A stretch of 64,000 bases of DNA from Polynucleobacter duraquae (GTDB lineage: Bacteria > Pseudomonadota > Gammaproteobacteria > Burkholderiales > Burkholderiaceae). The translations under genes and the position numbers were made by a program. Positions within the stretch are counted from its first letter, which is position 1. Every line of letters begins with the position of its first letter. Below are positions 1-64,000 of the stretch, one piece after another. Where the stretch lies: assembly GCF_000973625.1 (NCBI RefSeq), contig NZ_CP007501.1, positions 1,426,001-1,490,000 on the forward strand, given 5' to 3'. The notes under the pieces were generated by a model. It saw only the letters and a list, made by a program, of their open reading frames with translations, was not told the DNA's origin and did not search any database.

Positions 1-1976
1 TCCTGCTCAACTTGCATCTCAGAGCGCTTCTCTTTGACGTCATAGACCCCGTCAATAATGTCTTTAATGCGCTTTTTAACGCCACGGGGCTCAATCCCAT
101 TAGCCTTATTGAAGGCAATTTGTTTGGTACGGCGACGCTCCGTTTCGCCCATCGCCCGCTTCATGGAGTCGGTAATACGGTCGGCATACAAAATCGCCTT
201 ACCTTTGACGTTTCGTGCCGCTCTACCAATGGTTTGAATCAAACTGCGCTCAGAACGCAAGAAGCCCTCTTTATCTGCATCCAAAATGGCGACTAGAGAG
301 ACCTCTGGAATATCTAGGCCCTCGCGTAATAAATTAATACCTACCAATACGTCAAAGACACCTAAACGTAAGTCACGCAGAATTTCCACTCTCTCCACCG
401 TATCAATATCGGAGTGTACGTAGCGTACCTTTACTCCGTTATCCGATAAGTAATCCGTGAGTTGCTCAGCCATACGTTTTGTTAATACCGTTACTAAAAC
501 ACGCTCATGGACTTTGACTCGCTCATGAATCTGATTCAGCAAATCATCTACCTGAGTACTTGCTGGCAATACTTCAATTTCTGGGTCGACCAATCCGGTT
601 GGTCTTGCTACTTGCTCTACCACTTGTCCGGTGTGCGTATTTTCATAATCAGCCGGTGTTGCAGAAACAAAGACGGTTTGACGCATTTTGGTTTCAAACT
701 CAGTAAATTTGAGTGGGCGGTTATCCATTGCTGAAGGCAAGCGGAATCCAAACTCTACTAAGGTATGTTTGCGAGACTTGTCGCCGTTGTACATCGCATT
801 GAGCTGACCGATGAGGACATGACTCTCATCTAAAAACATGAGTGCATCATTGGGCAGGTAGTCGACCAAGGTAGGCGGCGCCTCACCAGGCATAGCGCCT
901 GAGAGGTGGCGGGAATAGTTCTCAATGCCTTTGCAGAAGCCTAATTCGTTGAGCATCTCTAGGTCAAAGCGGGTACGCTGCTCTAAACGCTGCGCTTCAA
1001 CCAGCTTACCGTCTTTTACAAATTCATCTAAGCGAATGCGTAACTCTGCTTTGATCGTTTCAATTGCTTTGAGAACCGTATCACGCGGCGTGACGTAGTG
1101 CGAGCTTGGATAAACGGTAAAGCGTGGAATCTTCTGACGAATTTTTCCAGTGAGTGGATCAAAGAATTGCAAGCTCTCGATAACATCATCGAAGAGCTCA
1201 ACGCGTACGGCTAATTCATTATGCTCAGCCGGAAAAATATCAATCGTGTCGCCCCGAACTCGGAAAACACCACGCTTAAAGTCGGTTTCATTGCGATCGT
1301 ATTGCATCGCAATTAAGCGCATCAAAATATCGCGCTGACTCATCTTGTCGCCAGGACGTAAAGTCATCACCATGCTGTGATAGTCGCCTGGATTACCAAT
1401 ACCGTAAATTGCGGATACGGTTGCTACGATGATGACATCTCGTCGCTCTAATAAACTCTTGGTAGCAGACAGTCGCATTTGCTCGATATGCTCATTGATT
1501 GATGAATCCTTTTCAATAAACAAATCGCGTGTCGGAACGTAGGCCTCCGGCTGGTAGTAATCGTAGTAACTAACAAAGTACTCCACCGCATTTTTAGGGA
1601 AGAATTCCCGAAACTCACTATAGAGCTGGGCAGCTAGGGTCTTGTTTGGGGCAAAAATGATGGCGGGACGACCTGTTATGGCAATCACATTAGCCATAGT
1701 GAAGGTCTTACCCGAGCCAGTCACGCCCAACAGCGTCTGAAAGGTCAACCCATCCTCAATACCAGCCACTAACGCATCAATTGCGGCCGGCTGATCGCCT
1801 GCGGGCGGAAATGGCTGATAGAGCTGAAACGGGGAATCTGGGAAGGAAACGAATTTAGCTGGGTTTAAATCGTGGCCTACCTCGCCCAAAGGATCGGCTA
1901 CAGGGGTTTTCTTGCTTTCGGCAACTGGGGAATTCGAGGAAGTTTTAGGCAACTTGGGGGGCATCTCAGCTATCAT
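1..1976 (-). CDS. uvrB: UvrABC excinuclease subunit B, truncated by window edge
   Basis: UvrB is the DNA-damage-verifying helicase subunit of nucleotide excision repair; it is loaded by UvrA and recruits UvrC. Translating the minus strand from ATG 1976 gives [11 protein letters not shown]..., then Walker A GVTGSGKT, the [13 protein letters not shown] beta-hairpin region and the helicase motifs DESHV and IGRAARN. About 658 codons are present; the C-terminal UvrC-interacting tail (perhaps 40-50 residues) lies beyond base 1. A second in-frame ATG at 1964 is an alternative start. It is divergent from the aminotransferase at 2126 across a roughly 150-base gap in which I could not find a CTGT-N8-ACAG LexA box. 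Its partner uvrC is elsewhere in the window (44297-46237). Confidence 0.97.
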
Positions 1977-2125
1977 TTCAACTGTAAGTTTTAGTTCACA
2001 GCGAATTTTGTACAAACATCGATTTTGCCGTTTTTATTTAGAAATAGTTGAATCTAGCCTCAAAAACAGCCACTCAAAGCAAATTTAACTGAAAAATTCC
2101 CTTATCCACCCTTTCTGACCATCAA

Positions 2126-3325
2126 ATGAACCTTTTTACTTCAGTCCAGCTAGCCCCTAAAGACCCTATTTTTGGCCTCACAGAAGCCTATGTCGCCGAT
2201 CAACGTGCAGACAAGGTCAACCTAGGTGTTGGCGTGTACTACACCGACGAAGGCAAGGTACCTCTTTTGAAGGCAGTGATTCAGGCCGAAGAGGCGATTG
2301 TTGCAAAGCACTCACCGCGTAGCTACATTCCAATCGAAGGTCCAAACCCTTACAACAGCGCAGTTCAGAACTTATTATTTGGCGCTGACTCCTCGCTCAT
2401 CAAAGATGGTCGCGTGGTTACCGCCGAGTGCCTTGGTGGAACTGGCGCGTTGCGAGTTGGCGCTGACTTCATTAAGCGCCTCAACTTAAATGCTCCTTGT
2501 GCAATCAGTAATCCAACCTGGGAAAATCACCGCGGCATTTTTGAATCTGCTGGCTTTGAGGTAGTTGAGTACACCTACTTCGATGGCAAAACCCGCGGCG
2601 TAGATTTTGATGGCATGGTGAAGTCTTTAGAGTCTTTCCCAAAGTACACCACCGTATTACTTCACGCTTGCTGCCACAACCCAACTGGTGCAGACATTAC
2701 CGAAGCGCAATGGCGTCAAGTGATCGATATCTGTAAAGCGAAAGACCTCATTCCATTTTTAGATATGGCCTACCAAGGCTTTGCTGATGGTATTGAGAAA
2801 GATGGCATTGCTGTGCGCTTGTTTGCAGAGTCCGGCATGTCTTTCTTTGTATCGAGCTCCTTCTCCAAATCGTTCTCGCTTTATGGTGAACGCGTTGGCG
2901 CTTTGTCTATCGTGACGCAAAGCAAAGATGAGTCTACTCGTGTGCTCTCTCAATTGAAGCGCGTGATTCGTACAAATTATTCCAATCCTCCAACGCACGG
3001 CGCTGCAATTGCAGCCGCTGTTTTGAATTCACCAGAACTCAGACAGCTTTGGGAAGATGAGCTAGCTGAAATGCGTGATCGCATCAAAGCGATGCGTCAT
3101 GGATTGGTTGAAAAATTAGCTGCTGCTGGCGTTAAGCAAGACTTTGCTTTCATTGAAGCTCAGCGTGGCATGTTTTCTTACTCCGGATTAAGCGCCGAAC
3201 AAGTAGAGCGCCTACAAAAGGAAGATGGTATTTATGCCCTTTCCACGGGTCGTATTTGTGTAGCTGCTCTTAATACCAAAAATATTGATAAGGTAGCTCA
3301 AGCAATTGCCCGCGTATTGGCTTAA
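2126..3325 (+). CDS. tyrB: Aromatic/aspartate aminotransferase (class I, PLP)
   Basis: A 399-residue fold-type I aminotransferase of the AspC/TyrB group, transferring amino groups between aspartate or aromatic amino acids and 2-oxoacids in the cytoplasm. Visible landmarks are the N-terminal ADKVNLGVGVYY segment, HNPTGAD near 184-190, Asp213 (FLDMAYQGF), which would hold the PLP pyridine nitrogen, and the Schiff-base lysine Lys248 in SFSKSF. Length is normal for the family. Sequence alone cannot decide between aspartate and aromatic specificity; the symbol follows common betaproteobacterial naming. It starts at ATG 2126 and is followed 42 bases later by phaZ on the same strand. Confidence 0.85.
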   Translation: MNLFTSVQLAPKDPIFGLTEAYVADQRADKVNLGVGVYYTDEGKVPLLKAVIQAEEAIVAKHSPRSYIPIEGPNPYNSAVQNLLFGADSSLIKDGRVVTAECLGGTGALRVGADFIKRLNLNAPCAISNPTWENHRGIFESAGFEVVEYTYFDGKTRGVDFDGMVKSLESFPKYTTVLLHACCHNPTGADITEAQWRQVIDICKAKDLIPFLDMAYQGFADGIEKDGIAVRLFAESGMSFFVSSSFSKSFSLYGERVGALSIVTQSKDESTRVLSQLKRVIRTNYSNPPTHGAAIAAAVLNSPELRQLWEDELAEMRDRIKAMRHGLVEKLAAAGVKQDFAFIEAQRGMFSYSGLSAEQVERLQKEDGIYALSTGRICVAALNTKNIDKVAQAIARVLA

Positions 3326-3367
3326 AAGCAAGTAATCAGCGGTTACACTGGATTATCAGGAGGCATC

Positions 3368-4666
3368 ATGCTTTATCAGTTACACGAATTTCAAAAAGCC
3401 TTACTTCAACCAATGAGCTCATGGGCTCGCGCTGCATCTGAAGCATTTATCAATGCTTCCAATCCAGCATCAAAGGTTCCGGGATCTGAACGTTTAGCTG
3501 CAAGTTATGAACTGCTCCATCGTCTTGGTAAAGACTATAAAAAACCAGAATTTGGTATCCGCTCAGTACAGGCGCATGGTCGCGAAGTAGCGATTCATGA
3601 AAGAACGATTGTTGCCAAACCGTTTTGTAATTTAATTCGCTTTAAGCGTTTTTCCGATGATCTTGATGCCATCAAAAAACTTAAGGGCGACCCAGCGGTC
3701 TTAGTAGTGGCTCCTCTGTCTGGTCACCACTCTACATTACTACGCGATACTGTACGCACCCTGTTGCAAGATCATAAGGTTTACATTACCGACTGGATTG
3801 ATGCTCGCATTGTCCCTGCTGAAGACGGCAGCTTTAGCTTGGATGACTACGTTCACTACATACAAGATTTCATTCGCGCTATTGGTGCAGATGATTTACA
3901 CGTGATCTCGGTATGTCAACCAACCGTTCCTACTTTGGGTGCAATCTCATTGATGGCCTCTGCCGGTGAGAAAACGCCCGCTTCAATGATCATGATGGGC
4001 GGTCCGATTGATGCGCGCAAATCACCAACTGCTGTTAACAACTTGGCCGATCAAAAGTCCTATGACTGGTTTGAAAGTCATGTGATTTACAAGGTACCGC
4101 CAAGCTATCCAGGCGCTGGTCGTAAGGTTTATCCAGGCTTTTTACAACACACTGGCTTTATTGCCATGAACCCACAAAATCACATGCAGTCACATTGGGA
4201 TTTTTTCCAAAACTTGGTGCGTGGCGATGAACAAGACGCTGCATCCCATATTCGTTTTTATGATGAATACAACGCAGTACTAGATATGGATGCGCAATAT
4301 TATCTAGATACCATTAAGACGGTTTTCCAAGACTATGCTTTGCCGAACGGTACATGGGCGGTATCAGGCGATTTAGTTAAACCACAAGATATTAAGAAAA
4401 CTGCGCTTCTCACTGTTGAAGGCGAGTTAGACGATATCTCCGGTAGCGGACAGACTCGCGCTGCACATGCCTTGTGTGCAGGAATTCCGAAAGCCGATAA
4501 GGATCACTACGAAGTTGCTGGCGCTGGCCACTATGGCATTTTCTCTGGTCGCCGTTGGCGCGAGAAGGTGTATCCAAAGATTAAATCGTTTATTCGTGAA
4601 CACCAGGGCGTGCAAAAGAAAACTCGTGCTAGACCTCCGAAACTAGAAGGCTCAAAGTCTGCATAA
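3368..4666 (+). CDS. phaZ: Intracellular poly(3-hydroxybutyrate) depolymerase, PhaZ1 type
   Basis: A 432-residue protein of the PhaZa1 family that degrades native PHB granules in the cytoplasm. The lipase-box equivalent reads SVCQPT, with a cysteine nucleophile at 183 in place of serine; Asp355 (EGELD) and His388 (GAGHYG) complete the triad. These positions coincide with the Cys183/Asp355/His388 triad as I recall it for the Ralstonia eutropha enzyme. An AGGAGG-like Shine-Dalgarno (caggaggcatcatg) fixes the start at 3368. The presence of this gene implies the organism stores or can use PHB; no phaC or phasin gene lies in this window. A strong UUCG-capped hairpin follows the stop. Confidence 0.93.
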   Translation: MLYQLHEFQKALLQPMSSWARAASEAFINASNPASKVPGSERLAASYELLHRLGKDYKKPEFGIRSVQAHGREVAIHERTIVAKPFCNLIRFKRFSDDLDAIKKLKGDPAVLVVAPLSGHHSTLLRDTVRTLLQDHKVYITDWIDARIVPAEDGSFSLDDYVHYIQDFIRAIGADDLHVISVCQPTVPTLGAISLMASAGEKTPASMIMMGGPIDARKSPTAVNNLADQKSYDWFESHVIYKVPPSYPGAGRKVYPGFLQHTGFIAMNPQNHMQSHWDFFQNLVRGDEQDAASHIRFYDEYNAVLDMDAQYYLDTIKTVFQDYALPNGTWAVSGDLVKPQDIKKTALLTVEGELDDISGSGQTRAAHALCAGIPKADKDHYEVAGAGHYGIFSGRRWREKVYPKIKSFIREHQGVQKKTRARPPKLEGSKSA

Positions 4667-4673
4667 ATCAGCG

Positions 4674-4703
4674 GCGCGACTTTCGAGTCGCGCTTCTAGT
4701 TTT
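4674..4703 (+). terminator. Hairpin terminator after phaZ
   Basis: Bases 4674-4681 (GCGCGACT) pair perfectly with 4686-4693 (AGTCGCGC) around a UUCG tetraloop, followed by the T-rich TTCTAGTTTT. The stem is very stable but the T-run is interrupted, so termination may be partial and could leave some read-through into the ferredoxin gene. Confidence 0.7.
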
Positions 4704-4720
4704 AGGGCTCACCAATTGCA

Positions 4721-5413
4721 ATGAATATGAAGCAGACGAGAGAACTTGCAGATCGTCTCGAGGATATCCTTCCTCAAACCCAATGCACTAAATGCAGCTA
4801 CCCAGATTGCCGAGCTTATGCACAAGCAATGGCCACTGGCGAGGCTTTGCCTAACCGTTGCCCTCCTGGCGGCGTAGAGGGCATTGTGCGGCTGAGCGCA
4901 ATTCTGACTCCCATATTTCCTCAAGATGCGTTTGAACTACACCCCAGCATTGATCCTGAGTGTGGCTTAGAGCGCCCTAGACCTGTTGCATTCATCGACC
5001 CTAAGACTTGTATTGGTTGCACGCTTTGTATTCAAGCTTGCCCTGTAGATGCGATTGTGGGTGCCTCTAAGCAAATGCATGTTGTCTTGAGTGATTGGTG
5101 CACGGGTTGTGATCTCTGTATTCCTCCTTGCCCTGTAGACTGCATCACTATGCAAGATGTCACTGACCAAAAGACTGGCTGGGATGCCTGGTCTCCAGAT
5201 TTGGCGGACGCAGCGCGCGCAAGATATGCAGCTCGTAATGTCCGATTGGATCGCGAGCAACGTGACAATGATGAGCGACTAGCAAAGAAAGCTGCTGCCA
5301 AACTAGTTGCAGTAAACGCAGAGAATCCCGATTCAGAAGAAGCCCGAAAAGAGCAGGAAAGAAAGCGAGCCATCATCGCCGCAGCAATCGCGCGAGCTCA
5401 GCAACAAAAATGA
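4721..5413 (+). CDS. RnfB-like ferredoxin-type iron-sulfur protein
   Basis: A 230-residue RnfB-family protein without the N-terminal membrane anchor of true RnfB. Order: a 4Fe-4S (Fer4_21-like) motif with Cys22, Cys25, Cys30 and Cys47; then two ferredoxin CxxCxxCxxxCP motifs (CIGCTLCIQACP and CTGCDLCIPPCP); then a charged Lys/Arg/Glu/Ala-rich helical tail from about 165. In many betaproteobacteria such a stand-alone RnfB sits directly before nth, as here, with a 4-base ATGA overlap. An electron-transfer role is likely; a specific partner cannot be read from the sequence, and no other rnf genes are in the window. MNMK gives two possible starts, 4721 and 4727. Confidence 0.85.
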   Translation: MNMKQTRELADRLEDILPQTQCTKCSYPDCRAYAQAMATGEALPNRCPPGGVEGIVRLSAILTPIFPQDAFELHPSIDPECGLERPRPVAFIDPKTCIGCTLCIQACPVDAIVGASKQMHVVLSDWCTGCDLCIPPCPVDCITMQDVTDQKTGWDAWSPDLADAARARYAARNVRLDREQRDNDERLAKKAAAKLVAVNAENPDSEEARKEQERKRAIIAAAIARAQQQK

Positions 5414-6069
5414 TGAATCTCGAAAAGCGCCAAGCTTTCTTTGAGCTACTCAGGGAAAACAATCCCCATCCAGAAACCGAATTGGAATATAGCTCTCCGT
5501 TTGAACTGCTCATTGCTGTATTACTATCGGCACAAGCAACTGATATTTCAGTAAACAAAGGTACGCGTCAGCTATTTAAGCTTGCCAACACGCCCCAAGC
5601 CCTTCTGGATCTGGGCGAGCAAGGTGTGAAGCCTTTTATCCAACACATTGGCTTATTCAACTCCAAGGGCAAGCATATTCAAGAGACCTGTCGACTACTG
5701 CTTGAAAAGCATGGTGGCGAAGTGCCTCAAAATCGCGAAGAGCTAGAGTTGCTCCCAGGCGTTGGCAGAAAGACTGCGAACGTGATTCTCAATACCGCCT
5801 TTGGTCAACCCACTATGGCTGTCGATACCCATATTTTTAGAGTCTCAAACCGAACTGGTTTAGCACCCGGTAAAGATGTTCTGAAAGTTGAAAAACAATT
5901 ACTCAAGCGCATCCCAAAAGAGTTTTTAATGGATGCGCATCATTGGCTTATTCTGCATGGCCGATATACCTGCAAAGCCCGTAGTCCGGATTGTGAGCAA
6001 TGTATTGTTGAGCCTCTCTGCGGCTTTAAACAGAAAACTGGTAAAGGAAAAGTTCGTGGCAATATTTAA
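5410..6069 (+). CDS. nth: Endonuclease III (DNA glycosylase/AP lyase)
   Basis: A 219-residue base-excision repair glycosylase for oxidised pyrimidines. The helix-hairpin-helix LPGVGRKTANV carries the catalytic lysine (Lys121), followed by the catalytic aspartate in AVDTHIFRV (Asp139); these match Lys120/Asp138 of E. coli plus one because of the MM start. The C-terminal 4Fe-4S cluster ligands follow the C-x6-C-x2-C-x5-C pattern (CKARSPDCEQCIVEPLC). Its start overlaps the stop of the RnfB-like gene by 4 bases, and its end overlaps the DUF1841 gene, so the three are probably one transcript with translational coupling. Confidence 0.96.
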   Translation: MMNLEKRQAFFELLRENNPHPETELEYSSPFELLIAVLLSAQATDISVNKGTRQLFKLANTPQALLDLGEQGVKPFIQHIGLFNSKGKHIQETCRLLLEKHGGEVPQNREELELLPGVGRKTANVILNTAFGQPTMAVDTHIFRVSNRTGLAPGKDVLKVEKQLLKRIPKEFLMDAHHWLILHGRYTCKARSPDCEQCIVEPLCGFKQKTGKGKVRGNI

Positions 6070-6487
6070 TCCGACCCGCGAAGAGGTAAGACGCTTTTTT
6101 TGCGACACCTGGAAGAAGAAAACTGGAGATCAAATTCTGTCGCCAATGGAAACGCTTGCTAGCGATTGGATGGGTGAGCACCCCGAATATCATGCCCTCC
6201 TAGCTGATCCAGAGGGGGCAATTGCGCAAGACTATACGCCAGAGCGTGGTGAGACCAATCCCTTCTTGCACCTCTCCATGCACTTGTCGATTAGCGAACA
6301 AACCTCGATTGATCAACCCCCAGGTATTAAAGAAGTTTCTGAAAAGTTAGCAAAGAAACGGGGCTCTGCACATGAAGCTCAGCACGCCATGATGGAATGT
6401 CTAGGACAGGTGATGTGGGAAGCGCAACGTGAGGGGCAAGCACTCAGCCCCGAGAAATATCTTGAGGCACTTCAGAAATTAATCTAG
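6056..6487 (+). CDS. DUF1841 family protein
   Basis: I place the start at GTG 6056 (VAIFNPTREEVRRFF), preceded by GGAAAAG, because family members begin close to a FNPSREQ-like segment; this gives 143 residues. An open frame extends upstream to 5933 inside nth but does not look like part of the protein. The product is soluble and acidic, with NPFLHLSMHLSISEQ in the middle and a C-terminal EAQHAMMECLGQVMWEAQ helix. The family is known only as a domain of unknown function common next to nth in betaproteobacteria. It overlaps nth by 14 bases and meets the convergent exporter gene with a 4-base overlap. Confidence 0.85.
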   Translation: MAIFNPTREEVRRFFCDTWKKKTGDQILSPMETLASDWMGEHPEYHALLADPEGAIAQDYTPERGETNPFLHLSMHLSISEQTSIDQPPGIKEVSEKLAKKRGSAHEAQHAMMECLGQVMWEAQREGQALSPEKYLEALQKLI

Positions 6488-7365
6488 TAACTTCGCTTCA
6501 CGAGCATTCGCTTGCTCAAAATGACGGTGGAGACAACCAAAAAAGCAAAGACCATATTCATTAAGGTGATGCGGTCATCCAAGAAAAAGCTTGATGCCAG
6601 CAGCGTACAAAAAGGCTGGATCAATTGCACTTGGCTGACTCTTGCAATTCCACCGATGGCAAGACCTTCGTACCAAAAGAAAAAGCCCAAGTACATCGGA
6701 AATATACTGAGGTATACAAAGCTTGTCCAAGCAACTACATCAGCACCCCAATACGATGAAGAAAATGTGAAGTAAGTTGCCACGATATTAATAGGTAATG
6801 AAATCACTAGCGCCCAAGAAATTACTACGCGCGGGTTCATCTTTCGAGATAACTCCCCGCCCTCTACATATCCTACGCAAGCACAAATGCCGCCCAGTAC
6901 TAGCAGGATATCTATATAGGTAAAACTTCCAGAACTTTTAAGAAGGGCATACATCATTACCAATGCAGCACCCAAGATGGATACGAGCCAAAAACCGATC
7001 GAGGGGCGCTCTTTGAAGCGGATGACTCCGATCACTGTAGTAGCTAAGGGCATCATCCCCAAAATAACGGCGCCATGAGAGGATGAACCCTCCTTCATGG
7101 CCAGTGTAGTAAAGATTGGAAACCCAAAAACTACACCTAGTGCAATCACAGCAAATTTCGCTAAGTCAGTTTTACTGGGGAGCGGTACTTGCTTATACGC
7201 AAGATAGCTTAAAGCAACTAAACCAGCTAAAGAAGCTCTACCAAAAGCAATGAAGTAAGGATTGAAGCTTTCAACGGTAATCTTACTTACCGGCAAGGTG
7301 AGACTAAAAACGAGAATGCCAATAAAGCCAATGAGCATTCCCTTAGTTTCTTTATTCACTATCAA
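6484..7365 (-). CDS. DMT-superfamily (EamA) inner-membrane transporter
   Basis: A 293-residue protein of ten predicted hydrophobic helices in two EamA repeats, the layout of drug/metabolite exporters of the RhaT/YdcZ type. The first repeat starts at GMLIGFIGILVFSLTLPVSK and the second near IDILLVLGGICACVGYV. Substrate cannot be inferred. It is convergent to the DUF1841 gene (4-base overlap of stops) and co-oriented with the HIT-protein gene 31 bases upstream, with which it may be co-transcribed. The N-terminus MIVNKETKG is cytoplasmic and lacks a cleavable signal. Confidence 0.85.
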   Translation of the reverse strand: MIVNKETKGMLIGFIGILVFSLTLPVSKITVESFNPYFIAFGRASLAGLVALSYLAYKQVPLPSKTDLAKFAVIALGVVFGFPIFTTLAMKEGSSSHGAVILGMMPLATTVIGVIRFKERPSIGFWLVSILGAALVMMYALLKSSGSFTYIDILLVLGGICACVGYVEGGELSRKMNPRVVISWALVISLPINIVATYFTFSSSYWGADVVAWTSFVYLSIFPMYLGFFFWYEGLAIGGIARVSQVQLIQPFCTLLASSFFLDDRITLMNMVFAFLVVSTVILSKRMLVKRSY

Positions 7366-7396
7366 CCTTGGGGGAGAAAAACACTACTGAACAATT

Positions 7397-7837
7397 TTAG
7401 GAAAGTGTAGCAATGGCAGCTTTGATTACTGCAGGCAGTTGACTTGCAAGTTGCTGACGTTCGGCTAGCTTACTGAGAGATAGCTCTTGAACTCTTTTTG
7501 ACCAAGCCGATCCCGGAAAGAAAGCATCGTCCTTATATCTGGGAATCACATGCCAATGTATGTGGGGAACCATATTGCCTAAGGCTGCAATATTGACCTT
7601 ATCTGGACACATCGCATGCCTTATCGCTTCCTCTACCGCAAAGACTAGGGACATCAGGTGTTCGCGCTCACCACGGGTGAGATCAGTCATTTCAGCGACA
7701 TGATGATTCCAGATGACCCTACAAAAGCCAGGCAGATCAGGATCATTTACCAAGATGATTCTGCAATCATCCCCGCGCCAAATTAATTGACCCTCTTCAG
7801 GTTTAAGCTCTTCTTTACAGAGTACGCAATTAGTCAT
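7397..7837 (-). CDS. HIT family nucleotide-binding protein
   Basis: A 146-residue histidine-triad protein. The triad is HIHWHVIPR (His92, His94, His96, the last being the nucleophile of the family), and two N-terminal cysteines CVLC resemble the zinc pair of some HIT proteins. Such proteins hydrolyse or transfer AMP from phosphoramidate or dinucleotide substrates. The true substrate here is not known. Transcribed toward the DMT exporter gene; separated from aceA upstream by a clear terminator, so it is not co-transcribed with aceA. Confidence 0.88.
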   Translation of the reverse strand: MTNCVLCKEELKPEEGQLIWRGDDCRIILVNDPDLPGFCRVIWNHHVAEMTDLTRGEREHLMSLVFAVEEAIRHAMCPDKVNIAALGNMVPHIHWHVIPRYKDDAFFPGSAWSKRVQELSLSKLAERQQLASQLPAVIKAAIATLS

Positions 7838-7846
7838 GGGAAGAAT

Positions 7847-7896
7847 GTAAACGAAAACGGCATCTAAGTCACCCTTATGGGGTAATTTAGATGCCG
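7847..7896 (-). terminator. Rho-independent terminator of aceA
   Basis: CGGCATCTAA (7858-7867) pairs with TTTAGATGCCG (7886-7896). Read on the minus strand, the stem is followed by CGTTTTCGTTT, a U-rich tail. It lies directly downstream of aceA and upstream of the HIT gene. Confidence 0.8.
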
Positions 7897-7950
7897 CGAC
7901 AGTAAGGGTAGATTCTTTTACTGTTCTATTACGAACTACTTAGGGATTAC

Positions 7951-9249
7951 TTAGTGAAACTGCTCTTCCTCTGTAGAACCAGTCAACGCAGTGACTGAAG
8001 ACTTACCACCTTGAATTACCGTAGTGACATCGTCGAAGTAACCAGTACCTACTTCCTGCTGATGCGATACGAATGTGTAACCACGATCACGAGCAGCGAA
8101 TTCTGGCTCTTGTACTTTCTCGATATAAGCAGTCATACCGCGCTGCATGTAGTCTTGAGCTAAGTCGAACATGTTGTACCACATAGAGTGAATACCAGCC
8201 AAAGTGATGAACTGATACTTGTAACCCATTGCACCTAATTCGCGCTGGAACTTCGCAATCGTTACATCATCCAAGTTCTTCTTCCAATTGAAAGATGGTG
8301 AGCAGTTGTAAGCCAACATCTTGCCTGGGAACTTCGCACGAATTGCTTCAGCGAACTGACGAGCAAACTCGAGATCAGGAGTACCTGTTTCGCACCACAC
8401 CATATCAGCGTAAGCAGCATATGCCAATCCACGAGAGATCGCTTGATCCAAGCCCTTACGTGTTTTATAAAAGCCTTCTGGAGTTCGCTCACCAGTCAAG
8501 AATGGCTTGTCATTTGCATCGTAATCAGATGTCAACAAGTCAGCAGCTTCAGCATCAGTACGAGCCAAGATGATGGTTGAAACACCCATTACGTCAGCAG
8601 CCAAACGTGCAGAAATCAATTTCTGCACTGACTCAGCCGTAGGTAACAATACTTTGCCACCCAAGTGACCGCACTTCTTAACGGAAGACAGCTGATCTTC
8701 GAAGTGAACACCAGCAGCACCCTGCTTGATTAGTGCCTTACTTAATTCAAATGCATTCAATACGCCACCGAAACCAGCTTCAGCATCGGCAACGATAGGA
8801 GCAAAATATTCGATATAGCCAGCATCGCCCTTATAGATACCTTTAGCGGTTTGGATCTCATCTGCACGTTGAAATGAGTTATTAATACGCTCAACCATCT
8901 TTGGAACTGAGTCAACTGGATACAGAGATTGATCTGGATACATTGCTGCGTAAGAGTTACCATCAGCAGCAACCTGCCAACCTGACAAGTAGATGGCTTG
9001 AACGCCAGCCTTAACTTGTTGCATTGCCTGTCCACCAGTCAAAGCACCTAAACAGTTCACGTAAGCTTCGTTATTCACCAATTCCCAAAGACGCTCTGCG
9101 CCATGTTTGGCTAGTGTGTGCTCAATCTTTAATGAACCACGGAGACGAACAACGTCCTCAGCCGTGTAACCACGTTTAATGCCTTTCCAGCGTGGATTGG
9201 TATCCCAGTCTTTTTGTAATGCTGCAATTTCTGCTTTGCGATCTGCCAT
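7951..9249 (-). CDS. aceA: Isocitrate lyase
   Basis: A 432-residue isocitrate lyase, cleaving isocitrate to glyoxylate and succinate in the glyoxylate bypass. The catalytic signature KKCGH is at 191-195 (nucleophilic region Cys193), with the Mg-binding [10 protein letters not shown] just before it. Length matches the bacterial AceA subgroup. The start ATG 9249 has an AGGGAGAAA Shine-Dalgarno. Malate synthase is not in this window. Upstream lie 280 bases of AT-rich sequence with two 8-3-8 palindromes (annotated separately) that could control it. Glyoxylate bypass plus PHB use in one neighbourhood fits growth on acetate or fatty acids, which is an inference. Confidence 0.97.
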
Positions 9250-9281
9250 GTTTTTCTCCCTAAGTTAAACAAGTACATCCA

Positions 9282-9300
9282 ATATTGAGACACTCAATAT
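9282..9300. repeat. Perfect palindrome in aceA leader (8-3-8)
   Basis: ATATTGAG-ACA-CTCAATAT, a perfect inverted repeat 33 bases upstream of the aceA start codon. There is no T-run, so it is not a terminator; its position suits an operator or a leader hairpin controlling aceA. The binding protein is unknown. Confidence 0.6.
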
Positions 9301-9501
9301 AGACAATGAAGTCTTATGTCTTATATAAGAGTTTAAGTACTTAAGAAAAGCATGCAAGAACTATTTCAGTATTAATTGAAATAAATTAGTTCAATAAATT
9401 CAATTACTTGAAATTATATTTTTATAATGTGAAATACAAATCCAATCGGCGAAATAACGCCTAGCTTGAAATGTTGCACTGCATTTTGCGTATAGGAATG
9501 A

Positions 9502-9520
9502 CTTTTCACATTGTGAAAAG
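9502..9520. repeat. Perfect palindrome between aceA region and MFS gene (8-3-8)
   Basis: CTTTTCAC-ATT-GTGAAAAG, a perfect inverted repeat with the same 8-3-8 geometry as the one at 9282 but different sequence. A half-site-like ATGTGAAAT also occurs near 9427-9435. It lies 11 bases after the MFS stop codon, without a T-run on the minus strand, so an operator is more likely than a terminator. Confidence 0.55.
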
Positions 9521-9531
9521 AATTGGAGGTT

Positions 9532-10770
9532 TTAGCTAGCCTTAGGGGTACTGATACTCGCCACTTTAAATCCAGTCAAGATAATCATGATCTGGAGAAA
9601 AGCCACACCAATGAATAAGAACTTTGGCAAGCCTACATCTAAGAAGATTCCAAAGATCAATGGACTTAGGGCGGCGCCCAAATCAATGCCTGAATAAACA
9701 ATACCGTAAATCCTGCCCGATGAGCCAGAGGGTGTTGCAGAGCGAATCATCAAGTCACGAGATGGTGCGGCTATTCCCAAGCCAAGCCCGATCACAATGA
9801 AAGCAATGATGATTAATTCTACGGGCACCAAACCTGTAGCCATTAAAAGACCCATGACGATGTTCACAGTAAAGCAAATGGTAATGATGCGCTCAGGCAC
9901 TTTTAATTTAGCGGCCAAATAGCCACCCAATAACATTCCTCCAGCACCACCCAAAGACATGAGTGTTAAATAATAATTACCAGAGCTCACGGCAATGTCG
10001 TAGATTTTAAAAAGCGCAGTTGGGGCAAATGATTGCAAGCCGGTAGTTGCAGCCATACTAAAGAAAAAGAAAATCCAGCAGAGCCAAACGACCGGCAACT
10101 TCAGAAAACCAAACGTACTCATGGGTGCGCCACCGGGATTATTCGCAATATGCTTAGCCTCTGATTCATCTCGCCTCGCTTGCACGTCATCTACTAAACG
10201 AGCCCGACTCACCCAGAGAAATACCAAAATCAGCGCCTCGAGCACTGCAGCCGACAAAAACGCAATACGCCAGTCTGCTATGGTTGTTACAGCAACCATA
10301 AATGCTGGAGCAGCAGCCCAGCCGATATAGCCCGTTACCCCATGAATCGAGTAGGCGTAAGGCAAATTTGGTGGTGAAATTTTGTGATTAATCAGCGTGT
10401 AATCCACTGGATGGAAAACGCCATTGCCACATCCCGCAATCACTGCGCCTAGAACCAACATGGCATAACCATTGCTTTGTGAGTAAATCAGTGCAGCCAA
10501 TGCTAGCAATGCTACGCCAGCAAACAAGACAGGACGAGATCCAATACGGTCTACTAAAAATCCAGATGCAGCTTGAACAATACAAGAGACCACAAAGAAG
10601 ATGGTCATGAGCAGGCCCAATTCGGCGTAGTTAAAGCCGAACTCTGCTTTTAGCCATGGGAACATGGGCGGCAGAATTAAATGAAAGAAATGGGAGCTGC
10701 CGTGAGCCAGGCTAATGAGACCAACAACCCGGACATCACTGGCGCGCCTCATTTTGAGGGCATCAATCAT
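9532..10770 (-). CDS. MFS transporter (YnfM/Fsr-like)
   Basis: A 412-residue major facilitator protein with about twelve hydrophobic helices and a central cytoplasmic loop (about 195-225, rich in charged residues, RARLVDDVQARRDESEAKH). The loop 2-3 signature is present as GFLVDRIGSRPVL, and a second copy-like motif occurs in GGYLAAKLKVPER. The sequence style resembles the fosmidomycin-resistance-like branch, but substrate is not predictable. It starts at ATG 10770, 47 bases downstream of the clpB stop when read along the minus strand (clpB is at lower coordinates, so MFS precedes clpB in no operon sense; they are simply neighbours on the same strand). Confidence 0.85.
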   Translation of the reverse strand: MIDALKMRRASDVRVVGLISLAHGSSHFFHLILPPMFPWLKAEFGFNYAELGLLMTIFFVVSCIVQAASGFLVDRIGSRPVLFAGVALLALAALIYSQSNGYAMLVLGAVIAGCGNGVFHPVDYTLINHKISPPNLPYAYSIHGVTGYIGWAAAPAFMVAVTTIADWRIAFLSAAVLEALILVFLWVSRARLVDDVQARRDESEAKHIANNPGGAPMSTFGFLKLPVVWLCWIFFFFSMAATTGLQSFAPTALFKIYDIAVSSGNYYLTLMSLGGAGGMLLGGYLAAKLKVPERIITICFTVNIVMGLLMATGLVPVELIIIAFIVIGLGLGIAAPSRDLMIRSATPSGSSGRIYGIVYSGIDLGAALSPLIFGIFLDVGLPKFLFIGVAFLQIMIILTGFKVASISTPKAS

Positions 10771-10817
10771 GTACCGAGTTTACTGGTGCAGGCCTATTTC
10801 TGCCAATTTTTGATGAA

Positions 10818-13412
10818 TTACTTACTAAAGCTGAAATCCCCGTTCTGATCAACACCCACAGGAACCGTGTCCTTAGGGCCAAACTTACCTTCCAAGATCA
10901 TCTTGGAAACTGGGTTCTCAATATATTGCTGAATCGCACGCTTAAGTGGCCTTGCTCCAAATACAGGATCAAAACCGACCTCTGCAATCTTACCTAGAGC
11001 GGCATCACTGACATCCATCTGCATATCAATCTTGGCTAAACGATCTGACAAGTTCTTGAGCAAGATCTTCGCGATATTAGCAATATTGCCTTTATCCAAA
11101 CCATGAAAGACGACGATCTCATCAATCCGGTTTAAGAACTCAGGACGGAAATGGCCTTTTAATTCTTCAAATACCGCCTCTTTAATTTCTAACTGCTTCT
11201 TACCAACCATCGACTGAATCAGATGTGAGCCAATATTGCTGGTCATCACAATCACCGTGTTCTTAAAGTCTACGGTACGACCTTGACCATCCGTTAAGCG
11301 GCCATCGTCCAATACTTGCAAGAGCACATTAAAGACATCCGGGTGGGCTTTTTCAATCTCATCAAACAAGATGACGCTGTATGGATGGCGACGTACTTGT
11401 TCAGTTAAGTAACCACCTTCTTCGTAGCCTACATAGCCCGGAGGCGCACCGATTAAACGGGCAACACTATGCTTCTCCATAAACTCACTCATATCAATAC
11501 GAATGAGGTGCTCTTCACTATCAAATAAGAAACCGGCCAGGGCTTTACAAAGCTCAGTCTTACCAACACCTGTAGGTCCTAAGAATAAGAATGAGCCATA
11601 AGGGCGATTCTCTTCAGAGAGACCTGCACGGGAACGACGAATAGCATCAGATACCGCACGAATAGCCTCTTCTTGGCCAACTACGCGCTGATGTAATAAC
11701 TCCTCCATCTTGAGTAACTTATCGCGCTCACCCTGCATCATCTTCGATACCGGGATGCCTGTTGCACGAGAAACTACCTCAGCAATTTCTTCTGCACCGA
11801 CTTGTGTACGTAAGAGCTTATTCTTCACTACACCATCTTTATCGCCCTTGGCTTCAGCAGCGGCAGCGGATTTGAGTTTGGCTTCAAGCTCAGGTAATTT
11901 TCCATATTGCAATTCTGCAACTTGCTCTAACTTGCCATCACGTTGCAATCTAGCAATATCAGCACGGACTTTTTCGATCTCCTCTTTGAGATGAGCGGCG
12001 CCTAGTACGGCCCCCTTTTCTGCTTTCCAGATTTCCTCTAGATCAGCATACTCAGCACCCAAGCGCTTGATCTCATCTTCAATCAAACCAAGACGTTTTT
12101 GTGATGCCTCATCTTTTTCCTTCTTAACTGCTTCACGCTCAATCTTGAGCTGAATCAGACGACGCTCCAGCTTATCCATAACCTCTGGCTTGGAATCAAT
12201 TTCCATGCGAATGCGTGAGCCGGCCTCATCAATCAGGTCAATCGCCTTATCTGGCAAGAAACGATCGGTAATGTAGCGATGAGACAGCTCTGCCGCAGCC
12301 ACGATAGCTGGGTCAGTAATCTCAATACCATGATGAAGCTCGTAACGTTCTTGCAAACCACGCAAGATCGCAATAGTGGCTTCTACGCTAGGCTCCTCCA
12401 CCATCACTTTTTGGAAGCGGCGCTCAAGTGCAGCATCTTTCTCAATGTACTTACGGTACTCATCTAGAGTGGTTGCGCCGATGCAATGCAATTCACCACG
12501 CGCTAAAGCAGGCTTGAGCATATTACCGGCGTCCATTGCGCCATCACCCTTACCTGCGCCTACCATCGTATGTATCTCATCAATAAAGATGATGGTTTGA
12601 CCTTCGTCCTTAGCAACATCACTTAGAACAGCTTTGAGACGCTCCTCGAATTCACCACGGTACTTAGCGCCTGCTAGCAACAAAGCCATATCCAATACGA
12701 GGACACGTTTGTTTTTGAGGGTTTCAGGAACTTCACCATTAACGATGCGTTGAGCTAAACCCTCCACAATGGCAGTTTTACCAACACCTGGCTCACCAAT
12801 CAGGACCGGGTTGTTCTTACCGCGACGTTGCAGAATCTGAATGGTGCGACGAATCTCATCATCGCGACCAATCACAGGATCGAGCTTACCCATGCGAGCA
12901 CGCTCGGTTAAATCAATGGTGTATTTCTTTAAGGCTTCACGCTGACCTTCGGCATCCGCACTATTCACTGAGTCTCCTCCGCGCACTAAATCAATAGCCG
13001 CTTCTAACGATTTACGATTTAAACCATTCTCACGAGCAATCTTGCCGAGCTCACCTTTGTCATCGGCCACCACCAATAAAAATAACTCGCCAGCAATAAA
13101 TTGATCATTACGCTTATTGGCTTCTTTTTCGCATAAGTTCAGCCAGTTATTTAAATCACGTCCAAGCTGAACTTCCCCACCAGTGCCCTGCACCTCTGGA
13201 AGATTAGCAACGAGTTTCTCGGTTGCCTTCTCAAGGCCCGGGACATTGACGCCGGCGCGTGTCAATAAACTCTTGGCACCACCATCTGAATCGCGCAGCA
13301 TTGCTAGCAGCAAATGGGCTGGCTCGATATATTGATTGTCTTTTGCTAAAGCAAGGCTTTGCGCCTCACTGAGCGCCTCTTGAAACTTCGTGGTTAATTT
13401 ATCTATCCTCAT
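10818..13412 (-). CDS. clpB: ATP-dependent disaggregase ClpB
   Basis: An 864-residue Hsp100 chaperone that works with DnaK to dissolve protein aggregates. Visible domains: N-terminal Clp_N repeats (about 1-145), AAA1 with Walker A GEPGVGKT and Walker [11 protein letters not shown], the coiled-coil middle domain (about 400-525, charged [20 protein letters not shown]), and AAA2 with Walker A GPTGVGKT and [10 protein letters not shown]. There is no ClpP-binding IGF/L loop, as expected for ClpB. A sigma-32 promoter lies about 50-75 bases upstream, so heat-shock induction is strongly predicted. Length is standard. Confidence 0.98.
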
Positions 13413-13462
13413 TTTTACGTCCTATCTACTCTATCTATTTTTGTGTGTTTATATCTATAGAA

Positions 13463-13489
13463 TATAGGGGCATTCTGCATAATTTCAAG
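13463..13489 (-). promoter_or_regulatory. Sigma-32 heat-shock promoter of clpB
   Basis: On the minus strand, CTTGAAA (13483-13489), a 12-base spacer, then CCCCTATA (13463-13470). This closely matches the sigma-32 consensus CTTGAAA-N11-16-CCCCATnT. It sits about 50 bases upstream of the clpB ATG and reads into it. Confidence 0.85.
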
Positions 13490-13526
13490 TCTGTTAGACC
13501 TCTTTTTAAGCGAATTAATCCCTATT

Positions 13527-13769
13527 TTGACCTGGCTTGTTTACCTCTTGGAATGCTCTGATGGCAGCTATTACGCTGGTATTACAAACCGTCTAGAACA
13601 TCGTTTAGCTGCTCACAATTCCGGGGAAGGTGCTCGCTATACGAGGGCTCGCAGACCAGTAACCCTTTTAGCAAGCCAAGAGCACCCAGATCGATCTGAG
13701 GCATCTAAAGCCGAGGCTAGATTGAAGAAACTACCTAGATCGGAAAAACTGGGATTTTTTAAAGCCTAG
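13527..13769 (+). CDS. Small GIY-YIG nuclease-superfamily protein (YhbQ-like)
   Basis: An 80-residue stand-alone GIY-YIG domain. WLVYLLECSDGSYYAGITN contains the VYLLEC and YAG (YxG) elements of the family, followed by RLEHRLAAHNSG with the conserved arginine and histidine, and a glutamate in SEASKAEARLKKL. YhbQ/UPF0213 relatives have poorly defined roles in DNA metabolism. The best start is the TTG at 13527 (no nearby ATG), because homologues begin with W-x-VYLLEC. It is convergent with the exonuclease/GIY-YIG fusion gene at 13785. Confidence 0.82.
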   Translation: MTWLVYLLECSDGSYYAGITNRLEHRLAAHNSGEGARYTRARRPVTLLASQEHPDRSEASKAEARLKKLPRSEKLGFFKA

Positions 13770-13784
13770 GCTTTTAGTGGATGC

Positions 13785-15194
13785 TTACGCAGCATCTTTG
13801 ATTGCTAGAGGAATCACCTGACTCTTGAAGCTTCCAGCCAGCGCTTTTTTCAAGATCTTATAAATATCCAGATCAAACTCAGCCTCACCTGAATCGGCCA
13901 ACTCATAGAGCTCTTCTTCGTTGATCGCCGTACCTAAATAACGCCAACGGTCCACTACGTGCATGTGGCCTGCCTCTTTTACTGCCACCGGCCCAGGATA
14001 TGGCCAGACTTGAACCTGAAATAACTCCAGAGCAGTTTTGAGTTGAAGATTATGTAAATCGATAGGAGAGCCCCCAATACAGGCGCCACCACATTGCTTA
14101 ACTTGATAACCAAAGCAAGCCTTGCCTTCAATACGCTTCTCTAAACCAAGCAGCGCTTCACAGAGGCGGTATTTTTTTGCAATCGCTTTGAGGTATGCGT
14201 TGGCCTCCCGCTTGCTATAAAACAAACCAAACAAGTTTTCTTGAATACCAGGATCCAATTCACGATGACCCACAAGATAAGGGATGACTACACCATCCTC
14301 AGCAAGCTCTAATTTCCAGGCGCAGAGATCCTTTGAGCGGCGTAGTTTGATGTTCATGCTGGGCATGCGCTCTTTAATGAGGCGCGACTCTAAAATCAAT
14401 GCGCCCAACTCTCCACTAGTCTCAATCCAATCAATATCTCTCACTTGCATCGAAAGCTTCATTTCCTTACGCTGGGTGAGCGCCCCTTGAAAGTGACCCA
14501 TCACCCTGCTACGCAGAGAAATGCTTTTACCGATATACAGTGGAGTTTGATTCTCACCATAAAAAATGTAGCAGCCCGGCTTTTCTGGAATCGAGTCCAC
14601 TAGCGATTTATCAATATTGGGCGGTAAGCTTGGATTACCAATGAGTTGATTGACTGCCTTGAGAAGCGCTTCACGGCCGAGCTTCTCTTCACAAGCGCGC
14701 CAAAATTGAAGCAACAAATCAGCGTCACCCAATGCACGGTGCCGCGCGCTAATTTTGAGGCGGTGGGCACTAATGATGGTGTCAAGATTATGTCTAGGCT
14801 GATCGGGGAATAGTAGGCGGGAGAGCTTTACGGTACACAGTACTTTGGGCTTGAAGTCGATACCCACCCGCTTAAAGGATGCCTTCAAAAATCCATAATC
14901 AAAACGGGCGTTGTGAGCTATAAAAATCTTCCCCTCGAGCTCGCGAGCAATCTCTGTCGCCAAGCCCTCAAAGGCTGGCTGCTGCCTCACCATCTCAGGG
15001 CGAATACCCGTCAAACTTTGAATATTCTGCGGAATAAATGTCTGGGGATTAATGAGGCTTTCCCAAGTCTCCACTTGATCATGAATCAGCGATTTAATAC
15101 CAACTTCTGTAATGCGATCGCGCTCGAAGTTTGAGCCCGTAGTCTCAATATCAACAAATGCTAATGGAGGATATTCATAGTCATTTGATGACAT
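13785..15194 (-). CDS. DEDDh exonuclease fused to UvrC-type GIY-YIG nuclease domain
   Basis: A 469-residue fusion. Residues about 8-175 are a DnaQ/epsilon-like 3'-5' exonuclease (FVDIETTG with Asp15 and Glu17, HNARFDYGFL, HRALGDADLL). Residues about 200-290 are a GIY-YIG domain of UvrC/Cho type (PEKPGCYIFYGENQTPLYIGKS...SRV), then a Cys-containing segment CFGYQVKQCGGACIG like that of UvrC. The architecture is known in several bacterial groups and annotated as a DNA polymerase III epsilon-like or Cho-like nuclease; its substrate is not established from sequence. It does not replace uvrC, which is intact at 44297. The stop faces the small GIY-YIG gene. Confidence 0.88.
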   Translation of the reverse strand: MSSNDYEYPPLAFVDIETTGSNFERDRITEVGIKSLIHDQVETWESLINPQTFIPQNIQSLTGIRPEMVRQQPAFEGLATEIARELEGKIFIAHNARFDYGFLKASFKRVGIDFKPKVLCTVKLSRLLFPDQPRHNLDTIISAHRLKISARHRALGDADLLLQFWRACEEKLGREALLKAVNQLIGNPSLPPNIDKSLVDSIPEKPGCYIFYGENQTPLYIGKSISLRSRVMGHFQGALTQRKEMKLSMQVRDIDWIETSGELGALILESRLIKERMPSMNIKLRRSKDLCAWKLELAEDGVVIPYLVGHRELDPGIQENLFGLFYSKREANAYLKAIAKKYRLCEALLGLEKRIEGKACFGYQVKQCGGACIGGSPIDLHNLQLKTALELFQVQVWPYPGPVAVKEAGHMHVVDRWRYLGTAINEEELYELADSGEAEFDLDIYKILKKALAGSFKSQVIPLAIKDAA

Positions 15195-15207
15195 GAGAAC
15201 AGAAAGG

Positions 15208-15681
15208 TTACTTTTTACCTTGATACTTAGCGATACTCGCTTTCAGGTCGCTGTACTCTTCACAACCGAAGAGGCAAGCCTTATCGAGTCTTGCCAACAT
15301 CGCCTCTGCTCCAGGCAAGTCTTTCTTCATCAAAAGCAACTCACCGTAGTACTCTAAAGCTGATCTATGACTTGGATCAATCTTCAATGCTGCCTGGTAA
15401 TACTTTTCAGATGAAGCTAAATCTGGCGGTTGCTTTTTGCGCAAGCTATATCCCATCAGATTGTTCCAGTCTGCAGAATTGATTTCGTTTGCAGACTGCA
15501 AGTGCTTTAATGCCTGATCGTAATTATTGGATTTAATACTGGCGCGGGCATCTGTTAGCCAAGCTGGATCAGATTTAGTTGGGGCGCTATCAGCAGCCAA
15601 GGAAACCATCCATGGTGCTGTTGCCAGCAAAATAGATGCTAAAAGTTTGCTAGCGAAATTCCATTTCATTATCTGCATCAT
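15208..15681 (-). CDS. Exported TPR-repeat protein
   Basis: A 157-residue protein with an N-terminal signal peptide (MKWNFASKLLASILLATAPWM..., cleavage probably near SLAADS) and two to three tetratricopeptide repeats (DQALKHLQSANEINSADWNNLMGY, SEKYYQAALKIDPSHRSALEYYGELL). Two cysteines in CLFGCEEY may form a disulfide in the periplasm. TPRs mediate protein contacts; a specific partner is unknown. It overlaps the upstream Rrf2-type regulator by 4 bases, so the two are co-transcribed. Start could be 15681, or the methionine at 15669 that gives the shortest signal peptide. Confidence 0.8.
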   Translation of the reverse strand: MMQIMKWNFASKLLASILLATAPWMVSLAADSAPTKSDPAWLTDARASIKSNNYDQALKHLQSANEINSADWNNLMGYSLRKKQPPDLASSEKYYQAALKIDPSHRSALEYYGELLLMKKDLPGAEAMLARLDKACLFGCEEYSDLKASIAKYQGKK

Positions 15682-16262
15682 GAAGGTCTTTGTTGTTGTC
15701 CTGCTTTTTGTAAGTAGTCACCAAAACTAAAAATCGAATTGGGTCCCAAAGGTACATCTTCCACCTTCTTAAATGGTGCCTTGATTACTCTTTGCACTTC
15801 ACCTTTAGAGGGCTTTTCAATTCTGAATTCGGAATAAACAAAAGCCTGACGCTCAGGAGCGGTTTTCGCTTCGCTAAATCGCGGTACGTAATCTTTAATA
15901 GCATCAGAGAGCTTCACATTAGCCATACAGCTGAGCATATAAGTCTCCAAAGATTGATAGAGCTCACTAGCGATATCGCAAGCCTCAACTTTGCGCTTTT
16001 TGATGTAATTCATTGCTAGGACCACATCTTTGATGGTGACCATGCGGGGATCCTGCAACAGGGTGTAACCCCCATTACGACCTTTTGTACCCTTCACGAT
16101 TCCAGCTGCACGCAATGCGCTGAGTAATAGTTCTATTCTGCTCACCGATAATTTTTGACGCTGCGCGAGCTCCAAGCCAGTGACTGGCTGAACACCATTT
16201 GAATGAGATGCAATATCAACCAGGGTGTTGAGGGCGGCTTTTACTGCTGTATTAACGTTCAT
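15678..16262 (-). CDS. Rrf2 family transcriptional regulator
   Basis: A 194-residue protein with an Rrf2-type winged helix-turn-helix in its first 85 residues (AVKAALNTLVDIASHS..., VTGLELAQRQKLSVSRIELLLSALRAAGIV, GTKGRNGGYTLLQDP). The family includes IscR, NsrR and CymR. Cysteines are present (EACDIAS and LSCMANV) but not in the tight C-x5-C-x5-C spacing of IscR, so iron-sulfur binding is uncertain. It has an unusually long C-terminal extension (about 135-194). Co-transcribed with the TPR protein by a 4-base overlap. Targets are unknown; an autoregulatory site in the 100 bases upstream is possible but I could not identify one. Confidence 0.85.
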   Translation of the reverse strand: MNVNTAVKAALNTLVDIASHSNGVQPVTGLELAQRQKLSVSRIELLLSALRAAGIVKGTKGRNGGYTLLQDPRMVTIKDVVLAMNYIKKRKVEACDIASELYQSLETYMLSCMANVKLSDAIKDYVPRFSEAKTAPERQAFVYSEFRIEKPSKGEVQRVIKAPFKKVEDVPLGPNSIFSFGDYLQKAGQQQRPS

Positions 16263-16361
16263 GATGGATTTAGCAAATATGTTGAATTAAATAAAGTATC
16301 GGGTTGGATCCATATTTCTGCAGAGCACCAAGTTATAACCCTCTTGAACTCATGGTTGTAG

Positions 16362-16790
16362 TCAACCCAAGTAAGGTTTGAGCTCAGCAATCAGATTTTT
16401 AAATTGCTCACGTCTAAGAAACTGGCCAACCTCGACCCTCTGACCGGTCTGCTCAACAAAAAATACTTTTTGATGCTCTTCTGGATGCGACAGCCTGACC
16501 CAGCGAGTATTAAATTCAGTGACCGACTCTTTGTAGGCAATAAATTTCCTGACCAATAAGCGGGTACCGCTGATTTCTATCTCCTCATAATCCAAAGCAT
16601 GCCTGCAGTAGATCAAAAAGCCCACAGTGACTGCAGTTAACTCTATTGCAGTAAAGATCAGGATAATTTTTACGCCAGCCAACAAAAAACCGGTTGCTAC
16701 GGTTAAGGAAAGACAAACCAAGGCGATATAAAACTTGAGCAATTGACTCGGAGTCAATGCGCAATTGCGCCTCATCTTCCAGATTTTCAT
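16362..16790 (-). CDS. DUF2244 membrane protein
   Basis: A 142-residue integral membrane protein with two central hydrophobic helices (about 18-38 and 40-62) and a C-terminal domain with LVRKFIAYKESVTEFNTRWVRL. This layout matches the DUF2244 family, often found near respiratory oxidase genes in betaproteobacteria, though none are in this window. It lies between the Rrf2 gene and a 50-residue small gene, all on the minus strand. No function can be assigned. Confidence 0.75.
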   Translation of the reverse strand: MKIWKMRRNCALTPSQLLKFYIALVCLSLTVATGFLLAGVKIILIFTAIELTAVTVGFLIYCRHALDYEEIEISGTRLLVRKFIAYKESVTEFNTRWVRLSHPEEHQKVFFVEQTGQRVEVGQFLRREQFKNLIAELKPYLG

Positions 16791-16822
16791 TCTTTAATGT
16801 CAGTCTCAGTCAGGCTTGAAGT

Positions 16823-16975
16823 CTAGTGCTTGGCAGATTGAGCTTGTTTAGCCTTTTCCAGCTGATCAGCGCTACGCTGCTGAAAATCAACCATGGTGTG
16901 GTAGCCCATTTGGTAGCAAGGGCAATGTTTACCCAAAATCCAGCGTGCGAGCTTAACCCGTAACTTTTGCATCAT
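16823..16975 (-). CDS. Small unknown protein, 50 residues, with CPC motif
   Basis: Starting at ATG 16975 behind an AGGAGA Shine-Dalgarno (9 bases upstream on the minus strand), this short frame encodes 50 residues: a basic amphipathic N-terminus (MMQKLRVKLARWILG), then KHCPCYQMGYH, then a helical, glutamine/lysine-rich tail. The ribosome site and sensible composition argue that it is real. I do not recognise it. The CPC pair with nearby histidines could bind a metal. It ends 32 bases upstream of the DUF2244 start and may be in the same transcript. Confidence 0.6.
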   Translation of the reverse strand: MMQKLRVKLARWILGKHCPCYQMGYHTMVDFQQRSADQLEKAKQAQSAKH

Positions 16976-17087
16976 GTTTATTCTCCTGTGAGTACTCTAT
17001 ATTTTGGCTGAAATCCAGGATTACTGCTGAGCACGGTGCCATTTCGACCGCTCAGCAAACTAAACGTAAATCCTTTAAATTAAACGC

Positions 17088-17735
17088 ATGACAACACCTT
17101 CTTTGACAGCCCGCTGGATTCCGCTTTTCCCTTTGGGGACTACCCTCTTTCCAGGCGGCGTAATTGCCCTCAAAATCTTTGAAGCGCGTTATTTAGACAT
17201 GATGAAGCGATGCCTGCGCGAAGACACTCCTTTTGGGGTTATCAGTATTCTCGATAACAAGCCAATTGAATCAGACGCTGATGCCATTGCCAACTTTTCA
17301 AACATTGGCACCCTAGCGAAATTAGAAGAATTTGATCCGATTCAGCCCGCGCTGTATATGACCAAGTCCTATGGAACGCAACGCTTTAAAGTGCTCAATA
17401 TCAAGCAAGAAGCTGATGGCTTATGGATGGGCCAAGTTGAACTCATGGATGCTGACCCAGAAATGCCATTAGCAAAAGAGCATGAAAAGGTAGCCTCGCT
17501 GTTGAATGAGATTATTTCTGTTATCAAAAGCGAGGATTTACTGGGTGAAGATGCATTCAAAATGCCAACGAACCTAGATGATTGTGGTTGGGTATCTAAC
17601 CGACTGGCTGAACTCTTGCCACTCGCCCCAGCTCAGAAGAATCACTTGCTTGCTCAAAGCAATCCCAGAATCCGGCTCGATTTGATTTCAGAGATCATTG
17701 AGGATGATGGCTTACGCAATATCGTAATTCATTAG
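17088..17735 (+). CDS. LON substrate-binding-domain protein
   Basis: A 215-residue protein consisting of the N-terminal LON (PUA-like) domain only: WIPLFPLGTTLFPGGVIALKIFEARYLDMMKRCL..., FGVISI, then a helical half. There is no AAA or Ser-Lys protease part, so it is not Lon itself. Such proteins are widespread and of unclear role, possibly substrate or peptide binding. It is followed 4 bases later by the MpaB-like oxygenase gene, so the pair is probably co-transcribed. Confidence 0.85.
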   Translation: MTTPSLTARWIPLFPLGTTLFPGGVIALKIFEARYLDMMKRCLREDTPFGVISILDNKPIESDADAIANFSNIGTLAKLEEFDPIQPALYMTKSYGTQRFKVLNIKQEADGLWMGQVELMDADPEMPLAKEHEKVASLLNEIISVIKSEDLLGEDAFKMPTNLDDCGWVSNRLAELLPLAPAQKNHLLAQSNPRIRLDLISEIIEDDGLRNIVIH

Positions 17736-17739
17736 TAAG

Positions 17740-18609
17740 ATGATTGATGAACTCATTCGTCGGTCAATTCGAGAAATGGTGGGCGGTGGCGGTCCACCTG
17801 TAGCATTTCTGGAGCCCCCTGGTGATAGAGGTTTATTTGGCCCGGAGTCTGTCGCGTGGAAGGTGCATGCGGATTTTATTTCCATGATGATCGGCGGTAT
17901 TAGCTCGCTGGTACTGCAAGCCCTTCACCCAAAAGCACTCGCTGGCGTATGGGATCACTCCAGCTTCAGGCAAGACCTTAAAGGCAGGCTAGGAAGAACA
18001 GCATTCTTTATTGCCGCAACTACTTACGGTTCACATGAGATGGCGGATAAGGCTATCAATCGCGTTAATCAAATTCATCAAAAGGTCACTGGGTTCGATG
18101 AATTCAATCAACCCTATAGGGCGGATGATCCAGAACTACTCGCATGGGTTCACATGACGGAAACCCGGAGTTTTATGTGCTCATATGAGCCATACCGAAG
18201 TGAAACTTTAATTCCAAAGCAAAAAGATCAGTATTTCGCAGAAATGAAAATGCTCGGGGAGAGATTGGGGGCGATTGATCTACCCGACACCTATGCCGGT
18301 ACAGAACAAGCTATCAGACAGTACATCCCCCAACTTCACTACGGGGAAAGGGCTAAAAGTATTATTGGAATGCTCGATCAGTTTCCTAGTTCGCTCAGCG
18401 CCAAACCTTTCGTAAATCTGATCAGTCGGGCAGGCTTTCTGAATTTACCTGATTGGGCATATCCTATTATTCAGCGGCCCCAACCAAGTCGGCTAGAGCG
18501 ACTGGCCGTGCAATCTTCTATTCGACTGATGGCAATTCCTGTGAGGGAAGCACTAAAAGATGGTGTAGCTGCTCACTCGCTCCGCAGAGTTTACGGATCA
18601 ACTAAATAA
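17740..18609 (+). CDS. MpaB-type oxygenase family protein (DUF2236)
   Basis: A 289-residue member of the DUF2236/ER-bound oxygenase MpaB family, related to the latex-clearing protein Lcp. Markers are WKVHADFISMMIGGISSLVLQALHPKALAGVWDHSSF near residues 40-78, GRTAFFIAATTYG, and WVHMTETRSF. Conserved histidines (HPKA, DHSS, WVHM) would suit haem or iron binding. Substrate unknown. It starts 4 bases after the LON-protein stop, and its last 8 bases overlap the small convergent gene at 18602. Confidence 0.8.
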   Translation: MIDELIRRSIREMVGGGGPPVAFLEPPGDRGLFGPESVAWKVHADFISMMIGGISSLVLQALHPKALAGVWDHSSFRQDLKGRLGRTAFFIAATTYGSHEMADKAINRVNQIHQKVTGFDEFNQPYRADDPELLAWVHMTETRSFMCSYEPYRSETLIPKQKDQYFAEMKMLGERLGAIDLPDTYAGTEQAIRQYIPQLHYGERAKSIIGMLDQFPSSLSAKPFVNLISRAGFLNLPDWAYPIIQRPQPSRLERLAVQSSIRLMAIPVREALKDGVAAHSLRRVYGSTK

Positions 18610-18790
18610 GAGGATCCTGAGATTCAGGTTTAGGATTTGAAGAATCAGAATCAGAAGGTTGGCTTTTTGCAGATATGAGGGGCGGCGCACTCATTTTCTC
18701 GCCATCCCAAACTTGACCACACCAGCATTCCCCTGCCTCATTAATAATGCAAACCCCTGAGCCGCAGCAACGTTTATCGGGCGCTTTCAT
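18602..18790 (-). CDS. Small cysteine-rich protein, 62 residues
   Basis: From ATG 18790 (GAGG seven bases upstream on the minus strand) the product is 62 residues: MKAPDKRCCGSGVCIINEAG, ECWCGQVWDGEKM, then a Ser/Pro-rich acidic tail. Five cysteines in CC-x3-C and CWC arrangements suggest a zinc or other metal site. An in-frame upstream start at 18814 is less likely. Proteins of this look occur as conserved hypotheticals in Burkholderiales, from memory only. Convergent with the MpaB-like gene, with an 8-base overlap of the ends. Confidence 0.65.
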   Translation of the reverse strand: MKAPDKRCCGSGVCIINEAGECWCGQVWDGEKMSAPPLISAKSQPSDSDSSNPKPESQDPLI

Positions 18791-18881
18791 AATCAACCTC
18801 TTAGTCCTGAACAATTCATAATGCAGTCTATTCTAGGGTTTTTATTGAAATAACGTGCAACCCTAGATTTATTAGCAAAAA

Positions 18882-19505
18882 ATGCAAAGTCCCTTATTCG
18901 AACTCTCAGAATCATCCGACCCAATCTGCTTATTGGAGAGGGATGGTCGGGCTGAGTACTTCAGTCATTTTTACAAAACGCATGAATCTGATCATTTTTT
19001 TGAAAGCTTGCTGCATTCTCTTAACTGGCAAGCAGACCAAATCACGATGTTTGGTAAGTTAGTAACAACCGCGAGAAAAGTTGCTTGGGTAGGAGATCCC
19101 CAATGCCGTTATACCTACTCGGGCATCGAAAAAATTCCGCAGGACTGGACGGCGGAGTTACTTCAAATCAAGCATCAACTTGAATCAGAAACCGGCTATA
19201 GCTATAACTCTTGCCTACTCAATCTCTATCACAATGGCGATGAAGGCATGGGTTGGCACAGTGATAATGAAAAAGAGTTGGATAGCACAACCCCGATCGC
19301 ATCAATCAGCTTGGGCGCTCGCCGTAAATTTGCATTTCGTCACAAGCAGGATAAAACGACTGTGTCAGTATTTCTTGATCACGGTAGCCTTCTCATCATG
19401 CATGCCCCTATTCAAGATCACTGGCATCACAGCCTTCTGAAAACTAAGACTGTGATGAGTCCACGAATCAATCTCACCTTTCGCAAAATACTTCCCAGAA
19501 TATGA
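18882..19505 (+). CDS. alkB: AlkB-like 2-oxoglutarate/Fe(II) dioxygenase
   Basis: A 207-residue AlkB-family oxidative demethylase, expected to repair alkylated DNA or RNA bases. Iron ligands are the His and Asp of WHSDNE and the distal His in the DHWHHS segment; 2-oxoglutarate contacts are the arginines in SPRINLTFR, and SLGARRKFAFRH is the usual core strand. It is of the AlkB2/3-like length and lacks an extra N-terminal domain. The stop overlaps the next gene by 4 bases. No Ada or methyltransferase gene is nearby. Confidence 0.88.
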   Translation: MQSPLFELSESSDPICLLERDGRAEYFSHFYKTHESDHFFESLLHSLNWQADQITMFGKLVTTARKVAWVGDPQCRYTYSGIEKIPQDWTAELLQIKHQLESETGYSYNSCLLNLYHNGDEGMGWHSDNEKELDSTTPIASISLGARRKFAFRHKQDKTTVSVFLDHGSLLIMHAPIQDHWHHSLLKTKTVMSPRINLTFRKILPRI

Positions 19506-20491
19506 ACGGCAGCAAAGCAATCCATCGGGTAGCGGTCATTGGCGCAGGAATTTCAGGCCTCGCTTGTGCGAGGGAGCTACAGTCACTCGGTATATCAGTA
19601 GACGTCTTTGAAAAGAGTCGTGGCCCTAGCGGGCGTATGAGTACGCGTCGCACGCAAGACTGGTCTGCTGATCATGGCGCCCAGTACTTTACTGCTAGAG
19701 ATCCTCGTTTTATCGAAGAAGTGCAAAGTTGGCTTCAGGCCGGCACTGTAGCTGTTTGGGAACCGAAACTTAAGGTATACGAAGCCAAGACATGGCGTGA
19801 TAGTCACTCACAAGATATTCGCTATGTCGGTACCCCTCATATGAATTCAACAGGCAAGTATCTTGCTGAAGGACTCTCCATTCAATATGAGACAACCATT
19901 TCCCAGTTAGAGCGTAGGGAGCATCAATGGCATTTGCAGTGCAGTGAAGCTAATGAAATTACAGCGCTATACGATTTTGTCGTATTGGCCATACCCGCAC
20001 CTCAGGCAAGCACTCTACTTAAGGGTCTTGATAGTAGAGCCACTGATATCGCTGACGCGGCACAGATGAAGGCCTGCTGGACCATGATGGCGCACCTTCC
20101 GAATCAGCTCAATAGAGATTTTGATGCGGCATTTATTAATCAAGAAATTATTAGCTGGATTTGTCAAAGCGGATCAAAGCCAATGCGTCAGGGAAGCACG
20201 TGGACCATCCATGGAAGCCCTGACTGGAGTCAAGACCATGTTGAGTTAAGTAAAGAGGATGCTCAATACCAAATGGTGCAGTGCTTGACGTCACTAGGTT
20301 TTAATTGCGAGGACGCCGATATCAGCATGCACCGCTGGCGCTATGCCAGTGGGGGCCTAAAAAATGGAATTGGATATTTATTGCTACCTATTATTGGCCT
20401 AGGGCTTTGTGGAGACTGGCTCAATGGTGGCAGAGTCGAGGGTGCCTGGCTCAGCGGCTTTAATCTAGCTTTAGCACTCAAGCAGATATAA
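19502..20491 (+). CDS. FAD-dependent amine oxidase/renalase-like protein
   Basis: A 329-residue flavoprotein. The N-terminal Rossmann dinucleotide motif is VAVIGAGISGLACARELQSLG, with VDVFEKSRGPSGRMSTRR immediately after, typical of the renalase/NAD(P)-binding amine oxidase-like group. The C-terminal GLGLCGDWLNGGRVEGAWLSGFNLA closes the FAD site. Substrate is unknown. It overlaps alkB by 4 bases (ATGA), implying co-translation. It converges on moaE. Confidence 0.85.
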   Translation: MNGSKAIHRVAVIGAGISGLACARELQSLGISVDVFEKSRGPSGRMSTRRTQDWSADHGAQYFTARDPRFIEEVQSWLQAGTVAVWEPKLKVYEAKTWRDSHSQDIRYVGTPHMNSTGKYLAEGLSIQYETTISQLERREHQWHLQCSEANEITALYDFVVLAIPAPQASTLLKGLDSRATDIADAAQMKACWTMMAHLPNQLNRDFDAAFINQEIISWICQSGSKPMRQGSTWTIHGSPDWSQDHVELSKEDAQYQMVQCLTSLGFNCEDADISMHRWRYASGGLKNGIGYLLLPIIGLGLCGDWLNGGRVEGAWLSGFNLALALKQI

Positions 20492-20498
20492 AACTAAA

Positions 20499-20957
20499 CT
20501 ATTTCCAGCGTGCCATTGCAGTATCGTCAGTCACGCGGGCATCCACCCATTTGCTACCTTGTGGTGTTTCTTCTTTTTTCCAAAATGGTGCGGCTGTCTT
20601 TAAGTAGTCCATGATGAACTCACATGCAGCAAATGCTTCACCTCGGTGAGCGCTAGTGACTACTACCAAAACAATTTGATCTTCAGGCAAAAGCGGTCCC
20701 ACTCGATGGATGACTAGTGTCTTATAAAGATCCCAGCGACTTCTAGCTTGCATGATGATTTCTTCTAGAGATTTTTCTGTCATACCAGGGTAGTGCTCTA
20801 GAGTCATACCCTGAACTTGACTGCCATCATTCATATCTCGGACAGTGCCCAAGAAAGTCACCACTGCACCCACTCGGGGATCATCCTTACGCAGGGCCTT
20901 CACCTCGGTTGTTAGATCAAAGTCAGCTTCTTGAATGCGGATGAAATCATTCTGCAT
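20499..20957 (-). CDS. moaE: Molybdopterin synthase catalytic subunit
   Basis: MoaE, the large subunit of molybdopterin synthase, converts precursor Z (cPMP) to molybdopterin using sulfur carried by MoaD. I start it at ATG 20957 (MQNDFIRIQEADF), 152 residues; the longer frame to 21023 runs inside moaD. Signatures are GAVVTFLGTVRD, LEHYPGMTEKSL, HRVGPLLPEDQIV, SAHRGEAF and the catalytic lysine region WKKEETPQGSKWVDAR. Only one base separates the moaD stop from this start. Confidence 0.95.
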   Translation of the reverse strand: MQNDFIRIQEADFDLTTEVKALRKDDPRVGAVVTFLGTVRDMNDGSQVQGMTLEHYPGMTEKSLEEIIMQARSRWDLYKTLVIHRVGPLLPEDQIVLVVVTSAHRGEAFAACEFIMDYLKTAAPFWKKEETPQGSKWVDARVTDDTAMARWK

Positions 20958-20958
20958 C

Positions 20959-21216
20959 TTAGCCGCCAGTAACCGGAGGAAAGAAAGCGACTTCGGCACC
21001 CTCCACCAAAGGCATCGAGTCACTCATCATCTCTTGATTTAATGCGCAACGAATCACTTTGCCACTTGCTAACACTTCAGCCCAAGGATTCCCCCGTTGA
21101 ACAAGGTAGATTCTTAAGTCGGCAATAGTTTTTACTTCTGGTGGAGCATCAATACTCTCACCAGAGAGTCCGAGACCCTCTCTTAAGGAGGCAAAGAATC
21201 GTAGTTCGAGTTTCAT
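20959..21216 (-). CDS. moaD: Molybdopterin synthase sulfur carrier subunit
   Basis: An 85-residue ubiquitin-fold protein ending in the required Gly-Gly (FFPPVTGG), whose terminal glycine is thiocarboxylated for sulfur transfer. Lies between moeA and moaE in one minus-strand operon (gaps of 18 and 1 bases). Confidence 0.95.
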   Translation of the reverse strand: MKLELRFFASLREGLGLSGESIDAPPEVKTIADLRIYLVQRGNPWAEVLASGKVIRCALNQEMMSDSMPLVEGAEVAFFPPVTGG

Positions 21217-21234
21217 ATCAGAATCGTAATACGA

Positions 21235-22500
21235 CTAGGAAAGAAGTGCACTAAATGGAATGTACTTCACCATATCGCCAGACTTGACTGCTTGGCCCGG
21301 CGGACAATCTACCAAGCCATCCCCCCAAGAGGCACTAGTCAGTACCCCAGAGCTTTGATTGGAGAACAGATCTAAACCACCCTGCGCATTGATCTTGACC
21401 CTCAGGAACTCGTTACGTCGATCAGCCTTAAGCCAATCAAAGTCAGCGCGCATGGGGTAAGACTGCGGTAAGCCTGCATCACGCCCCTGTAACTTGAGAA
21501 TGAATGGGCGAACAAATAATAGGAAGGTCACAAAACTCGATACCGGATTACCAGGCAAACCGATAAACCACGTTTCGGCTGCAGTTTCAGCGTCGACCGC
21601 ATTACTTTTTGAACTATCTAATTTGCGGACAGCACCAAAAGCTAAAGGCTTGCCAGGCTTAATAGCAATCTGCCAGAGATCGAGCCTGCCTTCAGCGCTC
21701 ACTGCAGGCTTAATGTGATCTTCTTCGCCAACGGAGACGCCGCCAGATGTAATGATTAAGTCATGGTCTTTGCTAGCCTTACGAAGAGTTTCTTTCGTGG
21801 CCTCAAGACTATCAGGAACAATTCCGAAATCAGTGGCATCGCAACCTAAAGATTTGATGCACGCTAATAGTGTGTCGCGATTGGAGTTATAGATACCGCC
21901 TGGTTTAAGTGGTTCACCTGGCAGGGAAAGTTCGTCACCAGTGAAAAATGCAGCGACTCTCACCTTACGTTTTACATTTAAATGCGTTAAACCGGCAGAG
22001 GCAGCAACTCCAAGCTCTTGCGGCCGCAGAAAAGTGCCTGCAGTAAGAGCTGTTTTACCTGCCGTTAAATCTTCACCTCTGCGACGAATCCATTGACCTG
22101 ATGTTGGTGCGATATTGACTTGGACTTGGTCGCTTGCCCCCTCTGGAGTCGAGCAGTCTTCTTGCATGACAACGGCATCAGCGCCAGGTGGCACAGGGGC
22201 ACCAGTAAATATTCTGGCAGCAGTGCCAGGCTCGAGTTGAGTTCCCATGGATCCTGCTGGAATACGTTGCGCAATCGTGAGTGTTTGTCCTGGCGTGTGA
22301 GTATCCGCCGTTCGCACTGCATAACCATCCATTGAGGTGTTATCGAGTGGAGGTACATCTACAAGACTATTTACACTTTCTGCTAGCACACGACCTAAAG
22401 CAGATTGCATTGCAAGTATTTCAGTTTCGCTCACAGGCTTCGCGTGAGAGAGTAAGTGATCTAAAGCCTGCTGAGCAGTCAACATCGGAGGCTTAGTCAT
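21235..22500 (-). CDS. moeA: Molybdopterin molybdenumtransferase
   Basis: A 421-residue MoeA, which inserts molybdate into adenylylated molybdopterin. Landmarks: VPPLDNTSMDGYAVR, RIFTGAPVPPGADAVVMQED, the MoCF domain GIYNSNRDTLLACIKSLG and IITSGGVSVGEEDHIK, GLPGNPVSSFVTF, and the C-terminal beta domain after about 335. It is downstream of thrC by 17 bases and upstream of moaD, giving a thrC-moeA-moaD-moaE arrangement; the linkage to threonine synthesis is positional only. Confidence 0.96.
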   Translation of the reverse strand: MTKPPMLTAQQALDHLLSHAKPVSETEILAMQSALGRVLAESVNSLVDVPPLDNTSMDGYAVRTADTHTPGQTLTIAQRIPAGSMGTQLEPGTAARIFTGAPVPPGADAVVMQEDCSTPEGASDQVQVNIAPTSGQWIRRRGEDLTAGKTALTAGTFLRPQELGVAASAGLTHLNVKRKVRVAAFFTGDELSLPGEPLKPGGIYNSNRDTLLACIKSLGCDATDFGIVPDSLEATKETLRKASKDHDLIITSGGVSVGEEDHIKPAVSAEGRLDLWQIAIKPGKPLAFGAVRKLDSSKSNAVDAETAAETWFIGLPGNPVSSFVTFLLFVRPFILKLQGRDAGLPQSYPMRADFDWLKADRRNEFLRVKINAQGGLDLFSNQSSGVLTSASWGDGLVDCPPGQAVKSGDMVKYIPFSALLS

Positions 22501-22517
22501 AGCAATTGATTTCTAAA

Positions 22518-23960
22518 TTAGTTGGTGTGGGCGGTAATGAAGTTTTTAACTTGATTGACATCGGCATCGATATTTTCAACGCGCTGCGGCTTTGACTTGA
22601 TGTCCTTGAATGCTGGCGGACATTCTGCTGGACGCCCCAAAGCTATTTCAATAGTTTCTTCAAACTTAATGGGTAAAGCAGTTTCTAAAACAATCATTGG
22701 AATACCTGCCTGCAGGTGTTCACGAGCAACCTTCACGCCATCCGCTGTGTGTGTATCAATCATCACACCATACTGCGCATCAACATTACGAATCGTTTCT
22801 AGACGATTTTCATGGGTGCTGCGGCCAGATTGAAATCCATACTGCGCAAGGTCTTTAAAGACAGCATCCTTGGAAATATCAAAGCCGCCTGCCTCGTCCA
22901 CCTGCTTAAACATGCCGGCAGTTGCCTTGCCATCCTTACCCATGAAATCAAATACAAAGCGCTCAAAGTTGCTCGCCTTAGAAATATCCATAGAGGGGCT
23001 AGAGGTATGTAAAGTTTCAGCAGATTTACGTGCACGATAGACACCAGTACGGAAAAACTCATCGAGAACATCATTCTCATTGGTAGCGGCAATCAAATGC
23101 GCAATTGGCAAACCCATCATGCGGGCAATGTGACCAGCACAGATATTGCCAAAGTTACCTGAAGGCACAGTGAATGACACTTTTTCATCACTCGATTTTG
23201 TAGCCAATAAATAACCCTGAAAGTAATACACCACCTGAGCAACTACACGACCCCAGTTAATGGAGTTGACCGTACCAATTTGGTGATTTGCTTTAAAACT
23301 ATGGTCGTTACTCACTGCTTTAACAATATCCTGGCAATCGTCAAATACACCAGAAACTGCTAGGTTAAAGATATTAGGGTCTTGCAGTGAATACATTTGG
23401 GCAGACTGAAATGAGCTCATCTTGCCGCGTGGTGAAAGCATAAATACTTTTACACCCTCTTTGCCACGCATTGCGTATTCAGCAGCACTTCCCGTATCCC
23501 CAGATGTCGCGCCCAAAATATTGAGCTTCTGACCATTTTTCTTTAGGGCGTATTCAAAGAGATTGCCGAGTAACTGCATCGCCATATCTTTAAATGCCAA
23601 TGTAGGTCCGTTAGACAGGCTGAGCAAACCAATACGTGTACTCTGCTCTTCGCCCAACCAATGCAATGGCGTAATATCTTTAGCATTGTCTTCAGGGCGG
23701 CCATTACAGTAGACCTGCTCTGTATAGGTCTTACGCAATAGAGTACGCAGATCCACTTCAGGAATGTCATCGCAATAAAGACTTAATACTTCATAAGCAA
23801 GATCAGCATAGGGCATACCGCGCCAAGCATCTAACTGCGCTTTAGTGACTTGCGGATACTCTGTCGGCAGATATAAACCACCGTCTGGCGCTAATCCGCC
23901 CAGCAGAATTTCTAAAAAGGATTGTTGTGGGCTATTGCCTCGGGTTGATTGGTAACGCAT
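22518..23960 (-). CDS. thrC: Threonine synthase
   Basis: A 480-residue PLP enzyme converting O-phosphohomoserine to threonine. The Schiff-base lysine is Lys124 in GPTLAFKDMAMQ; the PLP phosphate loop is VPSGNFGNICAG, and LGATSGDTGSAAEYA is also characteristic. The length corresponds to the longer type (as in E. coli/yeast class) of ThrC. It lies 9 bases downstream of hom in a hom-thrC unit. Confidence 0.97.
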   Translation of the reverse strand: MRYQSTRGNSPQQSFLEILLGGLAPDGGLYLPTEYPQVTKAQLDAWRGMPYADLAYEVLSLYCDDIPEVDLRTLLRKTYTEQVYCNGRPEDNAKDITPLHWLGEEQSTRIGLLSLSNGPTLAFKDMAMQLLGNLFEYALKKNGQKLNILGATSGDTGSAAEYAMRGKEGVKVFMLSPRGKMSSFQSAQMYSLQDPNIFNLAVSGVFDDCQDIVKAVSNDHSFKANHQIGTVNSINWGRVVAQVVYYFQGYLLATKSSDEKVSFTVPSGNFGNICAGHIARMMGLPIAHLIAATNENDVLDEFFRTGVYRARKSAETLHTSSPSMDISKASNFERFVFDFMGKDGKATAGMFKQVDEAGGFDISKDAVFKDLAQYGFQSGRSTHENRLETIRNVDAQYGVMIDTHTADGVKVAREHLQAGIPMIVLETALPIKFEETIEIALGRPAECPPAFKDIKSKPQRVENIDADVNQVKNFITAHTN

Positions 23961-23969
23961 GTATTTGTA

Positions 23970-25280
23970 TCAGGACAGATTTTCTAAGCGGATCTTCACC
24001 ACCTCACCGGCAACAGTTTTCAGATTCTGAATTTCCTGAATTGCTGCGAGCATATGCTTTTCTTTAGTCTCATGGGTGAGAGCAACTAAGTCGGTTTGAC
24101 TTTCACCTTCGTCGGCCTCTTTTTGCAAGAGGGCATCAATGGAGATGCTATGAGCCGCCAAGATCTTGGTAATGTCAGCTAATACACCGGCTTGATCGGC
24201 TACGCGCAAGCGCAAGTAGTAACTAGTAGTAATTTCGCCCATGGGCAATACGGTGATATCACGCACTGCATCAGGCTGGAAGGCCAGATAAGGAACACGG
24301 CTCTCAGGACTTGCACCTAACAAACGAGTGATATCTACCAAGTCGGCAATCACAGCAGAAGCGGTCGGCTCTGAGCCTGCACCCTTACCGTAATAAAGCG
24401 TTGTGCCAACAGCATCACCAAATACCTGAACGGCATTCATGGCGCCCTCAACGTTTGCAATGAGACGCTTAGTTGGAATCAATGTTGGGTGTACGCGCAA
24501 CTCAACACCAGTAGCTGTCTTCTTCGCAATACCGAGTAACTTGATGCGATAACCTAACTGCTCAGCGTATTTAATGTCGATGGCGTCTAACTTGGTAATA
24601 CCCTCAACGTGTGCTTTCTCAAATTGCATAGGAATGCCAAATGCAATTGCACTCATGATGGTGGCCTTATGAGCAGCATCTACACCCTCGATATCAAATG
24701 TAGGATCTGCCTCTGCATAGCCCAAACGCTGAGCCTCTTTCAAGACGGTCGCAAAGTCTAAGCCTTTATCGCGCATCTCAGAAAGAATGAAATTGGTTGT
24801 GCCATTGATGATGCCGGCGATCCACTCAATGCGATTCGCAGTTAAACCTTCACGAAGTGCTTTGATGATTGGAATACCACCAGCAACAGCCGCTTCAAAC
24901 GCAACCATCACGCCCTTTTCGTGGGCGGCTTTAAAAATCTCGTTACCGTGCACTGCGATCAAAGCCTTATTCGCCGTGACCACATGCTTACCAGCAGCAA
25001 TGGCCTCAAGCACTAAATCTTTAGCAATGCCATAACCACCAATCAGTTCAACAACGATATCGATTTCAGGATTGTTAATCACAGCACGCGCATCGCTCAC
25101 CACTTGAGCGCGATCTTTTACCAACTCTTTAGCGCGCTCTACATTGAGGTCGGCAACGGTGTTGATGCGAATGCCACGTCCGGCGCGACGGGTAATTTCA
25201 TCCTGGTTGCGCTCGAGAACAGTAAATACACCACCACCTACAGTGCCAATACCTAATAGACCTACTTGAATCGGTTTCAT
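23970..25280 (-). CDS. hom: Homoserine dehydrogenase
   Basis: A 436-residue monofunctional homoserine dehydrogenase, reducing aspartate semialdehyde to homoserine. N-terminal NAD(P)-binding motif VGLLGIGTVGGGVFTVL, the catalytic core AGIINGTTNFILSEM and GYAEADPTFDIEGVDAAHKATI, and a C-terminal ACT domain (about 350-430, SYYLRLRVADQAGVLADITKILA), which commonly mediates feedback by threonine. Its start overlaps the stop of the upstream aminotransferase by 4 bases. Confidence 0.97.
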   Translation of the reverse strand: MKPIQVGLLGIGTVGGGVFTVLERNQDEITRRAGRGIRINTVADLNVERAKELVKDRAQVVSDARAVINNPEIDIVVELIGGYGIAKDLVLEAIAAGKHVVTANKALIAVHGNEIFKAAHEKGVMVAFEAAVAGGIPIIKALREGLTANRIEWIAGIINGTTNFILSEMRDKGLDFATVLKEAQRLGYAEADPTFDIEGVDAAHKATIMSAIAFGIPMQFEKAHVEGITKLDAIDIKYAEQLGYRIKLLGIAKKTATGVELRVHPTLIPTKRLIANVEGAMNAVQVFGDAVGTTLYYGKGAGSEPTASAVIADLVDITRLLGASPESRVPYLAFQPDAVRDITVLPMGEITTSYYLRLRVADQAGVLADITKILAAHSISIDALLQKEADEGESQTDLVALTHETKEKHMLAAIQEIQNLKTVAGEVVKIRLENLS

Positions 25281-26545
25281 GATGCCTTTGTTGCTGTTGA
25301 ATTAGTCGAACTAGTTGCCTTGCGACTATGTTTTTGACGATAACGCTCTAGGAAACGTGCCAGACGGCCAATAGCCTCTTTCAGCACATCCTCATGAGGT
25401 AAGAACACTACGCGGAAGTGGTCTGACTTAATCCAATTAAAACCCGAGCCTTGTACCAGTAATACTTTTTCTTCTTTAAGAAAATCAGCTACAAATTGCT
25501 GGTCATCTTCAATTGGATACATCTCAGCATCGAGTTTTGGAAATAAATACAAGGCAGACTTTGGTTTTACGCAAGTCACACCTGGAATTTCAGTAATGAG
25601 CTTCCATGCGAGATCGCGCTGTTTCGCCAAGCGACCACCCTCAGCCACTAGGTCATTAATGCTTTGATATCCACCCAAAGCCGTCTGAATAGCGTACTGT
25701 CCTGGCACATTGGCACATAGGCGCATTGAAGACAACATATTGAGACCCTCGATGTAATCTCGGATCATCTCTTTATCTCCAGAAACCACCATCCAGCCAG
25801 CACGGTAGCCGCAAGAGCGATAGTTTTTGGATAAACCATTAAAGGTGATCGTGACTACATCCGTGGATAAAGATGCTAGTGAGACATGTTTCTCTTTGTC
25901 GTACAGCATCTTGTCGTAGATCTCGTCGGCAAACAGAATCAAATCATGTTCACGTGCGATTGAGCATAGCTCAGTCAATACTTCTTTTGAGTAGATTGCA
26001 CCTGTTGGATTGTTGGGGTTAATCACCACAATTGCCTTAGTACGTGCGGTAATCTTTTTGCGCAAATCTGCTAAGTCAGGAGCCCACTCTTTGGACTCAT
26101 CACACAAGTAATGCACTGGGGTGCCGCCAGATAGACTCACCGCAGCCGTCCATAAAGGGTAATCTGGGGCTGGCACCAATACCTCATCACCGTTGTTGAG
26201 CAATGCATTCATTGCGAGAACAATTAATTCAGAAACCCCATTACCGGTATAGATGTCATCCAAAGTAACGCCTTGAATGCCTTTTTCCTGGCAATATTGC
26301 ATGATCGCTTTACGAGCCGCGAAAATTCCCTTGGAATCAGAGTACGCTGAGGCATTACCCAAATTACGGATCATGTCCAACTGAATCTCTTCTGGAGGAT
26401 CAAAACCAAAAACACCCACATTGCCGATGTTCAGTTTGATGATTTTGTGGCCCTCTTCCTCCATGCGCTGCGCGAGTTCTAGCACGGGTCCACGAATGTC
26501 ATAACAGACGTGATTGAGTTTTGCGGACTTTAGGATCGGTTTCAC
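25277..26545 (-). CDS. alaA: Alanine/glutamate-pyruvate-type aminotransferase (AlaA-like)
   Basis: A 422-residue class I/II PLP aminotransferase. NPNNPTGAIYS, DEIYDKMLYD and the Schiff-base segment FNGLSKNYRSCGYRAGW (lysine near 237) are clear, and the N-terminal half IKLNIGNVGVFGFDPPEEI is typical of AlaA (YfbQ). In many betaproteobacteria such a gene precedes hom-thrC, as here. It carries a basic low-complexity tail (RQKHSRKATSSTNSTATKAS). Specificity is inferred from resemblance. Confidence 0.85.
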   Translation of the reverse strand: MKPILKSAKLNHVCYDIRGPVLELAQRMEEEGHKIIKLNIGNVGVFGFDPPEEIQLDMIRNLGNASAYSDSKGIFAARKAIMQYCQEKGIQGVTLDDIYTGNGVSELIVLAMNALLNNGDEVLVPAPDYPLWTAAVSLSGGTPVHYLCDESKEWAPDLADLRKKITARTKAIVVINPNNPTGAIYSKEVLTELCSIAREHDLILFADEIYDKMLYDKEKHVSLASLSTDVVTITFNGLSKNYRSCGYRAGWMVVSGDKEMIRDYIEGLNMLSSMRLCANVPGQYAIQTALGGYQSINDLVAEGGRLAKQRDLAWKLITEIPGVTCVKPKSALYLFPKLDAEMYPIEDDQQFVADFLKEEKVLLVQGSGFNWIKSDHFRVVFLPHEDVLKEAIGRLARFLERYRQKHSRKATSSTNSTATKAS

Positions 26546-26592
26546 AATAAATTAAAGGATAAGTTCTTGAAATCTAGGAAAAAACAGCTAGC

Positions 26593-26598
26593 TATAAT
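26593..26598 (+). promoter_or_regulatory. -10-like element upstream of the Mth938-like/arn unit
   Basis: A perfect TATAAT lies 27 bases before the GTG start of the first plus-strand gene. The nearest -35-like hexamer TTGAAA (26567-26572) is 20 bases away, longer than the preferred 17, so promoter strength is uncertain. Confidence 0.45.
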
Positions 26599-26624
26599 CA
26601 ACACAATTATGACAGAGAGTCCAT

Positions 26625-27002
26625 GTGAAGCTTCAATCTGACCCCCACTCCGGAGCCAATACGATCACTGGTTACGGCGATGGCTACATCGAGATCAATA
26701 AGATCCCCTACATTCATCCCGTTTTACTGAGTTCTGACGGTGAAATCTTGGAATGGGCCGTACAGTCCTTTGAAGAGCTCAGTTCAGCAGATTTTGCTCA
26801 AATGGCTTCCCTTAAGCCTGAATTAATCATTATTGGCACCGGCAAACGCCAACGCTTCCCAAGGCCTGAGCTTTTAAAAACGCTCATTGAGGCTAGGCTG
26901 GGCTTTGAGGTCATGGATTCTCAGGCCGCTTGTCGCACCTACAACATTCTTGTCGGCGAAGGCCGCCAAGTCCTTCTTGCCCTGATTGTGGAAGCCGTCT
27001 AA
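26625..27002 (+). CDS. Mth938-like (DUF498/Xcc1710-like) domain protein
   Basis: A 125-residue single-domain protein (NTITGYGDGYIEINKIPYIHPVLL..., PELIIIGTGKRQRFPRPELLKTL, GFEVMDSQAACRTYNILVGEGRQVLLALI) of the Mth938 fold, related to the NDUFAF3 complex I assembly family by common annotation. Starts at GTG 26625. Its TAA overlaps the arnT ATG by one base (TAATG), so it is the first gene of the arn transcript. Role there unknown. Confidence 0.82.
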   Translation: MKLQSDPHSGANTITGYGDGYIEINKIPYIHPVLLSSDGEILEWAVQSFEELSSADFAQMASLKPELIIIGTGKRQRFPRPELLKTLIEARLGFEVMDSQAACRTYNILVGEGRQVLLALIVEAV

Positions 27003-28696
27003 TGCAGTTTGGCCAAATTCGGCAGTCAAGCACCCTCAACCCAGTAACTATTTTGATTCTGGTTTTGATCTATGCCTTACTGTGGTTTGGCACCTTAAAT
27101 TACCGTCACCTCATTCCGTCGGATGAAGGACGTTATGCCGAGATTGCTCGTGAGATGCTTGTCACTGGAGATTGGGTTACTCCTCGCTATAACGGTTATA
27201 AGTATTTTGAAAAACCCCCTTTACAAATTTGGGCTACCGCTACGGCCTTTAATCTTTTTGGTATCGGTGATTGGCAGGCGCGCTTATGGACTGCGCTTAC
27301 TGGATTTCTGACAATTGTATTTATTGGATTTACTGGCGCACGCGTCTACAGTGCACGAGCAGGCTGGTTAGCTGCAATCGCCTTAGCCTCAAGCCCAATG
27401 TGGGTGATTGGTGGACACATCAATTCACTTGATATGGGATTGTCAGCATTTTTAGTTACTGCGCTTTGCAGTCTTTTGTTAGCGCAAACCTCCCGGAACT
27501 CGAGCGACACCAGAAACTGGATGCTAGCGTGCTGGGCCTTCATGGCATTAGCAACCCTATCTAAAGGTGTTATTGGAATCGCCATCCCTGGCATGGTGTT
27601 TATTGTTTATTCGATTACCGCTTGGGACTGGAAGATCTGGAAGCGACTTCATATTATTAAAGGCACCATTTTATTTTTAGCGATTACCGCGCCTTGGTTT
27701 GTTCTGGTGGCCCAACGCAATCCAGAGTTTCTGGAGTTCTTTTTTATTCATGAACACCTGCAACGTTTTACACAAAAAGCCCATAGTAGGACGGGTCCGA
27801 TTTATTACTTCATTCCACTCCTACTACTCGGCTTTCTGCCATGGATTGCGCAAGCTCCTGAAGCGCTTGTTCAGGCTTGGCGGGAGCGTAATCGAGAATT
27901 TTCCAGCGGCTGGTTGCTCACTTGCTGGTTTGCCGTGATCATGGGATTCTTTAGTGTCTCTCAATCAAAATTACCCGGCTACATCATCCCAGTCTTTCCA
28001 GCGCTGGCAATGCTTGTTGGCCATAGTCTAGATCGTAATCTGGGCCTTGGTAATGCACTGGGATTATCTTGGAGATTGCAAGCACTCTTCTTTGCAATCT
28101 TGGGTGGTATTGGATTTTTCTTTTTAGGCGAAGTTGACAAACAAGCAAGGCCAGATGAAATTGAGTCCTATGCGCAATACATTTACTGGATAGTTGCTGC
28201 GCTAATTACCTTAATTGTATTTAGCCTCCTCACAGTCATGCAAAGTAAGCGTAATGGTTTGGGCAGCATTACCAGTTTTGCTTGCGGATTTTTTCTCTGC
28301 GCGATCATCGCTGGAACGGGTCATGAAACTCTGGGTCGCGCTGTATCAGGCATTGATTTAGTTGAGAGAGTCAAATCAAGTATTCCAGAAAAAGTAAATT
28401 TTTATTCCATCAGAATTCTAGATCACACAGTACCGTTCTATCTTGGTAGAACCATGATCATGGTGGAGTCTCCAAATGAGCTTGAGTTTGGCGTGAAGCA
28501 AGAGCCTGAGTTGTGGATCTCTACCTTTGCTGCTTTTATTGAACGCTGGAAAGAAGATCAAACCGCTTATGCCTTGATGGTTCCAGAACAGTATATTGAA
28601 CTGCAGAAGCTCAATATACCAATGCAAGAAGTAGGCAGAGATTCTCGGCGCGTTATTGTTAAACACCCGGATTCACAAAGCAACTCCACAAAATAA
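27002..28696 (+). CDS. arnT: 4-amino-4-deoxy-L-arabinose (or glycosyl) transferase, ArnT type
   Basis: A 564-residue GT83-family inner-membrane glycosyltransferase with about a dozen hydrophobic helices. The first periplasmic loop carries the family signature SDEGRYAEIAREML and PRYNGYKYFEKPPL, where the Asp-Glu pair is catalytic in ArnT. It would move L-Ara4N from undecaprenyl phosphate to lipid A on the periplasmic side, a modification giving resistance to polymyxin-like peptides. Start is ATG 27002 overlapping the preceding stop; a spurious longer frame begins at 26930. Neighbours arnB, arnC, arnA halves and arnD support the name. Confidence 0.9.
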   Translation: MQFGQIRQSSTLNPVTILILVLIYALLWFGTLNYRHLIPSDEGRYAEIAREMLVTGDWVTPRYNGYKYFEKPPLQIWATATAFNLFGIGDWQARLWTALTGFLTIVFIGFTGARVYSARAGWLAAIALASSPMWVIGGHINSLDMGLSAFLVTALCSLLLAQTSRNSSDTRNWMLACWAFMALATLSKGVIGIAIPGMVFIVYSITAWDWKIWKRLHIIKGTILFLAITAPWFVLVAQRNPEFLEFFFIHEHLQRFTQKAHSRTGPIYYFIPLLLLGFLPWIAQAPEALVQAWRERNREFSSGWLLTCWFAVIMGFFSVSQSKLPGYIIPVFPALAMLVGHSLDRNLGLGNALGLSWRLQALFFAILGGIGFFFLGEVDKQARPDEIESYAQYIYWIVAALITLIVFSLLTVMQSKRNGLGSITSFACGFFLCAIIAGTGHETLGRAVSGIDLVERVKSSIPEKVNFYSIRILDHTVPFYLGRTMIMVESPNELEFGVKQEPELWISTFAAFIERWKEDQTAYALMVPEQYIELQKLNIPMQEVGRDSRRVIVKHPDSQSNSTK

Positions 28697-28710
28697 GTTT
28701 TTAATTCGCC

Positions 28711-29883
28711 ATGTCAACTACTGAAAACACCCTTCCCTTCATTCCGTTTACGCGCCCTCACTTTAATCAAGAAACGATTGATGCGGTTGCCGAGGTTTTA
28801 CGTTCTGGTTGGGTTACATCAGGTCCGAAGCTAGCTGAATTCGAGTCCACCTTAAGTGACTATTTCGGTGGTCGCCCTGTACGTTGCTTTGCCAACGGCA
28901 CTGCCACTATGAAAATCGCTCTCCAGGTTGCTGGTATTGGGTCTGGAGATGAAGTCATCACTACTCCGATTTCTTGGGTAGCTACATCGAATGTGATTCT
29001 GAGTGTGGGTGCAACGCCTGTGTTTGTAGATATTGACCCCGTTACACGCAACATTGATTTAAACCAAATAGCTGCAGCCATTACACCAAAGACACGCGCC
29101 ATCATGCCCGTCTATTTGGCTGGATTACCAGTCAACATGGATCAACTTTATGACTTGGCCAAGCAATACAAGCTGCGTGTAATTGAAGATGCGGCACAAG
29201 CGTTTGGGTCGCAGTGGAGAGGTCAAAAGATTGGTAGCATTGGTGATCTAGTGAGCTTTAGTTTTCAAGCAAATAAAAACTTATCCACTGTTGAGGGCGG
29301 CTGTCTTGTTCTGAACAATGCTGATGAAGCAAAACTTGCAGAGAAGTTTCGTCTTCAAGGTCTCACACGCCAAGGCATGGATGGCATGGATGTTGATGTA
29401 CTGGGTGGTAAAGATAATTTGACTGATGTGAATGCAGTAATCGGTCTTCATCAACTAAAGCAGTTGCCAGCATTTCAAGCGCGTAGAAGTTCTTTGGCTA
29501 AGCAGTATTTCGATGCAATTCGCCATGAAATGGAATCAGCGGGCCTAGGTAATCTCAATTTAGAGTTACCGGTAGAAAACTTCACTGATAGCAACTGGCA
29601 CATGTTCCAAGTTGTACTGCCGCTGGAGCAATTGAATGTGGATCGCGCACAGGTGATGTCTGAACTCAAGGATCTGGGTATTGGTACCGGTGTTCACTAC
29701 CCTTTAATTACTGGATTCACGCTTTACCAAAAGCTAGGCTTTAAGACTGAGGCTACTCCAGTAGCAAAGCGTATTGGTCGCTGCATTTTGACCCTCCCCC
29801 TTTTTCCAGGCATGGCTGATGAAGATGTTGGCCGCATAGCCAAGGGTTTGACTGGAATCCTTAAGAAACATCGTAAAAACTAG
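28711..29883 (+). CDS. arnB: UDP-4-amino-4-deoxy-L-arabinose aminotransferase
   Basis: A 390-residue DegT/DnrJ/EryC1-family PLP aminotransferase that makes UDP-L-Ara4N from UDP-4-keto-pentose and glutamate. The catalytic lysine is Lys189 in QANKNLSTVEGG, with IEDAAQAFGS (Asp160, Gln163) contacting PLP. N-terminal PFIPFTRPHFNQETIDAVAEVL and SGWVTSGP match ArnB style. It lies 14 bases after arnT. ArnB-type enzymes resemble other sugar aminotransferases; the operon decides the assignment. Confidence 0.92.
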   Translation: MSTTENTLPFIPFTRPHFNQETIDAVAEVLRSGWVTSGPKLAEFESTLSDYFGGRPVRCFANGTATMKIALQVAGIGSGDEVITTPISWVATSNVILSVGATPVFVDIDPVTRNIDLNQIAAAITPKTRAIMPVYLAGLPVNMDQLYDLAKQYKLRVIEDAAQAFGSQWRGQKIGSIGDLVSFSFQANKNLSTVEGGCLVLNNADEAKLAEKFRLQGLTRQGMDGMDVDVLGGKDNLTDVNAVIGLHQLKQLPAFQARRSSLAKQYFDAIRHEMESAGLGNLNLELPVENFTDSNWHMFQVVLPLEQLNVDRAQVMSELKDLGIGTGVHYPLITGFTLYQKLGFKTEATPVAKRIGRCILTLPLFPGMADEDVGRIAKGLTGILKKHRKN

Positions 29884-29914
29884 GGCCGAGAGCGGAATCA
29901 GGCAAAATTGCACA

Positions 29915-30886
29915 ATGACTGCAAATTTAGCTACCCAAGCCTGCAATCCCATACTCAGCGTTGTTATCCCCGTTTATAACGAGGAAGATGGCCTTCAAGC
30001 CCTGTTTGATCGTCTATATCCTGCGCTTGATGTCATGGCCAGTAAGCGCAACATTACTTATGAAGTGGTGTTTGTGAATGATGGCAGTAAAGATCGCTCC
30101 GCCGGTATCCTGGCTAAGCAAGTTGAGCTGCGCCCAGATGTCACACGTGCGGTGTTATTTCATAGCAACTTTGGTCAGCACATGGCGATCATGGCTGGCT
30201 TTGAATACTCCCGCGGCGAATACATCATCACCTTAGATGCTGACTTGCAGAATCCTCCTGAAGAAATCGATGCCCTGGTAAATGAATTACTTCAAGATCA
30301 CGACTATGTTGGCACTATTCGTGCCGATCGTCGAGATAGCTTCTTCAGAAAATTTGCTTCACGCGCAATGAATCATTTGCGCCAGAAAATCACTCGCATC
30401 ACAATGACTGACCAAGGGTGCATGCTACGTGGCTATAGCCGTCGTATTGTTGATCTCGTTCGTCAGTGTGATGAGAGCAATACTTTTATTCCGGCACTGG
30501 CTTATACCTTCGCATCTAACCCAACTGAAATTATTGTCAAACATGAAGAGCGTTTTGCCGGTGAGTCCAAATACAGCCTCTATCAACTCATTCGCTTGAA
30601 CTTTGATCTAGTAACCGGCTTCTCCGTAATGCCTTTGCAGATTTTCTCGATCCTAGGCATGTTGCTAGCAATGGCTGCGGGCAGCCTGTTTATCTACCTC
30701 CTTATTCGCCGCTTTGTACTCGGTGCCGAGGTTGAAGGGGTGTTCACCCTCTTTGCCCTTACCTTCTTCCTAATTGGCGTGATGCTCTTTGGTCTTGGTC
30801 TACTTGGTGAATATATTGGCCGCATCTACCAGCAAGTTCGCGAGCGTCCGCGCTATGTTGTGCAAACTGTTTTAGAGAAAAAATAA
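29915..30886 (+). CDS. arnC: Undecaprenyl-phosphate 4-deoxy-4-formamido-L-arabinose transferase
   Basis: A 323-residue GT2 glycosyltransferase: N-terminal catalytic domain with SVVIPVYNEEDGLQALFDRL, VFVNDGSKDRS and the metal-binding DADLQNPPEEI; then two C-terminal transmembrane helices (about 240-265 and 275-300) anchoring it to the inner membrane. It would transfer Ara4-formyl-N from UDP to undecaprenyl phosphate. The stop codon is immediately followed by the start of the next gene. Confidence 0.92.
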   Translation: MTANLATQACNPILSVVIPVYNEEDGLQALFDRLYPALDVMASKRNITYEVVFVNDGSKDRSAGILAKQVELRPDVTRAVLFHSNFGQHMAIMAGFEYSRGEYIITLDADLQNPPEEIDALVNELLQDHDYVGTIRADRRDSFFRKFASRAMNHLRQKITRITMTDQGCMLRGYSRRIVDLVRQCDESNTFIPALAYTFASNPTEIIVKHEERFAGESKYSLYQLIRLNFDLVTGFSVMPLQIFSILGMLLAMAAGSLFIYLLIRRFVLGAEVEGVFTLFALTFFLIGVMLFGLGLLGEYIGRIYQQVRERPRYVVQTVLEKK

Positions 30887-31756
30887 TTGCACGCAGTCGT
30901 CTTTGCCTATCACGATGTTGGCGTTAACTGCCTTAAGGCTTTGCTAGGTGCTGGTATTCAGATTGATTTAGTAGTTACCCATCAAGACGATCCTCATGAG
31001 AATGTCTGGTTTGGGAGCGTTGCAAAACTGTGTGAAGATCAAAAGATTCCTTACATCACACCAGACGCCAATCAGTTGATAGATCTCGTACCGCAACTCC
31101 AAAAGCTAACTCCTGATTACCTTTTCTCCTTCTACTATCGCCACATGATTCCTGCAGAACTCTTGGCCTGCGCCAGGATTGGGGCCTTAAATATGCACGG
31201 CTCACTGCTACCAAAGTACCGTGGACGGGCACCAGTCAATTGGGCCATCCTGCACGGAGAAACTGAAACTGGTGCCACATTGCACATGATGGAAGTCAAA
31301 CCGGATGCGGGAGACATTGTGGGGCAGTCAGCAGTCCACATTGGGCCCAATGAAACCGCCACCGATGTCTTTGGCAAAGTCAGCCAGGCAGCTGTCACGG
31401 TAATAAACCAGGTCCTACCCAAGCTTATTCAAGGTCATATCCCCAAAAAACCCAATAATCTGGCTCAGGGAAGCTATTTTGGGGGCCGCAAGCCTGCTGA
31501 TGGGCAAATTCTGTGGCATCAAACGGCTCAGCAGGTTCACAACCTCGTGAGAGCCGTGGCACCCCCTTATCCCGGTGCTTTTACAGACTGGCAAGGTCAG
31601 CGCATGATCGTGGCTCGCACCAGCCTAGAAGGTCCATTTCCGAGGCAGCTAGATCTTCAGGTTCCCGGCATCCAAGTGGTTGATAATCAGGTATTCGGCA
31701 TTTGTGGGGACCAAAAAGCAGTAGCGATATTGGACTGGTTTCCAGCAAAGAGCTAA
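30887..31756 (+). CDS. arnA: UDP-L-Ara4N formyltransferase (stand-alone ArnA N-terminal half)
   Basis: A 289-residue formyltransferase equal to the N-terminal domain of E. coli ArnA. Catalytic residues are at the same numbers as in the E. coli protein: Asn102 and His104 in LNMHGSLLPKYRG, Asp140 in DAGDIVG. It formylates UDP-L-Ara4N with 10-formyl-THF, giving the substrate of ArnC. The reading frame begins with TTG directly after the arnC TAA, with zero spacing, so translation is probably coupled. The protein ends near residue 289 with no epimerase part; the decarboxylase is a separate gene 45 bases downstream. Confidence 0.92.
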   Translation: MHAVVFAYHDVGVNCLKALLGAGIQIDLVVTHQDDPHENVWFGSVAKLCEDQKIPYITPDANQLIDLVPQLQKLTPDYLFSFYYRHMIPAELLACARIGALNMHGSLLPKYRGRAPVNWAILHGETETGATLHMMEVKPDAGDIVGQSAVHIGPNETATDVFGKVSQAAVTVINQVLPKLIQGHIPKKPNNLAQGSYFGGRKPADGQILWHQTAQQVHNLVRAVAPPYPGAFTDWQGQRMIVARTSLEGPFPRQLDLQVPGIQVVDNQVFGICGDQKAVAILDWFPAKS

Positions 31757-31801
31757 CAAATTACAAGCAGCACTCTTTAGATTAAAAACGAGGCAGTAAA
31801 G

Positions 31802-32848
31802 ATGAAAAAAGTACTCATTCTTGGCGTAAATGGCTTTATTGGCCATCACCTTTCAAAGCGTATCCTAGAGACAACCGATTGGCATGTCTATGGCATGGAT
31901 ATGCAAAACGATCGTCTTGGTGATTTAGTAAGCCATCGTCGTATGCACTTTTTTGAGGGTGACATCACCATCAATAAAGAATGGGTTGAATATCACATCC
32001 GTAAATGCGACGTCATCCTGCCCTTAGTAGCCATTGCAACACCTGCAACTTATGTACAGCAACCATTAAAAGTATTTGAGCTCGACTTCGAAGCCAATTT
32101 ACCAATCGTGCGCTCAGCAGTGAAATACAAAAAACATTTGGTCTTCCCATCCACATCTGAAGTCTATGGCATGTGTGAAGACAGTGAGTTTGATCCCGCT
32201 AAATCCAATATGGTTTATGGCCCAATCAATAAGCCACGCTGGATCTATGCCTGCTCTAAGCAATTAATGGATCGTGTAATCTGGGGCTACGGTATGGAAG
32301 GTTTGCGCTTCACTCTCTTTCGCCCATTTAACTGGATTGGTCCTGGACTAGATAGCATTTACACACCCAAAGAGGGCTCTTCCCGTGTCGTTACTCAGTT
32401 CTTAGGTCATATCGTTCGCGGTGAACCCATCAACGTGGTTGATGGTGGTGCGCAAAAACGTGCCTTTACTTATGTTGATGATGGTATCGACGCCTTAATG
32501 CGCATCATCGATAACAAAGATTGTGTTGCTGATGGCAAGATCTATAACATTGGTAATCCAAAAAACAATCACTCTATTCGTGAACTCGCTAATCAAATGT
32601 TAGAGATTGCTCGTAGCATTCCTGAGTACGCGAAGACGGCAAATGAAGTGAAGATAGTGGAAACCACCTCAGGTGCTTACTACGGTGAAGGTTATCAGGA
32701 TGTTCAGAATCGCGTTCCCGCAATTGACAATACGATGACTGAATTGGGCTGGAAGCCGACGATCAATATGAGCGATGCGTTGAAGAATATTTTTGAAGCC
32801 TATCGCCATGACGTAGAAAACGCACGTCATTTAGTTGATAAAGAATAA
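31802..32848 (+). CDS. arnA: UDP-glucuronate decarboxylase (stand-alone ArnA C-terminal half)
   Basis: A 348-residue extended short-chain dehydrogenase equal to the C-terminal domain of ArnA, oxidatively decarboxylating UDP-glucuronate to UDP-4-keto-pentose. The NAD motif is ILGVNGFIGHHL; catalytic residues Ser117-Thr118-Ser119-Glu120, Tyr149 and Lys153 (YACSK) correspond to Thr432/Ser433/Glu434, Tyr463 and Lys467 of E. coli ArnA by a constant offset, and Arg304 (VQNRVPAI) to Arg619, the residue that separates ArnA from plain UDP-xylose synthases. It has its own Shine-Dalgarno (GAGG). Confidence 0.92.
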   Translation: MKKVLILGVNGFIGHHLSKRILETTDWHVYGMDMQNDRLGDLVSHRRMHFFEGDITINKEWVEYHIRKCDVILPLVAIATPATYVQQPLKVFELDFEANLPIVRSAVKYKKHLVFPSTSEVYGMCEDSEFDPAKSNMVYGPINKPRWIYACSKQLMDRVIWGYGMEGLRFTLFRPFNWIGPGLDSIYTPKEGSSRVVTQFLGHIVRGEPINVVDGGAQKRAFTYVDDGIDALMRIIDNKDCVADGKIYNIGNPKNNHSIRELANQMLEIARSIPEYAKTANEVKIVETTSGAYYGEGYQDVQNRVPAIDNTMTELGWKPTINMSDALKNIFEAYRHDVENARHLVDKE

Positions 32849-32870
32849 GCGAAAGTATATTTAAAGCTTC

Positions 32871-33788
32871 ATGGCTAAGATTGCACTTAAGGTAGATGTT
32901 GATACTCTGCGCGGAACCAAAGAAGGTGTCCCTAATCTAGCGCGGACGCTAGAACGCTTTGGCCTGAAAGCCACCTTCCTATTTAGTCTGGGCCCCGACC
33001 ACACTGGCTGGGCCCTCAAGCGAGTCTTTAGGCCAGGCTTTCTAAAGAAAGTGAGTCGTACTTCCGTTGTTGAACACTACGGAGTTAAGACTTTGCTCTA
33101 CGGCGTCCTTCTTCCTGGTCCCGATATTGGCAAACAAGCTGCGACTGAAATGCGCGCCATAGATGCAGCTGGTCATGAGACTGGCATCCACACTTGGGAT
33201 CACGTTGCCTGGCAAGATGCCGTACGTAATCGCGATGCTCAATGGACTAAAGCACAGATGCAAAAAAGCTGGGATCGCTTTGTAGAGATCTTTGGTCATC
33301 CACCTGTTACTTATGGCGCTGCTGGCTGGCAAATGAATGAAGCCGCTTTTGAGCAACTCGATCAATGGGGTATCAAATATTCTTCTGATGGCCGAGCTGA
33401 ACCTAACTTAATGCCATATCGTTTTGAATTACCTTCCGGTAAAGCAAAGCACGTACAATATCCAACTACCCTACCAACGTTTGATGAGTTGATTGGAATA
33501 GATGATGCCGATGAATTTGGAGCCGTAAAAAAACTGCTTGAGATCACACAAAGTAATCCGAATGATCAGGTGTTCACTCTGCATGCAGAGCTTGAAGGTC
33601 AGAAGCTTCTACCCGCCTTTGAGCAGCTACTGGCAGGCTGGTTAAATCAAGGACATGATCTAGTGACCATGGGTGAACTTCACCAATCTTGGGCAGCTAC
33701 TAAGCAACTGGATAAAATAGCTGTGCAGCCAGTGAGCTGGGGAGAAATACCCAATAGAAGCGGTGAACTCATTTTGCAAACGGTATAA
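32871..33788 (+). CDS. arnD: 4-deoxy-4-formamido-L-arabinose-phosphoundecaprenol deformylase
   Basis: A 305-residue polysaccharide-deacetylase-fold protein, the ArnD deformylase that commits lipid-linked Ara4-formyl-N. The metal-binding Asp-x-Asp lies in ALKVDVDTLRG and the His pair in HETGIHTWDHVAW. Residues 40-75 (FSLGPDHTGWALKRVFRPGF) resemble ArnD of enterics. Follows the decarboxylase by 22 bases; last gene of the arn unit. No arnE/arnF flippase genes or ugd follow. Confidence 0.92.
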   Translation: MAKIALKVDVDTLRGTKEGVPNLARTLERFGLKATFLFSLGPDHTGWALKRVFRPGFLKKVSRTSVVEHYGVKTLLYGVLLPGPDIGKQAATEMRAIDAAGHETGIHTWDHVAWQDAVRNRDAQWTKAQMQKSWDRFVEIFGHPPVTYGAAGWQMNEAAFEQLDQWGIKYSSDGRAEPNLMPYRFELPSGKAKHVQYPTTLPTFDELIGIDDADEFGAVKKLLEITQSNPNDQVFTLHAELEGQKLLPAFEQLLAGWLNQGHDLVTMGELHQSWAATKQLDKIAVQPVSWGEIPNRSGELILQTV

Positions 33789-33836
33789 GCAAGCTCAGAA
33801 TACGTAGTACATCAAGTTAAATAAGAGAGTCCTATC

Positions 33837-34304
33837 ATGACAGTAGAAATTGGTAAACCAATGCCCCAATGTGCAATCCCGGCAACATCAGGATTGACCT
33901 TCACACCAGACTCAGCCAAAGGCAAAAAACTGGTTGTCTACTTTTATCCAAAAGATATGACTCCAGGCTGCACGGCGGAGTCCGGTGAATTTCGAGACAA
34001 CATTGAGGCCTTCACTAAAGCCAATACTTTGATCGTTGGTGTATCTCGGGATAACCTCAAGTCTCACGATAACTTCCGAAGCAAACTGGAGCTACCATTC
34101 GAACTCGTTGCCGATACTGAAGAAATCCTATGTCAAATCTTTGGCGTCATGAAAATGAAGAATATGTATGGCAAACAAGTGCGTGGCGTCGAGCGCAGCA
34201 CCTTCCTCTTTGACTCTTCGGGTAAGCTAGTAAAACAGTGGCGTGGTCTTAAGGTTCCCGGACATGTGACAGAGGTATTACAAGCAGCCCAAGAGACTAA
34301 ATAA
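33837..34304 (+). CDS. bcp: Peroxiredoxin, Bcp/PrxQ family
   Basis: A 155-residue thiol peroxidase. The peroxidatic cysteine is Cys45 in FYPKDMTPGCTAES, with the Thr and Arg of the active site (KDMTPGC, ERSTFLF). At position 50, where E. coli Bcp has its resolving Cys, this protein has Gly; another cysteine occurs near 98 (EEILCQIF). It may therefore work as a 1-Cys enzyme or use an alternative resolving residue. It is preceded by a strong GAGAG site. Confidence 0.92.
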   Translation: MTVEIGKPMPQCAIPATSGLTFTPDSAKGKKLVVYFYPKDMTPGCTAESGEFRDNIEAFTKANTLIVGVSRDNLKSHDNFRSKLELPFELVADTEEILCQIFGVMKMKNMYGKQVRGVERSTFLFDSSGKLVKQWRGLKVPGHVTEVLQAAQETK

Positions 34305-34331
34305 TTTTTAAATTAATTTAATCTAGAGCAC

Positions 34332-34359
34332 TTGCAAAGCCCAAAATTTGGGGTAAAGT
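34332..34359 (+). promoter_or_regulatory. Sigma-70-type promoter of the 34366-34527 RNA
   Basis: TTGCAA (34332-34337), a 16-base spacer, TAAAGT (34354-34359). Transcription would start near 34366-34367. It reads toward phoH. Confidence 0.55.
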
Positions 34360-34365
34360 AGTTCT

Positions 34366-34527
34366 TATGCACCGTAAACGACGGGAAAGTCTCACAATCC
34401 GTTTGACATATCAGCCTGAACACTTAAGCGCAGGCTCGGTAAACAACCCCCGCAGTTTTGCAGATCGTTCTACACCCAGTTTCGTTCTAAACCGTCATTG
34501 CAATCCGCTTGACGGTTTTTTCTTTTA
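34366..34527 (+). ncRNA. Candidate small RNA or phoH leader
   Basis: About 160 bases bounded by a promoter-like element and a rho-independent terminator, between bcp and phoH. Internal structure: AGCCTG (34413-34418) can pair with CAGGCT (34431-34436), and CGG...CCG pairing is possible in 34382-34401. I do not recognise the family with confidence; it should be scanned against 6S and other Rfam models. The same interval contains an uninterrupted 53-codon frame from ATG 34367 to TAG 34526, so a tiny leaderless gene is an alternative reading. If termination is conditional, it would act as an attenuating leader for phoH. Confidence 0.45.
34489..34525 (+). terminator. Rho-independent terminator before phoH
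   Basis: AAACCGTCA (34489-34497) pairs perfectly with TGACGGTTT (34510-34518) around a 12-base loop, followed by TTTTTTCTTTT counting the stem's last bases. The phoH Shine-Dalgarno AGGAGA begins at 34527, only a few bases after the U-run. Confidence 0.8.
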
Positions 34528-34538
34528 GGAGAGTCTGC

Positions 34539-36215
34539 ATGCCATTGCCCCCAATCCCAACTCAAATTGCTAGCCAAGTAAAAATTAGTAGCAAGGACAC
34601 CCCGAATTTAAAGAAACGTCCTGCGCCAGCAAAAACTGTTGTGATGGATAGCCATGTTCCAGACTGGACAACAGATGCAGAGGAAGATCTTTCTGCTGCT
34701 GAAATAGCGCTTGAGAAAATCAAAAGTGATCACAACCCTGTAGTTATACGTAGTACGCGCAGTGATAACAAGGTAGTGAATGTTCCAGAAAAACCAAAAC
34801 GCATTATTCGTACAGGTCCTCCGAGTCTATTTGTACTCGATACCAATGTATTAATGCATGACCCAAGCTCTCTGTTTCGTTTCTCCGAGCATGATCTCTT
34901 CTTGCCGATGACTACTCTTGAGGAGCTGGACAACCATAAGAAGGGCATGACGGAGGTTGCTCGTAACGCTCGTACAGTCAGTCGTTCCTTAGATCAATTA
35001 GTGGCTGGCACTAGCGGTACATTGGACGATGGTATCCCCCTGAGTAAGCTTGGCAATCAAGATGTATCTGGTCGACTCTTTTTTCAGACAAAGCTGACTA
35101 CTCAAGCACTACCGGAGGGCTTGCCTGAAGGTAAGGGCGATAACCTCATCTTGGCAGTGGTGAGTGAACTACAAAAGACACGTAAGGGCCAAGAAGTTGT
35201 TCTGGTATCCAAAGATATCAATATGCGCATTAAAGCGCGCGCTCTTGGTTTGCCTGCTGAAGATTACTTCAACGACCAGGTCTTAGAAGATCGCGACTTA
35301 ATGTATTCCGGAGTTATGTCACTACCCGCAGATTTTTGGCCAAAGCATGGCAAAGATATGGAGAGCTGGGCTGACGGTAAATCTGGAACAATGTTTTATC
35401 GTGTAACTGGCCCTTCAGTTCTAAGCATGCTGGTGAATCAGTTTGTCTATCAAGAAAATCCTGATGGATCCACCCCGTTCTATGCTCAAGTTAAAGAGAT
35501 CAACGGCAAGACTGCTCTCCTCCAAACCTTGAGAGACTTCTCTCATCAGAAAAATAATGTATGGAGCGTGACAGCACGCAATCGCGAGCAGAATTTTGCC
35601 ATGAATCTACTCATGAACCCGGATGTGGATTTCATTACATTGCTGGGGCAAGCCGGTACTGGTAAAACTTTGCTGGCATTAGCAGCCGGCCTTGAGCAAG
35701 TGTTGGATAGTAAGCGTTATAACGAGATCATCATCACTCGAGCTACTGTTCCTGTAGGTGAAGATATTGGCTTTTTGCCAGGCACTGAAGAGGAAAAGAT
35801 GCAACCTTGGATGGGTGCGTTTGATGACAACCTTGAGGTGCTACAACGTAATGAAGAGGGCAGCGCTGGTGAATGGGGTCGTGCTGCTACACAGGAGCTG
35901 ATTCGTTCACGAATTAAGGTGAAGAGCATGAACTTCATGCGCGGCAGAACTTTTGTGAGTAAGTTTGTGATTATTGATGAAGCGCAGAATTTAACTCCAA
36001 AACAAATGAAAACCTTGGTTACTCGCGCGGGTCCTGGAACCAAGATTATTTGTTTAGGTAATATTGCGCAGATCGATACACCTTACTTAACCGAAGGCTC
36101 TTCAGGCCTAACTTATGTGGTGGATCGCTTCAAAGGCTGGCGTCATGGTGGACATGTGACCCTGGCTCGTGGTGAGCGTTCCCGTCTTGCAGATCATGCT
36201 GCTGACGCACTCTAA
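34539..36215 (+). CDS. PhoH family PIN-domain ATPase
   Basis: A 558-residue PhoH2-like protein: disordered N-terminus, PIN nuclease-like domain (from about 95; FVLDTNVLMHDPSSL, TTLEELDNHKKG, VLVSKDINMRIKA), then a PhoH ATPase domain with Walker A GQAGTGKTLLALAAG and Walker B KFVIIDEAQNLT. Related proteins couple RNA unwinding and cleavage, from the literature on PhoH2. ATG 34539 has an ideal AGGAGA site six bases upstream; an upstream in-frame start at 34509 would lie inside the terminator and is unlikely. Confidence 0.9.
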   Translation: MPLPPIPTQIASQVKISSKDTPNLKKRPAPAKTVVMDSHVPDWTTDAEEDLSAAEIALEKIKSDHNPVVIRSTRSDNKVVNVPEKPKRIIRTGPPSLFVLDTNVLMHDPSSLFRFSEHDLFLPMTTLEELDNHKKGMTEVARNARTVSRSLDQLVAGTSGTLDDGIPLSKLGNQDVSGRLFFQTKLTTQALPEGLPEGKGDNLILAVVSELQKTRKGQEVVLVSKDINMRIKARALGLPAEDYFNDQVLEDRDLMYSGVMSLPADFWPKHGKDMESWADGKSGTMFYRVTGPSVLSMLVNQFVYQENPDGSTPFYAQVKEINGKTALLQTLRDFSHQKNNVWSVTARNREQNFAMNLLMNPDVDFITLLGQAGTGKTLLALAAGLEQVLDSKRYNEIIITRATVPVGEDIGFLPGTEEEKMQPWMGAFDDNLEVLQRNEEGSAGEWGRAATQELIRSRIKVKSMNFMRGRTFVSKFVIIDEAQNLTPKQMKTLVTRAGPGTKIICLGNIAQIDTPYLTEGSSGLTYVVDRFKGWRHGGHVTLARGERSRLADHAADAL

Positions 36216-36726
36216 GCAAACTTTTTCATGCCGCACTCTGATGGGGTGCGGCATTTTTATTTGCATCCTCCTCTTGCTGACAGGTTGCAGCAGCTTTGGC
36301 TCAAAAAATAGTACGGCCAAGGTTAGTCAGTTCAAACAAGACACGAGTGTAGGTACAGAAGACATCTCCATTGCAGCAGTAGGTTTGGTTGGCGTGCCCT
36401 ATCGCTATGGTGGCAATAATCCCAACGGGGGGTTTGATTGCAGTGGCTTAATTACTTATGTCTATAACAAGTCTGCAAATATCAAGTTACCCAGGACTAT
36501 TCAGGAGATGAGTAGTCGAGGCCAAAGTGTGGATAGTGGCCCACCTGCACCTGGTGACCTTGTTTTCTTCAACACTACTGGTGCAAAGTATTCACATGCA
36601 GGCATCTATGTAGGGCAAGGCAGATTTGTGCACGCGCCAAGCGCTGGTGGAACTGTGCGCTTGGAATACATCACTACACCCTACTGGGCAGCCAGATTTA
36701 CTGAAGCTAGAAGATTGACGCCTTAA
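36196..36726 (+). CDS. NlpC/P60 lipoprotein peptidase
   Basis: A cell-wall endopeptidase of the NlpC/P60 family. The catalytic cysteine is in NGGFDCSGLITYVY, His in YSHAGIYVG, and a third polar residue in FVHAPS. The N-terminus carries a lipobox LLLLTGCSS, so it should be an outer- or inner-membrane lipoprotein. Two starts are possible: ATG 36196, overlapping the phoH end by 20 bases and giving a basic n-region (THSKQTFSCR), or ATG 36241, giving a very short uncharged signal. I favour 36196, moderately. A terminator-like hairpin lies inside the signal-peptide coding region (36228-36258). Confidence 0.88.
   Translation: MLLTHSKQTFSCRTLMGCGIFICILLLLTGCSSFGSKNSTAKVSQFKQDTSVGTEDISIAAVGLVGVPYRYGGNNPNGGFDCSGLITYVYNKSANIKLPRTIQEMSSRGQSVDSGPPAPGDLVFFNTTGAKYSHAGIYVGQGRFVHAPSAGGTVRLEYITTPYWAARFTEARRLTP
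36228..36258 (+). terminator. Terminator-like hairpin inside the NlpC/P60 start region
   Basis: ATGCCGCAC (36228-36236) pairs perfectly with GTGCGGCAT (36246-36254), followed by TTTT. It has the form of the phoH terminator yet falls within the open frame of the lipoprotein. Confidence 0.75.
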
Positions 36727-36755
36727 CTATTAAAGCTTTTACTTCTTTATTTGAA

Positions 36756-39251
36756 TTAGAACGGCTCATACCCACCAGAGGAGTATCCAACTGATCCCAT
36801 CGCCAAGTTATCAAACTTGGTATACGGACCTTGCCAGCTTAAACGCACAGTACCAATTGGTCCGTTACGTTGCTTACCAATAATGATCTCCGCCATGCCT
36901 TTGTCTTGGGTTGTATCTGGGTGATATACCTCATCACGATAGATGAACATAATTAAGTCAGCGTCTTGCTCGATCGCGCCCGACTCACGCAAATCAGACA
37001 TGATTGGGCGCTTGTTAGGGCGCTGCTCAAGGCCACGGTTTAACTGTGACAAGGCAACTACTGGGCACTGCAACTCTTTTGCAAGTGATTTAAGGGAGCG
37101 CGAGATCTCAGAAATCTCTGTTGCACGGTTCTCAGAACCAGAGCCGCTCATCAACTGCAAGTAATCAATCACAACCAGGCCAAGTGTTCCGCCAAAGTTA
37201 CGCGCGATACGACGTGCGCGTGCACGCAACTCTAGACTGGAAAGAGCACCAGTCTCATCAATCAAAATTTGGGTATTACTCAAGCGGGCAATGGCATCAG
37301 TAACACGCGGCCACTCGTCATCTTGCAGCTTACCGGTACGCATACGACTTTGGTCCACGCGACCTACCGAACCTAATAAACGAGATGCCAATTGCTCACC
37401 GGACATCTCCATGGAGAACACGACGACGGGCAAGCCTTCGGCTAGAGCTACGTTCTCGGCGATATTGAGCGCAAATGCAGTATTGTGGGTCACCACATAA
37501 TCATTGGTTACATAGGTTCTATCTGGATGGCTAACTGAGATGCATTGAGCCTCAGTCACTCTAGATGGCTCAATACTTTTAAATGACACTCTGCGTTGGC
37601 GATCCCAGCTTGTTCTGAGTCTTTCCTTCTTTTCAGGCAAGGTAAATGCCTGGAAGCCAGGAGCAAAGCTCATATTCAAAACGTAAGCTAAACGACCCTG
37701 CTTCTTCTCGCCTTTGTAAGTGTAGCTTGACTGTTTTTGTGCAATTGAGCAAAAGCCGCCTAATGATCTAGCCAAAGAAGCTACATCTTCTGACAATTGC
37801 TTACTTGCAGTACAAAAACGAATGGAGCCCCACTTCTCAATCCAGCCATCGGTGTCCATCAAGCCCTGAAATAGCGCGAGACGGGAATTCTTGTTGGCTT
37901 CAAGATAGGTGGCGGGAATGTATTTATCAAAACTTCTACAACCCAAAACACCGAGATCTTGTAGAGCAGAGCGGAAATAATTTGTTGGCACAGACTGACG
38001 TTGGCCATTAGCAGCAATTCTAGCTTTAGAAACCAATCTCCAGTCATACGCGTTGGCATGAACCAGTTCCATCTCATAGCCAGCAAGAGCATTCATGCGC
38101 TCAATAAGCTCGGGAGACTTAGTCGAGAACATCACAGAACCGTGAGATAAAGCCAAAGTCCCATCACCGAGTAATGCACCCAAAACCCATGGGTTGATTG
38201 GTAATATATTTGAATGACCAAAATCACCTGAAACGGGATCTATCCACAGACGGTTCTTATATCGAACGCAAGAAAGCATTTCTATTAAACGTGCAGTATT
38301 AATGACTTTGGGCGCATCCCAATCGCGATACATGACGCGCCAAAGATGCTCATCGCAGCACTCAGCTTCACGACCATCTGAGAAAGTGACTCTGTAAATC
38401 TGTTTAATGCCTTGCGGATAGATGCCAGTCACCATGGAGTGCTGACCATCTACAGAGGCAAGGCGATCGCCAAAACGTAAATCGCCCATCAACTTCCAGC
38501 CATCAACCGTTTTTACTTTGGCATCCAGTGGTTGCGCTTTACCCATGGACGGTCTACCAGCAACAATCACTAAGTCGCCTTTTTGCAGACCACTAGTTTG
38601 CTTATCTAAATCAATAAATCCAGTTGCAATACCAGTGATGTCGCTACCACCTTGACGGTTATATAACTCATCAATACGCGCAACAACGGTTTTAAGTAGT
38701 GGTTCAATCTCGAGGTAATCGGCTTTACGACTACCCTCTTCACCAATTTGCAGAATGCGTGACTCTGCTTCATCTAAGAGCGTTCTGACAGAGCGACCCT
38801 CGGGAACAAATGCAGAGTTAACGATGTTGTCAGATACCTCAATTAGGCGACGCAAAATGCTGCGATCACGAACAATGTCGGCATAGCCTTTGATGTTCGC
38901 TGCACTGGGTGTGCTCTGCGCTAATGAATTGAGGTAATCAATACCAACTAAGTCACCACCCTGCTCAGACTTAACAGCCTCATGAACAGTAATGACATCA
39001 GCAGGATGATTGTCGCCAACTAAACGCTGAATGACCTTATAGATCAGAGCATGTTCAGGACGATAGAAATCTTTATCAGTTAACACCCCGCCCAGGCGAT
39101 CCCAGGCTGTGTTGTCGATCAGTAGACCGCCGAGCAAAGATTGCTCGGCTTCTACAGAATGCGGCGGTACTTTTAAAGCCTGCAGGGCTGGATCCCCAGA
39201 ACCCATCATGCCAGGATTTGACATAAGGGAGCGTGAGCGGGATTCAGCCAT
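36756..39251 (-). CDS. dnaB: Replicative DNA helicase DnaB with intein
   Basis: An 831-residue precursor. Extein residues 1-238 and 591-831 join to a normal DnaB of 479 residues: N-terminal domain starting PPHSVEAEQSLLGGLL, then the RecA-like ATPase with Walker A GRPSMGK/T reconstituted across the junction, VFSMEMSGEQL, LGLVVIDYLQLM (Walker B), ALSQLNRGLEQR and DLRESGAIEQDADLIMFIYR. The 352-residue insert (residues 239-590) is annotated separately. Without splicing the P-loop lacks its Thr and the helicase would be inactive, so splicing must be efficient for replication. The gene lies 24 bases after rplI in the rpsF-priB-rpsR-rplI-dnaB cluster. Confidence 0.97.
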   Translation of the reverse strand: MAESRSRSLMSNPGMMGSGDPALQALKVPPHSVEAEQSLLGGLLIDNTAWDRLGGVLTDKDFYRPEHALIYKVIQRLVGDNHPADVITVHEAVKSEQGGDLVGIDYLNSLAQSTPSAANIKGYADIVRDRSILRRLIEVSDNIVNSAFVPEGRSVRTLLDEAESRILQIGEEGSRKADYLEIEPLLKTVVARIDELYNRQGGSDITGIATGFIDLDKQTSGLQKGDLVIVAGRPSMGKAQPLDAKVKTVDGWKLMGDLRFGDRLASVDGQHSMVTGIYPQGIKQIYRVTFSDGREAECCDEHLWRVMYRDWDAPKVINTARLIEMLSCVRYKNRLWIDPVSGDFGHSNILPINPWVLGALLGDGTLALSHGSVMFSTKSPELIERMNALAGYEMELVHANAYDWRLVSKARIAANGQRQSVPTNYFRSALQDLGVLGCRSFDKYIPATYLEANKNSRLALFQGLMDTDGWIEKWGSIRFCTASKQLSEDVASLARSLGGFCSIAQKQSSYTYKGEKKQGRLAYVLNMSFAPGFQAFTLPEKKERLRTSWDRQRRVSFKSIEPSRVTEAQCISVSHPDRTYVTNDYVVTHNTAFALNIAENVALAEGLPVVVFSMEMSGEQLASRLLGSVGRVDQSRMRTGKLQDDEWPRVTDAIARLSNTQILIDETGALSSLELRARARRIARNFGGTLGLVVIDYLQLMSGSGSENRATEISEISRSLKSLAKELQCPVVALSQLNRGLEQRPNKRPIMSDLRESGAIEQDADLIMFIYRDEVYHPDTTQDKGMAEIIIGKQRNGPIGTVRLSWQGPYTKFDNLAMGSVGYSSGGYEPF
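37482..38537 (-). mobile_element. Class 3-type intein with LAGLIDADG homing endonuclease in the DnaB P-loop
   Basis: DnaB residues 239-590 (352 aa). It starts with Ala239 (KAQPLDAKVKT) and ends VVTHN590, followed by Thr591 of the extein. There is no Cys or Ser at position 1. Block B is GREAECCDEHLW, with His302 and Trp304 at B:12; block F has Cys570 (EAQC, F:4); block G is VVTHN with Thr588 at G:5, His589 and Asn590. Trp-Cys-Thr plus a Thr at +1 is the signature of class 3 inteins, where the block F Cys makes the first branched ester. The central part has two LAGLIDADG-like motifs, LGALLGDGTL (Asp363) and FQGLMDTDGW (Asp468), both with acidic catalytic residues intact, so the endonuclease may be active. 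Confidence 0.92.
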
Positions 39252-39275
39252 GAGGCTAGATTACAGATCTAAAAC

Positions 39276-39728
39276 TTACGCTTGCTCACCAACTACACGG
39301 ATAGTGATGTCAGCCACTACATCGGTATGAACAGCTACCGCTACAGGGTGATCACCAACCATCTTCAACGGGCCAGTAGGCATACGTACAGAAGCTTTTT
39401 CAATTACAAAGCCTTTGGCTTTCAAAGCATCAGCGATGTCATGATTGGTTACAGAACCAAACAAACGACCGTCAACACCCGCTTTTTGACCGATTTCGAG
39501 AACCAAGTCCTTGAGCTTTGTGCCAACCGCTTGCGCAGCAGCCAACTTCTCAGCAGCCAATTTTTCCAACTCAGCGCGACGTACTGCGAAGTCAGCGATA
39601 GCTGTTTCAGTGGCACGACGAGCTTTGCGTTGCGGGATTAGGAAATTGCGAGCGTAACCGTCTTTAACACGAACGATGTCACCGAGGTTGCCCAGGTTAA
39701 TTACTTTTTCTAAAAGAATGATTTGCAT
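39276..39728 (-). CDS. rplI: 50S ribosomal protein L9
   Basis: A 150-residue L9. I start at ATG 39728 ([32 protein letters not shown]), preceded by GGGAG; the longer frame from 39791 extends into rpsR. N-terminal domain, long charged central helix ([19 protein letters not shown]) and C-terminal domain ([17 protein letters not shown]) are all present. Confidence 0.97.
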
Positions 39729-39741
39729 TGAGGGCTCCCAA

Positions 39742-40014
39742 TTATTTCTTGTGTTGATCGGAGAATGGCAACAAAGCCAAGTAACGAGCACGCTTGATAG
39801 CAGTGTCTAACTGACGCTGATATTTAGCTTTTGTGCCTGTCAAACGTGCAGGAGTGATCTTGGCGTTCTCGCCAATGAAGTCCTTCAACGTGTCTACATC
39901 TTTGTAGTCAATCTGCTCTACGCCAGCAACAGTGAAACGGCAATAACGCTTACGCTTGAACAATGGGTTCTGGGCTGGTTTCTTTTTGAAATCGGGTTTC
40001 TTTCCAAACGCCAT
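39742..40014 (-). CDS. rpsR: 30S ribosomal protein S18
   Basis: A 90-residue S18 with the core [52 protein letters not shown] region; it has a lysine-rich N-terminal extension ([19 protein letters not shown]). It forms a heterodimer with S6 (rpsF) on the ribosomal platform. Lies 13 bases from both priB and rplI in the cluster. Confidence 0.97.
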
Positions 40015-40027
40015 GATGATTTCCTTT

Positions 40028-40321
40028 TTAATTTTTCAATTGAATATTGGTGATATGGAAAACCAGTCTTTGATTACGTAGAGTCTTGGGTGCTAAGAAT
40101 CCTTCAAACACTGCCTTGGCCCCTAAATCCATTTGCTCTAAGCCCTTTTGTATCGGACCAATTGCTATGGCTTCAACACTCATCTGAATTTTCCTAGCCA
40201 CTCCTACCTCGTTTACTTCGCCGCTATGTTCTAGCTGGCAATGCATCACCGGTATTCCTGCTGGTGTAAATCGAATCGCGTCTTTAGATACCAAGAATGC
40301 AGTTAGGGTGAAATGATTCAA
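40028..40321 (-). CDS. priB: Primosomal replication protein PriB
   Basis: A single-OB-fold ssDNA-binding protein of the replication-restart primosome, placed as usual between rpsF and rpsR. I favour the TTG at 40321 (reading [34 protein letters not shown], 97 residues), because homologues begin MN-x-L and because GGAG then sits five bases upstream. The GTG at 40327 would overlap that ribosome site. Confidence 0.88.
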
Positions 40322-40380
40322 CGCCACTCCGTCACTCTGATACGTTTTCTAGTCTGTGTATTCCTCTTCAAATTTCTAAC

Positions 40381-40755
40381 TTAAACCGCTGCTACAGGAG
40401 CGTCGGATTGAGCTGATTTGCGCGCTTCTTCACGTTGCACTTCTTTCATCATGATGGAAGGCTCTGTTTCAGCTTTCTTTGTCTTGATGATGAGGTGACG
40501 CAAAACAGCATCGTTAAATTTGAATGCATGCTCGAGCTCGTCCAGAGTTTTCTGGTCGCACTCAATATTCATACAAACGTAATGGGCTTTAGCAAGTTTG
40601 TCGATCATGTAAGCCATCTGACGACGACCCCAATCTTCCATGCGGTGAATTTTGCCGCCAGCAGCAGCTAATGTCGCTTTATAGCGATCAATCATCGCAG
40701 GCACTTGCTCGCTTTGGTCCGGATGGACGATAAAGACGATTTCATAATGACGCAT
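40381..40755 (-). CDS. rpsF: 30S ribosomal protein S6
   Basis: A 124-residue S6 ([57 protein letters not shown]) with a charged C-terminal tail. An AAGGAGTG ribosome site precedes the ATG. First gene of the rpsF-priB-rpsR-rplI-dnaB cluster; a leader hairpin upstream may bind the S6:S18 dimer. Confidence 0.97.
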
Positions 40756-40792
40756 CTAACACTCCTTAAGGATAAAGTCACCTGAGCATCTT

Positions 40793-40820
40793 GCTAACTT
40801 CCGATGGTTTTAAAGTTAGC
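40793..40820 (-). promoter_or_regulatory. rpsF leader hairpin, candidate S6:S18 autoregulatory site
   Basis: On the minus strand GCTAACTT pairs perfectly with AAGTTAGC around a 12-base loop TAAAACCATCGG, 38 bases before the rpsF start. S6:S18 represses its own operon in several bacteria through a leader stem-loop with a conserved CCG element. The loop here contains CC and CGG but I cannot confirm the consensus fold by eye. Confidence 0.5.
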
Positions 40821-40888
40821 GCCAGTGTGACAAGGTAGTAACAAATTGTAGGTAAAACTAACTACACATATTTACAGCTTTTAAATAC

Positions 40889-41965
40889 TTACTTAATTTC
40901 TGGTAAGTCCGCCATTCTAGCAAAAAAATCCTGCCAAGTCAGGGGTTTACCGGCTTTATTTGCCTGCTTTGCAGCATTTAACGCTAATTGAAGTGCAATT
41001 CTGGCTCTAGGCGCAGTCAGAGACCCGGAGGCACAGCATCCAAGCTTATCTAACTCAGGAATGTTTCGCAAAGTAGCCCCGGCACCTGTTCTCGTCGTCC
41101 TCGCCAATGCAATGCCCTGAAGCATCGCCCGGTCCAAAGGCTCGATCCAGCCATCATGAAAGCCACCGTGCCCCGAACCAGCAAGAACAAAGCCTTGGAC
41201 GGCACTACTAAGCCAATGCGCAACGGTTTCAGGACGAGCACCCGCATGACTAGTCAGAATCTCCACCCAAGGCCACTCGCCCTCCTGCGGAATAGGCAAA
41301 TCTTCATTCCAGGTTGCCTGCACGGCCTTCACGCCAGATAACCAAGATGGATTAATCAGGCCTACCGAACTCGATGGGGCATTTTGTAATGGTGCATTCA
41401 AAGCCGTAGCGTGGCGCTTAGCTAAATCCATTGCCATACATCCACGCCCATCCATCACCGCATAAACGCCACCAGGACAGTTATCAATAGGTGTGGAAGC
41501 CCAGCGCAAGGCATCCAATAGATTTGAGGGTCCATCAGCTCCAGGTACATTACTCGGGAGCATGGCTCCAGTCAAAATAACCCTCTTAGACTGAGTATGC
41601 GCTAACTTGCCACACGTTGCCTGCAAAAATAAGCCTGTTTCTTCAATCGTATCAGTGCCGTGGGTAATCACAATTCCCTTTACAGCAGCATCTAATAGGG
41701 CCTCCTTTACAGCAAGTCCTAGATTAGTCAGGTGAGCCTCGGTCAGATTGCGACTATTAATATTCGCCAACTGACGTGAAACCAGATTGACCCCCACAGG
41801 GACCACCGACTGAATCTGAGCCACTAGGGCGTCAACCCCGACTAAACCAGCTTCATATTGAAGGGGACTGTCTTCAGGATTGGGGGCGAGACCTGCAATG
41901 GTGCCGCCCATACCTAAAATCAGAATATGGGGTGTATTTGCAGAAATATTAGATTTTGAGCTCAT
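40889..41965 (-). CDS. L-asparaginase
   Basis: A 358-residue asparaginase of the bacterial AnsA/AnsB superfamily, hydrolysing asparagine to aspartate and ammonia. The two catalytic threonine motifs are GMGGTIAG (Thr22) and [11 protein letters not shown] (Thr104-Asp105), with the conserved lysine region in [10 protein letters not shown] following. No signal peptide is visible, suggesting a cytoplasmic enzyme. Start at ATG 41965 is chosen from the distance to GGTIAG; its GGAGG sits only one base upstream, so an upstream TTG is an alternative. Divergent from lexA with start codons only 61 bases apart. Confidence 0.88.
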
Positions 41966-41991
41966 TCCTCCATTATCCGCCCTCAAATTGC

Positions 41992-42020
41992 TTGAATATT
42001 CAAAAAGTGCTGTATACAAT
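41992..42020 (+). promoter_or_regulatory. lexA promoter
   Basis: TTGAAT (41992-41997), an ideal 17-base spacer, TACAAT (42015-42020). The expected start point, 6-7 bases further, is the A of the lexA ATG at 42027 itself. No Shine-Dalgarno sequence lies before that ATG. Confidence 0.65.
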
Positions 42021-42025
42021 CCCAG
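42010..42025 (+). promoter_or_regulatory. LexA-binding SOS box
   Basis: CTGT-ATACAATC-CCAG matches the CTGT-N8-ACAG operator with a single mismatch. It overlaps the lexA -10 element and ends one base before the ATG, the right place for autorepression. Confidence 0.75.
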
Positions 42026-42026
42026 T

Positions 42027-42746
42027 ATGGACATAAATACAGTTGATTTTCCAGAGGAGCTGACTGCCCTCCCCAAACTCACCTCACGTCAAAGTGAGAT
42101 TTTGGAATTAATTACCAAGGCCATTGATGAAAGCGGCTCTCCCCCTACTCGCGCTGAAATTGCAATGCAACTCGGTTTTGCTTCTGCCAACGCTGCTGAA
42201 GAGCACTTACGCGCCTTAGCAAAAAAAGGATATATCGAACTGACACCGGGAACATCCCGCGGCATTCGTATTCCACAACGATTTAATCAAACGCACAATC
42301 CTAATAAATATCGTCAGATGTCGTTGCCCTCTGGCGCTCTTCAGCAACTCACATTGCCACTTATTGGTCGTGTTGCCGCAGGTTCTCCCATCATGGCTGT
42401 TGAGCACATTGAAAAACAAATACCAATTGATCCAAGCTTGTTTAGCAAAGGTGCTGATTACTTACTGAAGGTGGTTGGTATGAGTATGCGCGATGCTGGC
42501 ATTCTGGATGGCGACTATCTTGCAGTACGGAAAACTTCAGAGGTTCGTAACGGCGATATTGTGGTTGCGCGTTTAGATGATGAAGTCACAGTAAAACGTT
42601 GGAACCAAAAGAAAACTGCGGATGGCATGGTAATTGAATTGCAAGCTGAAAACCCAGACTTCAAAAATATTTTAGTAGATAGACGTCAACCGAACTTTGC
42701 GGTTGAAGGTCATGCTGTTGGCCTCATTAGGGCTGGCGGACTATAA
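42027..42746 (+). CDS. lexA: LexA SOS repressor
   Basis: A 239-residue repressor/autoprotease. N-terminal winged helix ([36 protein letters not shown]), self-cleavage site Ala118-Gly119 in GRVAAGSPI, catalytic Ser153 ([15 protein letters not shown]) and Lys190 (VTVKRW). It controls the SOS response and is cleaved on RecA filaments. ATG 42027 follows the SOS box with no Shine-Dalgarno; a longer open frame back to 41880 reads through the promoter and is not used. It has a longer interdomain linker than E. coli LexA. Strong terminator downstream. Confidence 0.97.
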
Positions 42747-42763
42747 GCCCCGCCCCGTTAAGC

Positions 42764-42789
42764 AAAAGGCCTCGTTTAGAGGCCTTTTT
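42764..42789 (+). terminator. Rho-independent terminator of lexA
   Basis: AAAAGGCCTC (42764-42773) pairs with GAGGCCTTTT (42779-42788) around GTTTA, ending in a T-run. Confidence 0.9.
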
Positions 42790-42814
42790 CTATTGCTAGG
42801 CGATATAACTATTT

Positions 42815-43273
42815 TTATTTCTTAGTTGGCGCAACTACGTTTGCGTTCTTTGGTGATGCAGTGATAGTGATGATTGTCTTTGGGCCAGTAAATGGACCTT
42901 CATTTAGCTCTACTGTTGAGGTGCGATCACCTTTGGTAAAAACCAAAATACTGGTTTTTGATTTCACTGCACTCACAGTAGTCCAACCTGCTCTAGGGTA
43001 TTCAGCTTGGAAGAATGCGTAAATATCCGTTGGGGTTTGCACACCAGATAAAACTACGCGTCCTACCCAGTTATCGCCGCGACCAATAATCAGTGAATCA
43101 GAGCCCACAATTTTTGATGCTGCAGGCAATGGCATATCACCCAAAAGCTGAGACTGAATTTCTTGAACTTCACTAGGCGTACCTGTTGGAGAGTCGCCAG
43201 AAGATGCGCATCCACCCAGCAGAGTGGATAAGACTAAGCAAAGCGTACTAAATTTTAGAGTTTGAAATGTCAT
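42815..43273 (-). CDS. Putative lipoprotein of unknown function
   Basis: A 152-residue secreted lipoprotein. Signal and lipobox: MTFQTLKFSTLCLVLSTLL then GGC at about 20-22 (LLGGCASS). The mature part is small, starts with a Ser/Thr/Pro linker and contains SDSLIIGRGDNWVGRVVLSG, YAFFQAEYPRAGWTTVSAVKSKTSILVFTKGD and a beta-rich end. I do not recognise a specific family. It is convergent with lexA, sharing the terminator region, and transcribed away from the tRNA genes. Confidence 0.78.
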   Translation of the reverse strand: MTFQTLKFSTLCLVLSTLLGGCASSGDSPTGTPSEVQEIQSQLLGDMPLPAASKIVGSDSLIIGRGDNWVGRVVLSGVQTPTDIYAFFQAEYPRAGWTTVSAVKSKTSILVFTKGDRTSTVELNEGPFTGPKTIITITASPKNANVVAPTKK

Positions 43274-43367
43274 TGTTTACCTTGATAGCCCAAAGTGATT
43301 AACGCATAAGAGCTTACAACATTTGTAAGTATCTTAGGCTACACGATTGATTCGTCAACTCAAATTC

Positions 43368-43441
43368 TGGAGGCGCGTGAGGGAATCGAACCCCCGTACG
43401 AAGCTTTGCAGGCTCCTGCCTAACCACTCGGCCAACGCGCC
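43368..43441 (-). tRNA. tRNA-Cys (GCA)
   Basis: 74 bases on the minus strand. Acceptor GGCGCGT/ACGCGCC, discriminator T, encoded CCA, anticodon loop CCTGCAAAG giving GCA, and the T-loop GGTTCGATTCC. D-arm GTTGGCCGAGTGGTTAGGC is as expected. Confidence 0.95.
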
Positions 43442-43491
43442 ATATGCTTGAATCAAAAATGGGAAGCTTTTTTAGGGCTTCCCATCGAACT

Positions 43492-43567
43492 TGGAGCGGG
43501 AAAGGAGGTTCGAACTCCCGACCTATACCTTGGCAAGGTATCGCTCTACCAGCTGAGCTATTCCCGC
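43492..43567 (-). tRNA. tRNA-Gly (GCC)
   Basis: 76 bases on the minus strand with encoded CCA. Acceptor GCGGGAA/TTCCCGC, anticodon loop CTTGCCAAG giving GCC, T-loop AGTTCGAACCT. It lies 50 bases upstream of tRNA-Cys, probably one transcript with pgsA ahead. Confidence 0.95.
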
Positions 43568-43684
43568 ATAACAGGGCAACAGTTTAGCAAACAATTTGAG
43601 AGAACGCATTATTCATTAGGAAGGTCGTCCATTAGCGGGGCTGATGTTTTGACTAGACCCTTATCAGCAATGGGTTTGTGGATA

Positions 43685-44260
43685 TTACTTAGCTTTCTCA
43701 ACTATCTGAGGCAAAGCCTTTTTCATGTAATAAAACATGGACCAAAGCGTCAAAAAGGATGCAATCCAAATCAACCAAGTACCAACTTGTGCGCAATTAA
43801 GCCAACCAAATATGGTGTCGTTTAACAATAAAAATGGAATTGCTACAAGTTGAGCCGTAGTCTTTAGCTTGCCGACCATATGCACAGCAACGCTTTTCCC
43901 AGCGCCTAAGAGCGCCATCCACTCCCTTAATGCGGAGATGGTAATTTCACGTCCAATGATGATGAGGGCAACCCAAACCTGAACGCGGTCCATGTTCAGG
44001 AGAACCAACAATGCAGCGGCAACAATCAACTTGTCTGCTACCGGGTCTAAGAATTGACCAAATGCTGACTCTTGTTTCATTTTGCGAGCTAAGAAGCCAT
44101 CTAACCAATCAGTCACAGCAGCAAAGATAAAAATCACTGTAGCTGTGAGATTCTTATCAAAGGGAGTAAGCCAGCTATTAGGTAAATAGAACACTGCAAC
44201 GACAAGCGGAATTGCGGCAACACGCAACCAGGTCAGGGCAATAGGTAAATTAAACGGCAT
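43685..44260 (-). CDS. pgsA: CDP-diacylglycerol-glycerol-3-phosphate 3-phosphatidyltransferase
   Basis: A 191-residue inner-membrane phospholipid enzyme making phosphatidylglycerol phosphate. The CDP-alcohol phosphotransferase motif is intact: DWLDGFLARKMKQESAFGQF then LDPVADK (D-G-x2-A-R-x8-G-x3-D-x3-D). Four to five hydrophobic helices. Downstream of uvrC on the same strand, as in many proteobacteria, followed by tRNA-Gly and tRNA-Cys. Confidence 0.95.
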   Translation of the reverse strand: MPFNLPIALTWLRVAAIPLVVAVFYLPNSWLTPFDKNLTATVIFIFAAVTDWLDGFLARKMKQESAFGQFLDPVADKLIVAAALLVLLNMDRVQVWVALIIIGREITISALREWMALLGAGKSVAVHMVGKLKTTAQLVAIPFLLLNDTIFGWLNCAQVGTWLIWIASFLTLWSMFYYMKKALPQIVEKAK

Positions 44261-44296
44261 TATTCAAGCATAAACTAATGTGGGCTTACTGGGTAA

Positions 44297-46237
44297 TCAA
44301 TGGAGTTGTCTATAAATTAGCTCTGCTAATGCAGTGGATATCCCCTCTACGCTGGAGAGTTCTTCGATAGTGGCATTAGAAACGCCACGCAAACCTCCAA
44401 AACGGGCTAGTAATTTTTGACGGCGTTTTGCTCCAATCCCCTCAATCTCTTCTAGTTGAGAAACTGTTCTGGCTTTTGCTCGTTTAGCACGCATGCCCGT
44501 AATGGCAAAGCGATGTGCCTCATCTCGGATTTGCGCAACTAATAACAAAGCTGCGCTATCAATACCGAGTTCAAGCGATTTACGTCCATCCGCAAAAATA
44601 AGCGTCTCGAGACCTACCTTGCGCCCCTCCCCTTTAGCAACCCCAACAATCAAGCTGATGTCCATACCAAATTCAGAAAGAACTTGTCTTGCCATCTCAA
44701 CCTGACCTTTGCCACCGTCAATCAAAATCACTTGTGGCATCTTCTCAACCGGGAGCTCTTGGAAGTTTGCATAACGGCGTTGTAGGACCTGACGCATTGC
44801 AGCGTAGTCATCACCCGGTGTAATGTCATTGATATTAAAACGACGGTATTCACTAGACTGCATCGCATTTTTGGAATACACCACACAAGAAGCTTGTGTA
44901 GCCTCACCAGAAGTATGGCTAATGTCAAAACACTCAATACGTAACTGCTCGAGACTTTCCAATTCCAAAGCCAAAACATCAGCTAGCGCTCGCGCTCTTG
45001 CTAGTTGTCCACCAGTCTCGACCAAACGCTTTGCAATTGCAATCTTGGCATTACCTTCAGCCATCGCCAGCCAATGTCGTCTCTGGCCTTGTGGCTGATG
45101 CAGGAAAGTAATGCGCTTACCGGCTTGCGCATTGAGTAAGTCATGCAAGCCTTCTGGGGCTGATTGCTCGGAAATATCCTCAGCACTTTCTTCCGGCGCC
45201 GCAATATCATCAACCAACTTTCTTAAAGGATGATTCAGAATCAACACCGGTGGAATTAAATTGGTAGTCGCCTCGCCATCACCTGACTTCTCCTCTAGGT
45301 AATGCTGCGCAATAAAGGCTTCTAAAATTTCTGCGGGTGGTGGCAACTCTCCAGAACTTGAACGCAAGCCTTTAGGGAAATAGGCTCGATCACCTAAATG
45401 GCGTCCGCCCCGAATCATTGCTAAATTGACACAAACCACGCCTTCCATTTGAGCTACAGCGATGACGTCAACATCACCCTCACCATCAGCAACGGTATCC
45501 ATCGACTGCTGCTGTAAGACGCTAGAAAGATCTGCAATACGATCTCTTAGTACCGCAGCCATTTCAAATTCCATAGCATCGCTATAGGCATGCATCTTTT
45601 TTTCAAGCTCAGAAAGCACGCGACCATGATCACCCTCCAAAAAACGAGTTGCCTGAGCTACGTCCTGACCATATTGATCTGCGCTCAGACGACCAACACA
45701 AGGTGCACTACAGCGATGAATTTGATGCAGCAAACAAGGACGGCTACGGTTTTTGAACACTGAGTCTTCGCAAGTCCGCAGACGAAAAACTTTTTGCAAA
45801 ATCTGCACGCTATTACGTACTGCCCATGAATTCGGGAATGGTCCAAAGTAGTGATTGCGCTTATCTGTTTTTCCTCGATAAGAGGCTAGACGTGGAAACT
45901 GGTGTCCCGTCAACATCACATAAGGATAGGACTTATCATCTCGGAAGAGAATATTGAATGGAGGAGCTAACTCCTTAATTAAATTATTCTCTAGAATTAA
46001 AGCTTCTGTTTCTGAGCGTGTTACTGTAGTTTCATAGCGGGCAATTTTTCCCACCATCAGCTCTATCCGTGGTGAAAGCAGAGTTCGCTGGAAGTAACTA
46101 GATACCCGCTTTTTGAGGTTGCGCGCTTTTCCGACATACAGAATATGCCCCGCCTCATCAAAGAAGCGATATACCCCCGGCAATCCGGGTAGCCGTTTAA
46201 CATCCTGCTGAAGGGTTTCAAAAAGCGAATTGCTCAT
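44297..46237 (-). CDS. uvrC: UvrABC excinuclease subunit C
   Basis: A 646-residue UvrC, making both incisions in nucleotide excision repair. Order: GIY-YIG domain ([30 protein letters not shown]), UVR motif ([16 protein letters not shown] near 220), the RNase H-like endonuclease ([35 protein letters not shown] segment [10 protein letters not shown]), and C-terminal helix-hairpin-helix ([20 protein letters not shown]). A small acidic insertion around 355-375 ([17 protein letters not shown]) separates domains. Its ATG shares the tetranucleotide CATG with the ATG of earP on the other strand. Confidence 0.97.
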
Positions 46238-47315
46238 GCGTTGGGATATTTTCTGTCAAATCGTAGACAACTATGGTGATGCCGGTGTTTGCTGGCGCCT
46301 AGCAAGAAGCTTAACAAGTCTTCATGGCCAAGACGTGCGCATTTTCTGTGATGATCTGCCAACCCTTAATTTACTCGCTTCTGGGGTTGACCCAGAAATC
46401 CAGCGTCGTATCGACATCCAACCCTGGGAAGCTAGTCACAACAATAGCCGCCATCCAGTTGAATCCCCCGATGTCGTGATTGAGGCATTTGGATGCGAGC
46501 TTCCCGATCGCTACCTTGCAGGCCTGCTAATTGCCCCAAAAAAACCCATCATCATCAATTTGGAGTACTTAACTGCAGAGCCCTGGATTGTGGACTTTCA
46601 TCAGAAAGCATCCCCGCAGGCGCACGGTATTCCGAAATATTTTTTCTTTCCTGGATTCCAGACTAATGCCGGTGGCATTTTGATAGATCCAATTCCTCAA
46701 GAGTCATCATTAACTGAGCAATTAGTTCCTGAGAGTCTCAGGGCAAGCTGGAAGCTCTTGCGACCTCATGCAAAACGTATCAGTGTTTTTTGCTACCCAG
46801 GTGTACCACTCCTGAAATGGTTAGAGGATCTAGCAACATTAGATGAGAACTTTGACATCGTCCTGACGCATGGTCAGCTTGAGCAATTGCAGTTCAGCTC
46901 TGGCCATCCTACCAAAGCGCTTGTACTACCCAACTCGATTCAGCTCATCTCAATTCCTTTTGTATCTCAGGATGAATACGATTGGATGCTCTCTCAATGC
47001 AACTTCAATATTGTTCGAGGTGAGGATTCTTTTGTCAGAGCGCAATTGGCGGGCAAACCTTTCATCTGGCATATTTACCCACAAGAAGATCGCGCGCATG
47101 AAACCAAGTTGGCTGCATTTTTAGATCTCTACCTTGAAGATGCATCACAAGAGCTTAAACATGCCGTCATTGCCGCAATGACTTGGGCAATACCTAGCAA
47201 GTGGCATCACTCCATTGATGACTGGAACACCCATTCCAAGGCTTGGCGAGCAGATTTATTAAAAAAGCAAGTCGATGGTGGCCTAGCTGCCCGCCTAATG
47301 AGCTTTGTAGCTTGA
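46236..47315 (+). CDS. earP: EF-P arginine 32 rhamnosyltransferase EarP
   Basis: A 359-residue GT104-family enzyme that rhamnosylates Arg32 of elongation factor P from dTDP-L-rhamnose. The N-terminus [25 protein letters not shown] is the family hallmark (conserved Asp in DNYGD is catalytic in characterised EarPs), and [20 protein letters not shown] marks the nucleotide-sugar site. ATG 46236 is preferred over the TTG at 46230. It is followed by its substrate gene efp. Divergent from uvrC with interlocked start codons. Confidence 0.95.
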
Positions 47316-47402
47316 TCTTGGGCAAAATAGGCCTGCGGGCGGTTACAATCTTGTTTTTGACAAAAACCGCAGAAAAATAGCTCTGCACCCAGGAATAGCA
47401 AG

Positions 47403-47963
47403 ATGAAAACAGCACAAGAACTCCGCGTTGGTAACGTAGTCATGATTGGCACTGATGCCATGGTCGTTTTAAAAGCAGAATACAGCCGCTCAGGCCGCAA
47501 CTCCTCTGTTGTAAAAATGAAATTCAAGAACTTGTTAACTGGTGCGCCTAACGAAGGCGTATTCAAAGCAGATGACAAGTTTGATGTGGTGATTTTGGAC
47601 AAGAAAGATTGCACCTACTCTTACTTCGCAGATCCAATGTATGTATTTATGGATACCGAGTACAACCAATATGAAGTGGAAGCCGAATTCATGGGTGATG
47701 CATTGCATTACCTAGAAGAAAGCATGCCTTGCGAAGTCGTGTTCTACGAAGGTAAAGCGCTCTCAGTAGCCATGCCAAACTCTTTGGTTCGTGAAATCAT
47801 TTACACAGAGCCAGCGGTTAAAGGCGACACTAGTTCAGGCAAGGTATTGAAGACTGCAAAATTAGCCACTGGCTATGAATTACAAGTACCACTGTTCTGC
47901 AATACTGGCGATAAGATCGAGATCGACACTCGTACCGGTGAATATCGTAGCCGCGCTAACTAA
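47403..47963 (+). CDS. efp: Translation elongation factor P, Arg32 type
   Basis: A 186-residue EF-P that rescues ribosomes stalled on polyproline. The tip loop reads [12 protein letters not shown] with Arg at position 32, so it belongs to the subgroup modified by EarP rhamnosylation, not the EpmA/lysine subgroup. The three-domain layout is complete. A -10-like TACAAT lies in the 87-base gap after earP; a strong terminator follows. Confidence 0.97.
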
Positions 47964-47983
47964 TTAGATCGCTCGATAAGGAA

Positions 47984-48007
47984 AAGCCCGGTACGCCGGG
48001 CTTTTTT
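47984..48007 (+). terminator. Rho-independent terminator of efp
   Basis: AAGCCCGG (47984-47991) pairs with CCGGGCTT (47996-48003) around TACG, followed by a T-run. Convergent nagZ ends nearby. Confidence 0.92.
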
Positions 48008-48012
48008 ATTGT

Positions 48013-49101
48013 CTAGGCAATGAGCTTTAACTGCTGAAGCAAGCCTTTGGCATGTTGGTATTGCGCTTCGCCTTGTAATTCATCCCAAGCAGGAGCTGTG
48101 ACAGTCGGCATCAAGCGATTTAATCGAGTTGCGGATTCAGCTTGTTTTGTTTTGGAAACTTTTAGCTGACTCAGCAATTGATCTGCAAGATCAGGGCGAT
48201 TACAAATCAACACTGCATCGCATCCTGCCTCCAGCGCCATATCAGCACCCTTCACGACAGAGCCAGCAACACTGGCGCCCTCCATAGAAAGGTCATCGCT
48301 AAAAATCACACCTTGAAATCCCAACTCTTGACGCAAAATAGAATGCAGCCAAACCTTAGAAAATCCCGCTGGGTTTTTATCTACTTGTGGGTAAATCACG
48401 TGAGCCGGCATCACCGCAGTCAAACTCAAATCCAACCACTCGTAAGGCTTAGCATCGTCATTCAGAATTTTCTGTAATGGGCGCTCATCTACTGGAATGG
48501 CCACATGAGAATCGGCCTCTGCCCAGCCATGGCCTGGAAAATGCTTTCCGCAGTTGGCCATACCCGCAAGTCGTAAGCCTTCGTTCAAACTCTTAGCCAA
48601 CGCAAACGTGATTTGTGGATCACGACTAAATGCACGATCGCCGATTACACCGCTGCGACCAAAGTCCAAATCCAGAACAGGAGTAAAACTAAAGTCTACA
48701 CCGCAAGCTCTTAACTCGGCAGCTAAGATATAACCACAGGCAGTTGCTGCTGCCATGGCGACAGCAGCTGATTCAGCGCTATGTTTTGGTTTCTGAGTTG
48801 ATTTATTTTTTAATCCCCAAAGTTCACCAAGCTTGCGCATGGCAGGCAAATGGGTGAAGCCATTCGTTCTGCAACGCTGCACCCGTCCACCCTCATGATC
48901 AATCGAAATCAATACATCGGAACGGAGTTTTTTAATTTCTGAAGTGAGCTTTGTGAGCTGCTGGCGATTGGCAAAGTTTCTGCCAAACAAAATCACGCCG
49001 CCAGTGAGGGGATGCAAGATGCGACGACAATCCTCAGCACTTAACTCGAGACCAACAACATCTAAAGTAACTGGGCCTGGCTTCATGGTCGACTTATTCA
49101 T
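48013..49101 (-). CDS. nagZ: Beta-N-acetylhexosaminidase NagZ
   Basis: A 362-residue GH3 glycosidase that removes GlcNAc from anhydro-muropeptides in cell-wall recycling, in the cytoplasm. The signature KHFPGHGWAEADSHVAIP includes the His/Asp catalytic loop; SDDLSMEGA carries the nucleophilic aspartate. ILISIDHEGGRVQR is also typical. Start at 49101, or the methionine at 49086. Last gene of the long minus-strand block. Confidence 0.95.
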   Translation of the reverse strand: MNKSTMKPGPVTLDVVGLELSAEDCRRILHPLTGGVILFGRNFANRQQLTKLTSEIKKLRSDVLISIDHEGGRVQRCRTNGFTHLPAMRKLGELWGLKNKSTQKPKHSAESAAVAMAAATACGYILAAELRACGVDFSFTPVLDLDFGRSGVIGDRAFSRDPQITFALAKSLNEGLRLAGMANCGKHFPGHGWAEADSHVAIPVDERPLQKILNDDAKPYEWLDLSLTAVMPAHVIYPQVDKNPAGFSKVWLHSILRQELGFQGVIFSDDLSMEGASVAGSVVKGADMALEAGCDAVLICNRPDLADQLLSQLKVSKTKQAESATRLNRLMPTVTAPAWDELQGEAQYQHAKGLLQQLKLIA

Positions 49102-49146
49102 GTATTCCTCGAAATTTTTTTGTTTGATAGACTCTTGAGAGTTATA

Positions 49147-49539
49147 TTATTTTTGAACTACGATGACATGGGCTATTGCCATGTCTTGTTCATCACTAAC
49201 AGTGACCTGAGCTTCCCAGTTTTTATCCTGCATAAATTGCGCCAATGCGCCCAAATACGATGTCACTGGTTTACCGCTAGGCTCGTTTAGCGTTTGAAGG
49301 GAACGCCAAGTCATCGGCATTCTCATACCTAAACCAATAGCTTTGGAGAATGCCTCTTTTGCAGCAAAGCGCGTTGCCAAGAAAGCAATACCTCTCTTGT
49401 GATTTCTGGCTAAGCGATGTTTAAAAACCATCATCTCATCTGGACCCAAGATTTTTTCAGCAAGGCGGCCATTGGTGCGATCGTAAGCAGCTTGAAGTCG
49501 CTCGATTTGCAAAATGTCTGTGCCTATGCCAATGATCAT
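49147..49539 (-). CDS. acpS: Holo-[acyl-carrier-protein] synthase
   Basis: A 130-residue phosphopantetheinyl transferase that activates AcpP. Metal-binding Asp in [13 protein letters not shown] and Glu in [13 protein letters not shown]. It follows pdxJ by 14 bases, the common pdxJ-acpS order. Confidence 0.96.
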
Positions 49540-49553
49540 TTGATGATTAATAT

Positions 49554-50297
49554 TTAAGCGATTGCCCTGCCCTGAACCATCAGAGCCTTCATGTCCGTAA
49601 TTGCTTTTTGCCAGCCCTTAAAGAGCGCTTCAGCAACAATGGCATGCCCGATATTGAGCTCGGATAGCTCAGTAATGGCGGCAACCGGCATCACGTTGCC
49701 CTCATGTAAACCATGGCCTGCATTGACGCGCAAGCCAATGCTTTTTCCAAACTGAGCTGCTTTTCTGATGCGCTCGAGCTCTTGCTTCTGTTGATCACCA
49801 GCCAGATCTGCGTAACGACCAGTATGCAATTCAACTACTGTGGCACCTACATCTTTAGCAGCTTGAATTTGCCGCTCTTCAGGATCAATAAAAAGTGAAA
49901 CCCGTATGCCAACAGCTTTTAGTTGTGTAGTGGCAGCTTTGACTGCTTCAAAATGACCTACGACATCTAAGCCACCTTCAGTAGTAACCTCTTCACGCTT
50001 TTCAGGAACAAGGCAAACATCATGCGGCTGAACCCGACAGGCGATGTTAATCATCTCGGGAGTAACGGCGCACTCTAGGTTCATACGGGTCTGAATCAAA
50101 GGGCGTAGCGCCATCAAATCTGCATCTTTAATATGGCGACGATCCTCACGTAAATGTAAGGTAATTAAATCAGCGCCAGCTTCTTCAGCCAAGCGAGCAG
50201 CTTTTAATGGGTCAGGATAGATCGTGCCGCGCGCATTACGCAGGGTAGCGACGTGATCGATATTGATGCCAAGCTCAAGGATATTGGGATTGCTCAT
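49554..50297 (-). CDS. pdxJ: Pyridoxine 5'-phosphate synthase
   Basis: A 247-residue PdxJ, condensing 1-deoxyxylulose-5-phosphate with 3-amino-2-oxopropyl phosphate in the DXP-dependent vitamin B6 route. Motifs [49 protein letters not shown] and RVNAGHGL are all visible. Twelve bases from recO. Confidence 0.97.
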
Positions 50298-50309
50298 GCT
50301 TGTAGATTA

Positions 50310-51044
50310 CTAGATTTTCTTGAGATCAATCAAAATCTGACGGGTAGTGAGCACTTGATCTTGAAGGTGCAGGCCCAATAAGAAGCGCATTAACTGCTTA
50401 CTCTCAGAAAGCGTTTCTTGATCAGAAAAGTCACCTGCTGCGATGGCTAGAAGGGATTTACCGCTCAAGACTGGCCAATGGCCTGGATCATCCACTTGTA
50501 AAGGCCTGACACCACGCTCCGGCTGATAGACGTACTGTTCTTGTGAGACTGGAGCGCTGTGGGTTTCAACGCAGTAATCCAATGCTGCTGCATATCCGGT
50601 CTCTTGCAAGAGTGTTAACTCAAAGGGGCGCAAAATTTCCTCTAAACCCTTAGATTGAAACTCAAGATTAGATAAGGCAGAGATCGTATCGGTGTAATGG
50701 TCGTAGAGTTTTTCATAGTCGTCTTCACGAGCTAGAAACTTGACTAGCAACTCATTGAGATAGAAGCCACAGAGTAATGCATCACCCACTAAAGAGGGTG
50801 TTCCACCAACCCACTCTGACTTCGTTAAAGTACGCAGCTCAGACTTGCCGCTCCAAGAAACCAATAGGGGTTGAAAACGCTGTAAGACTGGACGCAATAC
50901 CGAATGTGGCCGCTTAGCGCCTTTAGCAATCAGTGCCATACGGCCATATTGCCGTGTAAAGACATCCAGAATTAAGCTAGTTTCCTTATAAGGAATGCTG
51001 TGCAATACAAAAGCAGGTTCGTCAGCAACACGAATGGAGGCCAT
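50310..51044 (-). CDS. recO: DNA repair protein RecO
   Basis: A 244-residue RecF-pathway mediator with an N-terminal OB-fold (AFVLHSIPYKETSLILDVFTRQYGRMALIAKGAKRP) and an alpha-helical second domain. The Cys zinc motif seen in some RecO proteins is absent. Follows era by 6 bases. Confidence 0.95.
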   Translation of the reverse strand: MASIRVADEPAFVLHSIPYKETSLILDVFTRQYGRMALIAKGAKRPHSVLRPVLQRFQPLLVSWSGKSELRTLTKSEWVGGTPSLVGDALLCGFYLNELLVKFLAREDDYEKLYDHYTDTISALSNLEFQSKGLEEILRPFELTLLQETGYAAALDYCVETHSAPVSQEQYVYQPERGVRPLQVDDPGHWPVLSGKSLLAIAAGDFSDQETLSESKQLMRFLLGLHLQDQVLTTRQILIDLKKI

Positions 51045-51050
51045 GAATAA

Positions 51051-51986
51051 TTACTCTAGTCCCTGCGCCCGTAATTCAGCACGATCATCTGCCCAACCAC
51101 GCTTGACCTTAACCCAAGTCTCTAAAAAAACTTTGCCGTCAAAGAGCTTTTCCATATCAATACGAGCGTCGGTGGAGATCTTCTTCAATCGCTCACCCTT
51201 GGCACCAATAATCATTGCCTTGTGGCTATCACGATCAACCAAAATCGTTGCTGCAATACGGCGCATCTTGCCGTCCATCTTGAACTGATCAATGACTACT
51301 GTACTGGTGTAAGGCAACTCTTCACCAGTGAAGCGGAAAACCTTCTCCCGCAGAATCTCAGCAGCCAAGAACCGCTCACTTCGATCGGTAATAGTATCGC
51401 CATCGTAGACTGCCGGCGCTTCAGGTAAATAGCCTTCAAGTACGTCTAATAATCTTTCAATATCCCCAGGACTCTTAGCGCTCATCGGTACGATTTCAGC
51501 GAATTCACACTTCTGGTCCTCATGACCACCTAATTCACACCAAGGTTGGCTCATTTCTTTCATGAAATTCAGTAGAGCCTGATCACGCTCCGAGGGAGTC
51601 TGGAAGCGGCTATTAAATAAATCCAATTTGTTTAATACCAAGACAACTGGTAAATCATCTGGTAGTAATTTCAAAACCTTTTTATCATCCTCGCCAAAGT
51701 AACCAGCCTCAACTACAAAGCAAGCCACATTCACATCCTGCAAAGCCGTAGTTACCGTGCGATTCAATGCCTTATTTAATGTATTAATTAAACGAGTCTG
51801 AAAGCCCGGTGTATCAATAAAAATGAATTGCGCCTCTTCGCGATTTTGGATACCTAAAATACGGTGACGCGTAGTTTGCGCCTTACGGGAGGTAATACTG
51901 ATCTTCTGACCTACCAAAGCATTTAAGAGGGTCGATTTGCCCATATTAGGACGGCCAACAATGGCGATAGTGCCGCATCTGAACAC
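51051..51986 (-). CDS. era: GTPase Era
   Basis: A 311-residue essential GTPase for 16S rRNA maturation. G1 [17 protein letters not shown]3 DTPG, G4 NKLD, then a C-terminal KH domain ([41 protein letters not shown]). Located after rnc as in most proteobacteria. Confidence 0.97.
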
Positions 51987-52019
51987 GATTAGCCCTTCAG
52001 CTTAAGATTTAACTGCTCT

Positions 52020-52781
52020 TCAGTCACCACTTTTTTGGCCGTCCTTCTTTTTAGCTGACCGAGTCTTTTTAGGTTTCCCTAGTACTTGTGGCAAAGCCTT
52101 TAGCGCTGAGATGAGAGCTAGCTTTGCTGCAGCTTGCTCTGCTGCACGTCGAGAGGCACCCTCACCCTTCACGATAACTTTGAGATTAGGTATCAAACAT
52201 TCCACTTCAAACTGCTGATTGTGGGCTGCACCACTAGTACCAGTGACGTTATAGGTAGGCAGTGGTAACTGATAGCTTTGCAAACATTCCTGCAATAAAG
52301 TCTTATCGTCTTTACCTAGGGTCTTAGGGTCAACGTTGGCCAGAATGATGGAATAGAGTTTACGCAAACAGGTCTTAGCAGCATCAAACCCACCATCTAG
52401 AAATATGGCACCAGTCACCGCTTCAAGAGTATCAGCCAGAATAGACGGGCGACGGAAACCACCGCTCTTTAACTCTCCCTCGCCTAAGCGCAGATAGTCT
52501 GATAACGATAGCGTTTGAGCAATCTCATAGAGCGCTTGTTGCTTGACTAAGTTAGCCCGTACGCGAGAAAGATCGCCCTCATCCAAATCTGAATAGCGCT
52601 CATAAAGCATTTCTGCGACAACGCAATTGAGAATCGAATCACCTAAAAACTCTAGGCGCTCATTATTTTTCTTGCTATGACTACGATGCGTTAAGGCTTG
52701 ATTGAGCAGCTCTAGTTTTTTAAACGTATAACCTAATTGCGCTTGCAGCGGAGCAGTTTCGATGACGGCGCGGGCGTTCAT
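52020..52781 (-). CDS. rnc: Ribonuclease III
   Basis: A 253-residue double-strand RNase. Catalytic helix [13 protein letters not shown] with the acidic residues, second acidic pair in [17 protein letters not shown], and a C-terminal dsRNA-binding domain ([32 protein letters not shown]). A lysine-rich tail ends the protein. ATG 52781 is preferred; the longer TTG start at 52802 overlaps lepB. Confidence 0.96.
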
Positions 52782-52785
52782 GATC

Positions 52786-53592
52786 TTATTCGAAGCCGCC
52801 AATACGACCGAGATTTCCGAGATTCAACCAAACAAAGAATGCTCTACCAACAATATTCTTATCTGGCACAAATCCCCAGTAACGAGAGTCAGCACTATTA
52901 TCGCGGTTATCGCCCATTGCAAAGTAATGCCCCGCAGGCACTTTGCAAGTGAGACCAGCATTGATATATTGGCAGTTTTCAAATCCAGGAAAACGCTCTG
53001 CAGGGAACATGCCGGCAGGGCGATCAGGGTCATTCAAAATCTCATGCTTATTACCGCCTAGGTCTGCAGGGAAAGATTCTGCAAACCGCTTGGCGTAACG
53101 CATGTTTTCTGGGTCTAGGTAATTCTCACCGCCGCTGTATTGCAATGGCTGACCATTTACCGTTATACGCTTGTCTTGATAAGTAATAGTGTCACCTGGC
53201 AAAGCCACGACACGCTTGATGTAGTCAATAGATTCATCTCGGGGATAGCGAAACACCACAACATCACCACGCTTTGGAGAGCCTAAATCGATGACCTTCT
53301 GATTAATCACTGGCAAACGAATACCGTAAGTAAATTTATTCACTAGAATAAAGTCGCCAATTTGCAAAGTCGGGATCATGGAGCCTGATGGGATTTTGAA
53401 TGGCTCCACAATAAATGAGCGCAATACAAACACTGCACAAATTACTGGGAAGAAACCAGCCGTATATTCCAACCACAATGGCATGCGATCGATACCAGCC
53501 TTACGTCTTTGTGGAGCAAAGTAATAACGATCGGCAATCCAAGCTATACCGGAGACTACTACCAAGATAAAAAGGATGAGGGCAAAGTTCAT
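52786..53592 (-). CDS. lepB: Signal peptidase I
   Basis: A 268-residue inner-membrane serine peptidase with two N-terminal transmembrane helices (about 1-22 and 42-60). Catalytic Ser71 in [10 protein letters not shown] and Lys126 in [13 protein letters not shown]; box [18 protein letters not shown]. Start overlaps the lepA stop by one base (TAATG). Confidence 0.97.
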
Positions 53593-55397
53593 TAGTCGTC
53601 CACCTGCAAAATGGCCAAGAAGGCTTCTTGTGGAATTTCCACATTACCCACCTGCTTCATACGTTTCTTACCTTCTTTTTGCTTCTCTAGTAATTTCCGC
53701 TTACGCGAGATATCACCGCCATAGCATTTGGCCAATACGTTCTTGCGTAAGGCCTTGACGTTTTCACGGGCAACGATGTTGCTACCAATTGCCGCCTGAA
53801 TAGCCACATCAAACATTTGACGCGGAATAATCCCGCGCATCTTAGCAACCACTTCGCGACCACGATGTTGACTGTTACTACGGTGGACGATCACCGATAG
53901 GGCATCAACTCGCTCACTGTTAATGAGGATGTCAACCTTAACCACATCAGCTGGACGATATTCCTTGAACTCGTAGTCCATGGATGCATAGCCACGAGAG
54001 ATGGATTTCATTTTGTCAAAGAAATCCAAAACAATTTCCGCCATCGGTAACTCATAAGTGAGCTTCACTTGACGACCGAGATAATTCATATCCATCTGAA
54101 TACCGCGCTTACCAACGCACAGAGTAATAATCGCGCCCACATACTCTTGCGGCATATACAGATTGACTGTCACAATCGGCTCAAGAATCGTATTGATCTT
54201 GCTAGCCTCGGGCATCTTTGATGGATTATCAACCGACAAGATGCTTCCATCGGATTGCTCTACTTGATATACCACCGTCGGTGCGGTAGTAATGAGATTC
54301 ATGCCGTACTGACGCTCTAAGCGCTCTTGCACGATCTCCATATGGAGCAAGCCCAAAAATCCGCAACGAAATCCAAAACCAAGAGCCTGCGATACCTCTG
54401 GCTCATACAAGAGTGAGGCGTCATTTAACTGCAACTTCTCTAAGGACTCTCGCAGTTGATCATATTCACTTGACTCTACTGGGTAAAGCCCAGCAAAAAC
54501 CTGAGGCTTCACCTCTTTAAAACCGGGAAGTGGTGCTGTTGCAGGAATGCGGCCTTGCTGCCCTGGGGTATGCGTAACCGTATCACCCACCTTGGCAGCT
54601 TTTAACTCTTTAATACCAGCAATCACAAAGCCCACCTGACCGGCAGACAACTCTGGGCGATCTACAGACTTTGGACAAAAGACGCCAACATGCTCAACTA
54701 AATGACTAGAGCCGTTGGACATCAAGGTAATTTTTTCTTTTGGCTTTAGGGTACCGTTAACGACACGCACCAACATCACCACACCAACATAGTTATCAAA
54801 CCAAGAATCGATAATCAAGGCCTGCAAAGGATCTGCTGCGTTGCCTTTTGGCGGAGGTACGCGAGCAATCATTTCTTCAATGACATCCTGTACACCTAAT
54901 CCCGTTTTAGCCGAGCAGGTCACCGCTTCCGATGCATCGATACCAATGACATCTTCAATCTCTTGTTTAGCGCGCTCAGGATCCGCCTGTGGCAAATCAA
55001 TCTTATTAAGCACTGGCACAACTTCCACACCCAACTCCAGCGCCATGTAGCAGTTAGCAACCGTTTGGGCTTCAACGCCTTGACTGGCATCCACCACTAG
55101 TAATGCACCCTCGCATGCTGACAAGGAGCGGCTAACCTCATAGGAGAAGTCGACGTGCCCTGGGGTATCAATCAAATTGATGTTGTAAGTTTTACCGTCT
55201 TTGGATTTATAAGACAGCGCCGCTGTTTGCGCTTTAATCGTGATCCCACGCTCACGCTCGATATCCATCGAGTCCAAAACTTGGGCTTCCATTTCACGAT
55301 CAGACAGACCGCCACAGAGTTGAATAATGCGATCAGCCAGCGTTGATTTGCCGTGATCGATATGGGCGATGATAGAAAAATTTCGGATTAAATCCAT
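53592..55397 (-). CDS. lepA: Elongation factor 4 (LepA)
   Basis: A 601-residue translational GTPase that back-translocates ribosomes. Start at ATG 55397 ([22 protein letters not shown]). G1 [10 protein letters not shown]3 DTPGHVDF, G4 NKIDLP; the C-terminal [27 protein letters not shown] tail is present here as [13 protein letters not shown] frame seven codons longer exists. It is followed by lepB. Confidence 0.98.
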
Positions 55398-55541
55398 AGC
55401 GTCTTGTGTAGTCTTCAAAAAACGCCTTGTCAGAACGCACCACGATGATGCGCTGCAAAAAGTCGTCTTAAGGCAATTGTAATGGGTGGCGCCAAATTAG
55501 CGCCAAACCCCCTTATTACACCCAAAAAACAGGGTTTTGGC

Positions 55542-56990
55542 TTATTTTGGCTTTACAGGAATAATCAGAGTGCTATCAGCCCGACGAACAAAAACCGGAA
55601 CCGACTTGTTGGAGTCCAAACCCTTAACAAGACCCTCAAACTGCTTCACCCCAGTGACATCGGCATCAGCAATTCGGATGATAACGTCCCCAGGACGCAC
55701 TCCTGAGCGCGCTAAGGGGCCATCCCCTAAACCGGTAACCTCAACACCTCCGCGGATATTAAGCTCCTTTTTCTTACTATCTGAGGGTTCAGAAACTGCC
55801 ACCCCAAGAGAATTGGCATTTGCACCAGATGAACCTGAGTTATCCGACTTCTTCACAGCAGCTTGACCTGCTTCGGTGTCCACTACAGAAACCATCAAAT
55901 CCTTAGTGGAGCCCTTACGCCACACCTGTACGTTAGCGCTAGTTCCTGGCTTAGTTTCACCGACAGCCCTTGGTAGATCAGTAGATTTGCCAATATCACG
56001 GCCATTAAAGCTCAGAATCACGTCTCCAGACTCAATGCCGCCCGCTGCCGCTGGACCACCTGGCTCGACATTGCGAACATAGGCTCCACGCGGTTTACCT
56101 AGACCTAGACTTTCTGCAATCTCTTTGGTCATCTCACCCAAAGCAACACCAATACGGCCACGAGTCATTTTTCCATTGGTACGTAGTTGCTCTGCAACAC
56201 GCATCGCCTCATCTATCGGAATGGCAAAAGAAATACCCATATATCCGCCAGAGCGACTAAAGATTTGCGAATTAATGCCAATCACTTGTCCGGCAGTATT
56301 CAATAAAGGGCCGCCAGAGTTACCGGGATTCACTGCTACGTCCGTCTGAATGAATGGCAAGTAGTCACCAGTATCACGACTCTTAGCAGACACAATGCCA
56401 GCAGTGACGGTGTTCTCTAGACCAAACGGGGAGCCAATGGCCAATACCCACTCACCCACTCTGACTCGAGAAGAGTCGCCTAGTGGCAACTTAGGTAAAT
56501 CACGCGCATCGATTTTGACAACCGCCATATCGGTTCGCTTATCCATACCCAATAACTTGGCTTTGTACTCACGCTTGTCCGTTAAGGTGACGTAAATAGT
56601 ATTTGCACCCTCGACAACGTGGGCATTGGTCAAAATTAAGCCATTGGATTCGATAATGAAGCCAGAGCCAACACCGCGATCGGCCTCTTGAGGCTTGCCA
56701 GAATTAGGTTGCGCTTGTTTGGGTCCGCCAGGCAATCCCGGGATAGGCACACCAAAGAAACGACGGAAGAACTCTGCCTGATCCTCAGGCATCCCGGGAA
56801 TGCCGCCTTGAGCTTGCTGCTGCATTACTTTTTCAGTAGTTCGGATATTCACCACAGCAGGACTAGCTCGCTCGACTAAGTCGGCAAAGTCAGGAATAGA
56901 AACACGCGGGCTTTGGGCGTGGGCCTGGGGGATGAGCGCAATTTGCCCCAAGCTAAAGATAGCTAAGAGCGCAATTAAATACTTTTTCAT
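55542..56990 (-). CDS. mucD: Periplasmic serine protease DegP/MucD type
   Basis: A 482-residue HtrA-family quality-control protease. Signal peptide MKKYLIALLAIFSLGQIALIPQAHA, catalytic triad His124 (TNAHVV), Asp154 (TDMAVV) and Ser225 (GNSGGPL), then two PDZ domains (about 280-375 and 400-475). A Gln/Gly/Pro-rich Q-linker (QQQAQGGIPGMPEDQ) lies near 57-72, as in MucD. In related genera this gene follows rpoE-rseA-rseB; here it follows fabF directly, 71 bases away. Confidence 0.94.
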   Translation of the reverse strand: MKKYLIALLAIFSLGQIALIPQAHAQSPRVSIPDFADLVERASPAVVNIRTTEKVMQQQAQGGIPGMPEDQAEFFRRFFGVPIPGLPGGPKQAQPNSGKPQEADRGVGSGFIIESNGLILTNAHVVEGANTIYVTLTDKREYKAKLLGMDKRTDMAVVKIDARDLPKLPLGDSSRVRVGEWVLAIGSPFGLENTVTAGIVSAKSRDTGDYLPFIQTDVAVNPGNSGGPLLNTAGQVIGINSQIFSRSGGYMGISFAIPIDEAMRVAEQLRTNGKMTRGRIGVALGEMTKEIAESLGLGKPRGAYVRNVEPGGPAAAGGIESGDVILSFNGRDIGKSTDLPRAVGETKPGTSANVQVWRKGSTKDLMVSVVDTEAGQAAVKKSDNSGSSGANANSLGVAVSEPSDSKKKELNIRGGVEVTGLGDGPLARSGVRPGDVIIRIADADVTGVKQFEGLVKGLDSNKSVPVFVRRADSTLIIPVKPK

Positions 56991-57061
56991 AGTGCTATAG
57001 ACCTGCTTGGTAAAAACCAATAATTGAAGAAATAAGAGAAGGGAACTACCTAATAAGGATA

Positions 57062-58309
57062 TTAGGTCAGTTTGCCAAAAATCAAGGTACCGTTAGTACC
57101 CCCAAAGCCAAAGTTGTTTTTCACGGCATGGTCAATCTTCACATCCCGAGCAGTATTGGCGCAGTAGTCCAAATCACACTCTGGATCCTGATTGAAGATA
57201 TTGATTGTTGGTGGAGACTTCTGGTTATGTAGCGCCAGAATAGTAAAGACAGACTCTAAGCCACCAGCACCGCCTAAAAGATGACCAGTCATTGATTTGG
57301 TGGAGTTAATCAAAGTCTTCTTAGCGTGATCGCCAAGGGCAGCCTTGATTGCGCCGGTTTCATTCTTATCACCTAAAGGTGTAGAAGTGCCGTGTGCATT
57401 GATATATTGAATTTGATCTGGATTCAAACCGGCATCGCGCATGGCATTGACCATACAGCGACGTGGGCCATCCATATTTGGGGCAGTCATGTGATACGCA
57501 TCACCACTCATACCAAAACCTAAGAGCTCACAGTAGATTTTTGCACCACGCGCTTTGGCGTGCTCATACTCTTCTAGCACCACAACACCTGCACCCTCAC
57601 CCAATACGAAACCATCACGGTCTTTATCCCATGGGCGTGAAGCGGTTGCAGGATCATCGTTGCGGGTGGATAGTGCACGAGCTGAAGCAAAGCCGCCAAC
57701 ACCCAATGCAGAGATAGTAGATTCAGCTCCACCAGCAACCATCACATCGGCATCGCCGTACTGAATTAAGCGTGCTGCCAAGCCAATGCTGTGCAAGCCG
57801 GTAGTGCAAGCTGTCACCGCAGCCACGTTTGGACCCTTAAGGCCAAACAAGATGCTGAGATGACCAGAAATCATATTGATGATTGAGCCTGGAACGAAGA
57901 ATGGGGAAATGCGACGAGGACCACGAGCTAACAATTCAGCGCCAGTCTCTTCAATCATCGGCAAACCACCAATGCCTGAGCCGACCATGACGCCCACGCG
58001 CTCCGCGTTCTCTTCAGTTATTTGTAAACCGCTATCGCGAATTGCTTGCGTACCAGCAGCGATGCCGTAATGGATAAAGGTATCCATATGGCGCGCCTCT
58101 TTGGCAGAAACATATTCTTCGACATTGAAGTCTTTCACCTCGCCAGCAAAATGCACACTCAGCGGAGTGTGGTCAAACTTGGTGATGGTAGTAATGCCTG
58201 ATCTGCCCGCGAGCAAATTAGACCAAGCTACATCAACCGAGTTACCAACTGGTGAAATCAGGCCTAAGCCGGTAATAACAACCCGGCGGCGGCCGTTTGA
58301 TGCTGACAC
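57062..58309 (-). CDS. fabF: 3-oxoacyl-[acyl-carrier-protein] synthase II
   Basis: A 415-residue condensing enzyme of fatty acid elongation. Catalytic Cys168 in [13 protein letters not shown], with His in [12 protein letters not shown] and His in [14 protein letters not shown]-terminal [14 protein letters not shown]. Lies 27 bases after acpP. Confidence 0.97.
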
Positions 58310-58336
58310 AGTAATAGCTTTTAACTAGCTAGGGGA

Positions 58337-58576
58337 TTAACCCTGAGCTTTTGACTGAGCAAAATCGATAGCGAGCTGAACAGTAGTAATTTTTTCAGCT
58401 TCTTCATCAGGAATTTCAATCCCGAATTCATCTTCCAAAGCCATTACCAATTCAACAGTGTCAAGAGAGTCTGCGCCTAAGTCATTCACAAAAGAAGATT
58501 CATTCTTGATCTCTGCTTCTGCGACGCCCAATTGCTCAGCGACGATCTTCTTAACGCGTTGTTCGATGTTATCCAT
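58337..58576 (-). CDS. acpP: Acyl carrier protein
   Basis: A 79-residue ACP carrying Ser37 in [19 protein letters not shown] for the phosphopantetheine group added by AcpS (also in this window). ATG 58576 has GGGGGA upstream; the longer TTG start at 58588 is not needed. The 102-base gap before it holds no gene. Confidence 0.98.
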
Positions 58577-58678
58577 TAATTCCCCCAAGGGTTGTAAAAA
58601 AACGATGAAAAGGATTTTATCAGCTTGGCAGGCTAAATTAGTAAATCCGCCAAAAAATGACCAATTCCTGCTTTCTTA

Positions 58679-59422
58679 TTAGGCTAAATAGAGGCCGCCA
58701 TTCACATGCAGCGTGTTTCCTGTGATGTATCCAGCCGCTGGAGAGGCTAAAAATGCCACTGCCTGGGCTACATCCTCTGGACTACCCAGACGCGCCAAAG
58801 GAATGTTCGCTTTTAGGGCATTTTGCTGCTCTTCACTCAAAGCACGGGTCATATCTGTATCGATAAAGCCAGGCGCTACGCAATTCACAGTGATGTTGCG
58901 GCTGCCAATTTCGCGAGCCAAAGCTCGTGTCATACCTGAAACACCGGATTTAGCAGCAGCGTAATTCGCCTGCCCAGGGTTACCCATATGACCAACAATC
59001 GAAGTGATATTAATAATGCGGCCAGCGCGGGCTTTCATCATCGGGCGCATTACCGCCTGAGATAAACGGAAAACGGCACTTAGATTAGTGTCGATCACAT
59101 CGGTCCACTCATCTGTTTTCATGCGCATTGCTAGGTTATCGCGAGTAATGCCAGCGTTATTCACCAAAATATTGATACCGCCAAAATCTTTGACGATCAA
59201 ATCGATAATGACCTCGCAAGCTTTTGGATCAGTCACATTCAGTACCTCGCCACGGCCACCGCTCGCTTGTAAACGGGCGTTGATTGCTTTGGCGCCGTCC
59301 TCAGAAGTTGCAGTGCCAATGACCTTGGCACCACATTTCACTAACTCATCCGCAATGGCCTGGCCAATACCGCGCGATGCGCCGGTCACTAATGCAATTT
59401 GTCCGCTTAAGTCGAGATTCAT
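58679..59422 (-). CDS. fabG: 3-oxoacyl-[acyl-carrier-protein] reductase
   Basis: A 247-residue short-chain dehydrogenase. NADPH motif VTGASRGIGQAIA, catalytic Ser in NITSIVGHMG and Tyr-x3-Lys in ANYAAAKSGV, NNAGITRD. Reduces beta-ketoacyl-ACP in the fatty acid cycle. 51 bases after fabD. Confidence 0.97.
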   Translation of the reverse strand: MNLDLSGQIALVTGASRGIGQAIADELVKCGAKVIGTATSEDGAKAINARLQASGGRGEVLNVTDPKACEVIIDLIVKDFGGINILVNNAGITRDNLAMRMKTDEWTDVIDTNLSAVFRLSQAVMRPMMKARAGRIINITSIVGHMGNPGQANYAAAKSGVSGMTRALAREIGSRNITVNCVAPGFIDTDMTRALSEEQQNALKANIPLARLGSPEDVAQAVAFLASPAAGYITGNTLHVNGGLYLA

Positions 59423-59473
59423 AATTGTCTTCCGTTCTTTATTTCGTGTTTCTTCTGCTGCTAGTTCGTATTT

Positions 59474-60409
59474 TTACTTTACGGCAGCCAAAGCTTCATT
59501 GAGACTGACCTCATCAAAAATAGGCAGTCCAACAACGTTTTCATTGATTCGCTTTGTCAGCCCAGCCAATACCTTGCCAGGGCCGCATTCCACTACTTGA
59601 GTGATGCCCTGCTGCGCCATCGCATTAATAGTCTCTTGCCAGCGCACTGGCTTGGCAGCTTGACGCACTAAGGCATCCTTAATGGCTGCTGGATCATTCA
59701 GTACATTGACATCCACGTTATTAACTACAGAGATAGTCGGGACTTTAAATTCAATATCAGCCAAGTAGTCTTTGAGTTTTTCAGAAGCAGGTTGTAATAA
59801 TGATGAATGAAATGGCGCTGACACTGGCAATGGCAGAGCGCGCTTTGCGCCAGCTGCTTTCAGCAATTCACAGGCTTTGGTGACCGCATCACTACCACCA
59901 GCAATGACCACTTGCCCTGGTGCATTGAAGTTCACGGCCTCCACAATACCACCAGAGGCTGTAGCAGCTTGGGCACAAACCGTCTTCACTATTGCATCAT
60001 CTAAACCTAAGATTGCGGCCATACCGCCAGTACCTACTGGCACTGCTGTCTGCATCGCCTCAGCACGAAAACGTACCAAGGGCACGGCATCCTTAAAAGC
60101 GATTACGCCTGCAGCAACTAAGGCGGAGTATTCGCCCAGGCTATGGCCAGCCATCATCTTGGGAACGGCACCGCCAGAGGCTAACCAGGCACGGTAAAAA
60201 GCAATCGCTGCAGTCAGCATCACGGGCTGTGTATTGGTTGTCAAAGACAATGCTTCTGCGGGGCCTTCGGCAATGAGTTTGGCAACGTCCTCACCTAAGG
60301 CCTCTGAGGCTTCTTGCAGAGTCGCACGGACTTCAGGGCGATCAGCAATAGTGTTGAGCATCCCAACAGATTGGGAACCTTGGCCAGGAAATACAAATGC
60401 AAATGTCAT
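59474..60409 (-). CDS. fabD: Malonyl-CoA-[acyl-carrier-protein] transacylase
   Basis: A 311-residue transacylase. FPGQGSQSVGM at the N-terminus, nucleophile Ser90 in MAGHSLGEYSALVA, and the catalytic His in VSAPFHSSLL. 55 bases after fabH. Confidence 0.97.
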   Translation of the reverse strand: MTFAFVFPGQGSQSVGMLNTIADRPEVRATLQEASEALGEDVAKLIAEGPAEALSLTTNTQPVMLTAAIAFYRAWLASGGAVPKMMAGHSLGEYSALVAAGVIAFKDAVPLVRFRAEAMQTAVPVGTGGMAAILGLDDAIVKTVCAQAATASGGIVEAVNFNAPGQVVIAGGSDAVTKACELLKAAGAKRALPLPVSAPFHSSLLQPASEKLKDYLADIEFKVPTISVVNNVDVNVLNDPAAIKDALVRQAAKPVRWQETINAMAQQGITQVVECGPGKVLAGLTKRINENVVGLPIFDEVSLNEALAAVK

Positions 60410-60464
60410 AGGAATAATCGCTGAATAATCGTTGTGAATATATTTTTAGCTTTAGTACTTTGCT

Positions 60465-61451
60465 TTAGTACTTAATGACTGCTGCGCCCCAAGCAAAGCC
60501 ACCGCCAACACCCTCTAGCAAAAGATGTTGGCCACGTTGAATTTGACCCGAGCGAACGCCAACATCCAAGGCGAGCGGTATAGATGCAGCAGAAGTATTG
60601 CCATGTTCATGAACAGTCACAATGACATTGTCCATCGACATACCCATCTTGCGAGCCGTACTCTCCATGATGCGAATATTGGCTTGGTGTGGCACCAACC
60701 AATCGATTTGCTCTGGCTTGAGATTGGCTTTTTCTAAAGCCTCATGGGCAACTTGCTCAAGTACTTTGACAGCCAACTTAAACACTGCAGGGCCATCCAT
60801 TGTTAAATACGCAGTTCCCTCAACGCCACCCTGCTTAGCGCGCCCTGGCACACAAAGAATATCGCGCTGACTACCGTCCGCATGTAAGGCTGTTGCCAAA
60901 ATGCCTGGCTCGGAAGAAGCTTCTAATACAACTGCGCCAGCACCATCACCAAACAAAACCGAAGTCGTGCGATCTTGAAAATCCAAAATGCGGGAGAAAG
61001 TTTCTGCACCGAGGACTAATACTTTTTTGTAGGTATCCGTCCGAATAAATGCATCTGCAATGGCAAGTGCATAAGTAAAACCAGCACATACCGCTTGAAC
61101 ATCAAATGCCGCGCAATTGGTATGAGCGCCAAGCTTGTCTTGCACTACGCAGGCTGTGCTTGGGAAGCCACCCAAGTGATCTGGTGTGGAGGTAGCCAGA
61201 ATGATCAAGTCAAGATCTTCAGAGGTGCAGCCGGCTGCCTCTAGTGCCGCTTGGGCTGCCTTGACTGCCAAGTCACTCGTGAGTTGATTTTCTGCAGCAA
61301 AGTGACGAGCAGAAATTCCACTTCTAGTCACAATCCATTCATCGCTGGTTTCAAGACCAATCTTGGCTAAACGCTCAACGAGATCTTGATTGCTCAAACG
61401 CTGCTCTGGAAGATAACTTCCAGTTCCGGCTATCCGTGAATAAATGCTCAT
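60465..61451 (-). CDS. fabH: 3-oxoacyl-[acyl-carrier-protein] synthase III
   Basis: A 328-residue initiating condensing enzyme. Catalytic Cys122 ([10 protein letters not shown]), His in [11 protein letters not shown], Asn in [12 protein letters not shown]. Two bases downstream of plsX, so co-translated. Confidence 0.97.
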
Positions 61452-61453
61452 GA

Positions 61454-62464
61454 TTATTTTGTCTCCGCCGCAAAAGCTTGAGCGATACGTTCCACCATGC
61501 GATTTTTTCCTGCCTCGTATGCGCGCTCGAGCGCAAAACCAAATGCAAAACGATCGGCTGAACCGTGACTCTTAATTACACAACCGCGTAAACCTAATAA
61601 TACTGCCCCGTTATAGCGACGATGATCCACACGCTTACGAACACGCAATAAAGGCACCATGGCACAGATCGCCATGAGCTTAGTCAGCCATGAGCGATTA
61701 AATTCTTCTTTTATTAAGCCACTCATCATCTTCGCCAAGCCTTCGCTTGCCTTGAGAACAACGTTGCCAACAAAACCATCGCACACCACGATATCCGTAG
61801 TACCTTTGAAAATATCATTTCCTTCTACATTGCCATAAAAGTTGAGGTTTGTTTGACGCAGTAACTCGCTGGTCTGCTTCACTACCTCATTACCTTTAAT
61901 TACTTCTTCACCAATATTTAGGAGACCGATGGAAGGATTTTGTGTGCCATCGACCACTTGAACCATCACGTTAGCCATTTGAGCAAATTGCACCAAATGC
62001 ATAGGCTCACAATCTGCATTTGCACCAAGATCCAACATGGTGGTGCCGCGCCCTTTTTCATTGGGAATCGCAGTAGCAATCGCAGGACGGTCAACACCAT
62101 CCAAGGTTTTGAGAATGTAGCGGGAGATGGCCATTAAAGCGCCAGTATTGCCAGAGGAAATGATTGCGTCAGCCAAGCCTTCTCTAACTTGCTCGATGGC
62201 AACTCGCATGGAAGAATCTTTTTTACGACGCAACGCCACCTCAATGGGGTCATCCATCAAGACGACTTCACTAGCGGAAATAATTTGAATGCGCTCCATT
62301 GGGGCATTTGGAAATTGACTCAAGGCTTGCTTGAGGACTTCCGGATTACCAACCAAGGCAATCTTCACATCAGCATGTTTTTCTAGAAAATCACAACAAG
62401 CGGGGACGGTAACAACTGGCCCATGATCTCCGCCCATGGCATCGATGGCAAGTGTGACACTCAT
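61454..62464 (-). CDS. plsX: Phosphate acyltransferase PlsX
   Basis: A 336-residue acyl-ACP:phosphate acyltransferase feeding phospholipid synthesis. [12 protein letters not shown], the [13 protein letters not shown] [21 protein letters not shown] and [16 protein letters not shown] are clear. Upstream is rpmF, separated by a terminator-like hairpin. Confidence 0.97.
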
Positions 62465-62498
62465 AAAATCAAGTATTGCTGCAAGTGGTTTTTTTCAA

Positions 62499-62528
62499 AG
62501 AAAAAAGCGGCTTTTATTGGAGCCGCTT
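62499..62528 (-). terminator. Terminator-like hairpin between rpmF and plsX
   Basis: On the minus strand AAGCGGCT (62521-62528 complement) pairs with AGCCGCTT (62505-62512 complement) around CCAATAAA, followed by TTTTTT. It separates rpmF from plsX-fab, so either it is a partial terminator/attenuator or plsX has its own promoter. Confidence 0.85.
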
Positions 62529-62548
62529 CTATCTTTTAGACTAAGTAA

Positions 62549-62728
62549 TTAGTCGTTTTTGGTTTTAACCACTTTACGACCACGGTAGTAACCGTTTGGT
62601 GAAATGTGGTGGCGTAAATGCGCCTCACCAGTTGTGGCTTCAACAGCCGTAGCAGGTGCGGTCAAAAAGTCGTGCGCACGGTGCATGCCACGTTTGGATG
62701 GGGATTTTTTATTCTGTTGGACGGCCAT
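62549..62728 (-). CDS. rpmF: 50S ribosomal protein L32
   Basis: A 59-residue L32, [20 protein letters not shown] at the start and ending [14 protein letters not shown]. The N-terminal [19 protein letters not shown] is universal for L32. AGGAG precedes the ATG at 62728. The zinc-binding cysteines of some L32 proteins are absent (zinc-free type). Confidence 0.97.
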
Positions 62729-62833
62729 ATTGAACTCCTAAGCAAGGCGACATTCTAGCATGTAAATTGAGCTAAATGCTTGATAAATTGATAAAGCAGA
62801 TCTGAAAAACTGCTCTAAGCGGGTGGGACTAAA

Positions 62834-63412
62834 TTAGTTTTTCTTCATATTTTTCAATATGTTAAAGGGATTCTGGGGCTTTTCAGAGGCATCTTGCGCT
62901 TCACCCACCTCACCAAATGAGGAGGCATGCGGCTGGCATGCGCCCTCTGGATGCTTTGGAATTAAGGGCATGGACAGGAGGATCTCATCCTCAATTAGCC
63001 CTAGGAGATCAAAGTGCTGACTTGCTACCAATGGCTCCAGCTGATCATCCTCCATTGGGAAGGCATCCGCCTCCTCCTCGGTGGCTACCAGAACAAACCG
63101 ACTATCTTGAGTCAAATCTAGACCGAAATCCTGCAAACAGCTCTGACAAACCAGATGGATACGGCCTTTTACGGCCAATTCCAGTATTTGCTGGGGCTCA
63201 GAGCCCGGAGAATTCGCAAAATGGGTCTTGACCTCCCAATCAAATGCATCCCCTGGCTCAATGCTAGAAGCTTCCTCAGCCACCCTGGGCAGGGCTGAAA
63301 TCTCCAGAAATCCAGTGCCTTGATAGGACTGTGGGGCACAAAAATCGATCCGGCTCAAAGCCTTGGGATCGGCTGACAGCTCAACTTGAGGTAAAACTTG
63401 ATTACGATTCAT
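62834..63412 (-). CDS. YceD/DUF177 family protein
   Basis: A 192-residue protein of the family encoded ahead of rpmF in many bacteria and linked to 23S rRNA processing. The conserved CQSCLQDF (C-x2-C) segment is present, followed by acidic stretches (EEEADAFPMEDDQLEP) and LIEDEILLSMPLIPKH. A C-terminal polar tail ends in KNMKKN. Divergent from the maf-like gene. Confidence 0.9.
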   Translation of the reverse strand: MNRNQVLPQVELSADPKALSRIDFCAPQSYQGTGFLEISALPRVAEEASSIEPGDAFDWEVKTHFANSPGSEPQQILELAVKGRIHLVCQSCLQDFGLDLTQDSRFVLVATEEEADAFPMEDDQLEPLVASQHFDLLGLIEDEILLSMPLIPKHPEGACQPHASSFGEVGEAQDASEKPQNPFNILKNMKKN

Positions 63413-63455
63413 GACATCAGTCTAAATGAAGGCTTTAGCGAAAGTACAAGTAGTG

Positions 63456-64000
63456 ATGAGTAATTCTGCAAAAAAACTAATTCTGGCATCCACCTCAATC
63501 TATCGTCGTGAGCTCTTAGAGCGCCTGCGTATCCCTTTTGATGTGATCTCACCAAAGGTGGATGAAACTCCTCTCCCGGGTGAAAACACTCTGGCCTTAG
63601 CTTTGCGCTTAGCCAAAGCAAAAGCTTCTGCAGTTGCGAAAGATCACCCTGCGGCTTGGGTCATTGGTTCAGATCAAGTGGCCGACCTGTGTGGAGCTGC
63701 CATTGGTAAGCCTGGAAACTTTGAGCGCGCCATGGCACAACTACAACTCATGCGAGGAGCTACGGTAACTTTTCAAACAGCACTATGCCTCATGCATGGC
63801 AGTGAGGAAACAACCATCAATATTCCTACGGAAGTTACCTTTCGCAAACTTGCTGATGACGTTCTAGAGGCATATCTCCATGCCGAAGAACCTTACGACT
63901 GCGCTGGAAGCGCCAAGTCTGAAGGCTTAGGAATTTCACTCCTGGAATCCATCAAGAGCGATGATCCCACCGCATTGATAGGTCTGCCTTTAATTACGTT
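63456..64000 (+). CDS. Maf/YceF-type nucleotide pyrophosphatase, truncated by window edge
   Basis: A Maf-family house-cleaning phosphatase that hydrolyses modified nucleotides. N-terminal KLILASTSIYRRELLERL with the SPKVDE motif, then WVIGSDQVADL, GKPGNFERA and YDCAGSAKSEGLG; these match the YceF (Maf-2) subgroup. About 181 codons are present and the C-terminus is missing. ATG 63456 is preferred; an in-frame ATG at 63426 is an alternative. Confidence 0.9.
   Translation, partial: MSNSAKKLILASTSIYRRELLERLRIPFDVISPKVDETPLPGENTLALALRLAKAKASAVAKDHPAAWVIGSDQVADLCGAAIGKPGNFERAMAQLQLMRGATVTFQTALCLMHGSEETTINIPTEVTFRKLADDVLEAYLHAEEPYDCAGSAKSEGLGISLLESIKSDDPTALIGLPLIT

Follow-up and report, generated by a model that had tools for sequence, protein, structure and literature searches.

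The sole chromosomal dnaB gene of Polynucleobacter duraquae, located in the 64,000-nucleotide stretch of DNA analysed here (the window), carries in its P-loop what we consider, with a probability of about 0.9, to be a full-length, mobile class 3 intein. The analysis showed its anatomy, conserved residues and fold, as well as a patchwork presence among relatives, a conflict between intein and extein trees, and an allele difference with its peak at the insertion site; the last three fit a homing element. The splicing chemistry, the cleavage of DNA and the inactivity before splicing are what we infer.

The dnaB gene and its insertion site

The dnaB precursor gene (36756..39251, minus strand; defined by its open reading frame, Pfam domains and a genome scan) encodes 831 amino acids with no interruption of the frame. 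A domain search placed PF00772 (DnaB N-terminal) and PF03796 (DnaB C-terminal) on either side of the intein. The N-extein (38538..39251, minus strand), delimited by the sequence and by the alignment with empty alleles, comprises DnaB residues 1-238 and ends in GRPSMGK. The C-extein (36756..37481, minus strand, stop codon included; sequence and alignments) starts with Thr+1 (TAFALN...). Between the two lies the class 3 intein of 352 amino acids, Ala1 to Asn352 (37482..38537, minus strand; sequence, alignments and fold), which makes up residues 239-590 of the precursor; the insertion point is thus between Lys238 and Thr591, GRPSMGK/T. A preliminary description had placed a 352-residue intein between the Lys and Thr of GRPSMGKT, and its coordinates were right to the residue. 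It had also proposed an alignment with intein-free dnaB genes; in 64 such alleles from other genomes of the genus the site was uninterrupted, reading GRPSMGKT in 63 and GRPSMGKS in one (L139).

The genome (2.03 Mb, a single contig) has one dnaB gene, preceded on the same strand by genes for ribosomal protein S6, a single-strand-binding-type protein, S18 and L9. The other DnaB_C match scored only 24.8 bits, in a separate 477-aa frame. The second DnaB intein site is empty here, as DLRESGAIEQD of the window DnaB is uninterrupted, and the earlier statement that the P-loop site is distinct from SG/SIEQD holds. We take the latter to be the site of the Synechocystis DnaB intein, a class 1 intein with Cys1. 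An intein of that type would occupy the SGAIEQD/SIEQD site and start with Cys1, whereas the window intein sits in the P-loop and starts with Ala1.

Splicing residues and intein class

Class 3 inteins are defined by the lack of an N-terminal nucleophile and by Trp at B:12, Cys at F:4 and Thr at G:5, the WCT signature (PMC3196547, in excerpt). The window intein has Ala1, a non-nucleophilic first residue (38535..38537); His64 (B:10), Leu65 and Trp66 (B:12) (38340..38348); Cys332 (F:4) (37542..37544), the putative first nucleophile by analogy with class 3 inteins (PMC4031507 and PMC5222942, in excerpt); and the terminal Thr350 (G:5), His351 (G:6) and Asn352 (G:7) (37482..37490), followed by Thr+1, the Walker A threonine (37479..37481), which would be the second nucleophile; all these features are on the minus strand. 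Ala1, His64, Trp66, Cys332, Thr350, His351 and Asn352 are each shared by all 69 aligned genus copies. The residues Ala, Trp, Cys, Thr and Asn are those that the preliminary description had named by precursor numbering (Ala239, Trp304, Cys570, Thr588 and Asn590). The divergent genus copies L071-L074 also retain all seven invariant residues.

A scan of genome contigs produced 78 loci, with boundaries placed in 77. Cys F:4 and the terminal THN were found in all 77, and the insertion followed RPSMGK in 74; L160 begins at a contig end, while L224 and L225 are inserted at GK/TT of another protein. One of the six peptide patterns used in the scan was ECCDEHLW, so the counts for block B derived from it are biased.

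A tree of 44 chosen rows provided the comparison with class 1 and class 3 DnaB inteins that had been suggested earlier: the window intein fell among the class 3 rows, with the three class 1 inteins from the second DnaB site on a far branch. The claim of a WCT class 3 intein with Thr+1 is borne out by this placement and by the invariant signature. Nested inside the class 3 rows we observed two relatives without Trp B:12: L235 (Lactococcus phage AM4 terminase), which apparently has Cys first and therefore looks class 1-like, and L241 (Staphylococcus phage Alsa_1), with Ala first. These two are possible intermediates or reversions between the classes, and due to their position class 3 does not form a single clade in the 44-row sample. 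The origin of class 3 inteins has reportedly been treated by Tori and Perler (2011). Monophyly of class 3 is claimed in PMC4031507 and PMC3196547 (in excerpt). Grouping of the 23 bacterial rows (window, genus and other bacteria) as one clade was neither rejected nor established by an AU test (p 0.087); L224 and L225, from another host protein, grouped separately in the best tree.

The structure model of the intein had a pLDDT of 89.8 and matched PI-SceI along its entire length. The best sequence and fold matches included class 1 inteins, and in the fold comparison class 1 inteins reached scores equal to those of class 3, so that fold alone does not separate the classes. The top PDB sequence match was gp41-1, first in its engineered WCT form (6riz) and then as 6qaz. 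Together with L235 and L241, these matches could be read in favour of an intein of class 1 or class 2 with a coincidental Ala1 and Cys F:4, and class 2 inteins likewise start with Ala (PMC4031507, in part). However, class 2 inteins of the KlbA type have Ser at G:6 and Cys+1 according to the same excerpt, where the window intein has His351 and Thr+1. None of the 69 aligned genus copies departs from Trp B:12, Cys F:4 or Thr G:5, and the tree puts the class 1 inteins from the other DnaB site far away. We regard this alternative as highly improbable. The assignment to class 3 is supported, at the level of sequence, by the signature, by its invariance in 69 of 69 copies and by the tree placement.

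If the intein follows the class 3 pathway, Cys332, aided by His64 and Thr350, would attack the amide between Lys238 and Ala1, the N-extein would be transferred to Thr+1, the intein would be released by cyclisation of Asn352, and an acyl shift would restore the continuous Walker A motif GRPSMGKT. The published pathway has the same order, with attack of Cys F:4 on the N-terminal junction, transfer of the N-extein to the +1 residue and Asn cyclisation (PMC4031507 and PMC5222942, in excerpt), and a Cys-His-Thr triad has been observed in the M. chimaera DnaB intein (PMC7664689, in excerpt). Unspliced DnaB would likely lack ATPase activity because the Walker A Lys and Thr are 352 residues apart. For mycobacterial DnaBi1 the same inactivity was assumed by analogy with RadA (PMC6195587, in part). 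It is reasonable to expect that slowed splicing would block replication; for mycobacterial DnaB a pause of replication through slow splicing has already been proposed (PMC6195587 and PMC7360933, in part).

Block B holds two further cysteines, Cys60-Cys61 (38355..38360, minus strand), present in 69 of 69 genus copies and in 46 of 46 rows of alignment A1. Cys61 occupies position B:7, three residues ahead of the block B His (CxxH). Of the 18 fetched phage and plasmid relatives, 7 have Cys at this position, 5 have Asp and 3 have Asn, while Ser, His and Gly occur once each. In mycobacterial DnaBi1 it is Asp (DxxH), and the oxidised partner of the catalytic Cys118 is a non-conserved Cys48 (PMC6195587, in excerpt). 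Counting along the aligned span (profile 3-66 against 6bs8 3-67), the equivalent of Cys48 here would be Ile47/Tyr48. On this basis, a Cys61-Cys332 disulfide is a possible switch.

Endonuclease, distribution and mobility

The preliminary description did not mention that the intein is full-length and has a LAGLIDADG homing-endonuclease domain, with the mobility that this implies. The domain covers approximately residues 115-292 (37662..38195, minus strand). It was detected by a PF14528 match over residues 219-270 (35.5 bits against a cut-off of 22.5) and by a PI-SceI match over residues 116-290 in a sequence search of the PDB. All 69 aligned genus copies have Asp125, and 68 of them have Asp230, the remaining one having Asn; we take them to be the catalytic acidic residues of the two LAGLIDADG motifs. 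The genome has a single LAGLIDADG_3 match, the one inside the window intein. Four loci (L191, L192, L221 and L222) lack GDG in the first endonuclease motif when screened with a simple pattern, and in L071-L074 the motif positions are altered. The window endonuclease looks intact. It is predicted to cut intein-free dnaB within the Walker A codons, after which repair would copy the intein gene into the cut allele.

Homology excludes chance as the source of these features, since matches were found in 76 of 186 genomes of the genus, in 563 of 50,697 public phage records and in 39 of 72,556 plasmid records, with identity below 60% for all phage and plasmid matches. Within the genus, 70 genomes of the 186 (the window's own counted) have a full-length copy with 75-100% identity, so the preliminary view of class 3 inteins as rare does not apply here. 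The other six matches are four copies at 41-43% (G020, G041, G147 and G161), a contig-edge fragment (G149) and a terminase-like frame (G051). The C-extein was found in 171 of the 186 genomes (E up to 1e-60). Among the genomes drawn from the family 49 of 398 matched (28 from the window's genus), and among those from the order 30 of 399 (6 from the genus, with several of the others weak or partial). The closest named relative of the intein was in Polynucleobacter hallstattensis, at 97%, in a comparison from which own-genome records were possibly absent. Public records list some of the carriers as named strains.

The four divergent genomes (G161, G147, G041 and G020, loci L071-L074) have two DnaB inteins: a class 3 intein of 335-343 aa in the P-loop, and a class 1-type mini-intein at DLRE/C...HN/SGAIEQD, 140-144 aa in the three that were measured. 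Their relatives L254, L255 and L256 (G156, G144 and G053) have the second intein only (142 aa), and in L248-L250 (G143, G164 and G123) neither site is occupied; the number of DnaB inteins in the group thus ranges from none to two. In M. smegmatis, too, DnaB carries a pair of inteins, one in the P-loop and the other in a DNA-binding loop (PMC6195587, in excerpt).

An extein tree was built quickly for 136 rows (72 with the intein and 64 without), with the hosts represented by the helicase only and 45 of 133 inner branches left open. The presence of the intein required 39 changes on this tree, 19 of them forced by the starred branches. Shuffling of the labels gave a mean of 45.4 changes, and 17 of 500 shuffles were as low as the observed value; therefore, presence on the helicase tree is nearly, but not wholly, random. 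Even near-sister dnaB alleles differ in intein presence. Among 33 well-supported splits of the intein tree (67 genomes), 12 recurred as supported extein splits and 15 conflicted with one. A share of the patchwork could come from ordinary recombination of dnaB.

The mean pS was 0.683 for the intein and 0.548 and 0.631 for the exteins, with synonymous sites near saturation. The pN/pS values were 0.121 for the intein, 0.131 for its endonuclease part, and 0.070 and 0.117 for the exteins; the intein-bearing arrangement is under purifying selection. A recent sweep across the genus was rejected, as the synonymous divergence of the intein is not below that of the exteins. On a smaller scale, in at least five pairs among L032, L034, L039 and L041 the intein pS was 0.09-0.15 and the extein pS 0.38-0.48, and this large deficit points to recent transfer of the intein among these loci.

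The difference between 67 intein-bearing and 64 empty alleles, expressed as Fst along the gene, peaked in the first 12 nt of the C-extein (37470..37481, minus strand). The mean over +1..+12 was 0.095, compared to a maximum of 0.019 in 100 label shuffles; it was 0.035 over +13..+30 and 0.025 over -30..-1, and elsewhere bin means were 0.008-0.014, with single positions far from the site reaching 0.083. At least two of T+3, A+6 and T+9, positions picked after the data were seen, occurred in 42 of the 67 intein-bearing alleles compared to 8 of the 64 empty ones. After correction for phylogeny the difference at the site was only suggestive and not significant (6.3 pairs for and 1.2 against, 14 independent pairs, median p 0.125); among the random far-position controls listed (twelve, some repeating positions) the excess was weaker or absent, with values of 1.5-3.3 for and 0.9-2.8 against. 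Most of the 41 relatives listed from outside the genus had other synonymous bases at the T/A/T positions, and any target preference would thus be local to the genus.

Long co-conversion tracts were not seen: the pS profile along the gene was alike in intein-bearing (67) and empty (52) rows, and beyond 30 nt from the insertion the mean Fst was close to background. The ratio of near (up to 120 nt) to far divergence was somewhat higher in mixed pairs than in like pairs at far divergence of 0.05-0.11, for example, 1.83 over 108 mixed pairs, compared to 1.54 over 20 like pairs and 1.55 over 99 others; at far divergence above 0.11 it was not raised. Short copied flanks around the insertion are possible given this increase, though the pairs are not independent. 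Endonuclease recognition sites are about 20 nt long. The length of the strip fits either such a site or short copied flanks, and both readings need homing. A bolder combination, which we put forward tentatively and think rather unlikely, is that the strip marks the sequence recognised by a class 3 homing endonuclease that is active, that synonymous codon choice in the P-loop makes a lineage either immune or open to invasion, and that a disulfide between Cys332 and the invariant Cys61, expected near the splice site, gives the CxxH branch a redox brake of its own on replication.

Two other explanations of the persistence of the insert have to be weighed. A dead intein or an assembly error, with DnaB function provided by another gene, is extremely improbable given the single dnaB in a one-contig genome, the 24.8 bits of the other match, and the same arrangement under purifying selection in 70 genomes. 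The intein could instead be kept as a useful switch, in which oxidation of Cys332 or metal binding would stop splicing, so that DnaB and replication pause under stress. This has a precedent in the mycobacterial class 3 DnaB intein, with its Cys48-Cys118 disulfide and zinc on Cys118 (PMC6195587 and PMC7360933, in excerpt), and would agree with the invariance of Cys60 and Cys61. The retention of the P-loop intein in L071-L074 also speaks for it, and shows that a copy with altered endonuclease motifs is able to persist. On the other hand, the mycobacterial partner cysteine is apparently replaced here, relatives live without the intein in the scattered pattern described, and the conservation of Asp125 and Asp230 in the close clade fits homing better than a benefit to the host. 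We consider retention as a switch unlikely; an invading element fits the scattered presence, the discordant trees and the endonuclease motifs kept in the close clade.

It is a matter of debate whether an intein in an essential helicase acts as a parasite or as a switch. With about four in ten genomes of the genus carrying the intein (70 of 186) and related genomes lacking it, the question becomes testable, and the divergent group with two DnaB inteins, one with altered endonuclease motifs, adds to this. These bacteria are free-living freshwater species that are not known to be pathogens, and the value of the system is that of a natural population suited to testing both homing and conditional splicing.

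Comparison with known inteins

In the open-licence literature we found no paper on Polynucleobacter inteins, and none with a title or abstract start about Burkholderiales DnaB inteins. The element is of a known type in a host group for which we found no description; an earlier listing of the intein, for example in InBase, is possible.

The insertion between K and T is a classic P-loop insertion (PMC5050341, in excerpt). The P-loop inteins of M. smegmatis DnaB (DnaBi1, Msm DnaB-1; 6bs8) and M. leprae DnaB are mini-inteins of 139 and 145 aa, and the mycobacterial ones have Ser at +1 in the flank FGVGK/STLGL (PMC5222942, in part); DnaBi1 has no endonuclease and has DxxH in block B (PMC6195587, in part). 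In contrast, the window intein has 352 aa, a LAGLIDADG domain, CxxH and Thr+1.

Inteins of phage and plasmid P-loop NTPases (LucasX DnaB, DarB-like helicases, terminases and plasmid TraD) are 25-39% identical to the window intein. Among the 18 fetched relatives of this kind, 10 align from residue 1 right after GK and end ahead of T or S; they mostly reside in other host proteins, and 11 have a residue other than Cys at B:7. For example, the conjugative IncC plasmid pKAZ5 (L237) has a class 3 type intein at GSGK/T of TraD, and plasmid records from Enterobacter, Citrobacter and Klebsiella gave a match that was equal to it in identity (37.0%) and length. The terminase-like frame of G051 (L075, contig 6; 974 aa) has a related intein at the P-loop, GK/ST, with Ala1, Trp, Cys and THN, and is probably phage-derived. 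Another single case is L210, from a metagenome-assembled genome labelled Chitinophaga pinensis (Bacteroidota), in which the junction residues resemble those of L209 and L211, the DnaB inteins of Malikia; its placement is probably a binning error.

PI-SceI, the yeast VMA intein, is a class 1 intein and differs in host protein and target. The DnaB inteins of Burkholderia, Paraburkholderia, Trinickia, Rhizobacter and Limnobacter share the site and the signature with the window intein and are full-length; most of them are about 48-56% identical to it, and that of Limnobacter is 72% identical.
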